NCBI RefSeq assembly: GCF_011764585.1
Contig: NZ_AP022853.1
Coordinates: 1 to 64,000 of the forward strand
Source of the DNA: Sulfurimicrobium lacus
GTDB lineage: Bacteria > Pseudomonadota > Gammaproteobacteria > Burkholderiales > Sulfuricellaceae
Reading direction: 5' to 3'
DNA length: 64,000 nt
This document shows, piece by piece, positions 1-64,000 of the stretch; within the stretch, counting starts at the first letter, position 1, and each line of letters starts with the position of its first letter. The position numbers were made by a program, and so were the translations under genes. The notes beneath the pieces are model-generated. The model was not told the origin of the DNA, ran no database searches, and was given only the letters and a program-made list of their open reading frames with translations.

Positions 1-100
1 TGGATAAGTCCAGCCATTCGGACTACAATACTTAGTCATTAACCGGCTTAATATTATTTTAATATGCCGGCTTTAACTGTATACAGCGTCTAGGCATTCA
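1..100. promoter_or_regulatory. dnaA upstream region, possible edge of oriC
   Basis: The first bases, tggataa, match seven bases of an inverted DnaA box (TTATCCACA) cut by the window edge. An AT-rich stretch follows at 48-65, flanked by two copies of ccggctt (43-49 and 67-73). This would suit a dnaA promoter or part of a replication origin lying mostly to the left of the window. No clear -35/-10 pair was identified. Confidence 0.3.
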
Positions 101-1432
101 ATGGAAACTTTCTGGCAAGCTTGTCTGAGCCGTTTTGAGCAAGAGCTTACCCCGCAGCAATTCAATAACTGGATTAAACCCCTCCGCTTCGTATCAGGCC
201 CCGATTTCATGAGGATCGAGGCCCCCAACCGTTTTATCGTGCAATGGGTAAAGGACAAATTTCTTAGCCGCTTCGAGGAAATGGGCGAGGCCCACTTCTC
301 ACGACCGATACAATTATCCTTGGTTGTTGCGGAAAACAAGGAAATTAAAGAAAACAAACCATTGCCCGTAAAATCCGTACCAACCCCTGTAGCACGCTCG
401 GGCAGAAGCGAAAAATCGGGGCTCAATCCTTCATTTACTTTTGCCAACTTCGTCACAGGCAAGGCAAATCAACTTGCCCGGGCTGCGGCTTTGCAAGTGG
501 CCGAAAACCCGGGTACCGCATATAACCCGCTGTTCGTTTATGGCGGTGTCGGTCTGGGAAAAACCCACCTGATCCAGGCTATAGGGAATTACGTCCAAGA
601 ACAGAACAGTAATGCAAAAATAAGCTATCTGCACGCAGAACGCTATGTTTCAGACGTTGTGAGGGCTTACCAACATAAAGCTTTCGATGATTTCAAACGC
701 TACTATCATTCCCTCGATTTGTTGTTGATTGACGACATCCAGTTCTTCAGTGGAAAAGCGCGTACGCAGGAAGAATTTTTCTATGCTTTCAATGCTCTCA
801 TTGAGAGCAAGAAACAGGTGATCATTACCTGCGACACCTATCCCAAACAAATTTCAGGCATGGAAGATCGCTTGATTTCACGCTTCGGATGGGGCCTTAC
901 GGTTGCGATCGAGCCTCCGGAACTAGAAATGCGCGTGGCAATCCTGCTCAAAAAAGCGGAAATGGAAGGCTTCCATCTGGATGACGATGTAGCTTTTTTT
1001 ATTGCCAAACAGATTCGTTCCAATGTGCGCGAACTTGAAGGCGCCCTCAAAAAGGTCATTGCATATTCCCGCTTTACCGGACACGCAATTGGCCTGGATC
1101 TCGCCAAGGAAGCCTTAAAAGACTTGCTGGCAGTACAAAATCGTCAGATCTCGATAGAAAACATACAGAAGACGGTCGCTGATTATTACAAAATCAAAGT
1201 TGCCGAAATGTATTCCAAGAAGCGCTCTCGAAATGTTGCGCGTCCTCGTCAGGTTGCCATGGCACTGGCCAAGGAATTAACTCATTTGAGTTTTCCGGAA
1301 ATTGGAGATGCTTTTGGTGGTCGCGATCATACGACCGTCATGTATGCTTGTCGCAAAATTGAAGAACTTAAAATAAGTGAATCAGGAATTACACGAGATA
1401 TCAGTGTGTTATTACAAGTGTTGAGAAGTTGA
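101..1432 (+). CDS. dnaA: Chromosomal replication initiator protein DnaA
   Basis: This is the AAA+ ATPase that binds DnaA boxes, melts oriC and loads DnaB. At 443 aa it is of usual length. Domain I lies at about 1-75, followed by a short linker. The Walker A motif GGVGLGKT is at 148-155 and the Walker B motif LLIDDIQ is around 207-213. The C-terminal domain IV carries the DnaA signature [12 protein letters not shown] from residue 406. Its neighbour dnaN follows after a 190-bp AT-rich gap. The gene looks richer in A+T than genes further right. Confidence 0.98.
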
Positions 1433-1622
1433 ACAAGCTGTGAGTGAATTGTGCGTAAGCAGGGTGTTTGAGGCGCTCAAGAAAACAATTCACAAACTAC
1501 GCACATCCCATGCAACGATTTATACAGGCTTTTAGAACTTAGTTATCATATTGAAAATTATAGATATTACTGTCTTATACAAAATACTGTCAGTGCTTAT
1601 CTATTAGTATCAGGATATATAT
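1433..1622. other. AT-rich dnaA-dnaN intergenic region with DnaA-box-like 9-mers
   Basis: This 190-bp spacer is markedly AT-rich towards its right half. It holds 9-mers resembling DnaA boxes with one to three mismatches: ttatacagg at 1520-1528, ttatacaaa at 1575-1583 and ttatctatt at 1597-1605. They could serve in dnaA autoregulation or as part of the origin. No perfect TTATCCACA is present, so this is weak. The dnaN promoter should also lie here. Confidence 0.35.
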
Positions 1623-2729
1623 ATGTTATTTATTAAAATAAACAAGGAAGAATTCCTTAAACCGCTGCAGGCAGTTGCCGGTATCGTGGAGCGACGGCAC
1701 ACCCTACCTATTCTGTCGAATGTGTTAATTCAGAATGATGATTCCGGTCTCTCTTTCATCGCCACCGACCTCGAAATTCAGATAACTGCAACCTCCCCTA
1801 GCAGTGGAAGTGTTGAAAACAGTGCAATTACCGTTTCCGCAAAAAAACTGCAAGATATCGTGCGAGCTCTTCCCGATAACGCAGAGATAACCTTCGATAG
1901 CAAGGATAGTCGCTTACAGCTAAAGGCGGGGAAAAGCCAATTCAATCTGCAAACCTTACCTGCAGATGACTTTCCAAAACTGGCACTGTCAGACGAGGAG
2001 GTATCTGAAATCTCCCTGCCACAGTCCACGCTGAGACATTTGTTTAACCAGGTGCAATATGCCATGGCCCAGCAGGACATACGCTATTACCTTAATGGCC
2101 TGTTGATGGTACTTGAGCCGGGCATGATCAAGGTTGTGGCAACTGACGGCCATCGGCTTAGCCTGGCGGGCATGGAAGTGCCATCGATCCAGCAAGCGGC
2201 GGAGGCGATTCTGCCGCGCAAAACGGTAACTGAACTCATCAAGTTGCTCGCAGATGTCGATGATGAAGTAAAAGTGCGACTAGGGAAGAATCTGGTCACC
2301 TTCAGTTTTGGCAACATCAACCTGGTTTCGAAAGTAATCGAAGGGAAGTTCCCTGACTACAACAAGGTTGTGCCGATCAATTACCAGAATCATGTTTTGC
2401 TGGATCGCCTTACCCTGCTTAGGGCCATGCAAAGAGCGGCAATTTTGTCCAACGAAAAATTCCGTGGTGTTCGGCTGGTTCTTACGCAAAACAGCTTGCG
2501 GGTAATCTGCAATAACACGGAACAGGAAGAGGCCGAGGAAGAAATTGAAATCAATTACACTAGCGAACCGCTGGATATTGGTTTTAATGTAACGTATCTG
2601 CTGGATGTCCTGAACAACATTGCGACCAGCGAAGTTGATTGCGCCTTTGGCGATCCGAACAGCAGCTGCCTCATAACGGTACCAGGGGATGACCGTTTCA
2701 AATACGTCGTTATGCCGATGCGCATCTAA
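1623..2729 (+). CDS. dnaN: DNA polymerase III beta subunit (sliding clamp)
   Basis: A 368-aa protein that forms the ring clamp tethering DNA polymerase III and other clamp-binding proteins to DNA. Length and full-length similarity fit the family: the N-terminus contains the typical RRHTLPILSNVLI stretch, and the C-terminus ends in YVVMPMRI, close to the conserved VMPMRL clamp-pocket tail. The ATG at 1623 follows a weak agga. It is the second gene of the replication cluster. recF does not follow; gyrB does. Confidence 0.97.
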   Translation: MLFIKINKEEFLKPLQAVAGIVERRHTLPILSNVLIQNDDSGLSFIATDLEIQITATSPSSGSVENSAITVSAKKLQDIVRALPDNAEITFDSKDSRLQLKAGKSQFNLQTLPADDFPKLALSDEEVSEISLPQSTLRHLFNQVQYAMAQQDIRYYLNGLLMVLEPGMIKVVATDGHRLSLAGMEVPSIQQAAEAILPRKTVTELIKLLADVDDEVKVRLGKNLVTFSFGNINLVSKVIEGKFPDYNKVVPINYQNHVLLDRLTLLRAMQRAAILSNEKFRGVRLVLTQNSLRVICNNTEQEEAEEEIEINYTSEPLDIGFNVTYLLDVLNNIATSEVDCAFGDPNSSCLITVPGDDRFKYVVMPMRI

Positions 2730-2761
2730 CCCGCGCGAAAACCCCTGACCGTGTAGAAACC

Positions 2762-5179
<2,418 letters not shown>

Positions 5180-5196
5180 GATCGTTTCAAGCCACT

Positions 5197-5232
5197 AAAA
5201 GAAAAAAGCCCTAGTCAGGGCTTTTTTCTTTT
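5197..5232. terminator. Bidirectional rho-independent terminator between gyrB and topA
   Basis: A perfect 16-bp inverted repeat (5197-5212 and 5217-5232) with a 4-base agtc loop. The GC core gccct/agggc is flanked by A and T runs, so an RNA from either strand forms a hairpin followed by a U-tract. It can end both gyrB (plus) and topA (minus), which converge here. Confidence 0.9.
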
Positions 5233-5281
5233 GCGAGTAGACCGCAGGTCAGGAGGGACCGATAACCACGCTAGCCAAGGA

Positions 5282-7555
5282 TTATTCGGGTGCGGCGACC
5301 TGCTCCACAAAGCCACATTCCTTTTGCGGACAAACCTTCTCCGTTCCGCGCCGTTTGGTGATCTTGATGGTCAGAATGGGCCAGCCGCACTTGGGGCAAG
5401 GTTCATTGATGGGCGGGTTCCAAGTAGCATATTTGCACTTCGGGTAGCAGTTGCAGGAATAGAAAAGCTTTCCATAACGGCTCTTACGCTCGATCAGAGT
5501 CCCTTCCTTGCATTCAGGGCATGTCACGCCGGTGTCTTTGGGTTTTTCTAGGGGCTCGATGAATTTGCACTTAGGGTAGCTGGTGCAGCCGATGAACTTG
5601 CCGTACGGTCCGACCTTGATAACCAGCTGGCTGTTGCATTGTGGGCAGAGACGATCTTCAACGATGACAGGCTGAGTGGTTTCACCCGGTTCGCCATCGA
5701 CGTTGCGCGTGTAGTCGCATTCAGGATAGCCGGAACAGCCGATGAATTTGCCGCGCTTGCCGAGGCGGCTGGTAAGGGGTTTACCGCATTTCGGACAAGC
5801 CTCGTCCAATATCTCAACACCAGGCCGATCCACGTCTTTTTTCTCTGCGATTTGCTGGTTGAACCCGGTCCAGAACTCATCCAGTACAGGAATCCACTCT
5901 CGTTTGCCCGTTGAGATCAGGTCCAGTTCATCTTCAAGTTTGGCGGTGAAATCGTAATCCACATAACGCGTGAAGTGTTCGGTGAGGAATTTGTTCACCA
6001 CTCTACCAACGTCCGTGGGTATGAAGCGTTTCTTGTCCAGGAGCGTATATTCGCGCGCAATCAGGGTGCTGATGATGCTCGCGTAAGTCGATGGGCGACC
6101 GATACCGAACTCTTCCAGTGCCTTTACCAGGCTCGCTTCGGAGTATCGCGGGGGCGGCTGGGTGAAATGTTGTTCGCCGGCGATCTGGTCGATGGCGACC
6201 TGTTCGCCTTTTTCCAGTGGCGGCAGCTTGCTTTCACCCTCTTCCTCGCTGTCATCCTCGCCTTCCTGATATACCGCAATATAGCCGGGGAAGACCATGG
6301 TCTGACCAGTCGCGCGAAACAGGTTCTCTTCGCCACCCACGGCAAGATCCAGGCTGACGGTATCAAACTTGGCGGGGCTAATCTGGCATGACAGGGTGCG
6401 CTTCCATATCATTTCATAGAGCTTTGACTGATCGGCGGTCAGGAACGGCTTCATTTCCTGTGGGGTGCGCAGGATCGAGGTCGGGCGCACGGCTTCGTGT
6501 GCCTCCTGCGCATTCTTTGATTTGTTTTTGTAACTTACGGCAGCCTTGGGCAGATACTCGGCACTGAAATTACTGCCAATATAGGCTCGGATTTCCTCGA
6601 GCGCCTCGTTGGCGAGGCTGACAGAGTCGGTACGCATGTAGGTGATCAAACCCACCGTGCCGCCACCGATGTCGATACCTTCATACAGTTGTTGCGCCAC
6701 CTTCATGGCTCGATCGGTGGAAAAGCCCAGTTTGCGCACCGCTTCCTGTTGCAGTGTCGAGGTCGTAAATGGAGCCGCGGCCTGGCGTTGTTTTCGCTTC
6801 TTTTCTACCTGGATTACGGTTGCATGGTCGTTGCCGGCAGTGAGATGTGCGACGATGGCAGACTGCTGTTCGGCATTGGTAACGCTGAACTGCGTGAGTT
6901 TTTCCCCCTTGTACTGGAATAGCTTGGCGTTGAACTTCTGGCGCCCTTTATGGCTGTCCAGGTGGATGCTCCAGTATTCCTGGGTTTGGAATTTCTCGAT
7001 TTCCAGTTCGCGTTCGACAATCAGGCGCAGTGCCGGGCTTTGCACCCTGCCTGCGGAAAGGCCGCGCCGGATCTTGCGCCACAACAGCGGCGAGAGATTG
7101 AAACCCACGAGGTAATCGAGTGCACGCCGTGCCTGTTGGGCATTGACCATGTCCATGTCGATGTCGCGGGGCTCCGCGACAGCGGCCTGGACCGCGGACT
7201 GTGTAATTTCATGGAACACTACGCGTTTAAGTATCTTGTTTTTGAGCAGTTTTTTGCTTTTAAGAATTTCTGCCAAATGCCAGGCGATGGCTTCTCCTTC
7301 GCGGTCCGGGTCGGTCGCGAGGTAGATGGTATCGGCTTCTTTGACTGCCTTGGCAATTGCATCAACGTGCTTGGAGTTGCGCGCGATGAGTTCGTATTTC
7401 ATGGCGAAATCGTGAGCGGTATCCACCGCGCCCTGCTTCGGCACGAGGTCGCGTACGTGGCCATAGGAGGCGAGCACCTCGAAATCTTTGCCCAGATATT
7501 TCTTCAGGGTTTTGCCTTTGGAGGGCGATTCGACGATCAGGAGAGTAGATGACAT
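5282..7555 (-). CDS. topA: DNA topoisomerase I
   Basis: A type IA topoisomerase that relaxes negative supercoils. It has 757 aa. The N-terminal TOPRIM domain contains Glu9 and the DPDREGEA acidic motif (82-89). The catalytic tyrosine is Tyr306 in the LITYMRTDS motif. The C-terminal third carries four Cys-rich zinc-ribbon modules (each starting CPxC), which help bind single-stranded DNA. It is convergent with gyrB, giving a supercoiling pair at one locus, and its promoter should lie in the short gap above 7555. Confidence 0.97.
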   Translation of the reverse strand: MSSTLLIVESPSKGKTLKKYLGKDFEVLASYGHVRDLVPKQGAVDTAHDFAMKYELIARNSKHVDAIAKAVKEADTIYLATDPDREGEAIAWHLAEILKSKKLLKNKILKRVVFHEITQSAVQAAVAEPRDIDMDMVNAQQARRALDYLVGFNLSPLLWRKIRRGLSAGRVQSPALRLIVERELEIEKFQTQEYWSIHLDSHKGRQKFNAKLFQYKGEKLTQFSVTNAEQQSAIVAHLTAGNDHATVIQVEKKRKQRQAAAPFTTSTLQQEAVRKLGFSTDRAMKVAQQLYEGIDIGGGTVGLITYMRTDSVSLANEALEEIRAYIGSNFSAEYLPKAAVSYKNKSKNAQEAHEAVRPTSILRTPQEMKPFLTADQSKLYEMIWKRTLSCQISPAKFDTVSLDLAVGGEENLFRATGQTMVFPGYIAVYQEGEDDSEEEGESKLPPLEKGEQVAIDQIAGEQHFTQPPPRYSEASLVKALEEFGIGRPSTYASIISTLIAREYTLLDKKRFIPTDVGRVVNKFLTEHFTRYVDYDFTAKLEDELDLISTGKREWIPVLDEFWTGFNQQIAEKKDVDRPGVEILDEACPKCGKPLTSRLGKRGKFIGCSGYPECDYTRNVDGEPGETTQPVIVEDRLCPQCNSQLVIKVGPYGKFIGCTSYPKCKFIEPLEKPKDTGVTCPECKEGTLIERKSRYGKLFYSCNCYPKCKYATWNPPINEPCPKCGWPILTIKITKRRGTEKVCPQKECGFVEQVAAPE

Positions 7556-7606
7556 AAGGGGCTATTGCGCTGAAGGTGGCGTCAGCTCTGTATTAGAGGT
7601 TATGAG

Positions 7607-8068
7607 TTAGTGCATTTGCGGCGTGTTGTCGCCGAACAGCAGGTCTTCGATGAAGAGGTAATCTTCCGCCGCGCCTTGGCTCCACAACACGATGAGTACG
7701 ATCCATTTTACTTGTTCGAGGCCCACATCACGGTCATTTAAAGCCAGAATACGGTCGATCACCCACTCCCGTTGCACCGGGTTGAGAATTTTGGAGACCT
7801 CGAGGAAGGTGAGAAATCCGCGACTCTCCGAGTCAATTTTTTTCTGCTCGATATCGGCGTAAATCCGAGCGGATGTACTGTCTGCCATGCTGTTCGGGTA
7901 TGGGGAGCTGGATAATGTTTCCAGCCCGTTTAGCCAGTCGAAGGCTAGATTGATTTCCGTGCTGTCAAAACCGGCGGCCGACAACTCCTGCTCCAGCGTG
8001 CCCTGGTCAGGGTGAAGGTCTGCTTCGAAATAATTTTCGAACAGATAGACGAGAATGTCGAACATCAT
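7607..8068 (-). CDS. smg: Smg family protein (DUF494)
   Basis: A 153-aa protein of the Smg/DUF494 family, found next to dprA in many Beta- and Gammaproteobacteria. Its molecular role is not established. The start MMFDILVYLFENYF is typical of the family; a longer reading from 8128 would add about 20 residues that do not look like the family. An aaagg sequence lies about 12 bases before ATG. It follows dprA with a 16-bp gap, so the two are probably co-transcribed. Confidence 0.88.
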   Translation of the reverse strand: MMFDILVYLFENYFEADLHPDQGTLEQELSAAGFDSTEINLAFDWLNGLETLSSSPYPNSMADSTSARIYADIEQKKIDSESRGFLTFLEVSKILNPVQREWVIDRILALNDRDVGLEQVKWIVLIVLWSQGAAEDYLFIEDLLFGDNTPQMH

Positions 8069-8084
8069 GTTTTGGGTTGGCCTT

Positions 8085-9194
8085 TTAATCTGGCGTACTA
8101 ATATGGTTGCAACTCTGGAACAAGCCACCCGGCAGGCTGCTCACTTGGCCCGCTAATTCCATCGATAACAGGATGGCGCAAACGCTATCACTCGTCAAGC
8201 CGCTACAGGCCACCAGTGCGTCGATCGCGATCGGGTCGAAGCCAAGGCAGTGCCTCAGTCGCTTTTCGTTTTCGCTCGTTGCAGAGGTGGGCTGGCAAGG
8301 GGAAATCGTGGACGCCGCGGCAGGGTACCCGAATTCGTCGAGTATGTCCTGCGCGTTCTCTACCAGCTTGGCCCCCTGCTTGATCAGAAAATGACACCCT
8401 TTTGCCAGGGGGGAATGTATCGAGCCGGGGATGGCGAACACATCCCGCCCCTGTTCAGCGGCCAGTCGCGCGGTAATCAGGGAGCCGCTCTGCAATGCTG
8501 CTTCTATCACCAGGCATCCCTGGGAAATGCCGCTGATGATGCGGTTGCGGCGGGGGAAGTTTTGTGACTTTGAGGGCGTTCCGATAGGGAATTCCGATAC
8601 CAACGCGCCGTTTTGTGCCAACTCGTGAGCCAAATCGCGGTGGCGTGCAGGATAGACGATGTCGAGCCCGGTTCCTACTACAGCGATGCTGCTGGCAGCT
8701 CCTTGCAGGGCACCCCGGTGCGCTGCGCCGTCGATGCCGAGAGCCATGCCGCTGACGATGCACAAGCCGCTGTCGCTGAGAAAGCGCGCAAAAGTTTGTG
8801 CATTGGTGAGCCCTTGGGGGGTGGCGTTGCGGCTGCCGACGATGGCGAGGGCGGGCTGATTGAGTAAATCCCGCCGTCCTTTGACATACAAAAGGGGTGG
8901 CGGGTCGGGTATTTCCAACAGGCCGCGTGGGTAATCAGTGTCGGCCAGGGTAACGATGTGGTTACCTGGCTCTTCCAGCCACCTCAGAGTAGGAGCGACG
9001 GCGTCTTGATCTGGGCCGGTAGCGATGGCACGAGCGATGGGAGCGCGCACCACCTTTTCCAGTGCACCGGGCCGAGCCGCAAAGATTTTTGCAGGTTCAC
9101 CGAAGCTCTGCAGCAGGCTCCGGTATGTTTCACCCCCCAAGCCCGGGATCAGGCTCAGGGCAACCCACTGTGAAGAGTCTTGGGTGCTACTCAA
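8085..9194 (-). CDS. dprA: DNA processing protein DprA (Smf)
   Basis: DprA binds incoming single-stranded DNA and loads RecA during natural transformation. The protein has 369 aa. An N-terminal SAM-like helical part (with LIPGLGGETYRSLLQ) precedes the Rossmann-like domain containing AIVGSRNATPQG, VSGMALGIDGAAHRGAL and a VYPARHRDLA stretch. A winged-helix DprA C-terminal domain lies at about 305-365. Its start overlaps the stop of the upstream LysM gene by 4 bp, so the order LysM-dprA-smg is one operon. Confidence 0.95.
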   Translation of the reverse strand: MSSTQDSSQWVALSLIPGLGGETYRSLLQSFGEPAKIFAARPGALEKVVRAPIARAIATGPDQDAVAPTLRWLEEPGNHIVTLADTDYPRGLLEIPDPPPLLYVKGRRDLLNQPALAIVGSRNATPQGLTNAQTFARFLSDSGLCIVSGMALGIDGAAHRGALQGAASSIAVVGTGLDIVYPARHRDLAHELAQNGALVSEFPIGTPSKSQNFPRRNRIISGISQGCLVIEAALQSGSLITARLAAEQGRDVFAIPGSIHSPLAKGCHFLIKQGAKLVENAQDILDEFGYPAAASTISPCQPTSATSENEKRLRHCLGFDPIAIDALVACSGLTSDSVCAILLSMELAGQVSSLPGGLFQSCNHISTPD

Positions 9195-10465
9195 GGATTC
9201 TTGACGACATCCAGCAGGTAAACTGGCCGGCTGGAACTCATGACCAAGGCATACGAAACCCGGTTGAATACACGGTAGACAAAAATAAGACCGGTGCGCG
9301 AGTCAGGCAGGGTAACTGCATCGGGCCTTTCAGTACGGCAATGCAAGGTGTAGACGTCCTTGGGATTGAAGGTTTGGCCAAAGCTGACCTTTGCGCCCGG
9401 TTTCAGGCAGCCGATATCGGTGTAGATCACGCTTCTTGCAGCAGCATCCGCGGGAGACTTGCAGGGTTCGAGCGTATCCTTGGGATCGTAAAACTGGTCG
9501 AATTTGATGGATTGGTCTTCCTTCACGCATTCCCTGTCCACATAGCGCCAGGCTTTCTTGCTGGTGTTATCGCTAGTGGGTTGGACGGTGCGGCCCTTGC
9601 GGTAAACCGCCAGGACGTTGCCCTCCTCAAGTCCGTCTTTACTACCTTTGTTGATAACCACAGTTTGGTATTTTGCTGCTTCGTTACTCGGACCATAAGC
9701 AGAAATGATGCTGCCGTTGATCGATTTCGTCGGTGCATGCGGCACAGCCTGTAACACGCGGTTCGGCGTACTCGGCATCAGGCGGTCATCGCGGCGCGCT
9801 TCCTGAACAGCGCGGGTGATTTCCAGGGTCATGACGTCGTCGCTCTGTACTGTTCTGGACTCGCCTATATATTCCGATTCATATCCGAGCGTTTCCTCGG
9901 TGTCTGGATCGATAAGTGCTTTCCCTTTGCGGAAAATGCCCCAGTTTCTGGTTTCGCTGTCCTTTGCGGCACCGTTGGCATAGATCTTGTCCCCTGGCCC
10001 TATGATGTTGCGTTCATCTTCAGTGCCGACAATATAAGGAGCATCGTCCAACGTATCGCCATCAAGAATCAATGCTTGGGTCAGGAACGGGCCAATTGCG
10101 GAGGAAGGGATTGGCGGTATGGCCTGCGATTCGAGCGATTCGGCGCGGACGCGCGGGCTGAGTTTTTCCGTTCGTTCCCCCTTGAGCAAGCGCAGGTGAG
10201 GCGACCCGCCCGTCATGTCAAGAACGATCTTGTCGCCAGGGTAGATCCAGTGAGGATTTTTGATCTGCTCGCGGTTCATTCTCCACAGCTCGGGCCAGCG
10301 CCACGGATCCTTGAGAAAGCGCGACGAGATCCCCCACAGGGTGTCACCTTTTACGACCGTGTATTGCTGGGGTGGATTGTCCTGAAGTTTGATTTCATCG
10401 GCCCCAACCAGGGAGGAAATGAAGCCGGAAAGGGAAAGCACAGCTATAATGATGGGCTTACGCAT
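9191..10465 (-). CDS. LysM domain-containing exported protein
   Basis: A 424-aa protein with an N-terminal signal peptide (MRKPIIIAVLSLSGF, cleavage near SLVGADE) and one LysM domain at about 33-85 (YTVVKGDTLWGIS to YPGDKIVLD). LysM binds peptidoglycan, so the protein should sit at the periplasmic wall. The remaining 330 residues have no catalytic motif that I recognise. The ATG at 10465 was chosen because an acgagg ribosome site precedes it by 7 bases and the signal peptide begins there. It is commonly found upstream of dprA in this group. Confidence 0.88.
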   Translation of the reverse strand: MRKPIIIAVLSLSGFISSLVGADEIKLQDNPPQQYTVVKGDTLWGISSRFLKDPWRWPELWRMNREQIKNPHWIYPGDKIVLDMTGGSPHLRLLKGERTEKLSPRVRAESLESQAIPPIPSSAIGPFLTQALILDGDTLDDAPYIVGTEDERNIIGPGDKIYANGAAKDSETRNWGIFRKGKALIDPDTEETLGYESEYIGESRTVQSDDVMTLEITRAVQEARRDDRLMPSTPNRVLQAVPHAPTKSINGSIISAYGPSNEAAKYQTVVINKGSKDGLEEGNVLAVYRKGRTVQPTSDNTSKKAWRYVDRECVKEDQSIKFDQFYDPKDTLEPCKSPADAAARSVIYTDIGCLKPGAKVSFGQTFNPKDVYTLHCRTERPDAVTLPDSRTGLIFVYRVFNRVSYALVMSSSRPVYLLDVVKNP

Positions 10466-10524
10466 AGGGCGCCTCGTTCTTGTGAAGAACTTTTCTGGTC
10501 GTATCATAATCAGAAGTTCTGTAT

Positions 10525-10541
10525 GGCCAGCCCGGCTGGCC
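10525..10541. promoter_or_regulatory. Inverted repeat in the LysM/def divergent intergenic region
   Basis: ggccagc and gctggcc form 7-bp arms around a 3-base centre. This lies in the 130-bp region separating the divergent LysM gene (minus) and def (plus), followed by gtttaa direct repeats and an AT-rich run towards def. It could be an operator for either gene, but no regulator is known for it. Confidence 0.25.
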
Positions 10542-10595
10542 GGTTTAAGGTTTAAGTTAAATTCTGCATGTAATTAATTAAATAGGCAAGCATTT

Positions 10596-11099
10596 ATGGC
10601 CATTTTATCGATCCTGCATTATCCCGATCAGCGCTTGCATACCGTGGCCTCTCCGGTGCAGCAGGTCAATGCCGAAATCCGCAAGCTGGTGGATGACATG
10701 GCGCAGACCATGTACGCCGCGCCCGGCATCGGCCTTGCCGCGACCCAGGTGAATGTGCATAAACAGGTGATCGTGATCGACATTTCCGAGAAACACGACA
10801 AGTTGATGGCCTTGATCAATCCCCAGATCATTGCGCGCGACGGCGTAGCGGAGCGCGAGGAAGGATGTTTGTCGGTGCCGGGAATTTATGAAAAGGTCAG
10901 CCGTGCGGAGCGCGTTACCGTGGCGGCGCTGGATCGCGATGGAAAACCTTTCAAGCTTGATGCCGAGGGCTTGCTGGCGGTATGCATACAACATGAAATT
11001 GACCATCTGCAGGGTAAAGTGTTTGTTGAATACCTTTCCCGCCTCAAGCAGACACGGATCAAGATCAAAATGCAAAAGCTGCAGCGTGAGACCATGTAA
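10596..11099 (+). CDS. def: Peptide deformylase
   Basis: A metalloenzyme that removes the N-formyl group from nascent proteins. It has 167 aa. All three signature motifs are present: GIGLAATQV (44-52), EGCLSVP (89-95, metal ligand Cys91) and QHEIDHLQG (132-140, ligands His133 and His137 with catalytic Glu134). Its stop overlaps the fmt start (TAATG), the usual def-fmt pair in which the product of Fmt is later undone by Def. Confidence 0.98.
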
Positions 11100-12025
11100 T
11101 GCGACTGATTTTTGCCGGTACGCCGGAATTCGCCGCACAGGCGCTGGACGCCCTGATCGGTGCCGGGCATGAAATCGCGCTAGTACTCACTCAGCCGGAC
11201 CGCCCCGCCGGGCGGGGAATGAGTCTTGCTATGAGTGCGGTGAAACAGCTGGCGCTTAAGCATGACTTAACGGTACTCCAGCCCGCCAGCCTGAGGGAGC
11301 CGGAAATCCAGGCACAGCTCGCCGCCGCTGGAGTGGAAGTCATGGTCGTAGCGGCGTACGGCTTGATTTTGCCTCAAGCCGTGCTCGATATTCCTTTGCG
11401 CGGTTGTCTCAACATCCATGCCTCCCTGCTGCCGCGCTGGCGCGGCGCGGCGCCGATTCAGCGCGCGATCCTGGCCGGAGACGCGGAAACCGGCATCACC
11501 ATCATGCAGATGGACGAGGGGCTGGATACCGGGGCGATGTTGCTCAAGTTCCCCGTCCCGATCATGGCGGACGACACCGCCGAGACCCTGCACGACAAAC
11601 TTGCGGTACTGGGTGGCGACGCCATCGTTGCCGCACTGTCTCAGTTGCAGGTCGACGTATTGGGCGCACAACCCCAGGATGACCGTCTCGCCACCTATGC
11701 CGCCAAGCTGACCAAGGCGGAGGGTAAGCTTGACTGGGGACGTTCGGCGCATGAACTGGAGCGCGCGGTTCGCGCTTACAACCCATTCCCGGTCGCCCAG
11801 GCGGCGTTCAGGGGCGTGACCTGGCGCATCTGGCAGGCGACGACGTCGAGTGAGCGCGGTGCGCCGGGGGAAGTCCTGCGCGCCGACAAGGATGGCGTGC
11901 TGGTGGCCTGCGGCGAAGGGGCGCTGCTGCTGCAGGGGGTCCAGAAGGCCGGAGGCAAGCGCTTGCCGATGGCGCAGTTTCTGCCGGGCAATCCGGTAAG
12001 GGCGGGCGAGCGTTTCGATGCTTGA
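11099..12025 (+). CDS. fmt: Methionyl-tRNA formyltransferase
   Basis: Formylates the initiator Met-tRNA using 10-formyl-tetrahydrofolate. It has 308 aa. The catalytic residues Asn105, His107 and Asp143 are seen in the LNIHASLLPRWRGAAP and MDEGLDTG motifs, and the C-terminal tRNA-binding OB-like domain occupies about 205-308. It overlaps def by one base and is followed after 58 bp by htpX. Confidence 0.98.
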   Translation: MRLIFAGTPEFAAQALDALIGAGHEIALVLTQPDRPAGRGMSLAMSAVKQLALKHDLTVLQPASLREPEIQAQLAAAGVEVMVVAAYGLILPQAVLDIPLRGCLNIHASLLPRWRGAAPIQRAILAGDAETGITIMQMDEGLDTGAMLLKFPVPIMADDTAETLHDKLAVLGGDAIVAALSQLQVDVLGAQPQDDRLATYAAKLTKAEGKLDWGRSAHELERAVRAYNPFPVAQAAFRGVTWRIWQATTSSERGAPGEVLRADKDGVLVACGEGALLLQGVQKAGGKRLPMAQFLPGNPVRAGERFDA

Positions 12026-12083
12026 ATTTGCCGCGCATCCCCCCATTTTGGGAATGGGTTAATGTCGAACTTCAGGAACTGAC

Positions 12084-12938
12084 ATGTTGGAAAACTGGTT
12101 CAAGACTACCATTCTGATGGCGGCCATCGTGGCCCTGTTCGGCGTGATTGGCGCGGCTTTGGGCGGCCAGTCCGGGATGCTGCTCGCGCTGCTGTTCGCC
12201 GGGGGCATGAACGTTTGGGCCTACTGGTTCTCGGACCAGGCCGTTCTCAAGATGTACAACGCCCGGGAAGTGGATGAATCCAGTGCGCCGCAGTTTTACC
12301 GCATGGTCCGCGAACTGGCCCACAACGCCGGCCTGCCCATGCCGCGCGTGTATGTGATCGACGAGGATCAGCCCAATGCCTTTGCCACCGGGCGTGATCC
12401 ACAACATGCGGCCGTGGCGGCCACCAGCGGCATCATGCGCGTCCTGTCGGAACGCGAACTGCGCGGCGTGATGGCTCATGAACTGGCCCACGTCAAACAC
12501 CGGGATACCCTGATTTCCACCATTTCCGCCAGTATCGCCGGCGCCATTTCCGCCATCGCCCAGTTCGGCATGTTCTTCGGCGGCAACCGTGACGGCGAGC
12601 GCAACGTAAATCCGGTGCTGGCGATCCTGATCATGATCATGGCGCCGATCGCCGCCGCCCTGATTCAGATGGCGATCTCGCGCTCGCGCGAATTCGAGGC
12701 GGATCGCGGCGGAGCTGAAATTTCCCGCGATCCGCGCGCGCTCGCCGCCGCTCTGGAGAAAATTCACCGCTATGCGCAGGGGCTGCCCATGGCGGCTGCC
12801 GAGCAACACCCGGAAACGGCGCAGATGATGATCATCAACCCGCTCTCCGGCGACGGCATCAAGAGCCTGTTCAGCACCCACCCTGCTACTGAAGAACGGG
12901 TCGCTCGCCTGGTGGCGATGGCACAGTCCGGTGCTTGA
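12084..12938 (+). CDS. htpX: HtpX membrane zinc metalloprotease
   Basis: A 284-aa inner-membrane M48 protease that degrades misfolded membrane proteins. Two membrane segments lie at about 9-50, followed by the HEXXH zinc site [10 protein letters not shown] (132-141, ligands His132 and His136) and further membrane segments at about 145-200. The SREFEADRG motif supplies the third zinc ligand. It sits between fmt and rsmB and overlaps rsmB by 8 bp. Confidence 0.95.
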
Positions 12939-14208
12939 CGCGCAGCGGCTCGCCGCCTTGGCGGTCGCCCAGGTTCTGGCCGGGCGCAATCTCAATCAGG
13001 TGCTGCAGAAAGAACTTGCGCGTCATCCTCAACTGACGCCGCAGCAGCGCGCGATGCTGCAGGACCTGAGTTACGGCACGCTACGCCACTACGGCACGCT
13101 GCAGGCGGTCCTCGGCGCCTTGCTGCAAAAACCGCTGCAGGACGAGAGTATTCGCGCCCTGCTGCTGGTGGCGCTATACCAACTGGCCTATACCCACACC
13201 CAGTCCCATGCCGTGGTGGACCATGCGGTGCGGGTCACGGTGCAGGCGCTGCGCAAAACTTCCGCCAAGGGGCTGGTCAACGCCATCCTGCGCAATTTCC
13301 TGCGCCGCCGCGAGGCATTGCTGGCCGATGCCGCGGCTGCCGGCGAGGAGGCGCGCCATGGCCACCCCCAGTGGTGGATAGATAAATTGCGTTCTCAGTA
13401 CCCGCAGCAGTGGGAGGAAATCCTCGCCTGCGGCAACCAGCACCCTCCTATGGCGCTGCGCGTGAACCGCCGTTTGGGCAACGCGCAAGCCTACCTGGAC
13501 CAGCTTTCCCAGGTCGGTATCGTGGGGCGTGCCTTGGCGCAGAGCGGTATCCTGCTGGAGCAGCCGGTTGCCGTGGACAGATTGCCGGGCTTTTCCGCCG
13601 GACAGGTCTCGGTGCAGGATGGAGGTGCGCAGCTTGCCGCCAGCCTGCTCGACGTGGCTGACGGCATGCGGGTGTTGGACGCCTGTTCTGCGCCGGGCGG
13701 CAAGACCGCGCATTTGCTGGAGCTGGCCGATCTTGACTTGACCGCTCTGGATCACGACAGCAAGCGACTGCAGAAAGTGGAACAGAATCTGCGTCGTCTT
13801 GGATTTAAAGCCGAATGCCTGGTCGGTGATGCCGCCGAGCCACAGAAATGGTGGAACGGCAAACCCTTCCAGCGCATTCTCGCCGATGTGCCATGCAGTG
13901 CTTCCGGCGTGGTGCGCCGTCACCCGGACATCAAGTGGCTGCGTCGCGAAAGCGACATCGCCCAGTTCGCGGCGCAACAGGCGGCTATATTGGATGCGCT
14001 GTGGCGTTGCCTGGAGCAAGGTGGTAAATTGCTCTACGTGACCTGTTCCGTATTTGCCGAAGAAAACAGCCGGCAAGTCGCGGCCTTTCTGCAACGCCAT
14101 GGCGATGCAGAATTGCTGCCCTTGCCAGGCCGCGCGGAGCAGGACCTGCAACTCTTACCCGATCAAGAACATGATGGCTTTTATTACGCCCTTCTCGCCA
14201 AACTTTAG
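12931..14208 (+). CDS. rsmB: 16S rRNA m5C967 methyltransferase RsmB
   Basis: Methylates C967 of 16S rRNA. It has 425 aa and starts with GTG. The N-terminal NusB-like RNA-binding domain lies at about 1-135. The SAM-dependent Rossmann domain shows [15 protein letters not shown], the [15 protein letters not shown] motif with one catalytic cysteine and VTCSVF with the second. It overlaps htpX at its start and the following DUF4390 gene by about 38 bp at its end, so the genes are translationally coupled. Confidence 0.95.
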
Positions 14209-14746
14209 AGTTTTTGTCGCCGCGCTGCTGCTGGCCTTTGCTGCCGGGGTGCACGCCGAAAGCGGGATCCAGGTCAAGGCGGCCGAACTGGATCTGGAGG
14301 AAGAGGTTTACCAGCTCAAGGCCGATTTCGAGGTGAATTTCAGCCAGGCGGTGGAGGACGCCCTGAACAAGGGCGTCCCGCTCAATTTTACGGTCGAATT
14401 CGAGCTCAACCGGCCGCGCTGGTACTGGCTCGATGAAAGCATTGCCAGCGCCCAGCAGCAGATTCGCATCAGCTATCATGCCCTGACCAAGCAATACCGC
14501 CTGCAGGTGCATGAGCAGCAGCAGAAGTCTTTCGCCACCCTGGCGGAGCTGAAGACGGAACTGGGCCATATTCAGGAGTGGAAGGTGGTGGAGCGCGCCC
14601 AGCTGCGCAAGCGATACAGCTATGAAGCGCGTCTGCGCATGAAGCTGGACTTGTCCCAATTGCCGAAACCATTGCAGGTAAACGCCCTGACCTCCAAAGA
14701 CTGGAATATGGAATCCGACTGGTATCGCTGGACTTTGACACCCTGA
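14171..14746 (+). CDS. DUF4390 exported protein
   Basis: A 191-aa protein of the DUF4390 family, found in many Betaproteobacteria between rsmB and ntrY. A signal peptide (VFVAALLLAFAAGVHA) precedes a mature part of about 160 residues without recognisable catalytic motifs. The start was placed at the ATG pair at 14171/14174, inside the end of rsmB, because it begins the signal peptide; a start at 14054 would add an implausible 39 residues. Its location before a histidine kinase gene suggests an envelope role, but function is unknown. Confidence 0.85.
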   Translation: MMAFITPFSPNFRVFVAALLLAFAAGVHAESGIQVKAAELDLEEEVYQLKADFEVNFSQAVEDALNKGVPLNFTVEFELNRPRWYWLDESIASAQQQIRISYHALTKQYRLQVHEQQQKSFATLAELKTELGHIQEWKVVERAQLRKRYSYEARLRMKLDLSQLPKPLQVNALTSKDWNMESDWYRWTLTP

Positions 14747-14843
14747 CCTACAAACCTGAAAACGGCGGTTGACCGCTCCATTAGGTGCCTAATGTAATGA
14801 ATTTAATATATTTCTTCTTAAACCACAGGTTCGCCTGTTTGGT

Positions 14844-14986
14844 GAAACCGCTACGAGTTGGATTGCACGATCTTTGCGGTGCATGGCGGTGTTGCAACTC
14901 CTTGGAATGGAATGACCATTTCGCGTCGTTGCGTCTTGCCCTGCACCGCAAAGATCGCACACTCCAACCCGTTCAACTACCGTTTC
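14844..14986. repeat. Long imperfect palindrome (hairpin) before ntrY
   Basis: The arms 14868-14883 and 14942-14957 are a perfect 16-bp inverted repeat. It extends outward: 14853-14883 matches the complement of 14942-14972 at 27 of 31 positions. It also extends inward, more loosely, to aatgg-AATGA-ccatt at the apex near 14905-14919. The whole could fold into one hairpin of about 140 nt. It fills most of the 248-bp gap between the DUF4390 gene and ntrY. It may be a mobile palindromic element, or a structured leader or attenuator for ntrYX. Confidence 0.7.
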
Positions 14987-14994
14987 CAGGTTAA

Positions 14995-17121
14995 ATGAAA
15001 TATGTAGTATTTCTGGCGGTTGCATTAGGTACGGTACTGCTTTTCCTGTTGTCCCGTGCCAGTAGCAACACCGCCGCCTTCTCCCAGAACTACACCCTGT
15101 TGTTGGTGCTTAACCTCGGTGTGGCGGTTTCGCTGATGGGGTTGATCGGCTACCAGCTTTGGGTGTTGTGGAAGAAGCTCAAGGCACGGGTATTCGGCAC
15201 CAAGCTCACGCTGCGCATGCTGTGGATGTTTGCGCTCATGGCGCTGCTGCCGGGCACGCTGGTATATGGCGTGTCGGTGCAGTTTCTCAGCAAGAGTATC
15301 GAATCCTGGTTTGACGTGCGCGTCGACAATGCGCTGGAAGGCGGCCTGAGCCTGGGCCAGAGCGTGCTCGACAACCTGCTCCAGGACCTGGTGAAAAAGG
15401 GCGAGGTGATGGCCTTGGCTTTGGCGGAGAATCCTTCCAGCGACCATCTGACCCAGCTCAACCGCTTGCGCGAACAGGTCGGGGTGCAGGAGGCAACGCT
15501 GTTCAGCGGGCGCGGCAAGATGCTGGCAACCGCAAGCAGCGAACACAGCAGTTTCCTGCCGGAGCTGCTCACCGCCGCGGTCCAGCGCCAAGTGCGGCAG
15601 CAGCAGCCGTACACCGAGATCGAGACGGTTCCCGGCAAAGGTCTGTATTTGCATGTCGTGGTGCCCGTCAACGTACTGACCCTGAGCGAAGACATGCGCA
15701 TTCTGCAGTTGATGCAGCCGGTGCCAGAGCGGCTGTCCAAGGACGCCGAAACGGTGCAGGCGGTGTACCGCGATTACCAGGAACTGTCCTTTTCGCGCCA
15801 GGGGCTCAAGCGAATTTACGGCATGACCCTGACCCTGACCCTGCTGCTGGCGCTGTTGTCGGCGATCGCACTGGCTTTCGTGCTGTCGGAAAAGCTTTCC
15901 GCCCCGCTCGGCCTTTTGGCGGAAAGCACGCGCGCCATCGCCAAGGGGGACTTTACCCAGATCAATCCGGTGCAAAGCCGCGACGAGCTGGGCGCGCTGA
16001 CCCTTTCCTTCAACCGCATGACGCGCCAGCTGGCCGACGCCAGCGCGGCGGTGGAGAAAAAACAGCAGCAACTCGAGGGCGCCAAGATCTATCTCGAAAG
16101 CATCCTCGCCCACCTGTCGTCCGGCGTGCTGACTTTCGACGAGAAATTCCACCTGCGCGCCGCCAATCCGCGTGCCGGCGAGATACTGGGGTCCGACCTG
16201 AGCGCTTTGCGCGGACTGCCGTTGCCGGCCTGGGGTAGCCGTGAAATCGCATTGCAGCCCTTGGCGCATGCCGTGGCCGAGCAATTCGAGCTGTCCACCG
16301 ACAAGGAATGGCGCAAGCAGATCGAGTTTTCCAGCCCGACTGAAAATCGCATGCTGCTGGTACGCGGAACGCATTTGCCGGGCACGGTCGACAACGGTTA
16401 CGTGGTGGTATTCGACGATATAACCCATTTGCTGCAAGCCCAGCGCGATGCGGCCTGGGGCGAAGTGGCGCGGCGCCTGGCGCATGAGATCAAGAATCCG
16501 CTCACTCCCATTCAGCTTTCTGCGGAACGGCTGGAACACAAACTGGCGGACAAGCTGAGCGCGCCGGATGCCGAAGTGCTGACCCGTTCCACCCAAACTA
16601 TCGTGAATCAGGTTGCTGCGCTGAAAAGTATGGTGGATGCCTTTGCCGAGTATGCGCGCTCGCCGCAGCTCAATTTGCAGGCTCTCGATCTCAACCAGCT
16701 GGTGCGCGAGGTGCTGGCCCTTTATGAAAGCTCCGGCGCGCGCATCGAAGTGGCGCTGGCGGGCGACCTGCCGCTCATAAACGGCGACGCCACACTGTTG
16801 CGCCAGGTGATGCACAACCTGCTGCGCAATGCCGAGGACGCTCTGTCGGGCGCGCCCCAACCCGAGATTGCCGTGCGTACCGAGAAGGATGGCAACCGGG
16901 TGCGGTTTACCATCGCGGACAACGGCAGCGGCTTCCCAGAGCAGCTCATGGGCCGCCTGTTCGAGCCCTACGTCACCACCAAATCCAAGGGCACGGGCCT
17001 GGGGCTGGCGATAGTGAAGAAAATCGTGGAGGAACATCACGGCATGATCCAGGCGCAAAATATCGAACCACATGGGGCGCGCGTGAGCATCCAGTTTCCT
17101 TGTTCAGGAGAAGCGGTCTAA
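14995..17121 (+). CDS. ntrY: NtrY-type membrane sensor histidine kinase
   Basis: A 708-aa sensor kinase of the NtrY type, partner of the NtrX regulator downstream (the stop and the next ATG are contiguous). Three membrane segments at about 1-95 and a fourth at about 280-305 enclose a roughly 180-residue extracytoplasmic domain. HAMP (about 305-360), PAS (about 365-480), HisKA and HATPase domains follow. The phospho-acceptor motif is RRLAHEIKNPLTPIQLSAE, and the ATP site includes NLLRNAEDAL, DNGSGFP and GTGLGLAIVKKI. In related bacteria NtrYX responds to nitrogen or redox conditions. Confidence 0.93.
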   Translation: MKYVVFLAVALGTVLLFLLSRASSNTAAFSQNYTLLLVLNLGVAVSLMGLIGYQLWVLWKKLKARVFGTKLTLRMLWMFALMALLPGTLVYGVSVQFLSKSIESWFDVRVDNALEGGLSLGQSVLDNLLQDLVKKGEVMALALAENPSSDHLTQLNRLREQVGVQEATLFSGRGKMLATASSEHSSFLPELLTAAVQRQVRQQQPYTEIETVPGKGLYLHVVVPVNVLTLSEDMRILQLMQPVPERLSKDAETVQAVYRDYQELSFSRQGLKRIYGMTLTLTLLLALLSAIALAFVLSEKLSAPLGLLAESTRAIAKGDFTQINPVQSRDELGALTLSFNRMTRQLADASAAVEKKQQQLEGAKIYLESILAHLSSGVLTFDEKFHLRAANPRAGEILGSDLSALRGLPLPAWGSREIALQPLAHAVAEQFELSTDKEWRKQIEFSSPTENRMLLVRGTHLPGTVDNGYVVVFDDITHLLQAQRDAAWGEVARRLAHEIKNPLTPIQLSAERLEHKLADKLSAPDAEVLTRSTQTIVNQVAALKSMVDAFAEYARSPQLNLQALDLNQLVREVLALYESSGARIEVALAGDLPLINGDATLLRQVMHNLLRNAEDALSGAPQPEIAVRTEKDGNRVRFTIADNGSGFPEQLMGRLFEPYVTTKSKGTGLGLAIVKKIVEEHHGMIQAQNIEPHGARVSIQFPCSGEAV

Positions 17122-18390
17122 ATGAATACCAACCAGATTCTGGTGGTGGATGACGAGGCGGGCATCCGCGAACTGTTGCGCGAAATCCTGGAGGACGAAG
17201 GCTATCAGGTGCGCCTCGCGGAAAATGCCACGGCGGCTCGCGCCGTGCGTGCCGAGGGCCGTCCGGACATGGTGTTGCTCGACATCTGGATGCCGGACAG
17301 CGACGGCATCACCCTGCTCAAGGAATGGGCGAGTTCCGGCCTGCTCACCATGCCGGTGGTGATGATGTCGGGCCACGGCACGATCGACACGGCGGTAGAG
17401 GCGACGCGTATCGGCGCATTCGATTTTCTGGAAAAGCCGGTGGCCTTGCAGAAGCTCCTCGCCACGGTGAAACGTGCACTGAAACGCGGCGAGGCTGATT
17501 TCCGCGGCGGCCTTGGCCTTTCCAGCCTGGGCAACAGCGCCATGATCAACGAGTTGCAGAAGCGCCTCGAGCAGGTAGCGAACCTCGCCACCCCGCTTTT
17601 GTTGCTGGGCGAAAAGGGAGCCGGCGCCGAACTGTGCGCGCGTTTCCTGCACCAGGCCAACACGCCGCTGGTCGTGCCGGAAACGTCGGTATGGCTGGCG
17701 GAAGACCCGCTCGAAGTGCTCGAACAGGCACGCGACGGCGTGCTGTTCGTGACGGAAATCGCCACCCTCAACAAGCTCGAGCAGAAGGGTCTGCTCTTCG
17801 TGCTGGGCCGGCTGGAAAAAAGCAATGTACGGCTGGTATGCGCCGCAAGCGAGCCGCTGCCGTTACTGGTCGAGGAAGGTCGCTTCGATGCAGGCCTGTT
17901 TCAGGCGCTGTGCGGACTGACTTTGAGCGTTCCCGCGCTGCGCGAGCACCGCGAGGATGTTCCCGAGCTTGCCAACCGCATTCTGGCGCAATATGTCGAA
18001 GCCAAGGAAGCGCCCCCGCGCCATTTCAGTGTGGCTGCGCTGAACGCGTTGCGCAATGAAAACTGGCCGGGCAACCTGCCACAGCTCAACAACGTGGTGA
18101 AAACGCTGGCCCTTACCAGCCTCAACGAGGAAATCACGCCTCAGGACGTGAACCGGGTGCTGGCCCAGTTTGCCACCCCCGCCGTGGCAGAAACGCTGCC
18201 CGGACTGCCTCTCGACCTGCCCTTGCGTGAAGTGCGTGACATGTTCGAACGCGCCTATTTCGAGCACCATATTGCCAAGGCCGGGGGCAATATGAGCCGG
18301 GTGGCCGAGAATGTGGGTCTGGAGCGCACCCATCTGTACCGCAAGCTGAAGCAACTCGGGGTCCGGTTTTCCCGCAAGACGGAAGAGTAG
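17122..18390 (+). CDS. ntrX: NtrX-like response regulator with degenerate AAA+ domain
   Basis: A 422-aa NtrC-family regulator. The receiver domain (1-120) keeps phospho-acceptor Asp54 in VLLDIWMPDSDG. The central domain (about 133-370) is recognisably the sigma-54 AAA+ domain but is degenerate. The Walker A position reads GEKGAGAE (163-170, no lysine), the Walker B position reads VLFVTEI, and no GAFTGA loop is present. The Fis-type helix-turn-helix is intact (MSRVAENVGLERTHLYRKL). It probably binds DNA without activating sigma-54 polymerase. It follows ntrY with no gap. Confidence 0.88.
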   Translation: MNTNQILVVDDEAGIRELLREILEDEGYQVRLAENATAARAVRAEGRPDMVLLDIWMPDSDGITLLKEWASSGLLTMPVVMMSGHGTIDTAVEATRIGAFDFLEKPVALQKLLATVKRALKRGEADFRGGLGLSSLGNSAMINELQKRLEQVANLATPLLLLGEKGAGAELCARFLHQANTPLVVPETSVWLAEDPLEVLEQARDGVLFVTEIATLNKLEQKGLLFVLGRLEKSNVRLVCAASEPLPLLVEEGRFDAGLFQALCGLTLSVPALREHREDVPELANRILAQYVEAKEAPPRHFSVAALNALRNENWPGNLPQLNNVVKTLALTSLNEEITPQDVNRVLAQFATPAVAETLPGLPLDLPLREVRDMFERAYFEHHIAKAGGNMSRVAENVGLERTHLYRKLKQLGVRFSRKTEE

Positions 18391-18459
18391 CGCTGCCGGT
18401 GATGCTGGCATGGAACGGGCTAAAATCGGGCCTTTCCGACATACGTGGAGGGTGCGCAA

Positions 18460-19836
18460 GTGAAAATCGTGATTCTGGGCGCCGGGCAGGTCGGTGCGTC
18501 GGTGGCGGAAAACCTAGTGCGGGAGTCCAACGACATCACCGTGGTGGACATCGATCCCGCCAAGCTGCAGATCCTGCAGGATCGCTTCGATCTGCGCACC
18601 GTGCATGGCTTTGCCTCGCATCCCGAAGTGCTGCGCCAGGCCGGCATGGAAGATGCCGACATGCTGTTGGCCGTGACGCAGAGCGACGAGGTCAACCTGG
18701 TGGCCTGCAAGCTTGCCCACACCCTGTTCAATACACCGACCAAAATTGCCCGTATCCGTTGCACCGAGTATCTTGCCCATGAAGGATTGTTTTCCCCCGA
18801 GAACTTCGCAGTGGACTACATCATCAGCCCGGAAGAGGTGCTGACGGACTACATTCGCAAGCTGATCGAATACCCCGAAGCCTTGCAGGTACTGGATTTT
18901 GCCGATGGCAAGGTGCGTTTGGCTGCAGTGCGCGCATTTCACGGCGGCCCGCTGGTGGGGCGCGAGTTGCAATACCTGCGCAAGCACATGCCCCACATCG
19001 ATACCCGCGTGGCGGCGATTTTCCGCCAGAACCACCCCATCATTCCGGAAGGCAAGACGGTGATCGAGGCGGGGGATGAATTGTTTCTAATTGCCGCGGC
19101 GGAAAATATCCGCGCTGTGATGCGGGAAATGCGTCGTCGCGACAAAGCGGCCAAGCGGGTCATGATCGCGGGCGGGGGCAACATCGGCCGGCGCCTGGCC
19201 AGGAGCCTGGAGCATCAGTATCAGGTCAAGCTCATCGACCACAACAAGAAAAACAGCGAGCGCCTTGCCGCCGAGCTGTCCAGCACCCTGATCCTGTTCG
19301 GGGACGCGACAGACCCGGATCTGCTACAGGCGGAAAACGTTGAAGACATGGACGTTTTTTGTGCGCTTACCAATGACGACGAAAACAACATCATGGCCGC
19401 CCTGCTGGCCAAGCGTATGGGCGCGCGCAAAGTCATCGCCCTGATCAACCGCAGCGCCTATGTGGATTTGGTGCAAGGGGGGCAGATCGACATTGCCATC
19501 TCTCCTGCCCAAGCCACCATCGGCAGCCTTCTGGCCCATGTCCGGCGTGGGGATATGGCGGTGGTCCACTCCCTGCGGCGCGGCGCGGCGGAGGCGCTGG
19601 AGGCTATTGCCCATGGCGACGCCAAGACGTCAAAAGTAGTCGGCAAGCGCGTGGAACAGATAGACTTGCCGCGCGGCGCCACGATAGGCGCCGTCGTTCG
19701 TGGCGAAGAGGTGCTGATCGCCCACCACGACACAGTGATCGAGAGCGAAGACCATGTCATTATCTTCGTGGTGAACAAACAAATGATCTCCAAGATCGAG
19801 AAACTGTTCCAGGTTGGCATCGGGTTCTTCGGATGA
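18460..19836 (+). CDS. trkA: Trk potassium uptake system protein TrkA
   Basis: The cytosolic NAD-binding regulatory subunit of the Trk potassium channel. The GTG start at 18460 gives MKIVILGAGQVGASVAENL and 458 aa, the same length as E. coli TrkA. A ggagg site lies about 9 bases upstream. Two RCK halves are visible, each with a Rossmann dinucleotide motif (GAGQVG near residue 8 and GGGNIGRRLA near 235), and each followed by a TrkA-C domain. It overlaps trkH by 4 bp. Confidence 0.96.
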   Translation: MKIVILGAGQVGASVAENLVRESNDITVVDIDPAKLQILQDRFDLRTVHGFASHPEVLRQAGMEDADMLLAVTQSDEVNLVACKLAHTLFNTPTKIARIRCTEYLAHEGLFSPENFAVDYIISPEEVLTDYIRKLIEYPEALQVLDFADGKVRLAAVRAFHGGPLVGRELQYLRKHMPHIDTRVAAIFRQNHPIIPEGKTVIEAGDELFLIAAAENIRAVMREMRRRDKAAKRVMIAGGGNIGRRLARSLEHQYQVKLIDHNKKNSERLAAELSSTLILFGDATDPDLLQAENVEDMDVFCALTNDDENNIMAALLAKRMGARKVIALINRSAYVDLVQGGQIDIAISPAQATIGSLLAHVRRGDMAVVHSLRRGAAEALEAIAHGDAKTSKVVGKRVEQIDLPRGATIGAVVRGEEVLIAHHDTVIESEDHVIIFVVNKQMISKIEKLFQVGIGFFG

Positions 19837-21290
19837 AAAAGGTTCTTCCCATCGTTCATGTGCTGGGCCTGGTGACCATGTTGTTCAGCCTGACCATGCT
19901 GGCGCCGTTGATGGTGTCCTGGGGGCTTAAGGATGGCGCGGTCTCCGCCTACGATGAATCTGTTGCGGTAACCTTTATCTCCGGGTTGATTGCCTGGGCA
20001 GGGACCAATCGTTTCAAGCGCGAACTCAAGATTCGCGACGGTTTCCTGCTGGTAGTGCTGATCTGGTCTTCCCTGGCGGCCTTTGCGACCATTCCTTTGT
20101 TGGTTCAGATCCCCGACCTGAGCTTTACCGACGCTTACTTCGAAACCGTGTCCGGACTTACCACCACTGGCGCGACGGTGCTTTCCGATCTCGACAAACT
20201 CCCGCCGTCGATCAATTTCTGGCGCACGGAGCTGGTCTGGCTTGGCGGCATGGGGCTCATCGTGCTGGCCGTGGCGGTGTTGCCGTTGCTGGGTATCGGC
20301 GGGCGACAACTGTACAAGGCGGAAACGCCGGGGCCGATGAAAGACAGTCAACTGACCCCGCGCATTACGGAAACAGCCAAAGGCTTGTGGCTGGTGTATG
20401 CCGCCATTACACTGGCGTGTATCCTGTCCCTGCGGGCGGCAGGGATGACCTGGCTGGATGCGGTGATGCACGCCTTCTCCACCATGGGTCTGGGTGGCTT
20501 TTCCTCTCACGATGCCAGTTTCGGCTACTTCAATTCACCGTCGATCGAGGCTGTCACGATCGTGTTCATGCTGATTGCCGGCATCAATTTCGCCACCCAT
20601 TTCATGGTTTGGCGCGGCAAGAGCTTCGCCCCCTATCGCCGTGACCCCGAGGCCGGACTGTTCCTCGGCGTAACGCTGACCAGCGTGCTCGGCATCGCTT
20701 TGTATCTGTGGCAAATGGGGGTCTACCCCGATTTTCTTACGGCGCTGCGTTTTGCCAGCTTCAATACGGTGTCCATCGCCACCACCACCGGTTTCGCCAC
20801 CACCGATTTCAACCAGTGGCCGATTTTCGCACCATTGTGGATGCTTTTTTTGAGCAGCTTCGCTTCCAGTTCCGGCTCCACCGGCGGCGGTATCAAGATG
20901 ATCCGCGCCCAGTTGCTCTACAAGCAGGTGTACCGGGAAATGAAAAAGCTGCTGCACCCGGACGGGGTCGTGCTTACCAAACTGGGTGGCCAGGTCATTC
21001 CGAACAAGATTATTTACGCCGTGCTGGCATTTCTCTTCATCTATGTGGCGAGCATCGTGTCCATGACCCTGGTGCTGACCGCCTCCGGGCTTGACGTGAT
21101 CAGTTCCTTCTCCGCCGTGGTGGCGTGCATCAATAATACCGGGCCGGGCCTGAACCAAGTGGGTCCGGCAACGACATTTGCGGTGCTCACGGACTTTCAG
21201 ACCTGGGTGTGTACCTTTGCCATGTTGCTGGGGCGCCTGGAACTGTTTACCCTGCTGATCGTGTTCACCCCCGCTTTCTGGCGCAAATGA
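19833..21290 (+). CDS. trkH: Trk potassium uptake system membrane protein TrkH
   Basis: A 485-aa potassium-translocating channel subunit with about ten membrane helices arranged as four M1-P-M2 repeats. Selectivity-filter glycines appear in TVSGLTTTGATV, STMGLGGFSSHD and SIATTTGFATTDF. Its start overlaps the end of trkA (ATGA), so the TrkA and TrkH subunits are translated together. Confidence 0.95.
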   Translation: MKKVLPIVHVLGLVTMLFSLTMLAPLMVSWGLKDGAVSAYDESVAVTFISGLIAWAGTNRFKRELKIRDGFLLVVLIWSSLAAFATIPLLVQIPDLSFTDAYFETVSGLTTTGATVLSDLDKLPPSINFWRTELVWLGGMGLIVLAVAVLPLLGIGGRQLYKAETPGPMKDSQLTPRITETAKGLWLVYAAITLACILSLRAAGMTWLDAVMHAFSTMGLGGFSSHDASFGYFNSPSIEAVTIVFMLIAGINFATHFMVWRGKSFAPYRRDPEAGLFLGVTLTSVLGIALYLWQMGVYPDFLTALRFASFNTVSIATTTGFATTDFNQWPIFAPLWMLFLSSFASSSGSTGGGIKMIRAQLLYKQVYREMKKLLHPDGVVLTKLGGQVIPNKIIYAVLAFLFIYVASIVSMTLVLTASGLDVISSFSAVVACINNTGPGLNQVGPATTFAVLTDFQTWVCTFAMLLGRLELFTLLIVFTPAFWRK

Positions 21291-21640
21291 GCCTTCCCAT
21301 CATTCAGAACCTGGAAAAAATGCTTGCTTCCGGCAAGGACAGCGCCCTGCTCCGCTTCAGCCTGGGTAACGAATACCTGAAACTTGGCGAGCCCGAAAAG
21401 GCGGCGAGCCATCTGCAACATGCGGTCGCGCTTGATCCCGGCTACTCGGCGGCGTGGAAGCTGCTGGGCAAGGCGCTGGTGGCGGCCGGGCGCCAGGAAG
21501 AAGCGCTCGGCGCCTACCGACAGGGCATCGCGGTTGCCGAGAGCAAGGGCGACCGGCAGGCGGTCAAGGAAATGACGGTGTTTGCGCGGCGTATCGAAAA
21601 GCACTTGGGCGCGTCGACCGACGGCCCGGAAAGCGAATAG
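21287..21640 (+). CDS. Small TPR-repeat protein
   Basis: A 117-aa protein starting MSLPIIQNLEKML, with the ATG overlapping the trkH stop. About two and a half tetratricopeptide repeats are seen (LRFSLGNEYLKLGEPEKAAS, HAVALDPGYSAAWKLLGKAL, AGRQEEALGAYRQGIAVA). TPRs mediate protein-protein contacts, and no partner can be named. It converges on polA with a 7-bp gap. Confidence 0.8.
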   Translation: MSLPIIQNLEKMLASGKDSALLRFSLGNEYLKLGEPEKAASHLQHAVALDPGYSAAWKLLGKALVAAGRQEEALGAYRQGIAVAESKGDRQAVKEMTVFARRIEKHLGASTDGPESE

Positions 21641-21647
21641 TCCCGGC

Positions 21648-24341
21648 CTAGTGCGCCTGTTCCCAGTTCGCCCCCTCGCCTACCTCGGCGACCAGCGGGA
21701 CCGCCAGCCTGGCGACGCCGGCCATGAGGCGCGGCAGCTCGCGCCGGACCTGGGCCAATTCTCCCTGCGGCACTTCCAGCACCAGTTCGTCATGCACCTG
21801 CATCACCAGCAAGGTCTGCATCTTCTCCTCCTGCAGCCAGCGGTGGACGGCGATCATCGCCAGCTTGATCAGGTCGGCGGCCGTGCCCTGCATCGGCGCA
21901 TTGATCGCGGCGCGCTCGGCGGCCTGGCGGCGCTGGCCGTTGGCGGCGTTGATCTCCGGCAGCCATAAGCGGCGGCCGAATACGGTCTCCACGTAGCCCT
22001 GCTGTTTCGCCATGTCGCGGGTGCGTTCCATGTATTTGGCAACGCCGGGGTAGCGCTCGAAGTAGCGCTCCATGTAGGCCTGCGCCGCGCCGCGTTCGAT
22101 ATTGAGCTGGCTGGCCAGGCCGAATGCCGACATGCCGTAAATCAGGCCAAAGTTGATCACCTTGGCGTAGCGTCGCTGTTCCGAGGTCACTTCCAGCGGC
22201 GTGCAGGCAAAAATCTCCGCCGCAGTGGCGCGGTGGATGTCCTCCCCGGCCGCGAAGGCGCGCAGCAGGTTGGCGTCTCCCGAGAGGTGGGCCATGATGC
22301 GCAGCTCGATCTGGGAATAGTCGGCGGACACGATTCTGCTTCCGGGCGGGGCGATAAAGGCCTCGCGGATGCGCCGTCCCTCCTCGCTGCGTACCGGGAT
22401 GTTCTGCAGGTTGGGGTCCGAGGAGGCCAGCCGTCCGGTCACCGCCACGGCCTGATTGTAGCTGGTGTGCACCCGGCCGGTGGCGGGGTCCACCATGCGC
22501 GGAAGTTTGTCGGTGTAGGTGGATTTCAGCTTGGCCAGGCCGCGGTAGTCGAGCAGGATTTTCGGCAGCGGGTAATCCAGCGCCAGTTGCTGCAGCACGT
22601 CCTCGTCCGTGGAGGGAGCGCCGCCGGGGGTTTTTTTCTTGACCGGCAGCCCAAGCTGGCCGAACAGGATTTCCTGGATCTGTTTCGGGGAGTTGAGGTT
22701 GAAAGGCTGTCCCGCCAGTTCGTACGCCCGCTGTTCCAGGGTCAACATTTTTTCGCCCAGCGTGCGGCTCTGTTCGGCGAGCAGCTTGCTGTCGATCAGC
22801 ACACCGTTGCGTTCCACGTGAAACAATACCTGCGAAACCGGCACTTCGATCTCGCGGTAAATGAATTCCAGACGGGCGTTGGCGCTGATCTGGGGGTACA
22901 GGTTGTGATGCAGTTGCAGGGTGATGTCGGTGTCTTCCGCGGCATAGGTCGTCGCGGTGTCGAGCGCCACCTCGTCGAAGCCGATCTGTTTTGCCCCCTT
23001 GCCGGTGACTTCGGCGTAGCTTATCGTCTTGACGCCGAGGTGGCGTGAGGCGAGCGCATCCATGTCATGCGTTTTATGGCTTTCCAGCACGTAGGATTGC
23101 AGCAGCGTGTCGTGGACGATGCCCCGCAGGGCGATGCCGTGGTTAGCGAAAATATGGCTGTCGTACTTGAGGTTTTGCCCCAGCTTTGGCTTGGCGGGGT
23201 TTTCCAGCAACGGCTTGAGGCGTTGCAGCGTTGTTGCGAAGTCCAGCTGTGGCGGCACCCCGGCATAATGGTGCGCCAGGGGCAGGTAGGCCGCGTGATG
23301 CGGTTCGATGGCAAAGGAGATGCCCACCAGTCTGGATTGCATGGGCTCGAGGCCGGTGGTTTCGGTGTCGAGGCTGACCAGTTCGGCCTGCTCCAGGCGG
23401 GTCAGCCAGTGTTCCAGGTGACTTTGGTCGAGGATGGTTTCATAGCGGGGCTCGGGGCGCTCCACTGGAACGACCGGGGCGGGTTCGTGAGCGCCGACGG
23501 CCGGCAGCTCGCGCAGCCAGGTCTTGAATTCGAGGCGCTCGTACAGTTCGCGTAGCCGGGCGTTGTCTTGCGGTCCCGCGGTCAGCTGCTGCAGGCTGAC
23601 CGGCAGGGGGACGGCGCAGCGGATGGTGAGCAGTTCGCGCGCCTTGGGCAGCCAGTCCAGCGTATTGCGCAGATTCTCGCCGACAGCGCCGCCGACTTCC
23701 TGGGCGTGGGCCACCAGGTTGTCGAGGGTCTGGTACTGGCTCAGCCATTTTACGGCGGTCTTGGGGCCGACCTTGGCCACGCCCGGGACATTGTCCGCGC
23801 TGTCGCCGATCAGGGTCAGGTAGTCGACGATGCGCGCCGGGGGCACGCCGAATTTCGTTTCGACGCCGGATTCGTCCAGCGTTTCGTTGGACATGGTGTT
23901 GATCAGGCTGACGTGCCGGTTCACCAGTTGGGCCATATCCTTGTCCCCGGTGGAAATCACGGCGCGCATCCCCTCCTCCGTCGCGAGCCTGGATAGCGTG
24001 CCGATGACATCGTCCGCTTCCACGCCTTCCACTGCCAGCAGCGGCCAGCCCATGGCGCGGATGGCGGCGTGCAGCGGTTCGATCTGCGCGGCGAGGTCGG
24101 GCGGCATGGGGGGGCGGCGCCCCTTGTAGTCGGGATAGAGTTCGTCGCGGAAGGTCTTGCCTTTTGCGTCGAACACGCAGGCGCTATAATCCGCCTGGTA
24201 ATCCTGATGCAGGCGGCGCAACATGTTGAGTACGCCGTAGATGGCGCCGGTCGGCTCGTTGTGGCGGTTGCGCAGATCGGGAAGAGCGTGGAAGGCGCGA
24301 TAAAGATAGGAAGAAGCGTCGACCAACAATAGTGTTTTCAT
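21648..24341 (-). CDS. polA: DNA polymerase I
   Basis: A full-length polymerase I of 897 aa for Okazaki-fragment processing and repair. An N-terminal 5'-3' exonuclease domain occupies about 1-290. A proofreading 3'-5' exonuclease domain keeps Exo I (SLDTETTGL), Exo II (NLKYD) and Exo III (YAAEDTD). The polymerase domain has motif A (SADYSQIELRIMAHLSGD), motif B (RRYAKVINFGLIYGMSAFG) and motif C (VMQVHDELVLEV). The ATG at 24341 (MKTLLLVDASSYLYRAFHAL) is preferred over a longer reading. A parS-like site lies within the gene. Confidence 0.97.
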   Translation of the reverse strand: MKTLLLVDASSYLYRAFHALPDLRNRHNEPTGAIYGVLNMLRRLHQDYQADYSACVFDAKGKTFRDELYPDYKGRRPPMPPDLAAQIEPLHAAIRAMGWPLLAVEGVEADDVIGTLSRLATEEGMRAVISTGDKDMAQLVNRHVSLINTMSNETLDESGVETKFGVPPARIVDYLTLIGDSADNVPGVAKVGPKTAVKWLSQYQTLDNLVAHAQEVGGAVGENLRNTLDWLPKARELLTIRCAVPLPVSLQQLTAGPQDNARLRELYERLEFKTWLRELPAVGAHEPAPVVPVERPEPRYETILDQSHLEHWLTRLEQAELVSLDTETTGLEPMQSRLVGISFAIEPHHAAYLPLAHHYAGVPPQLDFATTLQRLKPLLENPAKPKLGQNLKYDSHIFANHGIALRGIVHDTLLQSYVLESHKTHDMDALASRHLGVKTISYAEVTGKGAKQIGFDEVALDTATTYAAEDTDITLQLHHNLYPQISANARLEFIYREIEVPVSQVLFHVERNGVLIDSKLLAEQSRTLGEKMLTLEQRAYELAGQPFNLNSPKQIQEILFGQLGLPVKKKTPGGAPSTDEDVLQQLALDYPLPKILLDYRGLAKLKSTYTDKLPRMVDPATGRVHTSYNQAVAVTGRLASSDPNLQNIPVRSEEGRRIREAFIAPPGSRIVSADYSQIELRIMAHLSGDANLLRAFAAGEDIHRATAAEIFACTPLEVTSEQRRYAKVINFGLIYGMSAFGLASQLNIERGAAQAYMERYFERYPGVAKYMERTRDMAKQQGYVETVFGRRLWLPEINAANGQRRQAAERAAINAPMQGTAADLIKLAMIAVHRWLQEEKMQTLLVMQVHDELVLEVPQGELAQVRRELPRLMAGVARLAVPLVAEVGEGANWEQAH
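22810..22825. promoter_or_regulatory. parS-like site inside polA
   Basis: The 16-mer cgttccacgtgaaaca differs from the parS variant TGTTCCACGTGAAACA at the first base only. On the coding strand it encodes the FHVER stretch at the start of the polymerase fold. It is about 20 kb from the site at 2762, within the usual range for origin-proximal parS sites. Confidence 0.65.
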
Positions 24342-24360
24342 AAGCGAGAAAGAATACTCA

Positions 24361-25089
24361 ATGAGTGCAGCGGAAAAACTACCCAAGCCCCTCGACCCAG
24401 ACCTCCTGACGCAGGGTTATTCGGCGCGTGAGTCGTGGCGGGTGTTCGGGATTATGGCAGAGTTCGTCGAATCCACCGAGCGTCTGAGCGCCATCCGCCC
24501 TGCGGTGAGCATCTTCGGCAGCGCCCGTACTCCCTCGGATCATCCCTATTATATGCTGGCCGAGCAGATCGCGCGGAAGCTCTCCGATGCAGGCTTTGCC
24601 GTCATTTCCGGCGGCGGCCCGGGGATCATGGAGGCGGCCAACAAGGGGGCATTTTTCGGCGCGTCCCCCAGCATCGGTCTGAATATCCAGCTGCCCCACG
24701 AACAGCATACCAATCCCTACCAGGACATCAGCCAGACCTTCCGCCACTTTTTCGCGCGCAAGGTGATGTTCGTCAAGTTCGCTACCGCCTATGTCGTAAT
24801 GCCGGGCGGTTTCGGCACCCTTGACGAACTGATGGAGGCGCTCACCCTGGCGCAGACGGGAAAAATCCGGAAGATTCCCATCATCCTGGTCGGCGAGCCA
24901 TTCTGGCGCGACCTGCTGACCTGGTTCCGCACCACGCTGGTACGGGAAAAAGTGATCAGTGCGGAAGATCTGAACCTGATCCAGGTGATCGACGAACCGG
25001 ATGCGGTCGTGGAGGCCATTTTCCAATATTACGAAACCAGCGGCTTCGAGCCCTCCCCTGCGGAACGGGAAATTCAGCTCAATCTTTAA
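24361..25089 (+). CDS. LOG-family protein (TIGR00730)
   Basis: A 242-aa Rossmann-like protein of the LOG (lysine decarboxylase-like) family. Members are cytokinin-riboside 5'-monophosphate phosphoribohydrolases or nucleotide hydrolases. The family signatures GGGPGIMEAANKGA and PGGFGTLDELMEAL are present. It is divergent from polA with only 19 bp between start codons, so its promoter must overlap coding sequence. The physiological substrate cannot be told from sequence. Confidence 0.88.
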   Translation: MSAAEKLPKPLDPDLLTQGYSARESWRVFGIMAEFVESTERLSAIRPAVSIFGSARTPSDHPYYMLAEQIARKLSDAGFAVISGGGPGIMEAANKGAFFGASPSIGLNIQLPHEQHTNPYQDISQTFRHFFARKVMFVKFATAYVVMPGGFGTLDELMEALTLAQTGKIRKIPIILVGEPFWRDLLTWFRTTLVREKVISAEDLNLIQVIDEPDAVVEAIFQYYETSGFEPSPAEREIQLNL

Positions 25090-25167
25090 AGAGATCTTTA
25101 AGAGATGCTTATCCGCTGGGGCGGCAAGCGGTATAATCCGCCTTCAATCTTCCTCTTAGGAATTGTC

Positions 25168-25506
25168 ATGCGCCGTTTGATCCCCCTTTTGATGCTGTGC
25201 GCCCTTCCCGCCTTCGCGGACAAGGCCGCCACCCCGTCAGGCCTGCAGCCCCTGCCCGAGCCTCCTGCGCCGCCGCCCGGTTACGAGCCTGATCCATCCC
25301 TGGAGCCGCAAGTGACCATCACCAAGCGCGGCGAGGACAAGGTGGAAGAGTTCCGCATCCACGGCAAGCTTTACATGATGAAAATCACGCCTCCCCACGG
25401 TGTGCCTTATTACCTGATCGACGAACAGGGCACGGGCCGCTTCGTGCGTCAGGGCGAGGTGAGCCCCGGCGTCATGGTGCCGATGTGGTTGCTGAAATCT
25501 TTCTAG
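25168..25506 (+). CDS. DUF2782 exported protein
   Basis: A 112-aa protein with a signal peptide ([18 protein letters not shown]) and a proline-rich linker ([15 protein letters not shown]) ahead of a small conserved domain ([18 protein letters not shown] to PMWLLKSF), matching DUF2782. The ATG at 25168 has ttagga upstream. It sits directly before the homoserine-kinase-like gene, as is common in this group; its function is unknown. Confidence 0.82.
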
Positions 25507-25537
25507 GTTGATTGCAGCCCCCGGGGCTGATTATGAC

Positions 25538-26491
25538 ATGTCCGTTTTTACCACCGTCACCGACGCGCAGCTCGAGCTTTGGCTAAAAGGTTATGCCCTA
25601 GGTTCCTTACAGGACCTGCAGGGCATTTCGGCCGGCATCGAGAATACCAACTACTTCGTCACCACCAGCCACGGCCGTTTCGTGCTGACTCTGTTCGAGA
25701 AGCTCGGCGCCGACGAACTCCCCTACTTCATCAACCTCATGGCGCACCTTGCGCATCACGGCATCCCCTGCCCGGCGCCGGTAGCCAATCTGCACAATGG
25801 CTACCTGGGGGAGCTCAACGGCAAGCCGGCGTGTATCGTGAGCTGCCTGGAAGGCCAGTCCCTGCAGGAGACCACGCCGCATCACTGCCGCGAAGTGGGT
25901 GAAATGCTCGCCGCGATGCACCTGGCGGGCCGTACCTACCCCGCCCAAATGCCCAATCCGCGCGGCCCCCACTGGTGGCAGACCACCGCTCCGCAAGTGA
26001 TGCCCTTTCTCGATGCCGAGGATGCCGCCCTGCTGGCGGAAGAGTTGCGCTTCCAGTCGCTTTACCGCTTCGAAGACCTGCCGCGCGGCGTGATCCATGC
26101 CGACCTGTTCCGCGACAACGTGCTGTTCAAGGGCGACAGTGTCGGCGGGCTGATCGATTTCTATTTTGCCTGCAACGATGTCTGGCTTTACGACCTGGCG
26201 ATCACCGTCAACGACTGGTGCGTCAATGCCGGGGACGGTACGCTGGACCGGCAACGCATGGCCGCCATGCTCGAGGCGTATCACGGCACCCGCCCGCTGA
26301 GCGCGGTCGAGCGCGGCGCCTGGCCGGTGATGCTGCGCGCCGCGGCCCTGCGCTTCTGGCTGTCGCGCCTCTACGACTTCCATTTTCCGCGCCCGGGCGA
26401 AATGACTTTCGCCAAGGACCCCAAGCACTTCCGCCGTATTTTGCAGCACCACGTCAGCCACCACGACGCGCTGCAGCAGATGTGGGTGTGA
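25538..26491 (+). CDS. thrB: Homoserine kinase, ThrB type II (APH-like fold)
   Basis: A 317-aa kinase of the phosphotransferase (APH) fold, which phosphorylates homoserine in threonine synthesis. Features are GIENTNYFV near residue 32, the catalytic loop [14 protein letters not shown] and the metal-binding [10 protein letters not shown]. The start [16 protein letters not shown] is typical for ThrB2; an upstream TTG at 25508 is less likely. It ends 3 bp before the next gene. Confidence 0.93.
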
Positions 26492-26494
26492 TCC

Positions 26495-27259
26495 ATGACT
26501 GAGATCACGACGGCACAACACTTGCAGCCGCGCACGGTCGATGTGGCGCAGGGGTGGCGCTGGATCGCCGCGGGTTTTCGTCTGTTCGGCAAGAATCCGC
26601 AGATATGGATCGTGTTCTTCCTGATTTATCTGGTGGTCGAACTGGTGCTGGCGGTATTTGTGCCGGTCGTCGGTGCGATCGCTTCGGCCCTGCTCGACCC
26701 CATCTTCCTCGCCGGCTTCATGGCGGGCTGTCGCGCGCTGGAACTGGACGAAGAGCTGGAAATCACCCACCTGTTTGCCGGTTTTAAAGCCCATGCGCGT
26801 CAACTTGCGACGCTGGGCGGGCTTTACCTGGGCGGTAAAATCCTCATCGTCATGCTCGCCATGGGTGTGACCAGCGTGCTCTACGGGCCTATGGCACCGC
26901 TGGAACTGGACAAGCTGGATGCCGCCGACCCCGCCCTGCTTCCGCTCCTGATGCAGTATATGGTCATGGGCGTAGTGGTGATGGCTTTGTTGTTGCCGCT
27001 GCTTATGGCTTACTGGTTTGCCCCGGCCCTGGTGCTGTTCGACGGTCTGCCGGCCAAGCAGGCGATGAAACTGAGTTTTGCCGCCTGTCTGCGCAATGTC
27101 CTGCCTTTCACGCTGTACGGGGTGATCGGCCTTGTCCTTTTCGTGCTGGGCTCGATCCCGCTCGGCCTCGGCTTGCTGGCCGTCATTCCTGTGCTGTTCG
27201 CGACTTCCATCTACACGGCGTACCGCGATATTTTCGTGGCGGTAAGCGAGGAAAATTAA
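26495..27259 (+). CDS. BPSS1780 family membrane protein
   Basis: A 254-aa integral membrane protein with about six hydrophobic segments (roughly 43-75, 105-125, 150-180 and 205-245). It starts VAQGWRWIAAGFRLFGKNPQIW, characteristic of the BPSS1780 family of Betaproteobacteria. Transport or assembly function is unknown. It follows the homoserine kinase gene by 3 bp and is convergent with uvrD. Confidence 0.82.
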   Translation: MTEITTAQHLQPRTVDVAQGWRWIAAGFRLFGKNPQIWIVFFLIYLVVELVLAVFVPVVGAIASALLDPIFLAGFMAGCRALELDEELEITHLFAGFKAHARQLATLGGLYLGGKILIVMLAMGVTSVLYGPMAPLELDKLDAADPALLPLLMQYMVMGVVVMALLLPLLMAYWFAPALVLFDGLPAKQAMKLSFAACLRNVLPFTLYGVIGLVLFVLGSIPLGLGLLAVIPVLFATSIYTAYRDIFVAVSEEN

Positions 27260-27274
27260 GCCGGATTATCCGGA

Positions 27275-29419
27275 TTAAGAAGCTTCCAGCTTGGCGTACT
27301 CCAGCGCCAGCCATTTCACACCGGCGTGGCTGAAGCTCACCTGCACTCGCGCATCCGCGCCGCGCCCCTCGCTGTTGATGATGATGCCCGGCCCGAACTT
27401 GGGGTGGGAAACCGCCTGGCCGATATGCCAGCCCGATGCGCCAGTCGCAGCGCTGCTCGCTGCCGGCTGCTGCATGGGTTGCGCTGCCCCGCTGTGGTTG
27501 ATGCGTTTGAGCAATTGCGGCGGCAGCTCTTCCAGGAAGCGCGAGGCGATGCCATAGCGCAGCTGTCCATGCAGCATCCGGCTGTCGGCAAAGCTGATAT
27601 ACAGCCGCCGCCGTGCGCGGGTGATGGCGACGTACATCAGGCGCCGTTCTTCTTCCACGCCGTCGCGCTCCTTGGCGGCATTCTCGTGCGGGAACAGCCC
27701 TTCTTCCAGCCCGCTGATGAACACGGCATGAAACTCCAGACCCTTTGCGGCATGCACGGTCATCAGCTGCAGCGCTTCCTGCCCCGCCTCCGCCTGGTGT
27801 TCGCCGGCTTCGAGCGAGGCATGCGTCAGGAATGCGGTGAGCGCGTCGGGCGCCCCATCCACGTCTTCCGCCGAGTGTTCGAGCTCGAATCCGGCCGCGG
27901 CGTTGATCAGTTCGTTGAGGTTTTCCAGGCGGTCGGCGCCCTCCTTCTCGCTTTTGTAATGCGCGACCAGGCCGCTGTGGTCCAGCATGTGCTCGACCTG
28001 CTCAGGCAGGGGCAGCGCCGCGCATGTTTCGCGCATGCTTTCGATCAACGCGGTGAACGCGCTGATGGTGGCGCCGGCCTTGCCGCTCATGCGCTTGAGC
28101 TGCGCCGCCTGCCACAGGCTGATACCTTCGCTGCGGGCGATTTCCTGCAAGGACTCCAGGCTGCGCGCGCCGATGCCGCGGGTAGGAAAATTGATCACCC
28201 GGAGCAATGCGCCGTCGTCGTTCGAGTTGCCGATCAGGCGCAGGTAAGCCAGCGCGTGCTTGATTTCCTGGCGCTCGAAGAAGCGCAGCCCGCCGTAGAC
28301 GCGGTACGGCACCGCGGCGTTGAACAAGGCGTGTTCCAGCACGCGCGATTGCGCGTTGGAGCGATACAGCAGGGCGATGCCGGAGAGCGGAACGCCTTCG
28401 CGCTGCAAGGCTTTCACCTCGTCCACGATGAAGCCGGCTTCCTCGTAGTCGGAGTGGGCCTCGAAGACGCGGATCGGCTCGCCTGAACCCTCCGCCGTCC
28501 ACAGGTTCTTGCCCAGGCGGCTCTGGTTGTGGCGGATCAGTGCGTTGGCGGCGTCGAGAATGTTGCCGTGCGAGCGGTAGTTCTGCTCCAGGCGAATCAC
28601 TTTTTCGACCTGGAAATCGCGCTCGAAATCGGCCATGTTGCCCACGCGCGCGCCGCGGAAGGCATAGATCGACTGGTCGTCGTCGCCTACCGCGAACACC
28701 GCGGCTTGTTCCCCCGCCAGCAGCTTGAGCCACTGGTATTGCAGGTGGTTGGTGTCCTGGAATTCGTCTACCAGGATGTGGCGGAAACGGCTCTGGTAGT
28801 GCTGGCGCAAGGCGGTTTCACGCTGCAGCAGCTCGTAGCTGCGCAGCAGCAGTTCGGCGAAATCGACTACCCCCTCGCGCTGGCATTGCTCGTCGTAGGC
28901 GGCATAGAGCTCCCGCTGCTTGCGCGAGTAGGGGTCGAAAGCCTCGACCATGTGGGCGCGCAGCCCCTCTTCCTTGCAGCCGTTGATGAAATGCTGCAAC
29001 TGCTTGGGCGGGTATTTCTCGTCGTCCACGTTGAGCGCCTTGAGCAGGCGCTTGATGGCGCCCAGCTGGTCGGCCGAGTCGAGGATCTGGAACAGGGCCG
29101 GCAACCCGGCTTCGCGGTGGTGTGCGCGCAGCATGCGGTTGGCCAGGCCGTGAAAGGTGCCGATCCACATGCCGCGCGTGTTGATCGGCAGCAGCGCCGC
29201 GAGGCGCGCGAGCATTTCCTTGGCCGCCTTGTTGGTGAAGGTGACGGCGAAAATGCCGCTGGGGCTGGCCAGGCCGGACTGGATCAGGTGGGCGATGCGG
29301 GTGGTGAGCACCCGCGTCTTGCCGCTGCCGGCGCCAGCCAGGATCAGCGCGGATTCATGGGGCAGGGTAACGGCGGCGAGCTGTTCCGGGTTGAGTCCGC
29401 GTAGCAAGGGTGTGGTCAT
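27275..29419 (-). CDS. uvrD: ATP-dependent DNA helicase UvrD/Rep
   Basis: A 714-aa superfamily 1 3'-5' helicase. Motifs visible: the Q motif near LNPEQLAAV, Walker A AGAGSGKTRVLTTRI, Walker B VDEFQDTNHLQYQWL, motif III GDDDQSIYAFRGA, LEQNYRSHGNILDAAN, TVHAAKGLEFHAVF and the VAITRARRRLYIS motif VI. The C-terminal Tudor-like tail (GQAVSHPKFGPGIIINSEG) is of the UvrD type. It acts in nucleotide excision and mismatch repair. It lies just downstream of the phosphoribulokinase terminator. Confidence 0.94.
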   Translation of the reverse strand: MTTPLLRGLNPEQLAAVTLPHESALILAGAGSGKTRVLTTRIAHLIQSGLASPSGIFAVTFTNKAAKEMLARLAALLPINTRGMWIGTFHGLANRMLRAHHREAGLPALFQILDSADQLGAIKRLLKALNVDDEKYPPKQLQHFINGCKEEGLRAHMVEAFDPYSRKQRELYAAYDEQCQREGVVDFAELLLRSYELLQRETALRQHYQSRFRHILVDEFQDTNHLQYQWLKLLAGEQAAVFAVGDDDQSIYAFRGARVGNMADFERDFQVEKVIRLEQNYRSHGNILDAANALIRHNQSRLGKNLWTAEGSGEPIRVFEAHSDYEEAGFIVDEVKALQREGVPLSGIALLYRSNAQSRVLEHALFNAAVPYRVYGGLRFFERQEIKHALAYLRLIGNSNDDGALLRVINFPTRGIGARSLESLQEIARSEGISLWQAAQLKRMSGKAGATISAFTALIESMRETCAALPLPEQVEHMLDHSGLVAHYKSEKEGADRLENLNELINAAAGFELEHSAEDVDGAPDALTAFLTHASLEAGEHQAEAGQEALQLMTVHAAKGLEFHAVFISGLEEGLFPHENAAKERDGVEEERRLMYVAITRARRRLYISFADSRMLHGQLRYGIASRFLEELPPQLLKRINHSGAAQPMQQPAASSAATGASGWHIGQAVSHPKFGPGIIINSEGRGADARVQVSFSHAGVKWLALEYAKLEAS

Positions 29420-29436
29420 GGTTTCGCCAAATAATA

Positions 29437-29457
29437 AGGCCGGGAAATTCCCGGCCT
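29437..29457 (-). terminator. Rho-independent terminator after phosphoribulokinase gene
   Basis: The 9-bp arms aggccggga and tcccggcct surround a 3-base loop. On the minus strand the hairpin is followed by ttattattt, a T-rich run. It lies 38 bp beyond the stop of the phosphoribulokinase gene and before the uvrD start, so it should separate these two units. Confidence 0.75.
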
Positions 29458-29494
29458 CGTATACATTTCCGCGTGGCTTTTCAGTTGCGCGAAA

Positions 29495-33001
<3,507 letters not shown>

Positions 33002-33007
33002 TTTTAT

Positions 33008-33484
33008 ATGAAAAAACTCCTTATCCTGGCGCTGGTCCTGATGCTGGGCGCCTGCGGCTTTCAATTGCGCGGCGCGGCGCAGCTACCGTTCAAGTCGCTT
33101 TATGTCGAGGGCGGGGGTAGTGCGCTAGGCGTGGATTTACAGCGCGCATTGCGCTACGGCAGCAATGTGCAAATCGTCGATAGCAAGGGCGAAGCGCAAG
33201 CGGTGTTGCAGGTGCTGGGCGAAAGTCGCGAAAAGCGCATTCTTTCTATCGGCTCGAATGGACGGGTAAGCGAATACGTGTTGTTCTACCGACTTTCCTT
33301 CCGCTTGCACGACGGCAAGGGCAAGGAACTGTTGCCCGCCCAGCCGCTCGAACTGAAACGCGACATTTCCTTCAACGACGCCCAGGTGCTGGCGAAGGAG
33401 CAGGAGGAGGCGATGCTGTACCGGGACATGCAGGGCGATGCGGTGCAGCAGATCATCCGACGCCTCAACGCGGTCAAGATATAG
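33008..33484 (+). CDS. lptE: LPS-assembly lipoprotein LptE
   Basis: A 158-aa outer-membrane lipoprotein that plugs the LptD barrel for lipopolysaccharide export. It has a lipoprotein signal peptide with lipobox LGAC (Cys at about 17), followed by GFQLRG, the characteristic LptE start. It lies between leuS and holA, the conserved position. Confidence 0.92.
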   Translation: MKKLLILALVLMLGACGFQLRGAAQLPFKSLYVEGGGSALGVDLQRALRYGSNVQIVDSKGEAQAVLQVLGESREKRILSIGSNGRVSEYVLFYRLSFRLHDGKGKELLPAQPLELKRDISFNDAQVLAKEQEEAMLYRDMQGDAVQQIIRRLNAVKI

Positions 33485-33491
33485 CTTTACC

Positions 33492-34496
33492 ATGCGCCTC
33501 AAGCCGGAACAGCTTGATCAACATTTAGCCAAGGGGCTGCAGCCGCTTTACCTGGTGTTCGGCGATGAGCCGCTGCTGGCCCAGGAAGCGGCGGATGCGA
33601 TTCGCGTCCGGGCGCGCCAGGAAGGCTGCGCCGAGCGCGAAGTATTCACGGTGGAGCGCGGCTTCAACTGGCAGAACCTGTTGACCAGCGGCAACAGCAT
33701 GTCCCTGTTCGCTTCCCGCCGCCTGGTGGAAATCCGCATCCCGTCGGGCAAGCCGGGCAACGACGGCAGCCAGGCGCTGCAGGAGTATTGCGCGCGGCTT
33801 CCCGCCGATACCGTCACCCTGTTGGTGTGCCCCAAGCTGGACAAGGCGGCGCAGGCGGGAAAATGGTTCAAGGCCATGGAGCAGGCCGGCGTGGCGGTGG
33901 GCGTGTTCCCGGTCGAACGCGCCCAGTTGCCGGCATGGATCGGGGCGCGGCTGGCGCGGCAGAACCAGCGTGCCGAGCCGGCCACGCTGCAGCTGCTCGC
34001 CGACCAGGTCGAAGGCAATCTGCTGGCGGCGTTTCAGGAAGTGCAGAAGCTGGCCTTGCTGTTTCCCTCCGGCATGCTGAGCTTCGAGCAGGTCAAGGAA
34101 TCGGTTGCCGACGTGGCGCGCTTCGATGTTTTCAAGCTCGGGGATGCGCTGCTGGCAGGCGATGTGGCCCGGGTAAGCCGGGTGCTCGACGTGCTGCGCG
34201 GCGAGGGGGAAGACCCGGTGCTGATCCTGTGGGCATTGACGCGCGAAATCCGTACCCTCGCCAAGCTGCGCGGCGGAATGCGGCGCGGTGGCAGTCTGCC
34301 GCAGCTGATGCGCGACGCCTGGATCTGGGAGGCGCGGCAGCGGCTGGTGGAGCAGGCGGTGAAGCGCACCAGCGAGGCGCGCCTATTGCAGGGGCTGAAA
34401 CGGGCGGCTGGGATTGACCGCATGATCAAGGGCCTGGCCAAGGGCGATGTGTGGGATGAGCTGTTGCAGCTAGGCTTGACCACGGCCAAGGTTTAA
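33492..34496 (+). CDS. holA: DNA polymerase III delta subunit
   Basis: The clamp-loader subunit that opens the beta ring. It has 334 aa and starts MRLKPEQLDQHLAKGLQPLYLVFGDEPLL, with an AAA+-like fold lacking a functional P-loop, as usual for delta. The ATG at 33492 lies 7 bp beyond the lptE stop. The chain of leuS-lptE-holA-proA is conserved in Betaproteobacteria. Confidence 0.93.
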   Translation: MRLKPEQLDQHLAKGLQPLYLVFGDEPLLAQEAADAIRVRARQEGCAEREVFTVERGFNWQNLLTSGNSMSLFASRRLVEIRIPSGKPGNDGSQALQEYCARLPADTVTLLVCPKLDKAAQAGKWFKAMEQAGVAVGVFPVERAQLPAWIGARLARQNQRAEPATLQLLADQVEGNLLAAFQEVQKLALLFPSGMLSFEQVKESVADVARFDVFKLGDALLAGDVARVSRVLDVLRGEGEDPVLILWALTREIRTLAKLRGGMRRGGSLPQLMRDAWIWEARQRLVEQAVKRTSEARLLQGLKRAAGIDRMIKGLAKGDVWDELLQLGLTTAKV

Positions 34497-34526
34497 TCTT
34501 GTCTAAATAGTGAGTTGGAGAATCCG

Positions 34527-35783
34527 ATGGACGTCAAAGCATACATGCACAATCTTGGCCAGCAGGCGCGGGCGGCTTCGCGCGCCATGGCCAAGGCCGA
34601 CACCAACGCCAAGAACATGGCGCTGACCATGATGGCACGGGCAATCCAGCGCGACAGCGCCAAGCTGTTGGAAGCCAATGCCAAGGATCTGGCCGCGGCG
34701 AAAGCCGCCGGGCTGGACGCGGCCATGCTCGACCGGCTCGCCCTGACGGAAAAAGGCGTGGCGGGGATGGCCGAAGGCCTGCTGCAGATCGCAGCATTGC
34801 CCGACCCGGTGGGCGAAATCACCGGCCTGAATTACCGCCCTTCCGGCATCCAGGTGGGCAAGATGCGCGTGCCGCTGGGGGTGATCGGCATCATCTACGA
34901 AGCGCGCCCCAATGTGACGGCGGACGCCGCCGGCCTGTGCCTGAAATCCGGCAACGCCTCGATCCTGCGCGGCGGCTCGGAAGCAATCCATTCCAACCAG
35001 GCGATCGCCGCTTGCGTGCGCGAGGGGCTGGCCGCCGCCGGTTTGCCGGAAACGGCGGTGCAGGTGATCGAGACCACCGACCGCGCCGCGGTGGGAGAGC
35101 TCATCACCATGCGCGAATTCGTCGACGTGATCGTGCCACGCGGCGGCAAGGGACTGATCGAACGCCTCATCGCCGAGGCGCGCATCCCGGTGATCAAGCA
35201 CCTGCACGGCGTGTGCCACGTCTATATCGACGACAAGGCCGACCTCGCCAAGGCGGTGAAAATTGCCGACAACGCCAAGACCAGCCGCTACGGCACCTGC
35301 AATACCATGGAAACCCTGCTGGTGGCGCAGGGCGTGGCCGGCCAGGTGCTGCCGCCGCTGAGCAAGATCTACCTGGACAAGGGCGTGGAACTGCGCGGCT
35401 GCGCCGCTTCCCGTGCCATCGTGCCGGCCATGAAGGAAGCCACGGAGGAGGACTGGCATACCGAATACCTCGCGCCGATCCTCTCGGTGCGCGTGGTGGC
35501 CGACCTGGATGCGGCGATCGAGCATATCAACACCTACAGCTCCCAGCACACCGAGTCCATCGTCACGGAAGATTACACGCGCGCCCGGCGCTTCCTGCGC
35601 GAGGTGGACTCCAGCTCGGTCATGGTGAACGCTTCCACCCGCTTCGCCGATGGTTTCGAGTATGGGCTCGGCGCGGAGATCGGCATTTCCACCGACAAGA
35701 TTCACGCTCGCGGCCCGGTGGGGCTGGAAGGGCTGACGTCGCAGAAATTCATCGTGCTGGGTGACGGCCACGTCAGAGGTTAA
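34527..35783 (+). CDS. proA: Gamma-glutamyl phosphate reductase
   Basis: The NADPH-dependent second step of proline synthesis. It has 418 aa with an aldehyde dehydrogenase-type fold. Conserved stretches are [28 protein letters not shown] and the catalytic-cysteine region [16 protein letters not shown]. The ATG at 34527 has ggag about 8 bases upstream. proC, the third step, is about 7 kb away on the other strand. Confidence 0.96.
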
Positions 35784-35787
35784 TCCG

Positions 35788-36432
35788 GTGCGGCCGGTCG
35801 GCATCCTCGGCGGCACCTTCGATCCGATCCACTTCGGCCATCTCCGGCTCGCGGAAGAACTGGCGCAGCAGCTCGATCTCGCCGAGGTGCGCTTCATCCC
35901 ATCCGGCCGACCCTGGCACCGCGATGCGCCCGGCGCGACGCCGGAGCAGCGCCTGGAGATGGTGCGGCTGGCCATTGCCGGCAACCCCCGCTTTCACCTG
36001 GATGGGCGCGAGGCCAGCAGCGGTGCGCCCGGTTACACGGTGGAAACGCTTGCCAAGCTGCGCCAGGAACTGGGCGCAGCCCAGCCGCTGTGCCTGCTGC
36101 TGGGCGCCGACGCTTTTCTCGGCCTGGCGACCTGGCATCACTGGCGCGAGCTGTTCAAACTGGCCCATATCGCGGTGGCACAGCGCCCCGGTTTTCCCCT
36201 GCAGGCGGCGCAGATGGGAGACGAGCTGAGGGCAGAAGCCGAAAGTCGCATGAGCAGCGATCCGCGTGATTTGCAGGCCACTCCTTGCGGCAAGGTGCTG
36301 GCCTGTCCGATCCCTCCGCTCGACATCTCGGCAACCAGCATCCGCTCTGCCGTCAAGGCCGGGAAAAGCCCGCGCTATTTGCTCCCCGACGCAGTTGTCG
36401 ATTATATTCAAACCCATCATTTGTACCGCTAA
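35788..36432 (+). CDS. nadD: Nicotinate-nucleotide adenylyltransferase
   Basis: Forms deamido-NAD from nicotinate mononucleotide and ATP. The GTG at 35788 gives 214 aa starting RPVGILGGTFDPIHFGHLRLAEE, with the nucleotidyltransferase GTFDPIHFGH motif. The ISATSIRSAV motif is near the C-terminus. An agagg lies about 9 bases before the chosen start, just after the proA stop; an alternative GTG at 35761 would overlap proA. It is followed by rsfS. Confidence 0.93.
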   Translation: MRPVGILGGTFDPIHFGHLRLAEELAQQLDLAEVRFIPSGRPWHRDAPGATPEQRLEMVRLAIAGNPRFHLDGREASSGAPGYTVETLAKLRQELGAAQPLCLLLGADAFLGLATWHHWRELFKLAHIAVAQRPGFPLQAAQMGDELRAEAESRMSSDPRDLQATPCGKVLACPIPPLDISATSIRSAVKAGKSPRYLLPDAVVDYIQTHHLYR

Positions 36433-36440
36433 GGAAAGCA

Positions 36441-36800
36441 ATGGAACTCGAAGCAATGAAGCAGGCCGTGGTGGCCGCCCTGGAAGACATCAAGGCAAAG
36501 GATATCGCGGTGCTGGATGTGAAGCACCTCACCAGCATGACCGATTGCATGATCATCGCCAGCGGCGACTCCAATCGCCAGACCCGGGCTTTGGCCAATA
36601 ATGTGATCGTCAAGCTCAAGGAACAAGGTGCCGAAATGATCGGCGTCGAGGGCGAGGACAGTGGGGAATGGGTGCTGGTGGATTTCGGCCAGGTAGTGGT
36701 GCATATCATGCAGCCCACCATTCGCGAATACTACAATCTCGAGCAGTTGTGGGGCGGCGTCGAAGCGTCGCGGCGTCACCATCAGCCGGCAGCGGGCTAG
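36441..36800 (+). CDS. rsfS: Ribosomal silencing factor RsfS
   Basis: A 119-aa protein that binds L14 of the large ribosomal subunit and blocks subunit joining under starvation. The family motif LDVKHLTSMTDCMIIASGDSN and the ending EYYNLEQLWGG are present. Its ATG has aagga 7 bases upstream and comes 8 bp after nadD. rlmH follows. Confidence 0.95.
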   Translation: MELEAMKQAVVAALEDIKAKDIAVLDVKHLTSMTDCMIIASGDSNRQTRALANNVIVKLKEQGAEMIGVEGEDSGEWVLVDFGQVVVHIMQPTIREYYNLEQLWGGVEASRRHHQPAAG

Positions 36801-36809
36801 TTCCTTGCG

Positions 36810-37280
36810 ATGAAGCTGTGGATTCTGGCGGTCGGCAACAAAATGCCGTCCTGGGTCGAAGAGGCGTTCGGCGAATACGCCAAGCGCATGCCGCGCGAAG
36901 CGCGCATCGAACTGGTGGAAATCAAGCCGGAAAAACGCGCCGGCGGCAAAACCGTCGAGCAGATGCAGGAGGCCGAGATGACGCGCATCCTGGCGGCGCT
37001 GCCTGCTGGGGCAAACCACGTCATGCTGGATGAGCGCGGCGGCGAAATGACCACCCTGGAACTGGCCGGCAGCATGAAGGCATGGCTGCAGGACGGGCGC
37101 GATGTGGCTTTCGTCATCGGCGGCGCGGACGGACTTCATCCCGCGCTACGCCAGCGTGCCGGGAAGCTCTGGTCCCTGTCGCGCCTCACCATGCCGCACG
37201 GCCTGGTACGGGTGCTGCTGGCGGAACAGCTTTACCGCGCCATGTCGGTGATCCAGAATCACCCTTACCACCGCGAATAA
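36810..37280 (+). CDS. rlmH: 23S rRNA pseudouridine1915 N3-methyltransferase
   Basis: A 156-aa SPOUT-class methyltransferase that modifies pseudouridine 1915 in helix 69 of 23S rRNA. Typical features are [36 protein letters not shown] and the C-terminal [20 protein letters not shown]. It follows rsfS in the usual order. Confidence 0.96.
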
Positions 37281-37295
37281 ATGAGCTCTTAAGTC

Positions 37296-37916
37296 ATGGC
37301 CAACAATCCTCACCAGACCATTTACCTGGCCTCCGCCAGCCCGCGGCGGCGCGAGTTGCTGAAGCAGATCGGGGTGCGCTTCGAAGTGTTGCTGCTGCGC
37401 AACCACCCCTCGCGCATGGATGTCGACGAGACGCCGCATGGCGACGAGAATCCGCGCGATTACGTGCTCCGTCTGGCGCGCGCCAAGGCGGAAGTGGGCA
37501 GCATGGCGTCGCGCGCCCGGCATTTGCCGGCTTATCCCGTGCTGGCTGCGGATACTAGCGTGATCCTGGACGGACAAATCATCGGCAAACCGGCCGACCG
37601 TGTTGACGCCGAGAGCCTGCTGGCCCGCCTGGCGGGACGCAGCCACGAAGTGCTTACGGCGGTGGCGATGTCTTTCGAGGAGCGGGTTGAAGTCGAGCTT
37701 TCCGTCTCCACTGTAGAGTTCATGCCAATCGACGCGCGCCGCATCAGGCAGTATGTCGCCAGCGGCGAGTCTCACGACAAGGCCGGCGCATACGCCATTC
37801 AGGGCCGTGCGGCGGCATTTGTTTCGCGTCTCGAAGGAAGCTATTCCGGCGTGATGGGGCTGCCGCTGTTCGAAACCACGCAACTATTGCAAAAATTCGG
37901 TATAGAAGTGCTATGA
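37296..37916 (+). CDS. Maf family nucleotide pyrophosphatase
   Basis: A 206-aa Maf protein that hydrolyses non-canonical or pyrimidine nucleoside triphosphates. The starting motif LASASPRRRELLKQIG and the ending GRAAAFVSRLEGSYSGVMGLPL mark the YhdE (dTTP/UTP) type. It overlaps rng by 4 bp, a gene pair conserved in Proteobacteria. Confidence 0.93.
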   Translation: MANNPHQTIYLASASPRRRELLKQIGVRFEVLLLRNHPSRMDVDETPHGDENPRDYVLRLARAKAEVGSMASRARHLPAYPVLAADTSVILDGQIIGKPADRVDAESLLARLAGRSHEVLTAVAMSFEERVEVELSVSTVEFMPIDARRIRQYVASGESHDKAGAYAIQGRAAAFVSRLEGSYSGVMGLPLFETTQLLQKFGIEVL

Positions 37917-39361
37917 GCGAAGAAATCCTGATCAACGTTACGCCGCAGGAAACCCGAGTGGCGGTGCTGCAGCAGGCCGTCGTGCAGGAGCTGCATGTCG
38001 AGCGGGCCAGCGCGCGCGGCCTGGTGGGCAACATATACCAGGGACGGGTGTGCCGCGTGTTGCCCGGCATGCAGTCCGCTTTTGTGGAAATCGGCCTGGA
38101 TCGGGCTGCATTTCTTCACGTTGCCGATATCTGGTGCGCCCCGGGCGAGGAGCCGCGGCCCATCGAGCGCCTGCTTTACGAAGGCCAGACCCTGATGGTG
38201 CAGGTCTTCAAGGACCCATTGGGGACCAAGGGGGCGCGTCTCTCGACCCAGATCGGCCTGGCGGGGCGTTTCCTGGTCTTTCTGCCGCAGGAAACCCATA
38301 TCGGCATTTCGCAGCGCATCGAGGATGAGGCCGAGCGCGAGATGCTGCGCGACAAGCTGCAGCAACTGCTGCCCGATGCCGAACACGGCGGCTTTATTAT
38401 TCGCACCATGGCGGAAACGGCGAGCGACAAGGAGCTGCTCGCCGACATCGAATATCTGCGCAAGTTGTGGAGCGACATTCAGGTCGCGGCCAAGGGCGCT
38501 GCGCCGAAAACCATGCTCTACCATGATCTGGACCTGCCGCTGCGCGTGCTGCGCGACTTCGTCACGGAAGAAACCGACCGCATCGTGGTTGATTCACGTG
38601 AAACATTTTCGCGCATGCAGTCTTTCGCCGGCGAATACACCAGCACCGTGGCGGAAAGGCTCTCGCATTATCAGGGCGAGCGCCCGCTGTTCGACCTGCG
38701 CGGGGTGGAGGACGAGATCGAAAAAGCGCTGGCGCGACGGGTGGATCTGAAATCCGGCGGCTATCTTATCCTCGACCAGACCGAGGCGCTGACCACGGTG
38801 GACGTGAACACCGGCGGTTTCGTCGGCGGGCGCAATTTCGACGACACCATTTTCAAGACCAATCTCGAAGCGGCGCAGACTATCGCGCGCCAGTTGAGGC
38901 TGCGCAACCTGGGCGGCATCATCATCGTCGACTTCATCGACATGGACAACGAAGAGCACCAGGCTGCCGTGCTGGCAGAATTCAAGAAAGCCCTGAGCAA
39001 GGACCGCGCGCGCATCACGATCAACGGGTTTTCGGCCCTGGGCCTGGTGGAAATGACGCGCAAGCGCAACCGCGAAAGCCTTGCCCATGTGCTGTGCGAA
39101 CCTTGCCCGATATGCCAGGGGCGCGGCGAGCTGAAAACGGCGCAGACGGTGTGCTACGAAATCCTGCGCGATTTGCTGCGCGAAGCGCGCCAGTTCGATG
39201 CGCGCGAATTCCGCATCCTGGCGTCGCAACAGGTCATCGACATGTTCCTCGACGAGGAGTCGCAGAGCATGGCCCAGCTGGGCGACTTCATCGGCAAGCC
39301 GATTTCACTCCAGGTGGAGAGTCAGTATTCGCAGGAACAGTACGACGTGATTCTGATGTAA
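37913..39361 (+). CDS. rng: Ribonuclease G
   Basis: An endoribonuclease for 16S rRNA 5' maturation and mRNA decay. It has 482 aa, the RNase G length. An S1 domain lies at about 37-110, the catalytic core contains DVNTGGFVGGRNFDDTIF and IIIVDFIDMDNEEHQ, and the zinc-link CPICQG is in CEPCPICQGRGELKT. It overlaps maf at its start and converges on the dynamin-like gene with 4 bp between stops. A parS-like site lies inside it. Confidence 0.96.
   Translation: MSEEILINVTPQETRVAVLQQAVVQELHVERASARGLVGNIYQGRVCRVLPGMQSAFVEIGLDRAAFLHVADIWCAPGEEPRPIERLLYEGQTLMVQVFKDPLGTKGARLSTQIGLAGRFLVFLPQETHIGISQRIEDEAEREMLRDKLQQLLPDAEHGGFIIRTMAETASDKELLADIEYLRKLWSDIQVAAKGAAPKTMLYHDLDLPLRVLRDFVTEETDRIVVDSRETFSRMQSFAGEYTSTVAERLSHYQGERPLFDLRGVEDEIEKALARRVDLKSGGYLILDQTEALTTVDVNTGGFVGGRNFDDTIFKTNLEAAQTIARQLRLRNLGGIIIVDFIDMDNEEHQAAVLAEFKKALSKDRARITINGFSALGLVEMTRKRNRESLAHVLCEPCPICQGRGELKTAQTVCYEILRDLLREARQFDAREFRILASQQVIDMFLDEESQSMAQLGDFIGKPISLQVESQYSQEQYDVILM
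38590..38605. promoter_or_regulatory. parS-like site inside rng
   Basis: The 16-mer tgattcacgtgaaaca differs from TGTTTCACGTGAAACA at position 3 only. It encodes DSRET, a peptide of the RNase G core, so the match could partly reflect the protein sequence. Confidence 0.5.
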
Positions 39362-39365
39362 GGCT

Positions 39366-41303
39366 TTACGCGGCAGCGCTGTTTTGCTGCGGCCGCGACT
39401 GTTCGTGGATTTTGCAACGGATATTGTCGATGGCCTCGTTCTGCTTCAGCAGCGCGGCCTGGCGTTGCACCAGATCCTTGATGCGTTCTTCCAGCGTGTC
39501 GATGTTGTCGTGAATCTGCTTCACAGTGGCGACACGCCGTTCGATCTGCGCCTTGTAGTCATGAATCTGTTTCATCAGCGGCGCCAGCGCGGCTCTTAAC
39601 CACGAATCGCATTCCCCGCGCGCCTGCTCGAACACGCCGTCGGCGGAAGCCACCAGTCCGGTGTAGAACTTGCGCACGAGAAAATGCTTCTCGGTCATGA
39701 TGTTGAGCGGGTCGTTGCAGAAGTCAGTGGTTTGCTGAGCCAGGTCGAGCAGCCCCTGGCGCGCGCGTTCCAGGCCCAGCGGCGGCGGCGAGAGCTGCTC
39801 GAAGCCGTGCTGCTCGTGGAAACGTTTGTAGGCCGCGTCCACCAGGCCCTTGATCTGCCCGGCATGGTGATGGATCTTGTCGAACTGCTGGGTGGCCTGG
39901 CCGAACAGCGATTGCATGCTGCGCAGCAGGCCGTTGGTGGTCCAGCTACCTTCGATGGCGCTGCGGCTCTTTCCCAGCATTTCCGCCAGCCTGTCGCTAT
40001 CCAGGCTGGCAATGAGCGCCCTGCCCTGCTGGGAGATCACGCCGCGGGTGATGTTGAAGCTTTTCACGGTCTGCTCGTAGAGCATCTTGTCCGCCTGCAC
40101 CTTGTCCAGCAGCTTCTTGATGACTTCGCGGTTCTTGCCGGTCAGCGCCGTCAATTCCTTGAGCTCACGGCGCACGGCGGCCAGTTCGCCGCGCACGCCC
40201 TGGTGCGACAGCTCCACCATGGCCCCGATGTCCTTTTTCACGGCGGCGCGCAGAATCTGCTGCTTGGCAGGGATGACATGGTTCGCCAGCATGCTTTCGA
40301 CCGCCTGGATGCCGCTCTTCTTCAATAACAGCTCATCGCCGCGCACTTTTGCCAGCAGCGCTTTCTGCGCGGAAACGGCGAGCACGTTGGTGAGTGGCAG
40401 TTCGAGCAAGCGCGCGGTATCTTCCAGCTGCTTGCTCACGCTGGCCTGAATCACTTCCCAGGGCTTGAGGTCGTCCCACAGGATATCCACCTTGTTGAGC
40501 ACGGCGAGTCGATGGGGGACGAATTTCTGGATGTACTTGTGCCAGATGTCCATGTCGGACTTGGTCACGCCGGTGTCCATGGCGAGCAGGAACAGCACCG
40601 CATGGGCGTTGGGGATCATGGAGAGGGTCAGTTCCGGCTCGGTGCCGAGGGCGTTCAGGCCCGGCGTATCGAGTATCACCAGGCCGCTCTGCAGCAGCGG
40701 GTGCGGGTAATTGATGAGGGCATGGCGCCAGGCGGGGATTTCCACCGAGCCATCGGGATGCACCATGTCCTTGAGGTCGGGGTCGCTATCGTCCCACAGC
40801 CCCAGGGCCTTGGCGTCGTTCATCGATACGTGCTTCTTTTGCGCCACGCTGTGCATGGCCTTCAGCATTTCGTTCTGGTCGTCCAGGTTGAGGCGGATTT
40901 TGCTCCATTCGACTGGCAGGCGCTTCAGCGCGGCGATGCTTTCCTCGCGGTAGCGCGTTTCGATGGGCAGCAAGCGGATGTAGGGCTCTTCGCTGGGGTC
41001 GCAAAAGATTTCCGTGGGACACATGGTGGTGCGACCGACGTCGGAAGGTAACAGGCGCTGCTTGAAATCGGAGAAAAACAGGGCATTGATCAACTCGGTC
41101 TTGCCGCGCGAAAATTCGGCCACAAAGGCCAGCACCAGGCGGTCCTTCTTCAGGCTTTCGACCACGTCGAAAATGCGCAGCGATTGCTGGGCATCCACTT
41201 CGCCCGCGCTGTCCAGCCACGACTGGTAGGCGCCGATCGCGGCCACGAGTTCGTCGCGCCACTGGCGATAATGTTCGACTTCGGACTGGAGCTGCACGCT
41301 CAT
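39366..41303 (-). CDS. Dynamin-family GTPase
   Basis: A 645-aa dynamin-like GTPase. The GTPase domain is at about 55-330, with the G1 motif AEFSRGKT (62-69; the first glycine of the usual GxxxxGKS is alanine), G3 DTPGLNA and G4 NKVD. A long helical region follows (about 340-640), with a coiled-coil C-terminal stretch. Bacterial dynamins remodel or protect membranes. Its start overlaps the DUF167 gene by 4 bp. The specific role is unknown, and no second dynamin gene is adjacent. Confidence 0.85.
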   Translation of the reverse strand: MSVQLQSEVEHYRQWRDELVAAIGAYQSWLDSAGEVDAQQSLRIFDVVESLKKDRLVLAFVAEFSRGKTELINALFFSDFKQRLLPSDVGRTTMCPTEIFCDPSEEPYIRLLPIETRYREESIAALKRLPVEWSKIRLNLDDQNEMLKAMHSVAQKKHVSMNDAKALGLWDDSDPDLKDMVHPDGSVEIPAWRHALINYPHPLLQSGLVILDTPGLNALGTEPELTLSMIPNAHAVLFLLAMDTGVTKSDMDIWHKYIQKFVPHRLAVLNKVDILWDDLKPWEVIQASVSKQLEDTARLLELPLTNVLAVSAQKALLAKVRGDELLLKKSGIQAVESMLANHVIPAKQQILRAAVKKDIGAMVELSHQGVRGELAAVRRELKELTALTGKNREVIKKLLDKVQADKMLYEQTVKSFNITRGVISQQGRALIASLDSDRLAEMLGKSRSAIEGSWTTNGLLRSMQSLFGQATQQFDKIHHHAGQIKGLVDAAYKRFHEQHGFEQLSPPPLGLERARQGLLDLAQQTTDFCNDPLNIMTEKHFLVRKFYTGLVASADGVFEQARGECDSWLRAALAPLMKQIHDYKAQIERRVATVKQIHDNIDTLEERIKDLVQRQAALLKQNEAIDNIRCKIHEQSRPQQNSAAA

Positions 41304-41608
41304 GCTTTCCCCGTTACCAGTAAATCTTCCGCGCTGCGGCTTGAGCCTTGAATTTCCACGACTTTCCGCCTTCCGCTCGTGCCCTGCCTAATTATCACTC
41401 GGCTTGCCGGCACGTCAAATGCTTTCTTGAGAAACTCCACCAGCCTGGCGTTGGCCTGGCCTTCCACCGGCGCGGCGCCGATCTTGATCTTCAGCGCGCC
41501 GTCGTGGATGCCGGCGACTTCGGTGCGTTTGGCGCCGGGCTGGACGTGTAGCGTCAGGATGATGCTCTCGCCGTCGCGGCGGTACCAGGTTTTCGCGTTG
41601 TCAGACAA
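41300..41608 (-). CDS. DUF167 (YggU) family protein
   Basis: A 102-aa DUF167/YggU protein; the conserved core LHVQPGAKRTEVAGIHDGAL and VEGQANARLVEFL is present. Its function is not known. It overlaps the yggT-type gene upstream by 8 bp and the dynamin gene downstream by 4 bp, which makes proC-yggT-yggU-dynamin one translationally coupled unit. Confidence 0.9.
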   Translation of the reverse strand: MSDNAKTWYRRDGESIILTLHVQPGAKRTEVAGIHDGALKIKIGAAPVEGQANARLVEFLKKAFDVPASRVIIRQGTSGRRKVVEIQGSSRSAEDLLVTGKA

Positions 41609-42170
41609 GCTGTACTGCGAGCTGTTCGAGCCAGGCGATGGGCAGCATCAGGATCAGCTGACAAATCAGGATCAGTACCAGGGGCGACAAGTCGACGTTG
41701 CCGATCGGCGGAATGATGCGCTGCAGCGGCCGCAGGAACGGCCATGCCAGGCCGCCGGCGAGGCTGTTGAACCAGTGGCGCGGCTGAACCCAGCTCAGCA
41801 CGGCCGAGATGATGACGGTCCAGATCAGCAGGTTGACGCTCAAGGACAGCAGCTTGACCGCGGCCAGAAAGGCCAGCCCGCCCAGCGCGACGGGAAACGC
41901 GGCGCTGTGGCCCAGCAGCCAGAAGGTCGTGGTGACCAGCAGGATTTCGCTTAGCCACGCCGCCAGCAGCGAAGCCATATCCCATCCCAGCAAACCGGGA
42001 ACGATGCGGCGCAGCGGCTTGACGGCGAAATCGGTGGCCGCCAGCAGGAACTGCCCGACCGGGTTGCGGAACGGTGCGCGCAACAGCTGCATGTAGAAGC
42101 GCAGGAGGAAAGCGCCCGCGACCAGAGACAGCAGGGTGTCGAGCAAGAATAGCAGGGCCTGGTTCAGCAT
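41601..42170 (-). CDS. YggT family integral membrane protein
   Basis: A 189-aa membrane protein with two YggT halves, each with paired hydrophobic helices (LLSLVAGAFLLRFYMQLL and the related VNLLIWTVIISAVLSW). The ATG at 42170 begins just 2 bp after the proC stop. Much longer upstream reading in this frame overlaps proC and is not real. YggT proteins are linked with cell division or osmotic response; the role here is unproven. Confidence 0.9.
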   Translation of the reverse strand: MLNQALLFLLDTLLSLVAGAFLLRFYMQLLRAPFRNPVGQFLLAATDFAVKPLRRIVPGLLGWDMASLLAAWLSEILLVTTTFWLLGHSAAFPVALGGLAFLAAVKLLSLSVNLLIWTVIISAVLSWVQPRHWFNSLAGGLAWPFLRPLQRIIPPIGNVDLSPLVLILICQLILMLPIAWLEQLAVQLV

Positions 42171-42172
42171 GT

Positions 42173-42985
42173 TTATTCCTTTCCGAGAGCGTCGCCCAGC
42201 TCGCGGGAGCGCACTGCTGCAGCATGTATGGCCTGGACGATGGACGCCTTGATGCCGGCGTCCTCCATGGTGCCCAGTGCCCGCTCCGTGGTGCCGCCCT
42301 TGGAAGTGACCCTGGCGCGCAGGGTGGCGGCGTCCTCGTCGCTCTGCGCGGCCAGCCTGGCGGCGCCGAGGAAGGTTTCCAGGGTGAGCGTGCGCGCCTG
42401 CTGGGGAGAAAAGCCGAGTTCCGTGGCGGCCGCCTGCATGGCTTCCATGAAATAGAACACATAGGCCGGGCCGCTGCCGGACACGGCGGTAACGGCGTCC
42501 ATCTGGCTTTCCTCTTCCAGCCACAGCGTGCTGCCGACGGCCTGCAGCACGGTTGCGGCCTGCTCGCGCTGTGCCGTGGTCACTTCGGGCAAGGCGTAAA
42601 GCCCGGTCATGCCGGAAGATACCATGGCAGGGGTGTTGGGCATGGTGCGCACCAGCTGGCGGTAGCCGCCCAGCCAGCGGCTGAGATCGTTCGCGCGTAC
42701 CCCGGCCGCGATGGAAATCACCAGTTGTTGCTGCAACAGGGGCGCCAGAGTCGCTGCCACGCCGTGCAGCTGCTGCGGCTTCACCGCCAGAACGATGACG
42801 TCGCTGGCGGCTGACGCGCTGCCCAGCTCGGCAAAGGTCTGCACTTGGTAACGGGCGTGCAGGCTTTGCAGATTTTCGGGCGAAATATCCACCACGCAAA
42901 TGCTCGCCCCCTTGAAGCCCTGTTTGATCAGGCCGCCGATCAGGGCCGAGGCCATGTTGCCGCCGCCGATGAAGGTAATGTTCAT
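42173..42985 (-). CDS. proC: Pyrroline-5-carboxylate reductase
   Basis: The last step of proline synthesis, NADPH-dependent. It has 270 aa. The N-terminal Rossmann motif is FIGGGNMASALIGGLI, and the C-terminal family signature is SGSGPAYVFYFMEAM. It sits in the conserved proC-yggT-yggU order. proA is about 7 kb away. Confidence 0.96.
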   Translation of the reverse strand: MNITFIGGGNMASALIGGLIKQGFKGASICVVDISPENLQSLHARYQVQTFAELGSASAASDVIVLAVKPQQLHGVAATLAPLLQQQLVISIAAGVRANDLSRWLGGYRQLVRTMPNTPAMVSSGMTGLYALPEVTTAQREQAATVLQAVGSTLWLEEESQMDAVTAVSGSGPAYVFYFMEAMQAAATELGFSPQQARTLTLETFLGAARLAAQSDEDAATLRARVTSKGGTTERALGTMEDAGIKASIVQAIHAAAVRSRELGDALGKE

Positions 42986-43116
42986 AGCTGTGGAGTCCGC
43001 TGCGTTAAGATGCCGGAATTATAAAGCGTTCCATGCTTTCCCATGAAAAACTTCCGGGGATGATGCGCTGGGCATGCGCTGCCTTATGCCCTTCTGTGAT
43101 AAATTTATTCGCCTAT

Positions 43117-43833
43117 ATGTCCGCGCCCGCACTTCACTTCAAGCAGCTCAGCAAAGCCTACGGCAAGAGTCCCGTTCTGCAGGGTGTCGACCTTGCGGTC
43201 CAGCCCGGCGAGTTTTTCGGCCTGGTCGGCGTTAATGGCGCGGGCAAAACCACCCTGCTCAAATGCCTGCTGGATTTCTCGGAGCCGGACAGTGGCAGCA
43301 TCGAGATTTTTGGCCGCAGCCACCGCCAGCATCAAGCGCGGGCAACGCTGGCCTTCGTGCCGGAACGCTTCACGCCGCCTTCCTACCTTACCGGCAAGGA
43401 TTTCCTGAATTACATGCTCAGGCTGCGCGGCCAGGCGTACGACCCGTCCCAAGTCGAGCGCATGCTGGACGCCCTGGATCTCGATCCGGCCGCGCTTGGC
43501 AAGCCAGTGCGCACTTACTCCAAGGGTATGACCCAGAAGCTCGGCCTGGCGGCGTGCTTTCTCAGCGAGCGCCCGCTCTCCCTGCTCGACGAGCCGATGA
43601 GCGGCCTCGACCCCAAAGCACGGGCGCTTCTCAAGCGTCAGTTACAGCGTCTCAAGGCGCAAGGCCATACGCTGTTCTTCAGCTCCCACACGCTGGCGGA
43701 CGTGGAAGAAATTTGCGACCGCATGGCGATCCTGCACCAGGGCGCGTTGAGATTTGTCGGCACCCCTGCCGACTGCTGCCGCCAATTCGCCGCGGCCAAC
43801 CTGGAGCAGGCGTTCATGAATTGCATCGCTTGA
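43117..43833 (+). CDS. ABC transporter ATP-binding protein
   Basis: A 238-aa ABC ATPase. Walker A is GVNGAGKTTLLK, the signature loop is SKGMT instead of LSGGQ, and the Walker B region is LLDEPMSGLDPKA, followed by the switch histidine in FFSSHTL. It resembles ATPases of ABC-2 exporters of the CcmA/NosF kind. The adjacent genes are proC (divergent) and a peptidase, so no permease partner is in view. The ATG at 43117 was chosen because the family homology begins there. Confidence 0.88.
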   Translation: MSAPALHFKQLSKAYGKSPVLQGVDLAVQPGEFFGLVGVNGAGKTTLLKCLLDFSEPDSGSIEIFGRSHRQHQARATLAFVPERFTPPSYLTGKDFLNYMLRLRGQAYDPSQVERMLDALDLDPAALGKPVRTYSKGMTQKLGLAACFLSERPLSLLDEPMSGLDPKARALLKRQLQRLKAQGHTLFFSSHTLADVEEICDRMAILHQGALRFVGTPADCCRQFAAANLEQAFMNCIA

Positions 43834-43923
43834 CTGACGAAAATCATATTTTCAGAAAACATTAAACTAATGTAATATCTTAACGTTATAATTGTTTATT
43901 AAAGCGCATATGAAGGATCAGTC

Positions 43924-44844
43924 ATGAAAGCGAAATGGTTCATAGCCTGCGTGCTGCTTTCCTCCTCGATCGCCGTTGCGGCGCCGGTTCACAAGAAAAT
44001 TCGTCATCACAAGGCCGTCAAGCCTCACGCCGTGAAAATGGTGAAGGGTCACGCGAAAAAAGTGGCGGCGGTAGAAGAAATCGGTCCGCTGAAGCTGGCC
44101 TCATCCGTTGCCATGATCGTCGACCAGTCGAGCGGCACGACCATTTATTCGCACAATGCCACCAATCAGGCACCCATCGCTTCCATTACCAAGCTCATGA
44201 CCGCCATGGTATTGCTGGACGCGAAGCTGAATATGGCCGAGCCGATCACGGTGGCGGAAGACGATGTCGATTCGCTGCGCAATTCCGGTTCCAGGCTTCA
44301 CGTAGGCACAACCCTGTCGCGCCAGGAAATGCTGCAAATCGCGCTGATGGCTTCGGAAAACCGTGCCGCGCACGCGCTGGCCCGCACCTATCCTGGCGGT
44401 ACGGCGAATTTCGTTACCGCCATGAATCGCAAGGCAGCCGAACTGGGCATGACCCACAGCCGTTTTGTCGACCCGACCGGGCTGCATTCGGAGAACGTTT
44501 CCACCGCCGAGGATCTGGTGAAAATGGTCAAGGCCGGCCATGACTACGAACAGATTCGCGCAATAACGACGACCGAAGCCTATGACGTCGTTCAGGACAA
44601 CGGTCGGCTCACGCCATACAAGAACACCAACGCGCTGGTGAAAAGCCCGTCGTGGGACATCGGCCTGTCGAAAACCGGTTTCATCAACGAAGCGGGGCGT
44701 TGCCTGGTGATGCAGGCCAAAATCGCCAGTCGCCCGGTGATTATCGTGTTGCTTGATTCGTGGGGCAAATACACCCGTATCGCCGACGCCAACCGCGTCA
44801 AGAAATGGCTGGAAGCAAGCCGCTCTACCGCGCCACGCCTCTAG
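43924..44844 (+). CDS. pbpG: D-alanyl-D-alanine endopeptidase (PBP7-like)
   Basis: A 306-aa periplasmic serine peptidase (S11) that cleaves peptidoglycan cross-links. It has a signal peptide (MKAKWFIACVLLSSSIAVA). The active-site motifs are SITK (SxxK), ASEN (SxN) and SKTG (KTG). A lysine- and histidine-rich segment (about 22-52) precedes the catalytic domain, an unusual but simple extension. A possible -10 tataat lies at 43887-43892. Confidence 0.93.
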   Translation: MKAKWFIACVLLSSSIAVAAPVHKKIRHHKAVKPHAVKMVKGHAKKVAAVEEIGPLKLASSVAMIVDQSSGTTIYSHNATNQAPIASITKLMTAMVLLDAKLNMAEPITVAEDDVDSLRNSGSRLHVGTTLSRQEMLQIALMASENRAAHALARTYPGGTANFVTAMNRKAAELGMTHSRFVDPTGLHSENVSTAEDLVKMVKAGHDYEQIRAITTTEAYDVVQDNGRLTPYKNTNALVKSPSWDIGLSKTGFINEAGRCLVMQAKIASRPVIIVLLDSWGKYTRIADANRVKKWLEASRSTAPRL

Positions 44845-44864
44845 TCACCGTCTGTAATCCTTCC

Positions 44865-46163
44865 GTGCTGAATCCACAACAGCGGCGCGCCATGCGCCGC
44901 TGGCGCTGGGGAGCTTTTCTTCTGCTGGCGCTGGCCTACGTGCTGGCCTACTTTCACCGCCTCGCTCCGGCTGCCATCGCCGCTGAACTGCAACTCGCCT
45001 TCCACGCCAGCGGCGCAGTGCTGGGCGGCTTGGCCGCAATATATTTCTATGTCTACACGCTGATGCAGATTCCCACCGGGGTCTTGGTCGACACCTTGGG
45101 CGTGCGCAAAATCGCGACGTTCGGCGGCCTGGTGGCAGGCCTGGGTTCGATCCTGTTCGGTCTTGCCGATACCTTGGTGTTTGCGTCCATCGGGCGATTC
45201 CTGGTCGGGCTGGGCGTGTCGGTGATATTCATCGCCATCATGAAATTGAATGCGATGTGGTTTCACGACCGCCATTTCGGTACTGTCGCCGGTTTCACCA
45301 TACTGCTCGGCAACCTCGGCGCGGTGTTGGCGGCGTCCCCCTTGGTGTGGGCGCTGAGCTTCGTTTCATGGCGCAGCATATTCGTGGCAGCTGGTGGGCT
45401 CTCCCTATTTCTCGGCGCGCTGACCTGGTTCCTGGTGCGCAACCATCCGGGCGAGGCGGGCTTTCCCTCCATGCGCGAACTGGATGGACAACCGCCCCAC
45501 ATCCCTCATGGGGGGCACTGGTACGACGCGCTGGTGCGGGTGGTGAAAAACCCGGCGACATGGCCCGGCTTCTGGCCCAATCTCGGCATCGGCGGCACGT
45601 TGTTCACCTTTGCCGGGCTGTGGGCAGTGCCATTCCTGCAGGATGTTCACGCCATGTCGCGCCCCCTGGCTGCGGCGCATACCAGTCTGCTGCTGGCAGG
45701 CTTCGCTTCGGGTGCGCTGTTGAGCGGAATGGCGTCGGATCGCCTCGGCCGCCGCCGCCCGATCATGCTGGCCGGCATCCTGCTGTATCTTCTGTGCTGG
45801 CTGCCGTGGCTGGCGATGGTGCGCATGCCGTTATTTGCGAGCCTGCTCCTGTTCTTCGCCATGGGAGTCGGCGCTTCCGGCTTCACCCTGAGCTGGGCGA
45901 TCGCCAAGGAGGTAAACCCCCCTGCCCTGTCCGGCATGGCTACGAGTGTGGTGAATACCGGCAGCTTCCTCGGCGCCGGCCTGCTGCAGCCGTTGATCGG
46001 CTGGGTGATGGACTTGGCCTGGGATGGTAAACTCAGTGCGGGCGTGCGCGTCTATTCGGCTTTCAACTACCAGGTCGGGTTGGCGATCCTGCTGCTGTTT
46101 TCCCTGGCGGGACTGGTCGGGGCCGTGAAGTCCCGCGAGACCTATTGCAAGCATGTAACTTGA
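44865..46163 (+). CDS. MFS transporter
   Basis: A 432-aa major facilitator superfamily transporter with about 12 membrane helices. The MFS signature region is DTLGVRKIATFGG, and a second positively charged loop is DRLGRRRPIMLAG. The GTG at 44865 is a tentative start; an ATG at 44892 is also possible. The substrate cannot be assigned. It lies between the peptidase gene and a cation/proton antiporter gene. Confidence 0.85.
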   Translation: MLNPQQRRAMRRWRWGAFLLLALAYVLAYFHRLAPAAIAAELQLAFHASGAVLGGLAAIYFYVYTLMQIPTGVLVDTLGVRKIATFGGLVAGLGSILFGLADTLVFASIGRFLVGLGVSVIFIAIMKLNAMWFHDRHFGTVAGFTILLGNLGAVLAASPLVWALSFVSWRSIFVAAGGLSLFLGALTWFLVRNHPGEAGFPSMRELDGQPPHIPHGGHWYDALVRVVKNPATWPGFWPNLGIGGTLFTFAGLWAVPFLQDVHAMSRPLAAAHTSLLLAGFASGALLSGMASDRLGRRRPIMLAGILLYLLCWLPWLAMVRMPLFASLLLFFAMGVGASGFTLSWAIAKEVNPPALSGMATSVVNTGSFLGAGLLQPLIGWVMDLAWDGKLSAGVRVYSAFNYQVGLAILLLFSLAGLVGAVKSRETYCKHVT

Positions 46164-46184
46164 TTCATTACTGAGAGTTGAACC

Positions 46185-47420
46185 GTGGAATCTTCTGCTG
46201 CTATCGAATTGGCAAAACACATCCTGTTGGTGTTCGGCATCATCCTCGCCGTGGGGACCTTTTCCGGCCTGCTGGCCCGGCTGATGCGGGTGCCGGACGT
46301 CGTGGTGTTCCTGCTGGTGGGCATGCTGCTTGGCCCTGGCGTGCTGGGGCTGATCGACATCAAGGCCGATTCCTCCATCAACCAGCTGATCCTGATTTTC
46401 GGTTCGAGCTACATCCTGTTCGACGGCGGCGCCTCGATCCGCCTCAAGGTGCTCAAGGAAGTGTGGATCTCCATCACCGTTCTTGCCACGATCGGCGTCC
46501 TGATAACCGCCGCGATCACCGGAGTGGCCGCTTACTACATCCTCGGCGTGCCGATGATAGTGGCGTTGTTGCTGGGTACGGTGATCGCCTCCACCGATCC
46601 GGCCACCCTGGTGCCGGTATTCCGTCAGGTGAAAATCAAGGAGCGGGTGGCGCAAACCGTGATGACGGAGTCCGCATTCAACGATGCCATGGGCGCCATC
46701 GTGACCTTTACCGTGCTCGGGGTGGCCATGGGTGCTGGCGAGTTTTCGGCCGGCGACGCCGTGTTCGACCTGCTCAAGCAGTCCCTGCTGGGTATCGCTA
46801 TCGGCGGGGTGCTGGGCTACCTGGCGGCGATGCTGATTTCCCACGAGCGCTATGGTTTTCTGGCCGAGTACGCACCGGTGGTGACACTGATGGCGGTGAT
46901 CGGCGCTTATATGAGTGCCGACGGCCTGCACTCGAGCGGTTTCATGGCGGTGTTCGTGTTCGGCATCATGCTGGGTAACCAGCAGACTTTCGGTTTCAAG
47001 CCGGAAAAACACGACGAGCGCATTCTCGAGGATTACATCATGACCACCGCGCTGATCATGCGCATGTTCATCTTCATCCTGCTCGGCGCCCAGGTCGATT
47101 TCGCCCTGATGAACCAGTACCTGCTGGCCGGCGCCACGGTGGTGGTGATCTTCATGCTGGTGGCGCGCCCGGTGACGGTGTTCCTGTGCGCCGGCCCGGA
47201 TCGGCGCGCCAAATGGAGCCGCAACGAGTTGCTGTTCATGTGCTGGACGCGCGAAACCGGGGTGATCCCCGGCGCCCTGGCCGGCCTGCTGCTGGGCATG
47301 AAGGCACCGGGTGCGGAGATCATCGCCTCGGTAACCTTCATCGCCATCCTCATGACCATCCTGATCCAGGCCACCACCACCAAGTGGCTGGCAGGCAAGC
47401 TCGGTTTGCTGGTGGAGTGA
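46185..47420 (+). CDS. Cation/proton antiporter (CPA1 family)
   Basis: A 411-aa protein of the CPA1 sodium/potassium-proton antiporter type with about 12 membrane helices. The conserved motifs STDPATLVP and ESAFNDAMGAI (the ion-binding ND pair) are present. It starts GTG at 46185. There is no cytoplasmic regulatory tail, so this is the short form. The exact cation is unknown. Confidence 0.85.
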   Translation: MESSAAIELAKHILLVFGIILAVGTFSGLLARLMRVPDVVVFLLVGMLLGPGVLGLIDIKADSSINQLILIFGSSYILFDGGASIRLKVLKEVWISITVLATIGVLITAAITGVAAYYILGVPMIVALLLGTVIASTDPATLVPVFRQVKIKERVAQTVMTESAFNDAMGAIVTFTVLGVAMGAGEFSAGDAVFDLLKQSLLGIAIGGVLGYLAAMLISHERYGFLAEYAPVVTLMAVIGAYMSADGLHSSGFMAVFVFGIMLGNQQTFGFKPEKHDERILEDYIMTTALIMRMFIFILLGAQVDFALMNQYLLAGATVVVIFMLVARPVTVFLCAGPDRRAKWSRNELLFMCWTRETGVIPGALAGLLLGMKAPGAEIIASVTFIAILMTILIQATTTKWLAGKLGLLVE

Positions 47421-47508
47421 GGGCCGGCAACCAGGGTTGCCCATCATAAGCTTCCCTTAAGAATCGAGCGGTACAGTTCTCCCCAGATCATTAACCAGGA
47501 GAACCACC

Positions 47509-47919
47509 ATGAGCCGCTTATTCCTTTCCTGCCTTTGCCTGTTTGCTTCGGGGGCGGCACTAGCCGCACCCGCCGACCTGCTGCAGGGCTATGAGATGCA
47601 AGCCAGACAGGCGAACCCGCAATTCCAGGCTTTTTCCGCCGCGCGCGGCGAGCAGTTCTATCACGCCAAACGCACCCACAGCAACGGCAAGTCGGTCAGT
47701 TGTGCCGCCTGCCATAGCGACAACCCCAAGGCGCTCGGGCGCAATGAGAAGACCAGCAAGGAAATCCTGCCCATGGCGCCTATCGCCAACAAGGAACGCC
47801 TGAGCGACCCCGCCAAGGTGGAGAAATGGTTCAAGCGCAATTGTCAGGACGTTATGGAACGCGCCTGCACCGCCCAGGAAAAGGGCGACTTTCTTGCCTA
47901 CCTGCTGTCGATCAAATAG
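47509..47919 (+). CDS. SHP-like monoheme cytochrome c (DUF1924)
   Basis: A 136-aa exported cytochrome of the DUF1924 type, resembling sphaeroides heme protein (SHP). A signal peptide (LCLFASGAALAA) is followed by one CAACH heme site at 65-69. The PMAPIANKERLSDPAKVEKWF region contains Asn94, which may correspond to the asparagine ligand of SHP. A further cysteine pair (Cys112/Cys120) may form a disulfide. It leads a cluster with a diheme cytochrome and a b561, the arrangement known for SHP systems. Confidence 0.88.
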   Translation: MSRLFLSCLCLFASGAALAAPADLLQGYEMQARQANPQFQAFSAARGEQFYHAKRTHSNGKSVSCAACHSDNPKALGRNEKTSKEILPMAPIANKERLSDPAKVEKWFKRNCQDVMERACTAQEKGDFLAYLLSIK

Positions 47920-47928
47920 GAGCCTGCC

Positions 47929-48417
47929 ATGAAACGCATATTTGTCATCATCACCCTGCTCGCCGCCGCCCCGGTGTGCGCCGACGGGAACGAAAATCTC
48001 GCCCCGGCGGCGACCAACCAGAAATGGAAAACCGAATGCAGCGCCTGCCACATCGCCTACCCGCCCTCCCTGCTGCCGGAGCGTTCGTGGCGCAAGATGA
48101 TGGGCGGCCTGGACAGGCACTTCGGCCAGGATGCCAGCCTGGACGGGCCGACGGCGCAGGAAATCACGGCCTTTCTGGTAAACAACAGCGCCGAGCGAGG
48201 GGCCAACAAACGCGCAAAAAAAGTGCTGGGCTCTCTCGGCCCTAACGAGACCCCGCTGCGTATCAGCGAAACCGCCTGGTTCGTGCGCAAGCACGATGAA
48301 GTTTCCCCGCAAGTCTGGAAGCGGCCAAAGGTGGGCGGCCCGGCCAATTGTTTGGCCTGCCACGGGGGCGCGGAGCGCGGCGATTACTCCGAGCATCAGA
48401 TCCGGATTCCGCGATAA
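47929..48417 (+). CDS. Diheme cytochrome c (DHC family)
   Basis: A 162-aa exported diheme cytochrome. A signal peptide (about 1-19, ending PVCADG) is followed by CSACH (37-41) and CLACH (141-145). The family (dihaem cytochrome c) carries electrons to SHP in Rhodobacter. The segment ETPLRISETAW to CLACHGGAERG is nearly repeated at the C-terminus of the b561 gene downstream. It follows the SHP-like gene by 9 bp. Confidence 0.88.
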   Translation: MKRIFVIITLLAAAPVCADGNENLAPAATNQKWKTECSACHIAYPPSLLPERSWRKMMGGLDRHFGQDASLDGPTAQEITAFLVNNSAERGANKRAKKVLGSLGPNETPLRISETAWFVRKHDEVSPQVWKRPKVGGPANCLACHGGAERGDYSEHQIRIPR

Positions 48418-48444
48418 CATGAAACTCGCACAGCGAGCCTGCGT

Positions 48445-48482
48445 CCCCCTCTCCCGCTTGCGGGGGAGGGCCGGGGAGGGGG
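48445..48482. repeat. REP-like C/G-rich hairpin sequence
   Basis: The stretch cccctctcccgcttgcgggg continues into gagggccggggaggggg. It forms a C-run/G-run hairpin and resembles short interspersed palindromes seen in many bacterial genomes. It lies in the 129-bp gap between the diheme cytochrome gene and the b561 gene. It may be just an extragenic repeat, or it may limit read-through. Confidence 0.5.
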
Positions 48483-48483
48483 A

Positions 48484-48535
48484 AACAGTCATGGCGAATT
48501 ATAAAATCCGGGGTGGCTCCGTTGCCATGACTGTT
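48484..48535. promoter_or_regulatory. Inverted repeat flanking a possible -10 before cytochrome b561
   Basis: Perfect 12-bp arms aacagtcatggc (48484-48495) and gccatgactgtt (48524-48535) surround a 28-bp centre that contains tataaaat, a -10-like hexamer. It ends 11 bp before the ATG of the b561 gene, next to a gggaggaggt ribosome site. It may be an operator or an RNA hairpin near the start. Related two-component or redox regulators could act here. Confidence 0.5.
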
Positions 48536-48546
48536 AGGGAGGAGGT

Positions 48547-49443
48547 ATGAAAATCCTCGTCTGGGACTTGCCCACGCGCCTGTTTCACTGGCTGCTGGCG
48601 GCGAGCTTCGCGGTCGCCTACCTCAGTGCGGAAGAAGCAAACTGGCTCGCTGTACACGTTTTCGCCGGCTACCTGATGCTCGGCCTGCTGGGCTTCCGCC
48701 TGGTGTGGGGCTTCGTCGGGGGGCGTTATGCGCGCTTTTCTTCCTTTCACTTCAGCTTAAGGGAAGGTCTCGGTTACCTGAAACAGGTTTTTGCGGGAAC
48801 CGCCCAACGCCACCTCGGCCACAACCCGGCGGGTAGCTGGGCGGTGTATCTGCTGCTGGGGCTGGCATTGCTGGCGGGGCTAAGCGGGCTGGTCACGCTG
48901 GCGGGCCAGGAAGGACAGGGGCCACTGGCGGAATGGGTGCCATATGGCTCGGCCAAGGCATTCAAGGAAGTACACGAGGCGCTGGTCAATGCAATGCTGG
49001 CCATGGTGATCCTGCACTTGGCAGGCGTGGCGCTGGAAAGCTGGCGCCACCGCGAGAACCTGGCGCGCGCCATGCTCACCGGCAGCAAGGAAGGGACACC
49101 CGAGGCCGCTGCCTCTGCAAAGCGCTCATTTAGCGCGTTGCTGTTGCTGGCTGCGGTCGCTGCAGGCGGGCTCTGGTACTTCGGCAGTGCCGCCGTCGCC
49201 GCCAGGGAACAGGCTGCCGGCTACAAGATCATGCGCTCCATTGATCCACGTGAAACCCCCCTGCGCATCACCGAAACACCCTACTGGAAGGGCAAGCATC
49301 GGCCTATCGCGGCCAGCGTATGGCGCAGCGCCAAGGTCGGCACCAGGGCCAATTGCGTTGCCTGCCACCAAAACGCGGAACAAGGCATTTTCGTCGCCAG
49401 CGCCATCCCCCGCGAAGTGGCCGCCAGGGTCTCCTTGCGTTAG
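48547..49443 (+). CDS. Cytochrome b561 fused to a DHC-type heme domain
   Basis: A 298-aa protein. The b561-type part (1-175) has four membrane helices with candidate heme-b histidines (His14, His37, His143, His157). A fifth membrane segment (about 196-216) precedes a periplasmic C-terminal part (225-298) with one CVACH site at 270-274. Residues 236-280 align closely with 107-151 of the diheme cytochrome. It should pass electrons from quinol to the periplasmic cytochromes, possibly through its own fused heme. A parS-like site lies in its codons. Confidence 0.85.
   Translation: MKILVWDLPTRLFHWLLAASFAVAYLSAEEANWLAVHVFAGYLMLGLLGFRLVWGFVGGRYARFSSFHFSLREGLGYLKQVFAGTAQRHLGHNPAGSWAVYLLLGLALLAGLSGLVTLAGQEGQGPLAEWVPYGSAKAFKEVHEALVNAMLAMVILHLAGVALESWRHRENLARAMLTGSKEGTPEAAASAKRSFSALLLLAAVAAGGLWYFGSAAVAAREQAAGYKIMRSIDPRETPLRITETPYWKGKHRPIAASVWRSAKVGTRANCVACHQNAEQGIFVASAIPREVAARVSLR
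49242..49257. promoter_or_regulatory. Weaker parS-like site inside the b561 gene
   Basis: The 16-mer tgatccacgtgaaacc matches TGTTCCACGTGAAACA with two mismatches and keeps the ccacgtgaaac core. It encodes DPRET. The matching segment of the diheme gene encodes GPNET and has no such site, so protein similarity alone does not force it. Confidence 0.35.
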
Positions 49444-49475
49444 ACTGATCCACATGACAAAGACTCCAAAATATT

Positions 49476-50135
49476 ATGCGCCTGTTGCTGGTTGAAGACG
49501 ATCCGCTGCTCGGCGACGGCATCCGCGTCGGCCTGACCCAGGTGGGTTTCGCCGTGGACTGGGTAAAGGACGGCCTGGCCGCCAAACTGGCGCTGGAAGC
49601 CGGGGATTATGCGCTGCTGGTGCTCGATCTCGGCCTGCCCCGCCTGTCCGGCACGGATTTATTGAAATGGCTGCGCGGTACGGGAAACAGCACGCCGGTA
49701 CTGATCCTTACCGCCAGGGACACGGTCGGCGACCGGGTGCGCGGCCTCGATGCGGGCGCCGACGACTACCTGGTCAAACCCTTCGATCTGGACGAACTGG
49801 CTGCACGCATACGCGCTTTGCTGCGCCGCGCGGGCGGGCGGTCGACGCCGCTCATCGTCCATGGCGCGCTGCAGGTCGACCCGGCGTCCCGCACGGCGGC
49901 GCTGGCGGGTGTTGCCGTGGAGCTTTCTCCCAGGGAGTTCGCCGTCCTGCTGGACTTGCTGGAAAACGCCGGCCGCGCCCTGTCGCGCGAGCAGCTGGAG
50001 CAAAGCCTTTACGGCTGGGGCGAGGAAGTGGAAAGCAACGCGGTGGAAGTGCACGTCCACCATCTGCGCAAGAAACTCGGCGCCGAACTGATCCGCACCT
50101 TGCGGGGAGTCGGCTACATGATCGATAAACCATGA
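49476..50135 (+). CDS. OmpR-family response regulator (QseB/PmrA-like)
   Basis: A 219-aa regulator. The receiver domain keeps phospho-acceptor Asp51 (LLVLDLGLPRLSG) and the lysine of the LVKPFDLDEL stretch. A winged-helix DNA-binding domain occupies about 125-215 (VELSPREFAVLLDLLENAGR). It overlaps its kinase gene by 4 bp. The pair lies between the cytochrome genes and the copper receptor, so it may control either; no target is proven. Confidence 0.92.
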   Translation: MRLLLVEDDPLLGDGIRVGLTQVGFAVDWVKDGLAAKLALEAGDYALLVLDLGLPRLSGTDLLKWLRGTGNSTPVLILTARDTVGDRVRGLDAGADDYLVKPFDLDELAARIRALLRRAGGRSTPLIVHGALQVDPASRTAALAGVAVELSPREFAVLLDLLENAGRALSREQLEQSLYGWGEEVESNAVEVHVHHLRKKLGAELIRTLRGVGYMIDKP

Positions 50136-51535
50136 AGAAACCCACTTCCCTGCGCGCCAAGCTGCTCCTGCTGCTGCTCGGCGCAGTGACCGTCGCGTGG
50201 CTCGCCACCGCCCTGTTCACCTATTTCGACACGCACCACGAGATCGACGAGATTTTCGACGCCCAGCTGGCCCAGTCCGCCAAGGTGTTGCTGGCCCAGG
50301 CGGCCCATGACATAAAGGAGAGGCGCGGCGACCACGACGGCGTGGCGGGGGAGGTTCGCTCCGGCGACCACAAATACGAACGCGAGCTCGCCTTCCAGCT
50401 TTGGGACAACGAGGGCCGCCTGTTGCTGCGCTCATCGGGCGCACCCGAGCAGCTTTTGTCGCCCGGCTATGCCGCAGCTCACCCGGGCGAAAAATCGCAT
50501 GACCATCATGGAGAACATCGCGGACGTTTCGAAGATGTCACGATCGCTGGCCAGGGCTGGCGCGTGTTCAGCCATTGGGACGAGGAAGGGGAAGTCCTGG
50601 TGCAGATGGGCGAACACCATGAAGTGCGCCAGGAACTCGCCGCCAACGTGGCTGGGCGGCTGCTCCTCCCCCTGGCGCTGGGCTTGCCGTTCCTTGCCTT
50701 GCTGGTATGGATCGCCCTGGGACGCGGGCTGGCGCCGTTGCGCAAGGTAAATAACGAGGTGGCGGCGCGCGACCCCGGCTATCTGGCTCCCCTTGCGCGC
50801 GAGGGCATTCCGGCCGAAATCGCCCCTCTGGTGGATTCCCTCAACAGCCTGCTGACGCGGCTAGGAGAGGCGCTGGAAAACGAGCGCCGCTTCACCGCTG
50901 ATGCCGCTCACGAGCTGCGCACCCCGCTCGCGGCCCTGAAGACGCAGGCCCAGGTGGCCTTGCGCGCGGAAGAACCCGGCCAGCGCCGTACGGCGCTGGA
51001 AAACCTGGTGCTCGGTACCGACCGCGCCACCCACCTGGTGGAACAACTGCTGACCCTGGCGCGGCTCGACCCTGCGGCGGAAAACGCGGCAATTTCCGAG
51101 CGCTGCGACCTTGCAGCCCTAGCCCGGCGCACTTTGGCCGACCTGATGCCGGGCGCGCTGGCCAAACACATCGAACTCGAGCTGACAGGCGCCGAGTCCG
51201 CTTCGGTCACAGGCAGCCCGGCCATGCTCGGCATCCTGCTGCGCAACCTGGTGGACAATGCCATTCTTTACTCTCCCCCGGGCGGCCGGGTCGTGGTGTC
51301 GGTCGAAGCCGGGCGCCTGGAAGTGACGGACAGCGGGCCGGGCATTCCCGACGAGGAGCGGCAACGGGTGTTCGACCGTTTTTACCGCGTACTAGGCCAC
51401 GAGGTGCCGGGCAGCGGCCTGGGATTGTCCATCGTCAGGCGTATTGCGGACCTGCATGGCGCAAAGCTGACGCTGGGAGAGGGTGAGGCAGGCAAAGGAC
51501 TGCGAGTAACGCTGGAATTGGCGCATTCCATATAG
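50132..51535 (+). CDS. Sensor histidine kinase with His-rich periplasmic loop
   Basis: A 467-aa kinase. Membrane helices at about 11-32 and 175-198 enclose a 140-residue sensor with clustered histidines at residues 117-129 (HPGEKSHDHHGEH), suggesting metal sensing. HAMP, HisKA (phospho-acceptor His260 in AAHELRTPLAAL) and HATPase domains (LVDNAILYSPPGG, SGLGLSIVRRI) follow. The length and layout are QseC/PmrB-like. It is translationally coupled to the regulator. Confidence 0.9.
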   Translation: MKKPTSLRAKLLLLLLGAVTVAWLATALFTYFDTHHEIDEIFDAQLAQSAKVLLAQAAHDIKERRGDHDGVAGEVRSGDHKYERELAFQLWDNEGRLLLRSSGAPEQLLSPGYAAAHPGEKSHDHHGEHRGRFEDVTIAGQGWRVFSHWDEEGEVLVQMGEHHEVRQELAANVAGRLLLPLALGLPFLALLVWIALGRGLAPLRKVNNEVAARDPGYLAPLAREGIPAEIAPLVDSLNSLLTRLGEALENERRFTADAAHELRTPLAALKTQAQVALRAEEPGQRRTALENLVLGTDRATHLVEQLLTLARLDPAAENAAISERCDLAALARRTLADLMPGALAKHIELELTGAESASVTGSPAMLGILLRNLVDNAILYSPPGGRVVVSVEAGRLEVTDSGPGIPDEERQRVFDRFYRVLGHEVPGSGLGLSIVRRIADLHGAKLTLGEGEAGKGLRVTLELAHSI

Positions 51536-51544
51536 CCATGAAAA

Positions 51545-51564
51545 GGGGCGGTAAAAACCGCCCC
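51545..51564. terminator. Hairpin terminator between kinase gene and copper receptor gene
   Basis: The 8-bp arms ggggcggt and accgcccc enclose an aaaa loop. On the minus strand the hairpin is followed by tttt. It lies between the convergent sensor kinase gene (stop 51535) and the TonB receptor gene (stop 51636) and may end transcription from either side. Confidence 0.7.
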
Positions 51565-51635
51565 AGGCATTTTCAACTCGTTCTTTCTTCAAGATCCAGC
51601 CGCTGCGGGCAGCCGGAACCGATGAGGACAGGCGA

Positions 51636-53708
51636 TCAATCCAGCGCGATATTGAGTTTGATCCAAATATTTCTTCCCGGTTCGTTGACCCGGATCGTCT
51701 GGTCGAAACCGGTCACCATGGCGCCGGAACGGCTGATATGCTCGGCGTAGGTCTTGTCGAACAGATTGTCGATGCCGCCGGCGATCAGCACGCCCTTCTT
51801 GGGACGGTAGCCCGCGTTGAGCGAGAACACGCCGAAGCCCGGGGTGCGGCCGATGTCCTGGCCGACGATGTTGCCCTTGTTGCGGTCGAAGCGGTCCTGT
51901 TCCGACACCAGGCGCAGCAATGCGCCGGTAGACCAAGTCTTGTTGTCGTAGCTCAGTCCCAGGCGCACTTCCAGCGGCGGCAGCTGAGCCAGCGGGGTGC
52001 CGTCGGTGTCGTTGTCGCCGTGTACGTAGGCCAGCGTGGCGTCGGCCTTCCAGGTGCCGGTGAGCGCATAGCTCAGGCCGGCTTCGCCGCCCCAGGTGGT
52101 CGCATCCACGTTGCGAACAACAGAAATTGTCCTGTTTCCGGCGGCATAAGTTTTGACGACACCGGACTGAACCATGATGTAGTCGTCGATTTTGCTGTAG
52201 AAGCCGGAGAGCGAAGCGGTGAGTTTGCCATTGTTGAAGACCATGCCGGCGTCGAGCTGGTTGGTTTTTTCCGGCTTGGTGTCGAAGGCGCTGTGGGTGG
52301 TAAGGCTTTCCTTGTTCGCCGAGATCAGCTCCCAGTAATCGGGGAAGCGCTCGGTGTGGCCGAGGCCGGCGTAGAGCGTGGTGGGCATGACTGCCAGGTC
52401 GTGCTCGTAGCGTGCGAAGCCGCTGGTGAGGGTTTTGTCCCGGCTCATGCCCGCGGTCGGGTTGGTATAGGAGTACATCAGGCTGGCGGCGTCCTTCGTG
52501 CTCAAGGTGGCGGCGCGCTTGTCCTGAGCGTTCCAGCTGTCGGCGCGCAGGCCGGCGACGACCTTGTCGCGCTCGGCCAGGTAATGGGTCAGCTCGCCGA
52601 ATAGGCCGTAATTGCGGAAATTTGCGTCCTCGCTGCGCGCCGCGCTGGTGTAGTTGTCGGCCGTTGCGCCCATGCCGGTGCGCAGGGTGTGGACGTTAGA
52701 CTGGTAATCGGCTCCCACGGTGGCTTTGGTCGCGTCGTTGAAACGCAGGGTGATCGCAGCGCGGCCGCCGATCGTTTCGCGGTCCGGGTTGTTGACCATT
52801 CTCGCCGCCGTGCTGGCTACGCTGCGCAGGGTGTAATTGTCCATCACGTGGTCGACGTAGTTGTAATAGGCCTGGGCCTCGATTTTTTCCACCAGTTGGG
52901 AAAGGTTCTTTTTCTCGAACTTCAGCCCGACGTTTTCGCGCGAGAACTTGACGCCGTCCATGGTGCGGTCGGCATAGGCGGCCTGGCCGTCGCTGCGGAC
53001 CCCGGAGACTTCCAGCCGGGTGTCGTTGTCCGGCGTCCAGCCCACCGCGGCGCTGGTGCTCCAGCGGGTGTAGGCGGAATGCACGCTCTTGCCGTCGCCG
53101 TCCTTGTAGTCGTTCGAGTCGGAGCGGGTGCCGGTGCCCTGGAAGTAGAAGTCGGGCGTGCCGGCGCGCACGTCGGCGACTTGGTCGTTACGGCCGAAAC
53201 TGCCGGCGGTCAGGCTGCCGTTGAATTTCCAGCCCGGCTGCGCAAAGCGCTTGATGTCGCGTTCAAACAGCACTGTGCCGGCCGAGCTGCCCGGACCGTA
53301 AAGCACGGACTGCGGGCCTTTGATGACGGTAATGCGGTCATAGGATTCGGGGAAGATGTAGGCCGTGGGCGGGTCCATGCGCATGCCGCAGCCGCCCATG
53401 ATCTGTTCGCCGTCGAGCAGGATGTTGAGACGAGACGCCGCCATGCCGCGGAATACCGGGTCGCCGTCGGTGCCGCCCTTGCGGATCACGGCGAAGCCGG
53501 GAATGCTTTTGAGGATGTCCGCCCCGTCGTGCGCCGGCACGGGCTGGCGCGGCGCCTTGGGGTCGGTGACGACTACCAGCGGCTGTTCCATCATCGGCGC
53601 GGTGACCACTACCTCGCCCAACTGCGTCGCCTTGTTGTCGTCCGCCGCAACCGCCAGGTTGCACGCCAGCAGGCCGGTAACCGGCCCCCACCACAGGTGC
53701 TTCAACAT
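51636..53708 (-). CDS. TonB-dependent copper receptor (OprC/NosA type)
   Basis: A 690-aa outer-membrane receptor. A signal peptide (about 1-22) leads into a TonB box near EVVVTAP and a plug domain with GGCGMRMDPPTAYIF, close to OprC/NosA. Cys107 and Met111 form the CxxxM copper ligand pair known in OprC. The plug continues ITVIKGPQSVLYGPGSSAGT, and the C-terminal barrel ends NIWIKLNIALD. It lies downstream of tonB-exbB-exbD, which suggests a dedicated energising complex for copper uptake. The ATG at 53708 starts the signal peptide. Confidence 0.9.
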   Translation of the reverse strand: MLKHLWWGPVTGLLACNLAVAADDNKATQLGEVVVTAPMMEQPLVVVTDPKAPRQPVPAHDGADILKSIPGFAVIRKGGTDGDPVFRGMAASRLNILLDGEQIMGGCGMRMDPPTAYIFPESYDRITVIKGPQSVLYGPGSSAGTVLFERDIKRFAQPGWKFNGSLTAGSFGRNDQVADVRAGTPDFYFQGTGTRSDSNDYKDGDGKSVHSAYTRWSTSAAVGWTPDNDTRLEVSGVRSDGQAAYADRTMDGVKFSRENVGLKFEKKNLSQLVEKIEAQAYYNYVDHVMDNYTLRSVASTAARMVNNPDRETIGGRAAITLRFNDATKATVGADYQSNVHTLRTGMGATADNYTSAARSEDANFRNYGLFGELTHYLAERDKVVAGLRADSWNAQDKRAATLSTKDAASLMYSYTNPTAGMSRDKTLTSGFARYEHDLAVMPTTLYAGLGHTERFPDYWELISANKESLTTHSAFDTKPEKTNQLDAGMVFNNGKLTASLSGFYSKIDDYIMVQSGVVKTYAAGNRTISVVRNVDATTWGGEAGLSYALTGTWKADATLAYVHGDNDTDGTPLAQLPPLEVRLGLSYDNKTWSTGALLRLVSEQDRFDRNKGNIVGQDIGRTPGFGVFSLNAGYRPKKGVLIAGGIDNLFDKTYAEHISRSGAMVTGFDQTIRVNEPGRNIWIKLNIALD

Positions 53709-53719
53709 TATTCTTCCCT

Positions 53720-53748
53720 TTAGCACTAACACAAAGCACGTATGCTAA
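53720..53748. promoter_or_regulatory. Inverted repeat upstream of the copper receptor gene
   Basis: The arms ttagca and tgctaa enclose a 17-base centre holding two agcac direct repeats. It lies 12-40 bp before the ATG of the copper receptor gene, overlapping the place for a promoter or leader. A metal-responsive regulator could bind, but no known consensus is matched. Confidence 0.3.
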
Positions 53749-53770
53749 TAGCGGCGGGCGAAAGGAAGAA

Positions 53771-53787
53771 TGCGACACGTTGTCGCA
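53771..53787 (-). terminator. Perfect hairpin between exbD and the copper receptor gene
   Basis: tgcgaca and tgtcgca form 7-bp arms around a 3-base centre. On the minus strand it follows the exbD stop (53797) and is followed by a T/C-rich run (ttctttccttt). It may be a weak terminator of exbD or an operator for the receptor gene. Confidence 0.4.
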
Positions 53788-53796
53788 GGGGTGCCT

Positions 53797-54201
53797 CTAC
53801 TGCGGCAAGGTGACGAACCCGAGTTTGCTGATGCCGGCCCGGTTGATCGCGGCCATGACCTGCGCCACGCGGCCGTATTTGACGTTTTCGTCGGCGTGCA
53901 GCTGGACATTGATGTCGGGCGTCGCGGCGCGCAGATTTTTCAGCTCGGTTTCGAGAATATCGAAATGAATGGGGCGCTGGTCGATGTAGACCGTGCCCTG
54001 CGCATTGATGGCGAGCTGAATCGTCTGGGTCTGCTTGAGCGGCGCGACGGCCGCCGTCTTGGGCAGGTCAACCTTGACAGCCTGCATCAGCAGCGGCGCG
54101 GTGACGATGAACACGATCAGCAGTACCAGCATCACGTCCACCAAGGGAGTGACGTTGATATCCGCCATGGCGGATTGTTGCGAGGAAGTGTGCAGGGCCA
54201 T
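53797..54201 (-). CDS. exbD: Biopolymer transport protein ExbD
   Basis: A 134-aa inner-membrane protein with one N-terminal helix. The proton-path aspartate is in the NVTPLVDVMLVLLIVFIVTAP stretch, followed by a periplasmic domain ending in KLGFVTLPQ. It works with ExbB to energise TonB. It lies 10 bp after exbB and ahead of the copper receptor. Confidence 0.94.
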   Translation of the reverse strand: MALHTSSQQSAMADINVTPLVDVMLVLLIVFIVTAPLLMQAVKVDLPKTAAVAPLKQTQTIQLAINAQGTVYIDQRPIHFDILETELKNLRAATPDINVQLHADENVKYGRVAQVMAAINRAGISKLGFVTLPQ

Positions 54202-54211
54202 GGGAGGCGTC

Positions 54212-54868
54212 CTATTTCAGCGTGAAGCCGGATTTGAGGGCAAGATGCAGGAAATCGTTGGCGAAGGCTTCCAGTTCCGCCACCTGCAGGCGCACCTGGC
54301 GCAGGCCGTAGTTGTAGGCCAGCACGGCGGGGATGGCGGTGGCGATGCCGATGGCGGTGGCGATCAGGGCTTCGCCGATCGGCCCGGCCACCACGTCGAG
54401 ACCGGCCGAGCCGGTGCGGCTGATGTCCTGGAGGGCGTGCATGATGCCCCACACCGTGCCGAACAGGCCGACAAAAGGTGCGGTGGAACCGACGCTCGCC
54501 AGCACCATCAGGCCGCTTTCCAGGGCGTGCTGCTCTTTTTCGACCTGGGCGCGCAGGCGGCGCTCCAGCACAGTCTGCTTGTCGCCGCTGTTTTGCAGGC
54601 TGTGTTCGCCCCCCTTCTGCATTTCCTGCAGGGCTTCGAATCCGTTGTTGCACAGCCGTGCAAGCGGCCCCTCCGCCTGAGCCGCCGCAGCCTCGGCCTG
54701 CGACAATCCGTGGGCATTCCAGAATGCCTTGCTGAACGCCCGGTTCTGGCGCGTTTGCTGCCATTGCAGCCAGCCCTTCATCACGATCAGCGTCCACGAT
54801 GCCACGGAGAACGCTATCAATAGCCACAATGTCGCGGCCACGATGGTCGAAGTCGAATGTCCAAACAT
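54212..54868 (-). CDS. exbB: Biopolymer transport protein ExbB (MotA/TolQ family)
   Basis: A 218-aa MotA/TolQ/ExbB channel protein with three membrane helices (about 9-31, 120-145 and 160-185). The conserved GLFGTVWGIMHAL and the GPIGEALIATAIGIATAIPAV stretch form the proton channel with ExbD. It lies between tonB and exbD. Distinguishing ExbB from TolQ rests on the neighbouring tonB gene. Confidence 0.93.
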   Translation of the reverse strand: MFGHSTSTIVAATLWLLIAFSVASWTLIVMKGWLQWQQTRQNRAFSKAFWNAHGLSQAEAAAAQAEGPLARLCNNGFEALQEMQKGGEHSLQNSGDKQTVLERRLRAQVEKEQHALESGLMVLASVGSTAPFVGLFGTVWGIMHALQDISRTGSAGLDVVAGPIGEALIATAIGIATAIPAVLAYNYGLRQVRLQVAELEAFANDFLHLALKSGFTLK

Positions 54869-54880
54869 GAATTACCCTTC

Positions 54881-55561
54881 CTAATTTTCCAATTTGAATG
54901 TAATCGGCACTTCAACCCACGCGGTCAACAGCTGACTGCCCCTGCGCGCGGGTATGAAGCGCCATTTCCTGACCGCTTCGAGGGCTGCCTGGTCGAGCGA
55001 ATCCGAGCCGCTGCCGGCCTTCAGCTCGACCCGGCTGCACGAGCCGTCGGTTTGCACCTCCGCGCGCACCAGCACGCGGCCCTCGATGCCGCGCCGGCGC
55101 GCCGCCATGGGATAGGTCGGCGGCGGGTTGTTGAGATAGGCGGCGTGAAAACGCGGCGCTTCCAGCACCGGTTCCGGGGCGCTCCTGGCCGGGGCCTCCG
55201 GAGCCGGCACCGTGGGCGCGACCGGTGCCGCAACGGCAACCTGCTCCAGCGCCGGTTCGGCCTGTTGCGGGAGCGGCGGGCGCGGCGCGGGGTCGGCCTG
55301 TTGCGGGAGCGGCGGGCGCGGCGCGGGGTCGGCCTGGCGAAGCTTCGGCCTGGGTTCCGGTCTGGGCGGTTCGGGCGTATGCGGCACGATCTTGGGCTGC
55401 GGCGGCGGAGGCGGCGCCAGCAGCGCCACCTCGATTACCGGCAACGGCCTGGGCGGCTGGATATCGGCGCGCAAATGGCTCAGTCCATACCAGGCGCCGG
55501 CGTGGGCGAGCAGCACCAAGCCGAGGACCGGCAGCCATTTGTTCGTGTTCCGGTTTCCCAT
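54881..55561 (-). CDS. tonB: TonB energy-transducing protein
   Basis: A 226-aa TonB. An N-terminal helix (about 13-32, LPVLGLVLLAHAGAWYG) anchors it. A proline-rich spacer (about 35-140) holds a 12-residue tandem repeat (ADPAPRPPLPQQ, two copies). The C-terminal domain has YPMAARRRGIEGRVLVRAEV and the end AWVEVPITFKLEN. It carries energy from ExbB-ExbD to outer-membrane receptors. Its start lies 15 bp from the palindromic element at 55577, so its native promoter may be replaced by the element. Confidence 0.93.
   Translation of the reverse strand: MGNRNTNKWLPVLGLVLLAHAGAWYGLSHLRADIQPPRPLPVIEVALLAPPPPPQPKIVPHTPEPPRPEPRPKLRQADPAPRPPLPQQADPAPRPPLPQQAEPALEQVAVAAPVAPTVPAPEAPARSAPEPVLEAPRFHAAYLNNPPPTYPMAARRRGIEGRVLVRAEVQTDGSCSRVELKAGSGSDSLDQAALEAVRKWRFIPARRGSQLLTAWVEVPITFKLEN
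55261..55332. repeat. 36-bp tandem repeat in tonB
   Basis: Two identical 36-bp units run from 55261 to 55332, encoding the proline-rich 12-mer ADPAPRPPLPQQ twice. A third, diverged copy follows (AEPAL side). Such repeats change the length of the periplasm-spanning TonB spacer by slippage. Confidence 0.85.
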
Positions 55562-55576
55562 GGTCGTCAGATAATC

Positions 55577-55743
55577 CTAGGAGCCTGTCGGACTTAAAGT
55601 AAATCGGCTGCAAATCCGCCTGGCCGGTCCATATTCCGCTGCTTTTTTGGGCAATAGAATGACTATTGCCCAAAAAAGCAGCAAAATCTGTCCTCGCCCA
55701 GCCGAATTTTCGCTTCGATTCTTCAAGTCCGACAGGCTCCTAG
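55577..55743. repeat. 167-bp palindromic element with 19-bp terminal inverted repeats
   Basis: Perfect 19-bp ends (ctaggagcctgtcggactt at 55577-55595; its complement at 55725-55743) flank imperfectly complementary arms. A 20-bp perfect central stem (55638-55657 and 55663-55682) encloses an aatga loop. It is MITE-like; TA at both ends may be a target duplication. It fills the tonB upstream region. Its right end supplies the TAG stop of the neighbouring thioredoxin-like gene. Each arm read outward gives a similar peptide (IAQKSS...FKSDRLL). Confidence 0.85.
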
Positions 55744-56228
55744 CGAACAACCTCGCGTTTTATCCAGTTAACCGTTTCCGCTTCGTCCAGCTTGCCGCTT
55801 ACCACGCGCGCTTGGTGGGTGGCGCCGTAAAAATAGGTGTGCGGCAATTCTCCACGCCATCTGCGGTCGATTTCGAAATGCAGGCGCTCCACGAAACTGT
55901 CCGCGAATACCCAGGATTGCGCCTGACCCAGCCCGTATTTATCCAGCACCGCGGCAATCGCCGCGCTTTCCTCCACCGTGTCGGTGGAGACCAGTACCAG
56001 CGGCAGCTGGGGGTATTCCTCAAGCAGTTTGCCCAGCTGTTCCAGGTTGGCCTTGCAATAGATGCAGCTGAGCGACCAGAAAGCGAGAATGAAAGGCTTG
56101 CCGGCATGGGCCGACGCCACCTCCTTCATGCTCCCCGGAACGAACGGTCTGGGCGCCGGGGAGGCGGCTTGGGCGCTGTAGGCCCAGATCCAGATCAGGA
56201 TGAAACCCAGGGTTCGACGCATGTTCAT
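55740..56228 (-). CDS. Thioredoxin-fold exported protein (TlpA-like)
   Basis: A 162-aa protein with a signal peptide (MRRTLGFILIWIWAYSAQAA) and a thioredoxin fold: PFILAFWSLSCIYCKANLEQ with a CIYC redox motif, and a cis-proline region near LPHTYFYG. It should reduce disulfides or deliver reductant in the periplasm. Its start overlaps the Asp-box gene stop by 4 bp, and its stop codon lies in the terminal repeat of the palindromic element, so its C-terminus may have been re-ended by insertion. Confidence 0.82.
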   Translation of the reverse strand: MNMRRTLGFILIWIWAYSAQAASPAPRPFVPGSMKEVASAHAGKPFILAFWSLSCIYCKANLEQLGKLLEEYPQLPLVLVSTDTVEESAAIAAVLDKYGLGQAQSWVFADSFVERLHFEIDRRWRGELPHTYFYGATHQARVVSGKLDEAETVNWIKREVVR

Positions 56229-57454
56229 GGCCTTATCTCCAGCAGTTGCAGGCCGTCTTTTTCCGTTTGCCAGGACAGGAAAGCCTTGTCCTGCTGGCCG
56301 ATCAGCAAGGGATGGTCGCTGGCGCCCGCAGACGCGGCGAGGCGGCGAGCGCCTGACCACGTGGCGCCGCCGTCGACGGAGTGCATTTCCTGAACCAGGG
56401 ATTCCTTGCCGTCGAACTCTTTCCACACCACGAAAACCCGACGCCCCTGGCTCAATACGTCGGGGTGAGCGGCCTGAGCGTCTTCGTTGCCGAACGGGAT
56501 GGGCGCGGAAAAGGTCCTGCCAGCGTCTTTCGTCGATCCGTAGAACAGCCCGTGGCGCTCCGGCCCGTTGTTAAACCAGACCATATGGTAGATTCCGTCC
56601 GCGCCAATGGAGAGGGCGCCGCCGTGATGGGGGCAGCCGCTCACTTCCCAGTCATCGTGGGTTGCGCGCACCACCGTGGCGGGTCCGTCGAGCCGGGCGA
56701 GTGCGAAATCGCGCGTGTTCCGGCCGAAAATGTGGCGCCAGAAAACCACGGGCTTTCCTTCAGGGTCCATTGCCAGCGCCACCCGGCAGCACTCGCAGGA
56801 ATGGTCGGCCAGTTTGACGTTGGGGAGGAAGGAAGCGCCGTTGTCGTCCGAGCGTGCGTAATACACGGCTGCGCCGTTGTATGGCCGGCCTGTTTTCTGG
56901 GCGGCGGAGAGATCGCGCTTGTCCAGCCAGGCAAGATAGACCTGCCCCTGCCCGTTCACGCCCATCGCGTCGAAGCGATGGCTGATGATGTCCGGATTGT
57001 CGTTGACGGTGAGTGGCGGGGAAAATGTTTTGCCGCCATCCACCGAGCGGCTGAAGCGGATGTGGCCGGTCATGGGCTTTTCCAGGCCCTGCGTGTATGA
57101 AACGTAGACCACGCCTTTGCGCACGAGGATCTTGGGGCGGTTCTCGCCTCCCCCCAGGATGTTTTCCGGCTCAAGGTTGATTTTGACCGGCGGGCTCCAG
57201 GTCTTGCCCCGGTCATCGGAATGGTCCGCCCGCAAATAGCCGTCCAGCGCCGATGTCCGCCACAACCGCCCGTTCTCGTCGAACGTGGTGGAGCCGGCGA
57301 ACGAAGGCACGGCCAGCGCCGCTTTCCATTTCGCGTCCCGTTCCGCGGCGGCGGACATGGCTCCATGATCCATGGGAGCCGACTGCCCCGTGGCCTGCGA
57401 CACCAGTCCCAGGCCTGTCGCCAGAACGAACCAGGCCAACGCCGCCTTATGCAT
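56225..57454 (-). CDS. Exported sialidase-fold Asp-box protein with Cys-rich motif
   Basis: A 409-aa exported protein with a six-bladed sialidase-like fold. Five Asp-box motifs are seen: SDDRGKTW (79), SVDGGKTF (137), SDDNGASF (202), TKDAGRTF (308) and SVDGGATW. It has a signal peptide (about 1-23) and an MDHGAM segment. An HSCECC cluster at 218-223 and CPHHGG at 274-279 could bind metal. No sialidase catalytic set was confirmed, so enzymatic function is doubtful. It is coupled to the thioredoxin-like gene downstream and follows the TonB receptor gene upstream. Confidence 0.75.
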   Translation of the reverse strand: MHKAALAWFVLATGLGLVSQATGQSAPMDHGAMSAAAERDAKWKAALAVPSFAGSTTFDENGRLWRTSALDGYLRADHSDDRGKTWSPPVKINLEPENILGGGENRPKILVRKGVVYVSYTQGLEKPMTGHIRFSRSVDGGKTFSPPLTVNDNPDIISHRFDAMGVNGQGQVYLAWLDKRDLSAAQKTGRPYNGAAVYYARSDDNGASFLPNVKLADHSCECCRVALAMDPEGKPVVFWRHIFGRNTRDFALARLDGPATVVRATHDDWEVSGCPHHGGALSIGADGIYHMVWFNNGPERHGLFYGSTKDAGRTFSAPIPFGNEDAQAAHPDVLSQGRRVFVVWKEFDGKESLVQEMHSVDGGATWSGARRLAASAGASDHPLLIGQQDKAFLSWQTEKDGLQLLEIRP

Positions 57455-57465
57455 GGAAGCCGTCC

Positions 57466-59748
57466 TCAATAATCAAATTTAACCTCGGCATGGAAAGTAC
57501 GCTGCGGCATGGGGTGTGCGAGATAGTGCTTATAGTTGTTCAGATTATCCACTCCCAACGAGGCCGTGTATTGTTTTGCCAGCTTGTAGTTTACCCGTGC
57601 GTCGACCACGAAGAAGCTGCTGGTTCCGCCATAGGTATTCGGGTTGATATCGGAATTGTCCAGCGTGTTGAACTGTCGCCCGCTGTAGCGTGCCGCCAGG
57701 GTGTAGCTCAGGCTGTCTCCCTGGTGCCAGGTGGCTGCGGCAGTGGCGCGCCAGTCGGGCACGCGCGGTTGCGTCTTGCCGACGGTGCCGGGATTCCTGT
57801 CGTTCTTGAGAATCTCCGAGTCGGCATAAGTGACGCTGCCGGACAAGTCCAGCCCGCGCAGGCCGACATCCTTGCCCTGAAAAGCCAGTTCGATGCCGCG
57901 CGTGCGGATCTTGTCGATGTTCTGGATGTTGGTCACGGTGGGGAAAACCGTGATGTCGGTCTGGCTGTAAAGCGCGTCATACGCGTCGTCCTGGAACAGG
58001 GTCATGCGCAGCAAGCCGTTTCCCAGGTCCCGTTCGGCGGTCAGTTCGCTGGAAATGGCTTTTTCCGGCTTGAGATTGGGATCGTTGTTGACGATGGCTC
58101 CGGAACTGATGCTGCCCTGGAACAGCTCGCTCACCGTAGGCATGCGGTAGGCCTTGCCCAACGACGCGCGCAACAGCCAGTCGGAGGTGGCCTGCAGGGA
58201 AAGCGAGGCCTTGGGCGAGAAGAAGCTTTCCGTCCGCTCGGCATACCCCAGGGTGGTCGTGCTGTTCGAGATTGACCCGCCAAAGGCGTTCCAGCGCTCC
58301 TGTCGGCCCCCCAGCGTCAGCTTCCAGCGGGGCGCAAGGCGCCACGCATCCTGGACATACACCGCCTGCGTTTCCGTGTTTCCGGCAAAAGCCGAAACAC
58401 GGCTGCCGGCACCGCCGGACAACCAGTTTGCAGTGTTAAAAACCCGGCTGTCCAGAAGGTAGCGGTCGTAATGGTAGCCAAAGCTCACCTCGTGGCTTCC
58501 CTTCTCCAGGCCAGGCTGCCAGTTCGCCCGGAGATCGAGGTTGCGCCAGCCGGTGCCGTCGTTGAGGGTGATCTGGCCCGCGCCGCCGTTTTGGGCGGTG
58601 GGAAGCGCCGTCGTTGGCGAGCGCTGTTCATCCGTGCCGAAATTGTAGTAGCTTGCGGCGGCCTCGAAGTTCCACTCATCCCTGCTGTTGGTTTTGAGCG
58701 TAAGGCCATGCATCCAGTGTTCCTCGATCCGCTTGCTCGGCTGGAAAACGCTGGCATTGAGGGCGTATCGGAAGCCGTCTATATTGACGTTGCCGCTGTA
58801 AACCGGGTTGCCGGCTGCATTGCGTAAATAGCTTTGCACCGAAACATCCGAATCGCTTTTCCAGTAACCCAGAATGTAGGAGGCGCGCACGGTCGGCGAA
58901 ATATCGTAGGCCAGCTTGACCTTGAGGTCGTCCTGTACGGCGTGGTCGATGCTGGTCGCCCCCAGTACCTGGCGGCCGGCGCCATTGGGGTCGGTGTCCC
59001 GATATGCGCCAGTCACCACCGTGTCGCCACCGCTAGCCGCTGTAGTGGAAATGGGTTTTGTGGCAAAGCTCATCGGATGGCCTTTGCTGTCCAGATGGTT
59101 GAAACTGGCGAACCACGCCAGGTCGTCATGACGATTCCCCAGCAAGGCGTTGACCTGGTATCCGTCGTAACTTTCGTCGGTGCCATAAAGCTTGAAGTTT
59201 TCCTGAAAGGCCTGGGCCTTGGCGTGCGCCTCGAATTTATCCGGCATGCGCGTCGACATCAGAATTGTGGCTCCCATCGAGTTCCCGGGATAGGCGGCGG
59301 CAAAGGGCCCGTAAATCACGTCGATGCGCTCGACTTCCTCCGGCGACACCAGGCTCCAGCGCGGCGGGAAATTGTAGCTGTTGCCAAGCAGGTTGGACAG
59401 CAGCAGTCCGTCTGCATAGACCAGTGAGCGGGCGCTAACCAGGGTGCCGGAAGAGCGCGAAGCCACGATACTGTTGCGATCGCCGATGTAGCGCTTGCGA
59501 ATTTGCAGGCTGGGCAGGTACTTCACCGCGTCCTCGACGTTGACGACATTCACCGTCTCGGCCATCTCCTTCGCCGTAATCCCCTCCGTCACCGCCGGAA
59601 CATTCCGGTCGACGGCGGATTTCGCGCCGCTAACCACCATTTCCTGCAGCACGGCATCGTCTGCCGGGACGGCGGTCGCAGCAATGACAGACCCGGACAT
59701 CCCCGCGCACACTCCGGCCACCAAAACCCGCAAAATTCGGCTATTCAT
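57466..59748 (-). CDS. TonB-dependent outer-membrane receptor
   Basis: A 760-aa receptor. A signal peptide (MNSRILRVLVAGVCAGMSGSVIA) is followed by a TonB box near LQEMVVSGAKS. The plug contains VEDAVKYLPSLQIRKRYIG, SPEEVERIDVIYGPFAAAYPGN and MGATILMST, and the barrel ends FHAEVKFDY. The substrate is unknown; being upstream of the Asp-box and tonB genes, a metal chelate is plausible. The ATG at 59748 starts the signal peptide. Confidence 0.9.
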   Translation of the reverse strand: MNSRILRVLVAGVCAGMSGSVIAATAVPADDAVLQEMVVSGAKSAVDRNVPAVTEGITAKEMAETVNVVNVEDAVKYLPSLQIRKRYIGDRNSIVASRSSGTLVSARSLVYADGLLLSNLLGNSYNFPPRWSLVSPEEVERIDVIYGPFAAAYPGNSMGATILMSTRMPDKFEAHAKAQAFQENFKLYGTDESYDGYQVNALLGNRHDDLAWFASFNHLDSKGHPMSFATKPISTTAASGGDTVVTGAYRDTDPNGAGRQVLGATSIDHAVQDDLKVKLAYDISPTVRASYILGYWKSDSDVSVQSYLRNAAGNPVYSGNVNIDGFRYALNASVFQPSKRIEEHWMHGLTLKTNSRDEWNFEAAASYYNFGTDEQRSPTTALPTAQNGGAGQITLNDGTGWRNLDLRANWQPGLEKGSHEVSFGYHYDRYLLDSRVFNTANWLSGGAGSRVSAFAGNTETQAVYVQDAWRLAPRWKLTLGGRQERWNAFGGSISNSTTTLGYAERTESFFSPKASLSLQATSDWLLRASLGKAYRMPTVSELFQGSISSGAIVNNDPNLKPEKAISSELTAERDLGNGLLRMTLFQDDAYDALYSQTDITVFPTVTNIQNIDKIRTRGIELAFQGKDVGLRGLDLSGSVTYADSEILKNDRNPGTVGKTQPRVPDWRATAAATWHQGDSLSYTLAARYSGRQFNTLDNSDINPNTYGGTSSFFVVDARVNYKLAKQYTASLGVDNLNNYKHYLAHPMPQRTFHAEVKFDY

Positions 59749-59980
59749 TTTGTTTTTCTCCCCAATCAGGATTTGCATGTTAAATGCGAAGTGCCGCTGA
59801 CTGCATGCGGCATAGCGCCGCGCGGCAATATGCCGCACCTGATACGGGGGGTTAGGAGGGGTGAATTTGCGAAAGCTTGATCGAAGTCATTCTTCCGGCG
59901 GAATAATTATGACCTGAATTGGCGCTTTCCGGAGTGATCAGGAACGCCGGCTATGCATGGCCAGCTTTGTGGTGCAGTGT
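59749..59980. promoter_or_regulatory. Upstream region of the TonB receptor with tandem palindromes
   Basis: A 232-bp region without a gene. Two adjacent 15-bp palindromes, gcggcatagcgccgc (59807-59821) and gcggcaatatgccgc (59822-59836), lie 59 bp before the receptor start codon. A third, looser tgccgc/gcggca pair is at 59792-59812. They could be operator sites. No cobalamin riboswitch box was recognised. Confidence 0.45.
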
Positions 59981-60646
59981 TTACACCATCATCAGCTTGC
60001 GCAAACCCACTGCGATCAGCACCGCCGCAGCGCCGTAGCGCGCCCATTTCACCAGCCAGGGGCGGTTCTCCCGCAACTTGTCGCCGAACAGGCCGAGCAG
60101 CGGCAGGAGCAGGAGCAGCGGCGTCAGCGCGGCGCCCAGTCCGAATGACAGGCCGTAGCCCATGCCTTCGATACCGCCGCCGGAAACCGAGCAGGCGGCA
60201 AGCAGCGCTGCCAGCGGGGCGCATGGCGTCAGGCTGAGGGAAAAGCCTAGCAGCAGGGGCGGCATGGCGGCGGCGCGGCGCATCGCGCCGCAGGCTTGCC
60301 GGCGTTCGGGCAGCAGCAACCAGGCTCCGGCGGCGATGCTCGCCAAGCCGATGGCGACATGGCCGACGCCGCTACCGAGTGCGTGCGCCAGCCAGCCGCC
60401 TAGCGCCCCGGCCAGTGCGCCGAGCAGGCTGTAGGCGGTGATGCGCCCGAGCAGGAACAGCCCGGTGTCGCGCAAAGCGCCGCGCCCATTGCCGCCTCGC
60501 CCCAGCACCCAGGTTCCCATGAAAGGCAGGCAGGTTACGGTACAGGCGGTCAGGCCCATGGTCAGGCCCAGGCCCCAGGCGGCGAAAAAGCCGATGGGCG
60601 GTGGCAGTTCCAGCGGGACGGAGTTGGGCATGAGCACGTCAAGCAT
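59981..60646 (-). CDS. DsbD/CcdA-like membrane protein (sulfite exporter-type annotation)
   Basis: A 221-aa membrane protein with about six helices. The TACTVTCLPFMG stretch and the LTPCAPLAALLAA stretch are cysteine-bearing motifs like those of CcdA/DsbD transmembrane domains. Relatives are often listed as TauE/SafE exporters and occur near copper genes. It may pass reducing power across the inner membrane. An agga site lies about 10 bases before the ATG. Confidence 0.72.
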   Translation of the reverse strand: MLDVLMPNSVPLELPPPIGFFAAWGLGLTMGLTACTVTCLPFMGTWVLGRGGNGRGALRDTGLFLLGRITAYSLLGALAGALGGWLAHALGSGVGHVAIGLASIAAGAWLLLPERRQACGAMRRAAAMPPLLLGFSLSLTPCAPLAALLAACSVSGGGIEGMGYGLSFGLGAALTPLLLLLPLLGLFGDKLRENRPWLVKWARYGAAAVLIAVGLRKLMMV

Positions 60647-60740
60647 GATCGAGTTTTCCTGATTTACTGGAAGCTGAACGGACTCGGACGATCTTTATGC
60701 TGCGCGCGATCATCCCGCTGGAAGGCGGCGAGCATAAACA

Positions 60741-61550
60741 TCAATCCTCTCGATTCTCGGACAGGAATTCGCTGCGCGCCAGGATGGCCGCGCCGAAGGC
60801 GGTGGTGGTCTGGGGGTGCTCCGGCACCACCAGTTCGCGTCCCAGTTCATCCTGGATCGCGGCCACCAGGCCCTTGTTCAGAGCCGGACCGCCGTCGAAA
60901 TAGATGCGGTCCTCGATGCCTACCCGCTTGGCCAGGCGCACGGTGCGCTTGGCGATGGAGTAATGGATGCCGGCCACGATCTCTTCCTTGCCGTGGCCGT
61001 TGGCCAGGAGGCCGATGATCTCGGATTCGGCGAACACGGTGCAAGTGCTGTTGATGGACAGCGGCGCGCCTTTGCCGTTGAAGTGGTAATCCCCCAGTTC
61101 CTCCAGGTCGATGTCCAGGTTGCGTGCAGCAACGTCGAGGAAGCGCCCGGTGCCGGCGGCGCATTTGTCGTTCATGGCGAAGTTTGACACGTTGCCCGAG
61201 GCGTCGATCTGGATTGCCTTGGAGTCCTGGCCACCGATGTTGATGATGGTGCGCACTCCGCCGAAGGCCTTCCCCGCCTCGTGGGCGCCGATGGCGTTGG
61301 CAGTGATTTCGCTGATCGAGTCGTCCGCTTCCTTGAACAGCTTGCGCCCGTAGCCGGTGGCGATGACATATTTGACTTGCTCGCGCTGTAAGCCGTGTTT
61401 TTCCAGCAGCACGCGCAGGGCCTCCCTGGCGTTCTTGTGAAACAGGCTGCCGGAGTCGGTGACGTGCACGCCGACGAGTTGGCTGTGCTCGTTGACCAAG
61501 GCAAGCTTGATGGCCGTGGAGCCGATGTCGATTCCGATGAAATGGTTCAT
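60741..61550 (-). CDS. BadF/HgdC-type ATPase, activator of the HgdB-like protein
   Basis: A 269-aa ASKHA-fold ATPase of the (R)-2-hydroxyglutaryl-CoA dehydratase activator type. Phosphate-binding motifs are GIDIGSTAIKLAL and NIGGQDSKAI. The [4Fe-4S] ligands at a dimer interface are Cys130 (MNDKCAAGTGRFLD) and Cys170 (NSTCTVFAESEI). It hydrolyses ATP to push a low-potential electron into its partner. It overlaps the partner gene by 4 bp (ATGA), showing tight coupling. Confidence 0.9.
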   Translation of the reverse strand: MNHFIGIDIGSTAIKLALVNEHSQLVGVHVTDSGSLFHKNAREALRVLLEKHGLQREQVKYVIATGYGRKLFKEADDSISEITANAIGAHEAGKAFGGVRTIINIGGQDSKAIQIDASGNVSNFAMNDKCAAGTGRFLDVAARNLDIDLEELGDYHFNGKGAPLSINSTCTVFAESEIIGLLANGHGKEEIVAGIHYSIAKRTVRLAKRVGIEDRIYFDGGPALNKGLVAAIQDELGRELVVPEHPQTTTAFGAAILARSEFLSENRED

Positions 61551-62827
61551 GCGCGCTGCCTCTTGCGGGTCTTGATGGATTCCAGGAATGCCTCGATGCG
61601 GGTCGAAAGCTGGCCCATGTCGTCCGGACTGTAGTCGGTTTCCACGTAAAGCATGGGAATGCCCTCTTTGCGGAGTGTTTCCGCCACGCTTCTCTGCTCC
61701 ATTTCATATACCTGGCAACCGGCGAAAGCCTGGTACACCACGCCATCGACGGCGAAGCTCCGGGCCAGCTCCACCAGGCGGCGGCGCCGGTCGTCGTTGT
61801 TGGTGAAGATCGGGCAGGTACAGGGCTTGAGGTATTTGTCCGCCAAACTGTCGACCATGTCGTTGACCAGCCATTCGTCCACTGCGGTCATGTCGTAGAG
61901 CATGCGGTTGGCGGAGCAGGTCTCGTCCGCCACCACCACGCCGCCGGCCTCCTCGATCAGCAGGGGCAGCTTGAGGTTGGGAAAAATTGGCGGCGACCCG
62001 GTGAAGAGGATGCGCGGCGCTTTCTTCTGGGCGGCGCAAAAGCCGTCCTTTTCGCGCTGTGCCAGTTCGGCGTTGAGTTTTTCCACCGCTTCGGTCCAGC
62101 GCTCGATGTCGTCGAAGAAGTAGGCGTTGGTGACCAGAAACACGTCCTTGCCCAGCACCAGCGAGGGCGTCTGGCGGCGGAAGTTGTGCAGGGTGCGAAA
62201 GGCCGCCTGCGCACGGCCAGTTCTTGCCATGGCCGCCATCAGGTTCTTGCGGCTGAGTTTCTTCCCGGTGAGCTGCCGCAGGCGCAGGGCGAAATCCCGC
62301 ACCGAGCGCCGCCAATACTCCCTGGACTGCTCGCTTTCCTTGGCAGGGGGCAGCTCCAGATCGTAGACGGTGTGCCCCATGCCCGCCATCATTCCGCTGG
62401 CCTTCTTTTTCTGGTCACAGGTGGTGGGATTGACGATCAGGTCCAGCTTGCCCACCTTGGGGATCGCCGTCTCCGAGCTGAGCATGCCCAGGCTGGCCTT
62501 GACCATGGCGCAGGATTTGGCCGGCATGAAATCGGCGCCGACCTGGTCGTAGTGGTAGGAACCGTTGCACAGGCGCACCGGTGTTGCTCCCATGGCGTAG
62601 ATCAGTTCCTCCGGCGCATGGATGCAGGTCGTTCCCACCCGCACGCCCTGCCGCTCCAGCGATTCGCCATGGCAGTAGGCGCGCCGGAACAGGTCGTAGA
62701 AATAGGCCATGGCCGCCGGGTTGTCGTCGAAATCGTCGGTCAGGTGGTCGAGCATGGTTTCCGCTTCGCGCGCCTGGCGGGTGCGGTTGTAGGGCAGGTC
62801 TGCGATTTTAGTGTTTGGGTTGTTCAA
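61547..62827 (-). CDS. HgdB-like / double-cubane-type Fe-S reductase component
   Basis: A 426-aa protein of the 2-hydroxyacyl-CoA dehydratase (HgdB/FldBC) family. Cysteines lie at 52, 68 (TTCIHAPEEL), 87, 106 (KSCAMVKA), 137 (TTCDQKKK), 304 (ETCSANR), 336, 338 (CTCPIF) and 371 (AGCQVYE). Only one such subunit is present, unlike true dehydratases (two), so a double-cubane cluster protein is likelier. The TTG start at 62827 has aaggga upstream; the ATG at 62755 is the alternative. It overlaps the polyferredoxin gene by 20 bp. Confidence 0.82.
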   Translation of the reverse strand: MNNPNTKIADLPYNRTRQAREAETMLDHLTDDFDDNPAAMAYFYDLFRRAYCHGESLERQGVRVGTTCIHAPEELIYAMGATPVRLCNGSYHYDQVGADFMPAKSCAMVKASLGMLSSETAIPKVGKLDLIVNPTTCDQKKKASGMMAGMGHTVYDLELPPAKESEQSREYWRRSVRDFALRLRQLTGKKLSRKNLMAAMARTGRAQAAFRTLHNFRRQTPSLVLGKDVFLVTNAYFFDDIERWTEAVEKLNAELAQREKDGFCAAQKKAPRILFTGSPPIFPNLKLPLLIEEAGGVVVADETCSANRMLYDMTAVDEWLVNDMVDSLADKYLKPCTCPIFTNNDDRRRRLVELARSFAVDGVVYQAFAGCQVYEMEQRSVAETLRKEGIPMLYVETDYSPDDMGQLSTRIEAFLESIKTRKRQRA

Positions 62828-63815
62828 GGCCGATTCCCTTCTGGCAGCGTTTGATGAAACCGGTTTCGGTGGATTCGAAGATGGAAATGCCGGCAAAGGT
62901 GGCCTTGAGCGCGCCCGGCTCGGGGCAGGAAGCAACACACTTCAGGCATAGGGTGCAGTCGTCGGTCATGATGTCCTTGGTTTCGATGTCGTCGGCAATG
63001 GCGCGGATACCCATGTCGCAGACGGTATAGCAATCGCCGCAGCGGGTGCACTTGTCGCCGTTCTTCTTCAGCTTGAGCAGGGCCGGCTTGGAGATCAGGT
63101 AGTGCAGCGCGCTCATCGGGCAAAGGAAGCAGAAGAAGCGCTTCTTGACGAAGGAGCCGACCAGGAACAGCGCGGTGACGGCCATGCCCAGCGCGGTCAT
63201 GGCCAGCGCCGTCTTGCTGGAGAAGTCGATGCTGAACTGGGAGAAGTCGCCCGTGAACATCGGCAGGATCATGCGTGCCGGACAGATCAGGCAGAATGGC
63301 GGGCTCATGTCGTGGGAGAAGATGCCGCCGCCGACGCCGAGAGGGATCAGGATCATCAGCAAGAGCAGGATGTATTTGATCCTGGTCAGCTGTTCGAACT
63401 GTCCCCGGCTGTAGCTGGAGTAGCGGATGCCGAGGCGGCGGCGCAGGGCGGTGATCCAGTCCTGGATCGTGCCGAGCGGGCAGACGAAACCGCACCAGCC
63501 CTTGTTGAGGACGATGAACCACAGCGCGAAAATCACAAAGCCGGTGAGTATGGCGATGCTGGCGGCGCTGAACAGCATCGGCCAGGGGCGTCCCAGCTGG
63601 TGTTGCAGCGGCAGCAGAAAGCATACGCCAGCCCGGCCTTCCTGGTTGTAGCCGCAGGAAAAGAACGGCAGGCGCGTACCCAGGTCGACGGCGAGATAGC
63701 CGCCATAGACGAAGAGGACAAAGCCGACGAGCTGGAACCAGAAACGAAAGCGGTTGAAATCGACCTGATTGACGGCGTTACGCAGCGCCTGCAGGCGGGG
63801 CTTACCTGGCGTCAT
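62808..63815 (-). CDS. NapH-like membrane polyferredoxin
   Basis: A 335-aa membrane protein with five or six helices and CP motifs (WCGFVCPLG near 108-114, CLICPA near 175-180, CFLCPM near 229-234), as in NapH/CcoG/RdxA. Two C-terminal [4Fe-4S] clusters follow (Cys256-259-262-266 and Cys287-290-293-297). It should pass quinol- or membrane-derived electrons to a cytosolic ferredoxin domain. It overlaps the HgdB-like gene, which suggests it feeds the Fe-S reductase with its ATPase. Confidence 0.88.
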   Translation of the reverse strand: MTPGKPRLQALRNAVNQVDFNRFRFWFQLVGFVLFVYGGYLAVDLGTRLPFFSCGYNQEGRAGVCFLLPLQHQLGRPWPMLFSAASIAILTGFVIFALWFIVLNKGWCGFVCPLGTIQDWITALRRRLGIRYSSYSRGQFEQLTRIKYILLLLMILIPLGVGGGIFSHDMSPPFCLICPARMILPMFTGDFSQFSIDFSSKTALAMTALGMAVTALFLVGSFVKKRFFCFLCPMSALHYLISKPALLKLKKNGDKCTRCGDCYTVCDMGIRAIADDIETKDIMTDDCTLCLKCVASCPEPGALKATFAGISIFESTETGFIKRCQKGIGLEQPKH

Positions 63816-64000
63816 CGAAGCGCACCTCCCGGAAAGGTTTGACCCGGCGGCGGCGGTAGAGATAGACCGCTGTGCCGCAGAACAGTGCGATCAGCAGGGC
63901 GACGCCGAGGCCCCAGGCATAGGAACGATAGTCCTCGGGCGAAGGGTAGTAGCTGCCGGACAGGGTGGCCTGATAACGTACATTTGCGTAGGGCTGATCC
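63802..64000 (-). CDS. Partial gene: C-terminal end of a single-span membrane protein
   Basis: The final 65 residues of a reading frame continue to the right edge of the window, ending TAA at 63802-63804 and overlapping the polyferredoxin start by 14 bp. They contain YYPSPEDYRSYAWGLGVAL, one membrane helix (AWGLGVALLIALFCGTAVYLY) and a basic tail (YRRRRVKPFREVRF). It looks like a C-terminal anchor with an arginine-rich cytosolic end. I do not recognise the family. It is the upstream gene of the same operon. Confidence 0.7.
   Translation of the reverse strand, partial: DQPYANVRYQATLSGSYYPSPEDYRSYAWGLGVALLIALFCGTAVYLYRRRRVKPFREVRFDDAR

What the first reader, a model, noticed from the sequence alone, without database searches (positions are those of the whole stretch)
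55577..55743. Palindromic element with 19-bp terminal repeats and mirror-coding arms
The 167-bp element has perfect 19-bp ends, a perfect 20-bp central stem and TA at its edges. It took over the tonB upstream region and provides the TAG stop of the thioredoxin-like gene. Read outward, both arms give a peptide of the form MGNxxxIAQKSS...FKSDRLL. It looks like a MITE-type element of unknown transposase.
Basis: partly seen in the sequence, partly recalled or inferred. Interest (0 to 1): 0.65.

Follow-up and report, generated by a model that had tools for sequence, protein, structure and literature searches.

The report
IS1182-type MITE at a stop codon
This is a short, gene-less jumping element, one of many copies found across related bacteria, very probably moved by enzymes of the known IS1182 transposon family, and it sits exactly on the stop codon of a gene; it is mostly ordinary, with an interesting habit of landing at gene ends.

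Summary
The element is a real mobile repeat, and its transposase family can be named. Excluding the flanking CTAGs it is 159 bp (55581-55739) with 15-bp inverted repeats GAGCCTGTCGGACTT. The CTAG on each side is best read as a 4-bp target duplication. There are three copies in its own genome, matches in 31 of 99 relatives, and dozens of copies in some. The same ends, beside the same CTAG, bound complete IS1182-family (ISAzo2-like) insertion sequences of about 1.5 kb. In a congeneric genome an IS right end matches the MITE end for 23 bp. I found no cognate transposase or full-length partner in the window's own genome, so its copies are probably stranded.

The TAG stop of the thioredoxin-like gene is most likely the pre-existing CTAG target: two of four element-free relatives have it at that place. 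The "mirror-coding arms" follow from the palindrome. Across relatives, many copies abut a TAG stop codon (25 of 80, against 34 of 317 background CTAGs), partly because insertions inside genes are scarce. A 159-bp IS1182-linked MITE (MITEPye1) and a CTAG-duplicating MITE (MITEPsy1) are already published, so this is a new member of a known kind.

The parts
55577..55580 (.). CTAG, left copy of the 4-bp target-site duplication
   Evidence: Sequence; CTAG on both sides of 86 of 119 distinct copies and of 21 of 23 complete IS1182 relatives, one further IS having CTGG on both sides
55581..55739 (.). The element proper: 159-bp MITE with IS1182-type ends, no transposase gene
55581..55595 (+). Left terminal inverted repeat GAGCCTGTCGGACTT
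   Evidence: shared with the right end of an IS1182 element of the same genus
55725..55739 (-). Right terminal inverted repeat, exact complement of the left one
55596..55637 (+). Left arm interior (arm B), homologous to but distinct from arm A
   Evidence: Alignment of 34 copies
55683..55724 (-). Right arm interior (arm A)
   Evidence: Alignment of 34 copies
55638..55657 (+). Left half of the perfect 20-bp central stem; most aligned copies have an imperfect centre
55658..55662 (.). 5-nt loop at the centre of the palindrome
55663..55682 (-). Right half of the central stem
55740..55743 (.). CTAG, right copy of the duplication; read on the minus strand it contains the TAG stop (55740-55742) of the thioredoxin-like gene
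55740..56228 (-). Thioredoxin/AhpC-TSA-like gene ending at the element (start codon chosen by eye within the open frame 55740-56426)
   Evidence: PF00578, 26.2 bits against cut-off 26
54881..55561 (-). tonB; its ATG lies 15 bp beyond the left CTAG
   Evidence: PF03544 80.2 bits

Best explanation
[quoted passage not shown] The transposase would recognise the end GAGCCTGTCGGACTT (C for the first G in most of the ISs seen), cut at a CTAG target and duplicate its 4 bp. SHOWN: the repeat family, its ends, CTAG on both sides of most copies, element-free CTAGs at the same place in relatives, and full ISs with the same ends and flanks, with a partial IS of the kind in the same genus. INFERRED: that these transposases move it, and that the own-genome copies are now stranded, since no cognate transposase or full-length partner was found there. 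CTAG is scarce in coding DNA and occurs at C-TAG stop codons, and insertions inside genes are seen less often than CTAG sites there would allow, so many copies stand on stop codons; this copy stands on the stop of a thioredoxin-like gene upstream of tonB. In an mRNA it would form a very stable hairpin; an effect on tonB is possible but not shown.
For: Multi-copy: 3 in own genome, 32 of 100 genomes including the own; the exact 19-bp end occurs 30 times forward and 34 reverse in G010, 31 and 25 in G006. Partner: of 33 loci holding IS1182 relatives (29, 4 plasmid regions), 23 had both ends (chance pairings in the script's list left out); 21 had CTAG on both sides, one CTGG/CTGG, one CTAG/CCAG, with 1494-1568 bp between (nine of the 23 come from two genomes). 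One is annotated IS1182-like element ISAzo2. L148's protein scores 301.6 against the cut-off 270 of NCBIfam NF033551, IS1182 family transposase. In G006 (same genus) a transposase gene lacking its start is followed by CTAGGAGCCTGTCGGACTTGAAG, identical for 23 bp to the MITE's right end. Element-free CTAG at the same stop: tonB locus in G002 and G005; dut in G016 and G020, map in G016, polA in G018, where G017, G019 and G010 carry the element. CTAG scarce in genes: 96 of 236 CTAGs in 85% of the bases. Stop siting.
Against: Beyond about 23 bp the MITE shows only weak similarity to IS ends: of 24 ends tested against two arms, five gave a score reached by at most 2 of 200 shuffles (best 27 against a mean of 16), so descent by simple internal deletion is not shown. 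Most of the ISs begin CAGCC where most MITEs begin GAGCC. G010 has 64 exact ends but no transposase match at E<=1e-50, and only 3 of 100 genomes have one. CTAG is a palindrome, so a duplication of it cannot be told from an inverted-repeat extension copy by copy; among the six copies without CTAG on either side none carries identical direct repeats, and the only non-CTAG direct repeat is one IS (L136). Of 119 copies 33 lack CTAG on at least one side. Two of four tonB-locus relatives (G003, G004) have no CTAG at the site. No transposition was observed.
Confidence: 0.92

Rival explanations
1. The copies are kept mainly because the hairpin works in RNA (processing, stability or termination between genes), like other transcribed bacterial palindromic repeats; transposition is only its origin.
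For: Fold z-score -19. In 34 copies 10 pairs have changes on both sides, against 4.2 +/- 1.4 in shuffles, and 24 such cells against 5.0. Stop-codon siting puts the hairpin at 3' ends.
Against: Arm-to-arm template switching or end homogenisation gives the same paired changes; the window copy's perfect centre, where most aligned copies are imperfect, looks like that. No Rfam family reaches its gathering score (seven matches with E up to 1, mostly microRNA models, all far below it); no terminator- or promoter-like site by consensus. No clear orientation bias towards the gene (9 against 17 of 26 one-sided copies picked, p = 0.17). Own copies 2 and 3 have decayed ends.
Confidence: 0.12
2. Insertion is by replacement of an inverted repeat without target duplication, as reported for IS1272, another IS1182-family element; the CTAG would be a remnant of a replaced palindrome.
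For: IS1272 is reported to replace inverted-repeat targets without duplications (PMC5678879: abstract and passages).
Against: Element-free G002 and G005 have a plain CTAG close to both neighbouring genes, and there are plain CTAGs at the dut, map and polA stops of relatives. L136 has CTGG on both sides as a direct repeat. The Paracoccus IS1182 member ISPse1 is tabled with a value 4 that I take for the direct-repeat length (PMC3281130, passages).
Confidence: 0.05
3. It belongs to a TA-target family such as IS630/Tc1, or to IS5, with C-TA-G flanks.
For: TA inside CTAG; MITEPsy1, tentatively assigned to IS5, also duplicates CTAG (PMC3189936, passages).
Against: The IS630 domain PF13358 occurs in 3 of 22 family genomes and not in the own. 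In the flanks held of the seven matched loci the only close end (1 mismatch) lies at a neighbouring truncated IS1182 gene. Complete elements with these ends encode IS1182 transposases; the IS5 models match far below their cut-offs.
Confidence: 0.02
4. The arms encode a conserved small peptide read outward in both directions.
For: Both arms of the window copy read M-G-N...I-A-Q-K-S-S...F-K-S-D-R-L-L. The right-arm frame of about 32 codons has the TTG start in 32 of 34 copies and stays open in 29.
Against: Only 3 of 34 copies carry the start sequence on the left arm; among the 12 right-arm readings printed the frame and ending differ between copies; so short a frame is often open by chance.
Confidence: 0.02

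Closest known systems
MITEPye1 of Paracoccus yeei (PMC11578231; section 3.6 read in full, other passages)
   Same: 159 bp, no ORF, inverted repeats resembling those of the IS1182-family element ISPye18, 4-bp direct repeats, intergenic, folds into a long stem-loop
   Different: Alphaproteobacteria, 18-bp repeats, low copy number (1-3 in the chromosomes); its letters were not available here, so sequence relatedness was not tested
ISAzo2-like IS1182-family elements (Aromatoleum, Dechloromonas, Sulfuriferula and others)
   Same: End sequence nearly the same, CTAG flanks
   Different: About 1.5 kb with a transposase gene; usually C instead of G as first base of the end; little interior similarity
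MITEPsy1 of Pseudomonas syringae pv. phaseolicola (PMC3189936; passages read)
   Same: Small MITE that duplicates a 4-nt CTAG (or YTAA) on insertion
   Different: 100 nt, other ends (from ISPsy2, tentatively IS5), transposition seen in trap plasmids
IS1272 (IS1182 family; PMC5678879, abstract and passages read)
   Same: Same transposase family, palindromic targets
   Different: Reported to replace inverted repeats without target duplication
ISPsy36 (IS1182 family; PMC8027508, passages read)
   Same: 4-bp palindromic target
   Different: Target is GGCC

Membership tests
MITE | Short, without a transposase gene | tested here: met
   159 bp, so at most 53 codons; the longer frames that cross it run into the neighbouring genes
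MITE | Terminal inverted repeats | tested here: met
   15 bp perfect inside CTAG
MITE | Multi-copy, dispersed | tested here: met
   3 own copies, 32 of 100 genomes including the own, 119 distinct copies collected
MITE | Target-site duplication | tested here: met
   CTAG both sides in 86 of 119; element-free CTAG at six orthologous places; see the palindrome caveat
IS1182-family MITE | Ends match an autonomous IS1182 element | tested here: met
   transposase over the IS1182 cut-off
IS1182-family MITE | Moved in trans by that transposase | not testable with these tools
   No experiment; no cognate transposase found in the own genome
IS630/Tc1-type MITE | Ends match an IS630 element | tested here: not met
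   None of the seven IS630-domain loci found in 22 family genomes is bounded by these ends in the flanks held
IS1272-type inverted-repeat replacement | No target duplication, target palindrome lost | tested here: not met
REP/RAYT repeats | Mobilised by a RAYT (Y1) transposase | not tested
   Not searched

The most novel reading that the evidence does not exclude
The CTAG specificity of this IS1182 group makes the MITE a mobile 3'-end module: it settles on TAG stop codons without altering the protein, can give two convergent genes that shared one CTAG a separate stop each, and adds a strong hairpin to transcript ends that cells have put to use.
Probability: 0.12. Interest if true: 0.5.

Novelty: new member of a known kind. 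Interest (0 to 1): 0.3.

Why it matters
It names the probable mover of a repeat that is common in Sulfuricellaceae and some other Betaproteobacteria. It also gives a worked example of how a 4-bp target that is scarce in coding DNA lets a transposon accumulate at gene ends with little damage. Annotators can mark these copies instead of calling short spurious ORFs.

Tried and rejected
Plasmid and phage collections by DNA: no match at E 0.01; three short chance-level matches at E 10. Viral contigs by pattern: 11 stretches; some carry the CTAG-flanked end, one (L095) beside what I read by eye as an IS1182 3' end, others look like unrelated coding hits. IS630 as mover: rejected. Descent of the arms from IS ends: weak and inconclusive. 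RNA-family membership and terminator/promoter consensus: nothing. Mirror-coding peptide: rejected. Very-short-patch repair (recalled idea) as the reason for CCAG-type end changes: Vsr is found in 10 of 22 family genomes, own included, but not in G010, so unsupported there. My first stop-codon impression (15 of 32 copies, includes one with non-coding GC3, L021) was weakened by the control in G010 alone (7 of 31 against 24 of 236, p = 0.067). In either data set alone the excess over non-coding CTAG is not significant (p = 0.44, 0.11); pooled it is (p = 0.009), and it rests on my own gene caller. The protein extraction in the script missed most loci and was not used.

Full report
WHAT IS THERE. 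The 167 bp at 55577-55743 have perfect 19-bp inverted ends beginning CTAG, a perfect 20-bp central stem and near-complementary arms. The minus strand folds at -113.6 kcal/mol, z = -19. Nearly the same sequence occurs at 91% and 88% identity at two more places in the own genome, 232525 and 583322. Matches at E <= 0.001 are found in 32 of 100 genomes, the own included, so in 31 of 99 relatives, some of them weak. The exact 19-bp end occurs in 14 of 22 genomes of the family, the own included: 30 times forward and 34 reverse in G010, 31 and 25 in G006. From the loci that I gave to the script I collected 119 distinct copies of 122-244 bp; two size classes dominate, about 160 and about 199 bp excluding the CTAGs. 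The plasmid and phage collections hold none at E 0.01.

THE PARTNER. A truncated gene in G004 (L089) stands behind the same end. Its protein led to a 440-residue frame in G065 and from there to 29 loci in named genomes and to many plasmid records, of which I fetched four regions. Of these 33 loci 23 have both ends, once the chance pairings in the script's list are left out. The ends read (C/G)AGCCTGTCGG(A/G)CTT with variants, 1494-1568 bp apart; 21 have CTAG on both sides, L136 has CTGG on both sides, L146 has CTAG and CCAG. Nine of the 23 come from two genomes (Dechloromonas SSD3, Aromatoleum buckelii), so they are not all independent. The Aromatoleum aromaticum plasmid copy is annotated as IS1182-like element ISAzo2, and L148's protein passes the NCBIfam IS1182 cut-off (301.6 against 270). 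In G006, same genus as the window, a transposase gene lacking its first part, near a contig start, is followed by an end identical to the MITE's right end for 23 bp. The first 2600 bases of that contig (L253) are identical to L152, titled Sulfuricella sp. isolate STA_15, which places the window in or near Sulfuricella (Sulfuricellaceae; inference from the kinship column). L146 (titled Sulfuriferula multivorans) carries a MITE-like copy and a full IS on one contig. A transposase of this group at E <= 1e-50 is found in 3 of 100 genomes (G006, G011 in two pieces, G065) and not in the own. In the own genome, with up to two mismatches, the 16-base end occurs only at the MITE copies and once alone at 437790.

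TARGET AND INSERTION SITE. CTAG stands on both sides of 86 of 119 copies. In the window it occurs 29 times against 228 expected from base composition and 48 from a second-order model (the 29 include the two at the element). At the tonB locus the four relatives that I fetched lack the element. In G002 and G005 the place reads CTAG and, read by eye, that TAG is the stop of the thioredoxin-like gene; in G003 and G004 there is no CTAG. So in the window the TAG stop most likely predates the element and was duplicated with the target. The tonB ATG is aligned in all five sequences. In these relatives tonB follows the thioredoxin-like gene closely; here the element separates them. Further element-free C-TAG stops at places where another genome carries the element are dut in G016 and G020 (element in G017), map in G016 (element in G019) and polA in G018 (element in G010). 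In L011 a copy abuts another element end across a single CTAG. Because CTAG is its own complement, a duplication cannot be proved copy by copy; L136's CTGG pair and the empty sites are the main support.

STOP CODONS. Among 32 copies with at least 900 bp on both sides, 15 have an open frame of at least 100 codons ending at the boundary TAG; one of these (L021) has a non-coding composition. Homologues of four such products (dut 21, map 6, polA 2, DUF47-like 1 in the 30 loci held) all end at the same residue, with TAA, TGA or TAG, 26 of them without the element there, so these are native gene ends (in one search the script had resolved only 16 of the 30 because it read one strand). With a simple gene caller, 18 of 49 copies in 60 fetched loci stand on a stop (five more had no CTAG, three loci showed no element, and three copies lay too near a locus end), against 10 of 81 background CTAGs in the same loci (p = 0.002). 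In G010 it is 7 of 31 against 24 of 236 (p = 0.067). Pooled it is 25 of 80 against 34 of 317; counted against non-coding CTAG alone, 25 of 73 against 34 of 183, p = 0.009, while each data set alone is not significant (p = 0.11 and 0.44). Insertions inside genes are scarce in G010: 1 of 31 with both boundaries inside a called gene and 4 more with one boundary inside, against 96 of 236 CTAGs (p = 1e-5 for 1 of 31; 0.0096 for 5 of 31); in the other loci 6 of 49 against 38 of 81. The simplest reading is a CTAG target plus loss of insertions that break genes. Some copies have a stop on both sides (L296, L310, L333; one in L240), as expected where convergent genes shared one CTAG.

STRUCTURE AND EVOLUTION. 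In 34 aligned copies (of 57 with about 160 bp, near-identical ones dropped) the two arms are distinct and each is conserved. Pairing is kept in 93.6% of cells and 10 pairs have changes on both sides, against 4.2 in shuffles. Selection on pairing, end homogenisation, or arm-to-arm copying could all give this. The window copy has a perfect centre where most aligned copies have an imperfect one, with changes that make the right half match the left; local template switching is the likely cause (inference). The short right-arm frame is open in 29 of 34 copies, which I do not take as evidence of coding.

COMPARISON WITH THE LITERATURE. MITEPye1 is 159 bp, IS1182-related, with 4-bp repeats and a long stem-loop (PMC11578231, section 3.6 read; passages). 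ISPse1 of the IS1182 family is tabled with a value 4 that I take for the direct-repeat length (PMC3281130, passages). ISPsy36, IS1182 family, targets GGCC (PMC8027508, passages). MITEPsy1 duplicates CTAG or YTAA (PMC3189936, passages). IS1272, IS1182 family, is reported to replace inverted repeats without duplication (PMC5678879, abstract and passages). A MITE often shares only its borders with its IS (PMC3852290, passages). My searches were: IS1182 with MITE (12 papers), IS1182 with CTAG (two), insertion sequence with CTAG, stop codon and target site (seven), ISAzo2 (one), miniature inverted-repeat with stop codon, insertion and CTAG (six), Sulfuricella with transposable element (one), IS1182 family with target site duplication (two). 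No listed title or start of abstract describes this element; I opened six of these papers (those cited here) and not the others. The library covers open-licence papers only.

VERDICT. A real MITE, very probably of the IS1182 family and stranded in this genome, inserted at a native CTAG stop codon. New member of a known kind, modest interest.

Noticed in passing
L315, L328, L016 and others: End changes from CTAG are skewed: read inward, 16 ends are CCAG and 5 are CTGG, and three copies are CCAG/CCAG inward on both sides, which simple target duplication does not explain.
   Followed up: partly
G010, G006 and G012 loci such as L064, L311, L316: A second size class of about 199 bp with the same ends, probably a subfamily with an extra stretch inside one arm.
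   Followed up: no
L024, L025, L211: A sub-branch in which both arms changed together just inside the ends (left ACTTATGATG or alike, right CCCCATAAGT or alike), keeping the pairing.
   Followed up: no
window 55261-55332: Perfect tandem duplication of 36 bp in the proline-rich spacer of tonB (ADPAPRPPLPQQ twice).
   Followed up: partly
G000:C1:1039435-1040829 (L085, L115): A 577-residue frame in the own genome with distant similarity (39% over 49 query residues) to the IS1182 N-terminal query; the end scan found no GAGCCTGTCGGACTT-type end in these loci.
   Followed up: partly
L095, L099, L100, L103 (IMG/VR contigs): The CTAG-flanked end appears in contigs classed as viral, in L095 beside what looks like an IS1182 3' end: possible carriage by phages or bacterial contamination.
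   Followed up: no
G010: A near-complete MITE-rich genome (64 exact ends) without a detectable cognate transposase, so copies can outlive their IS.
   Followed up: partly
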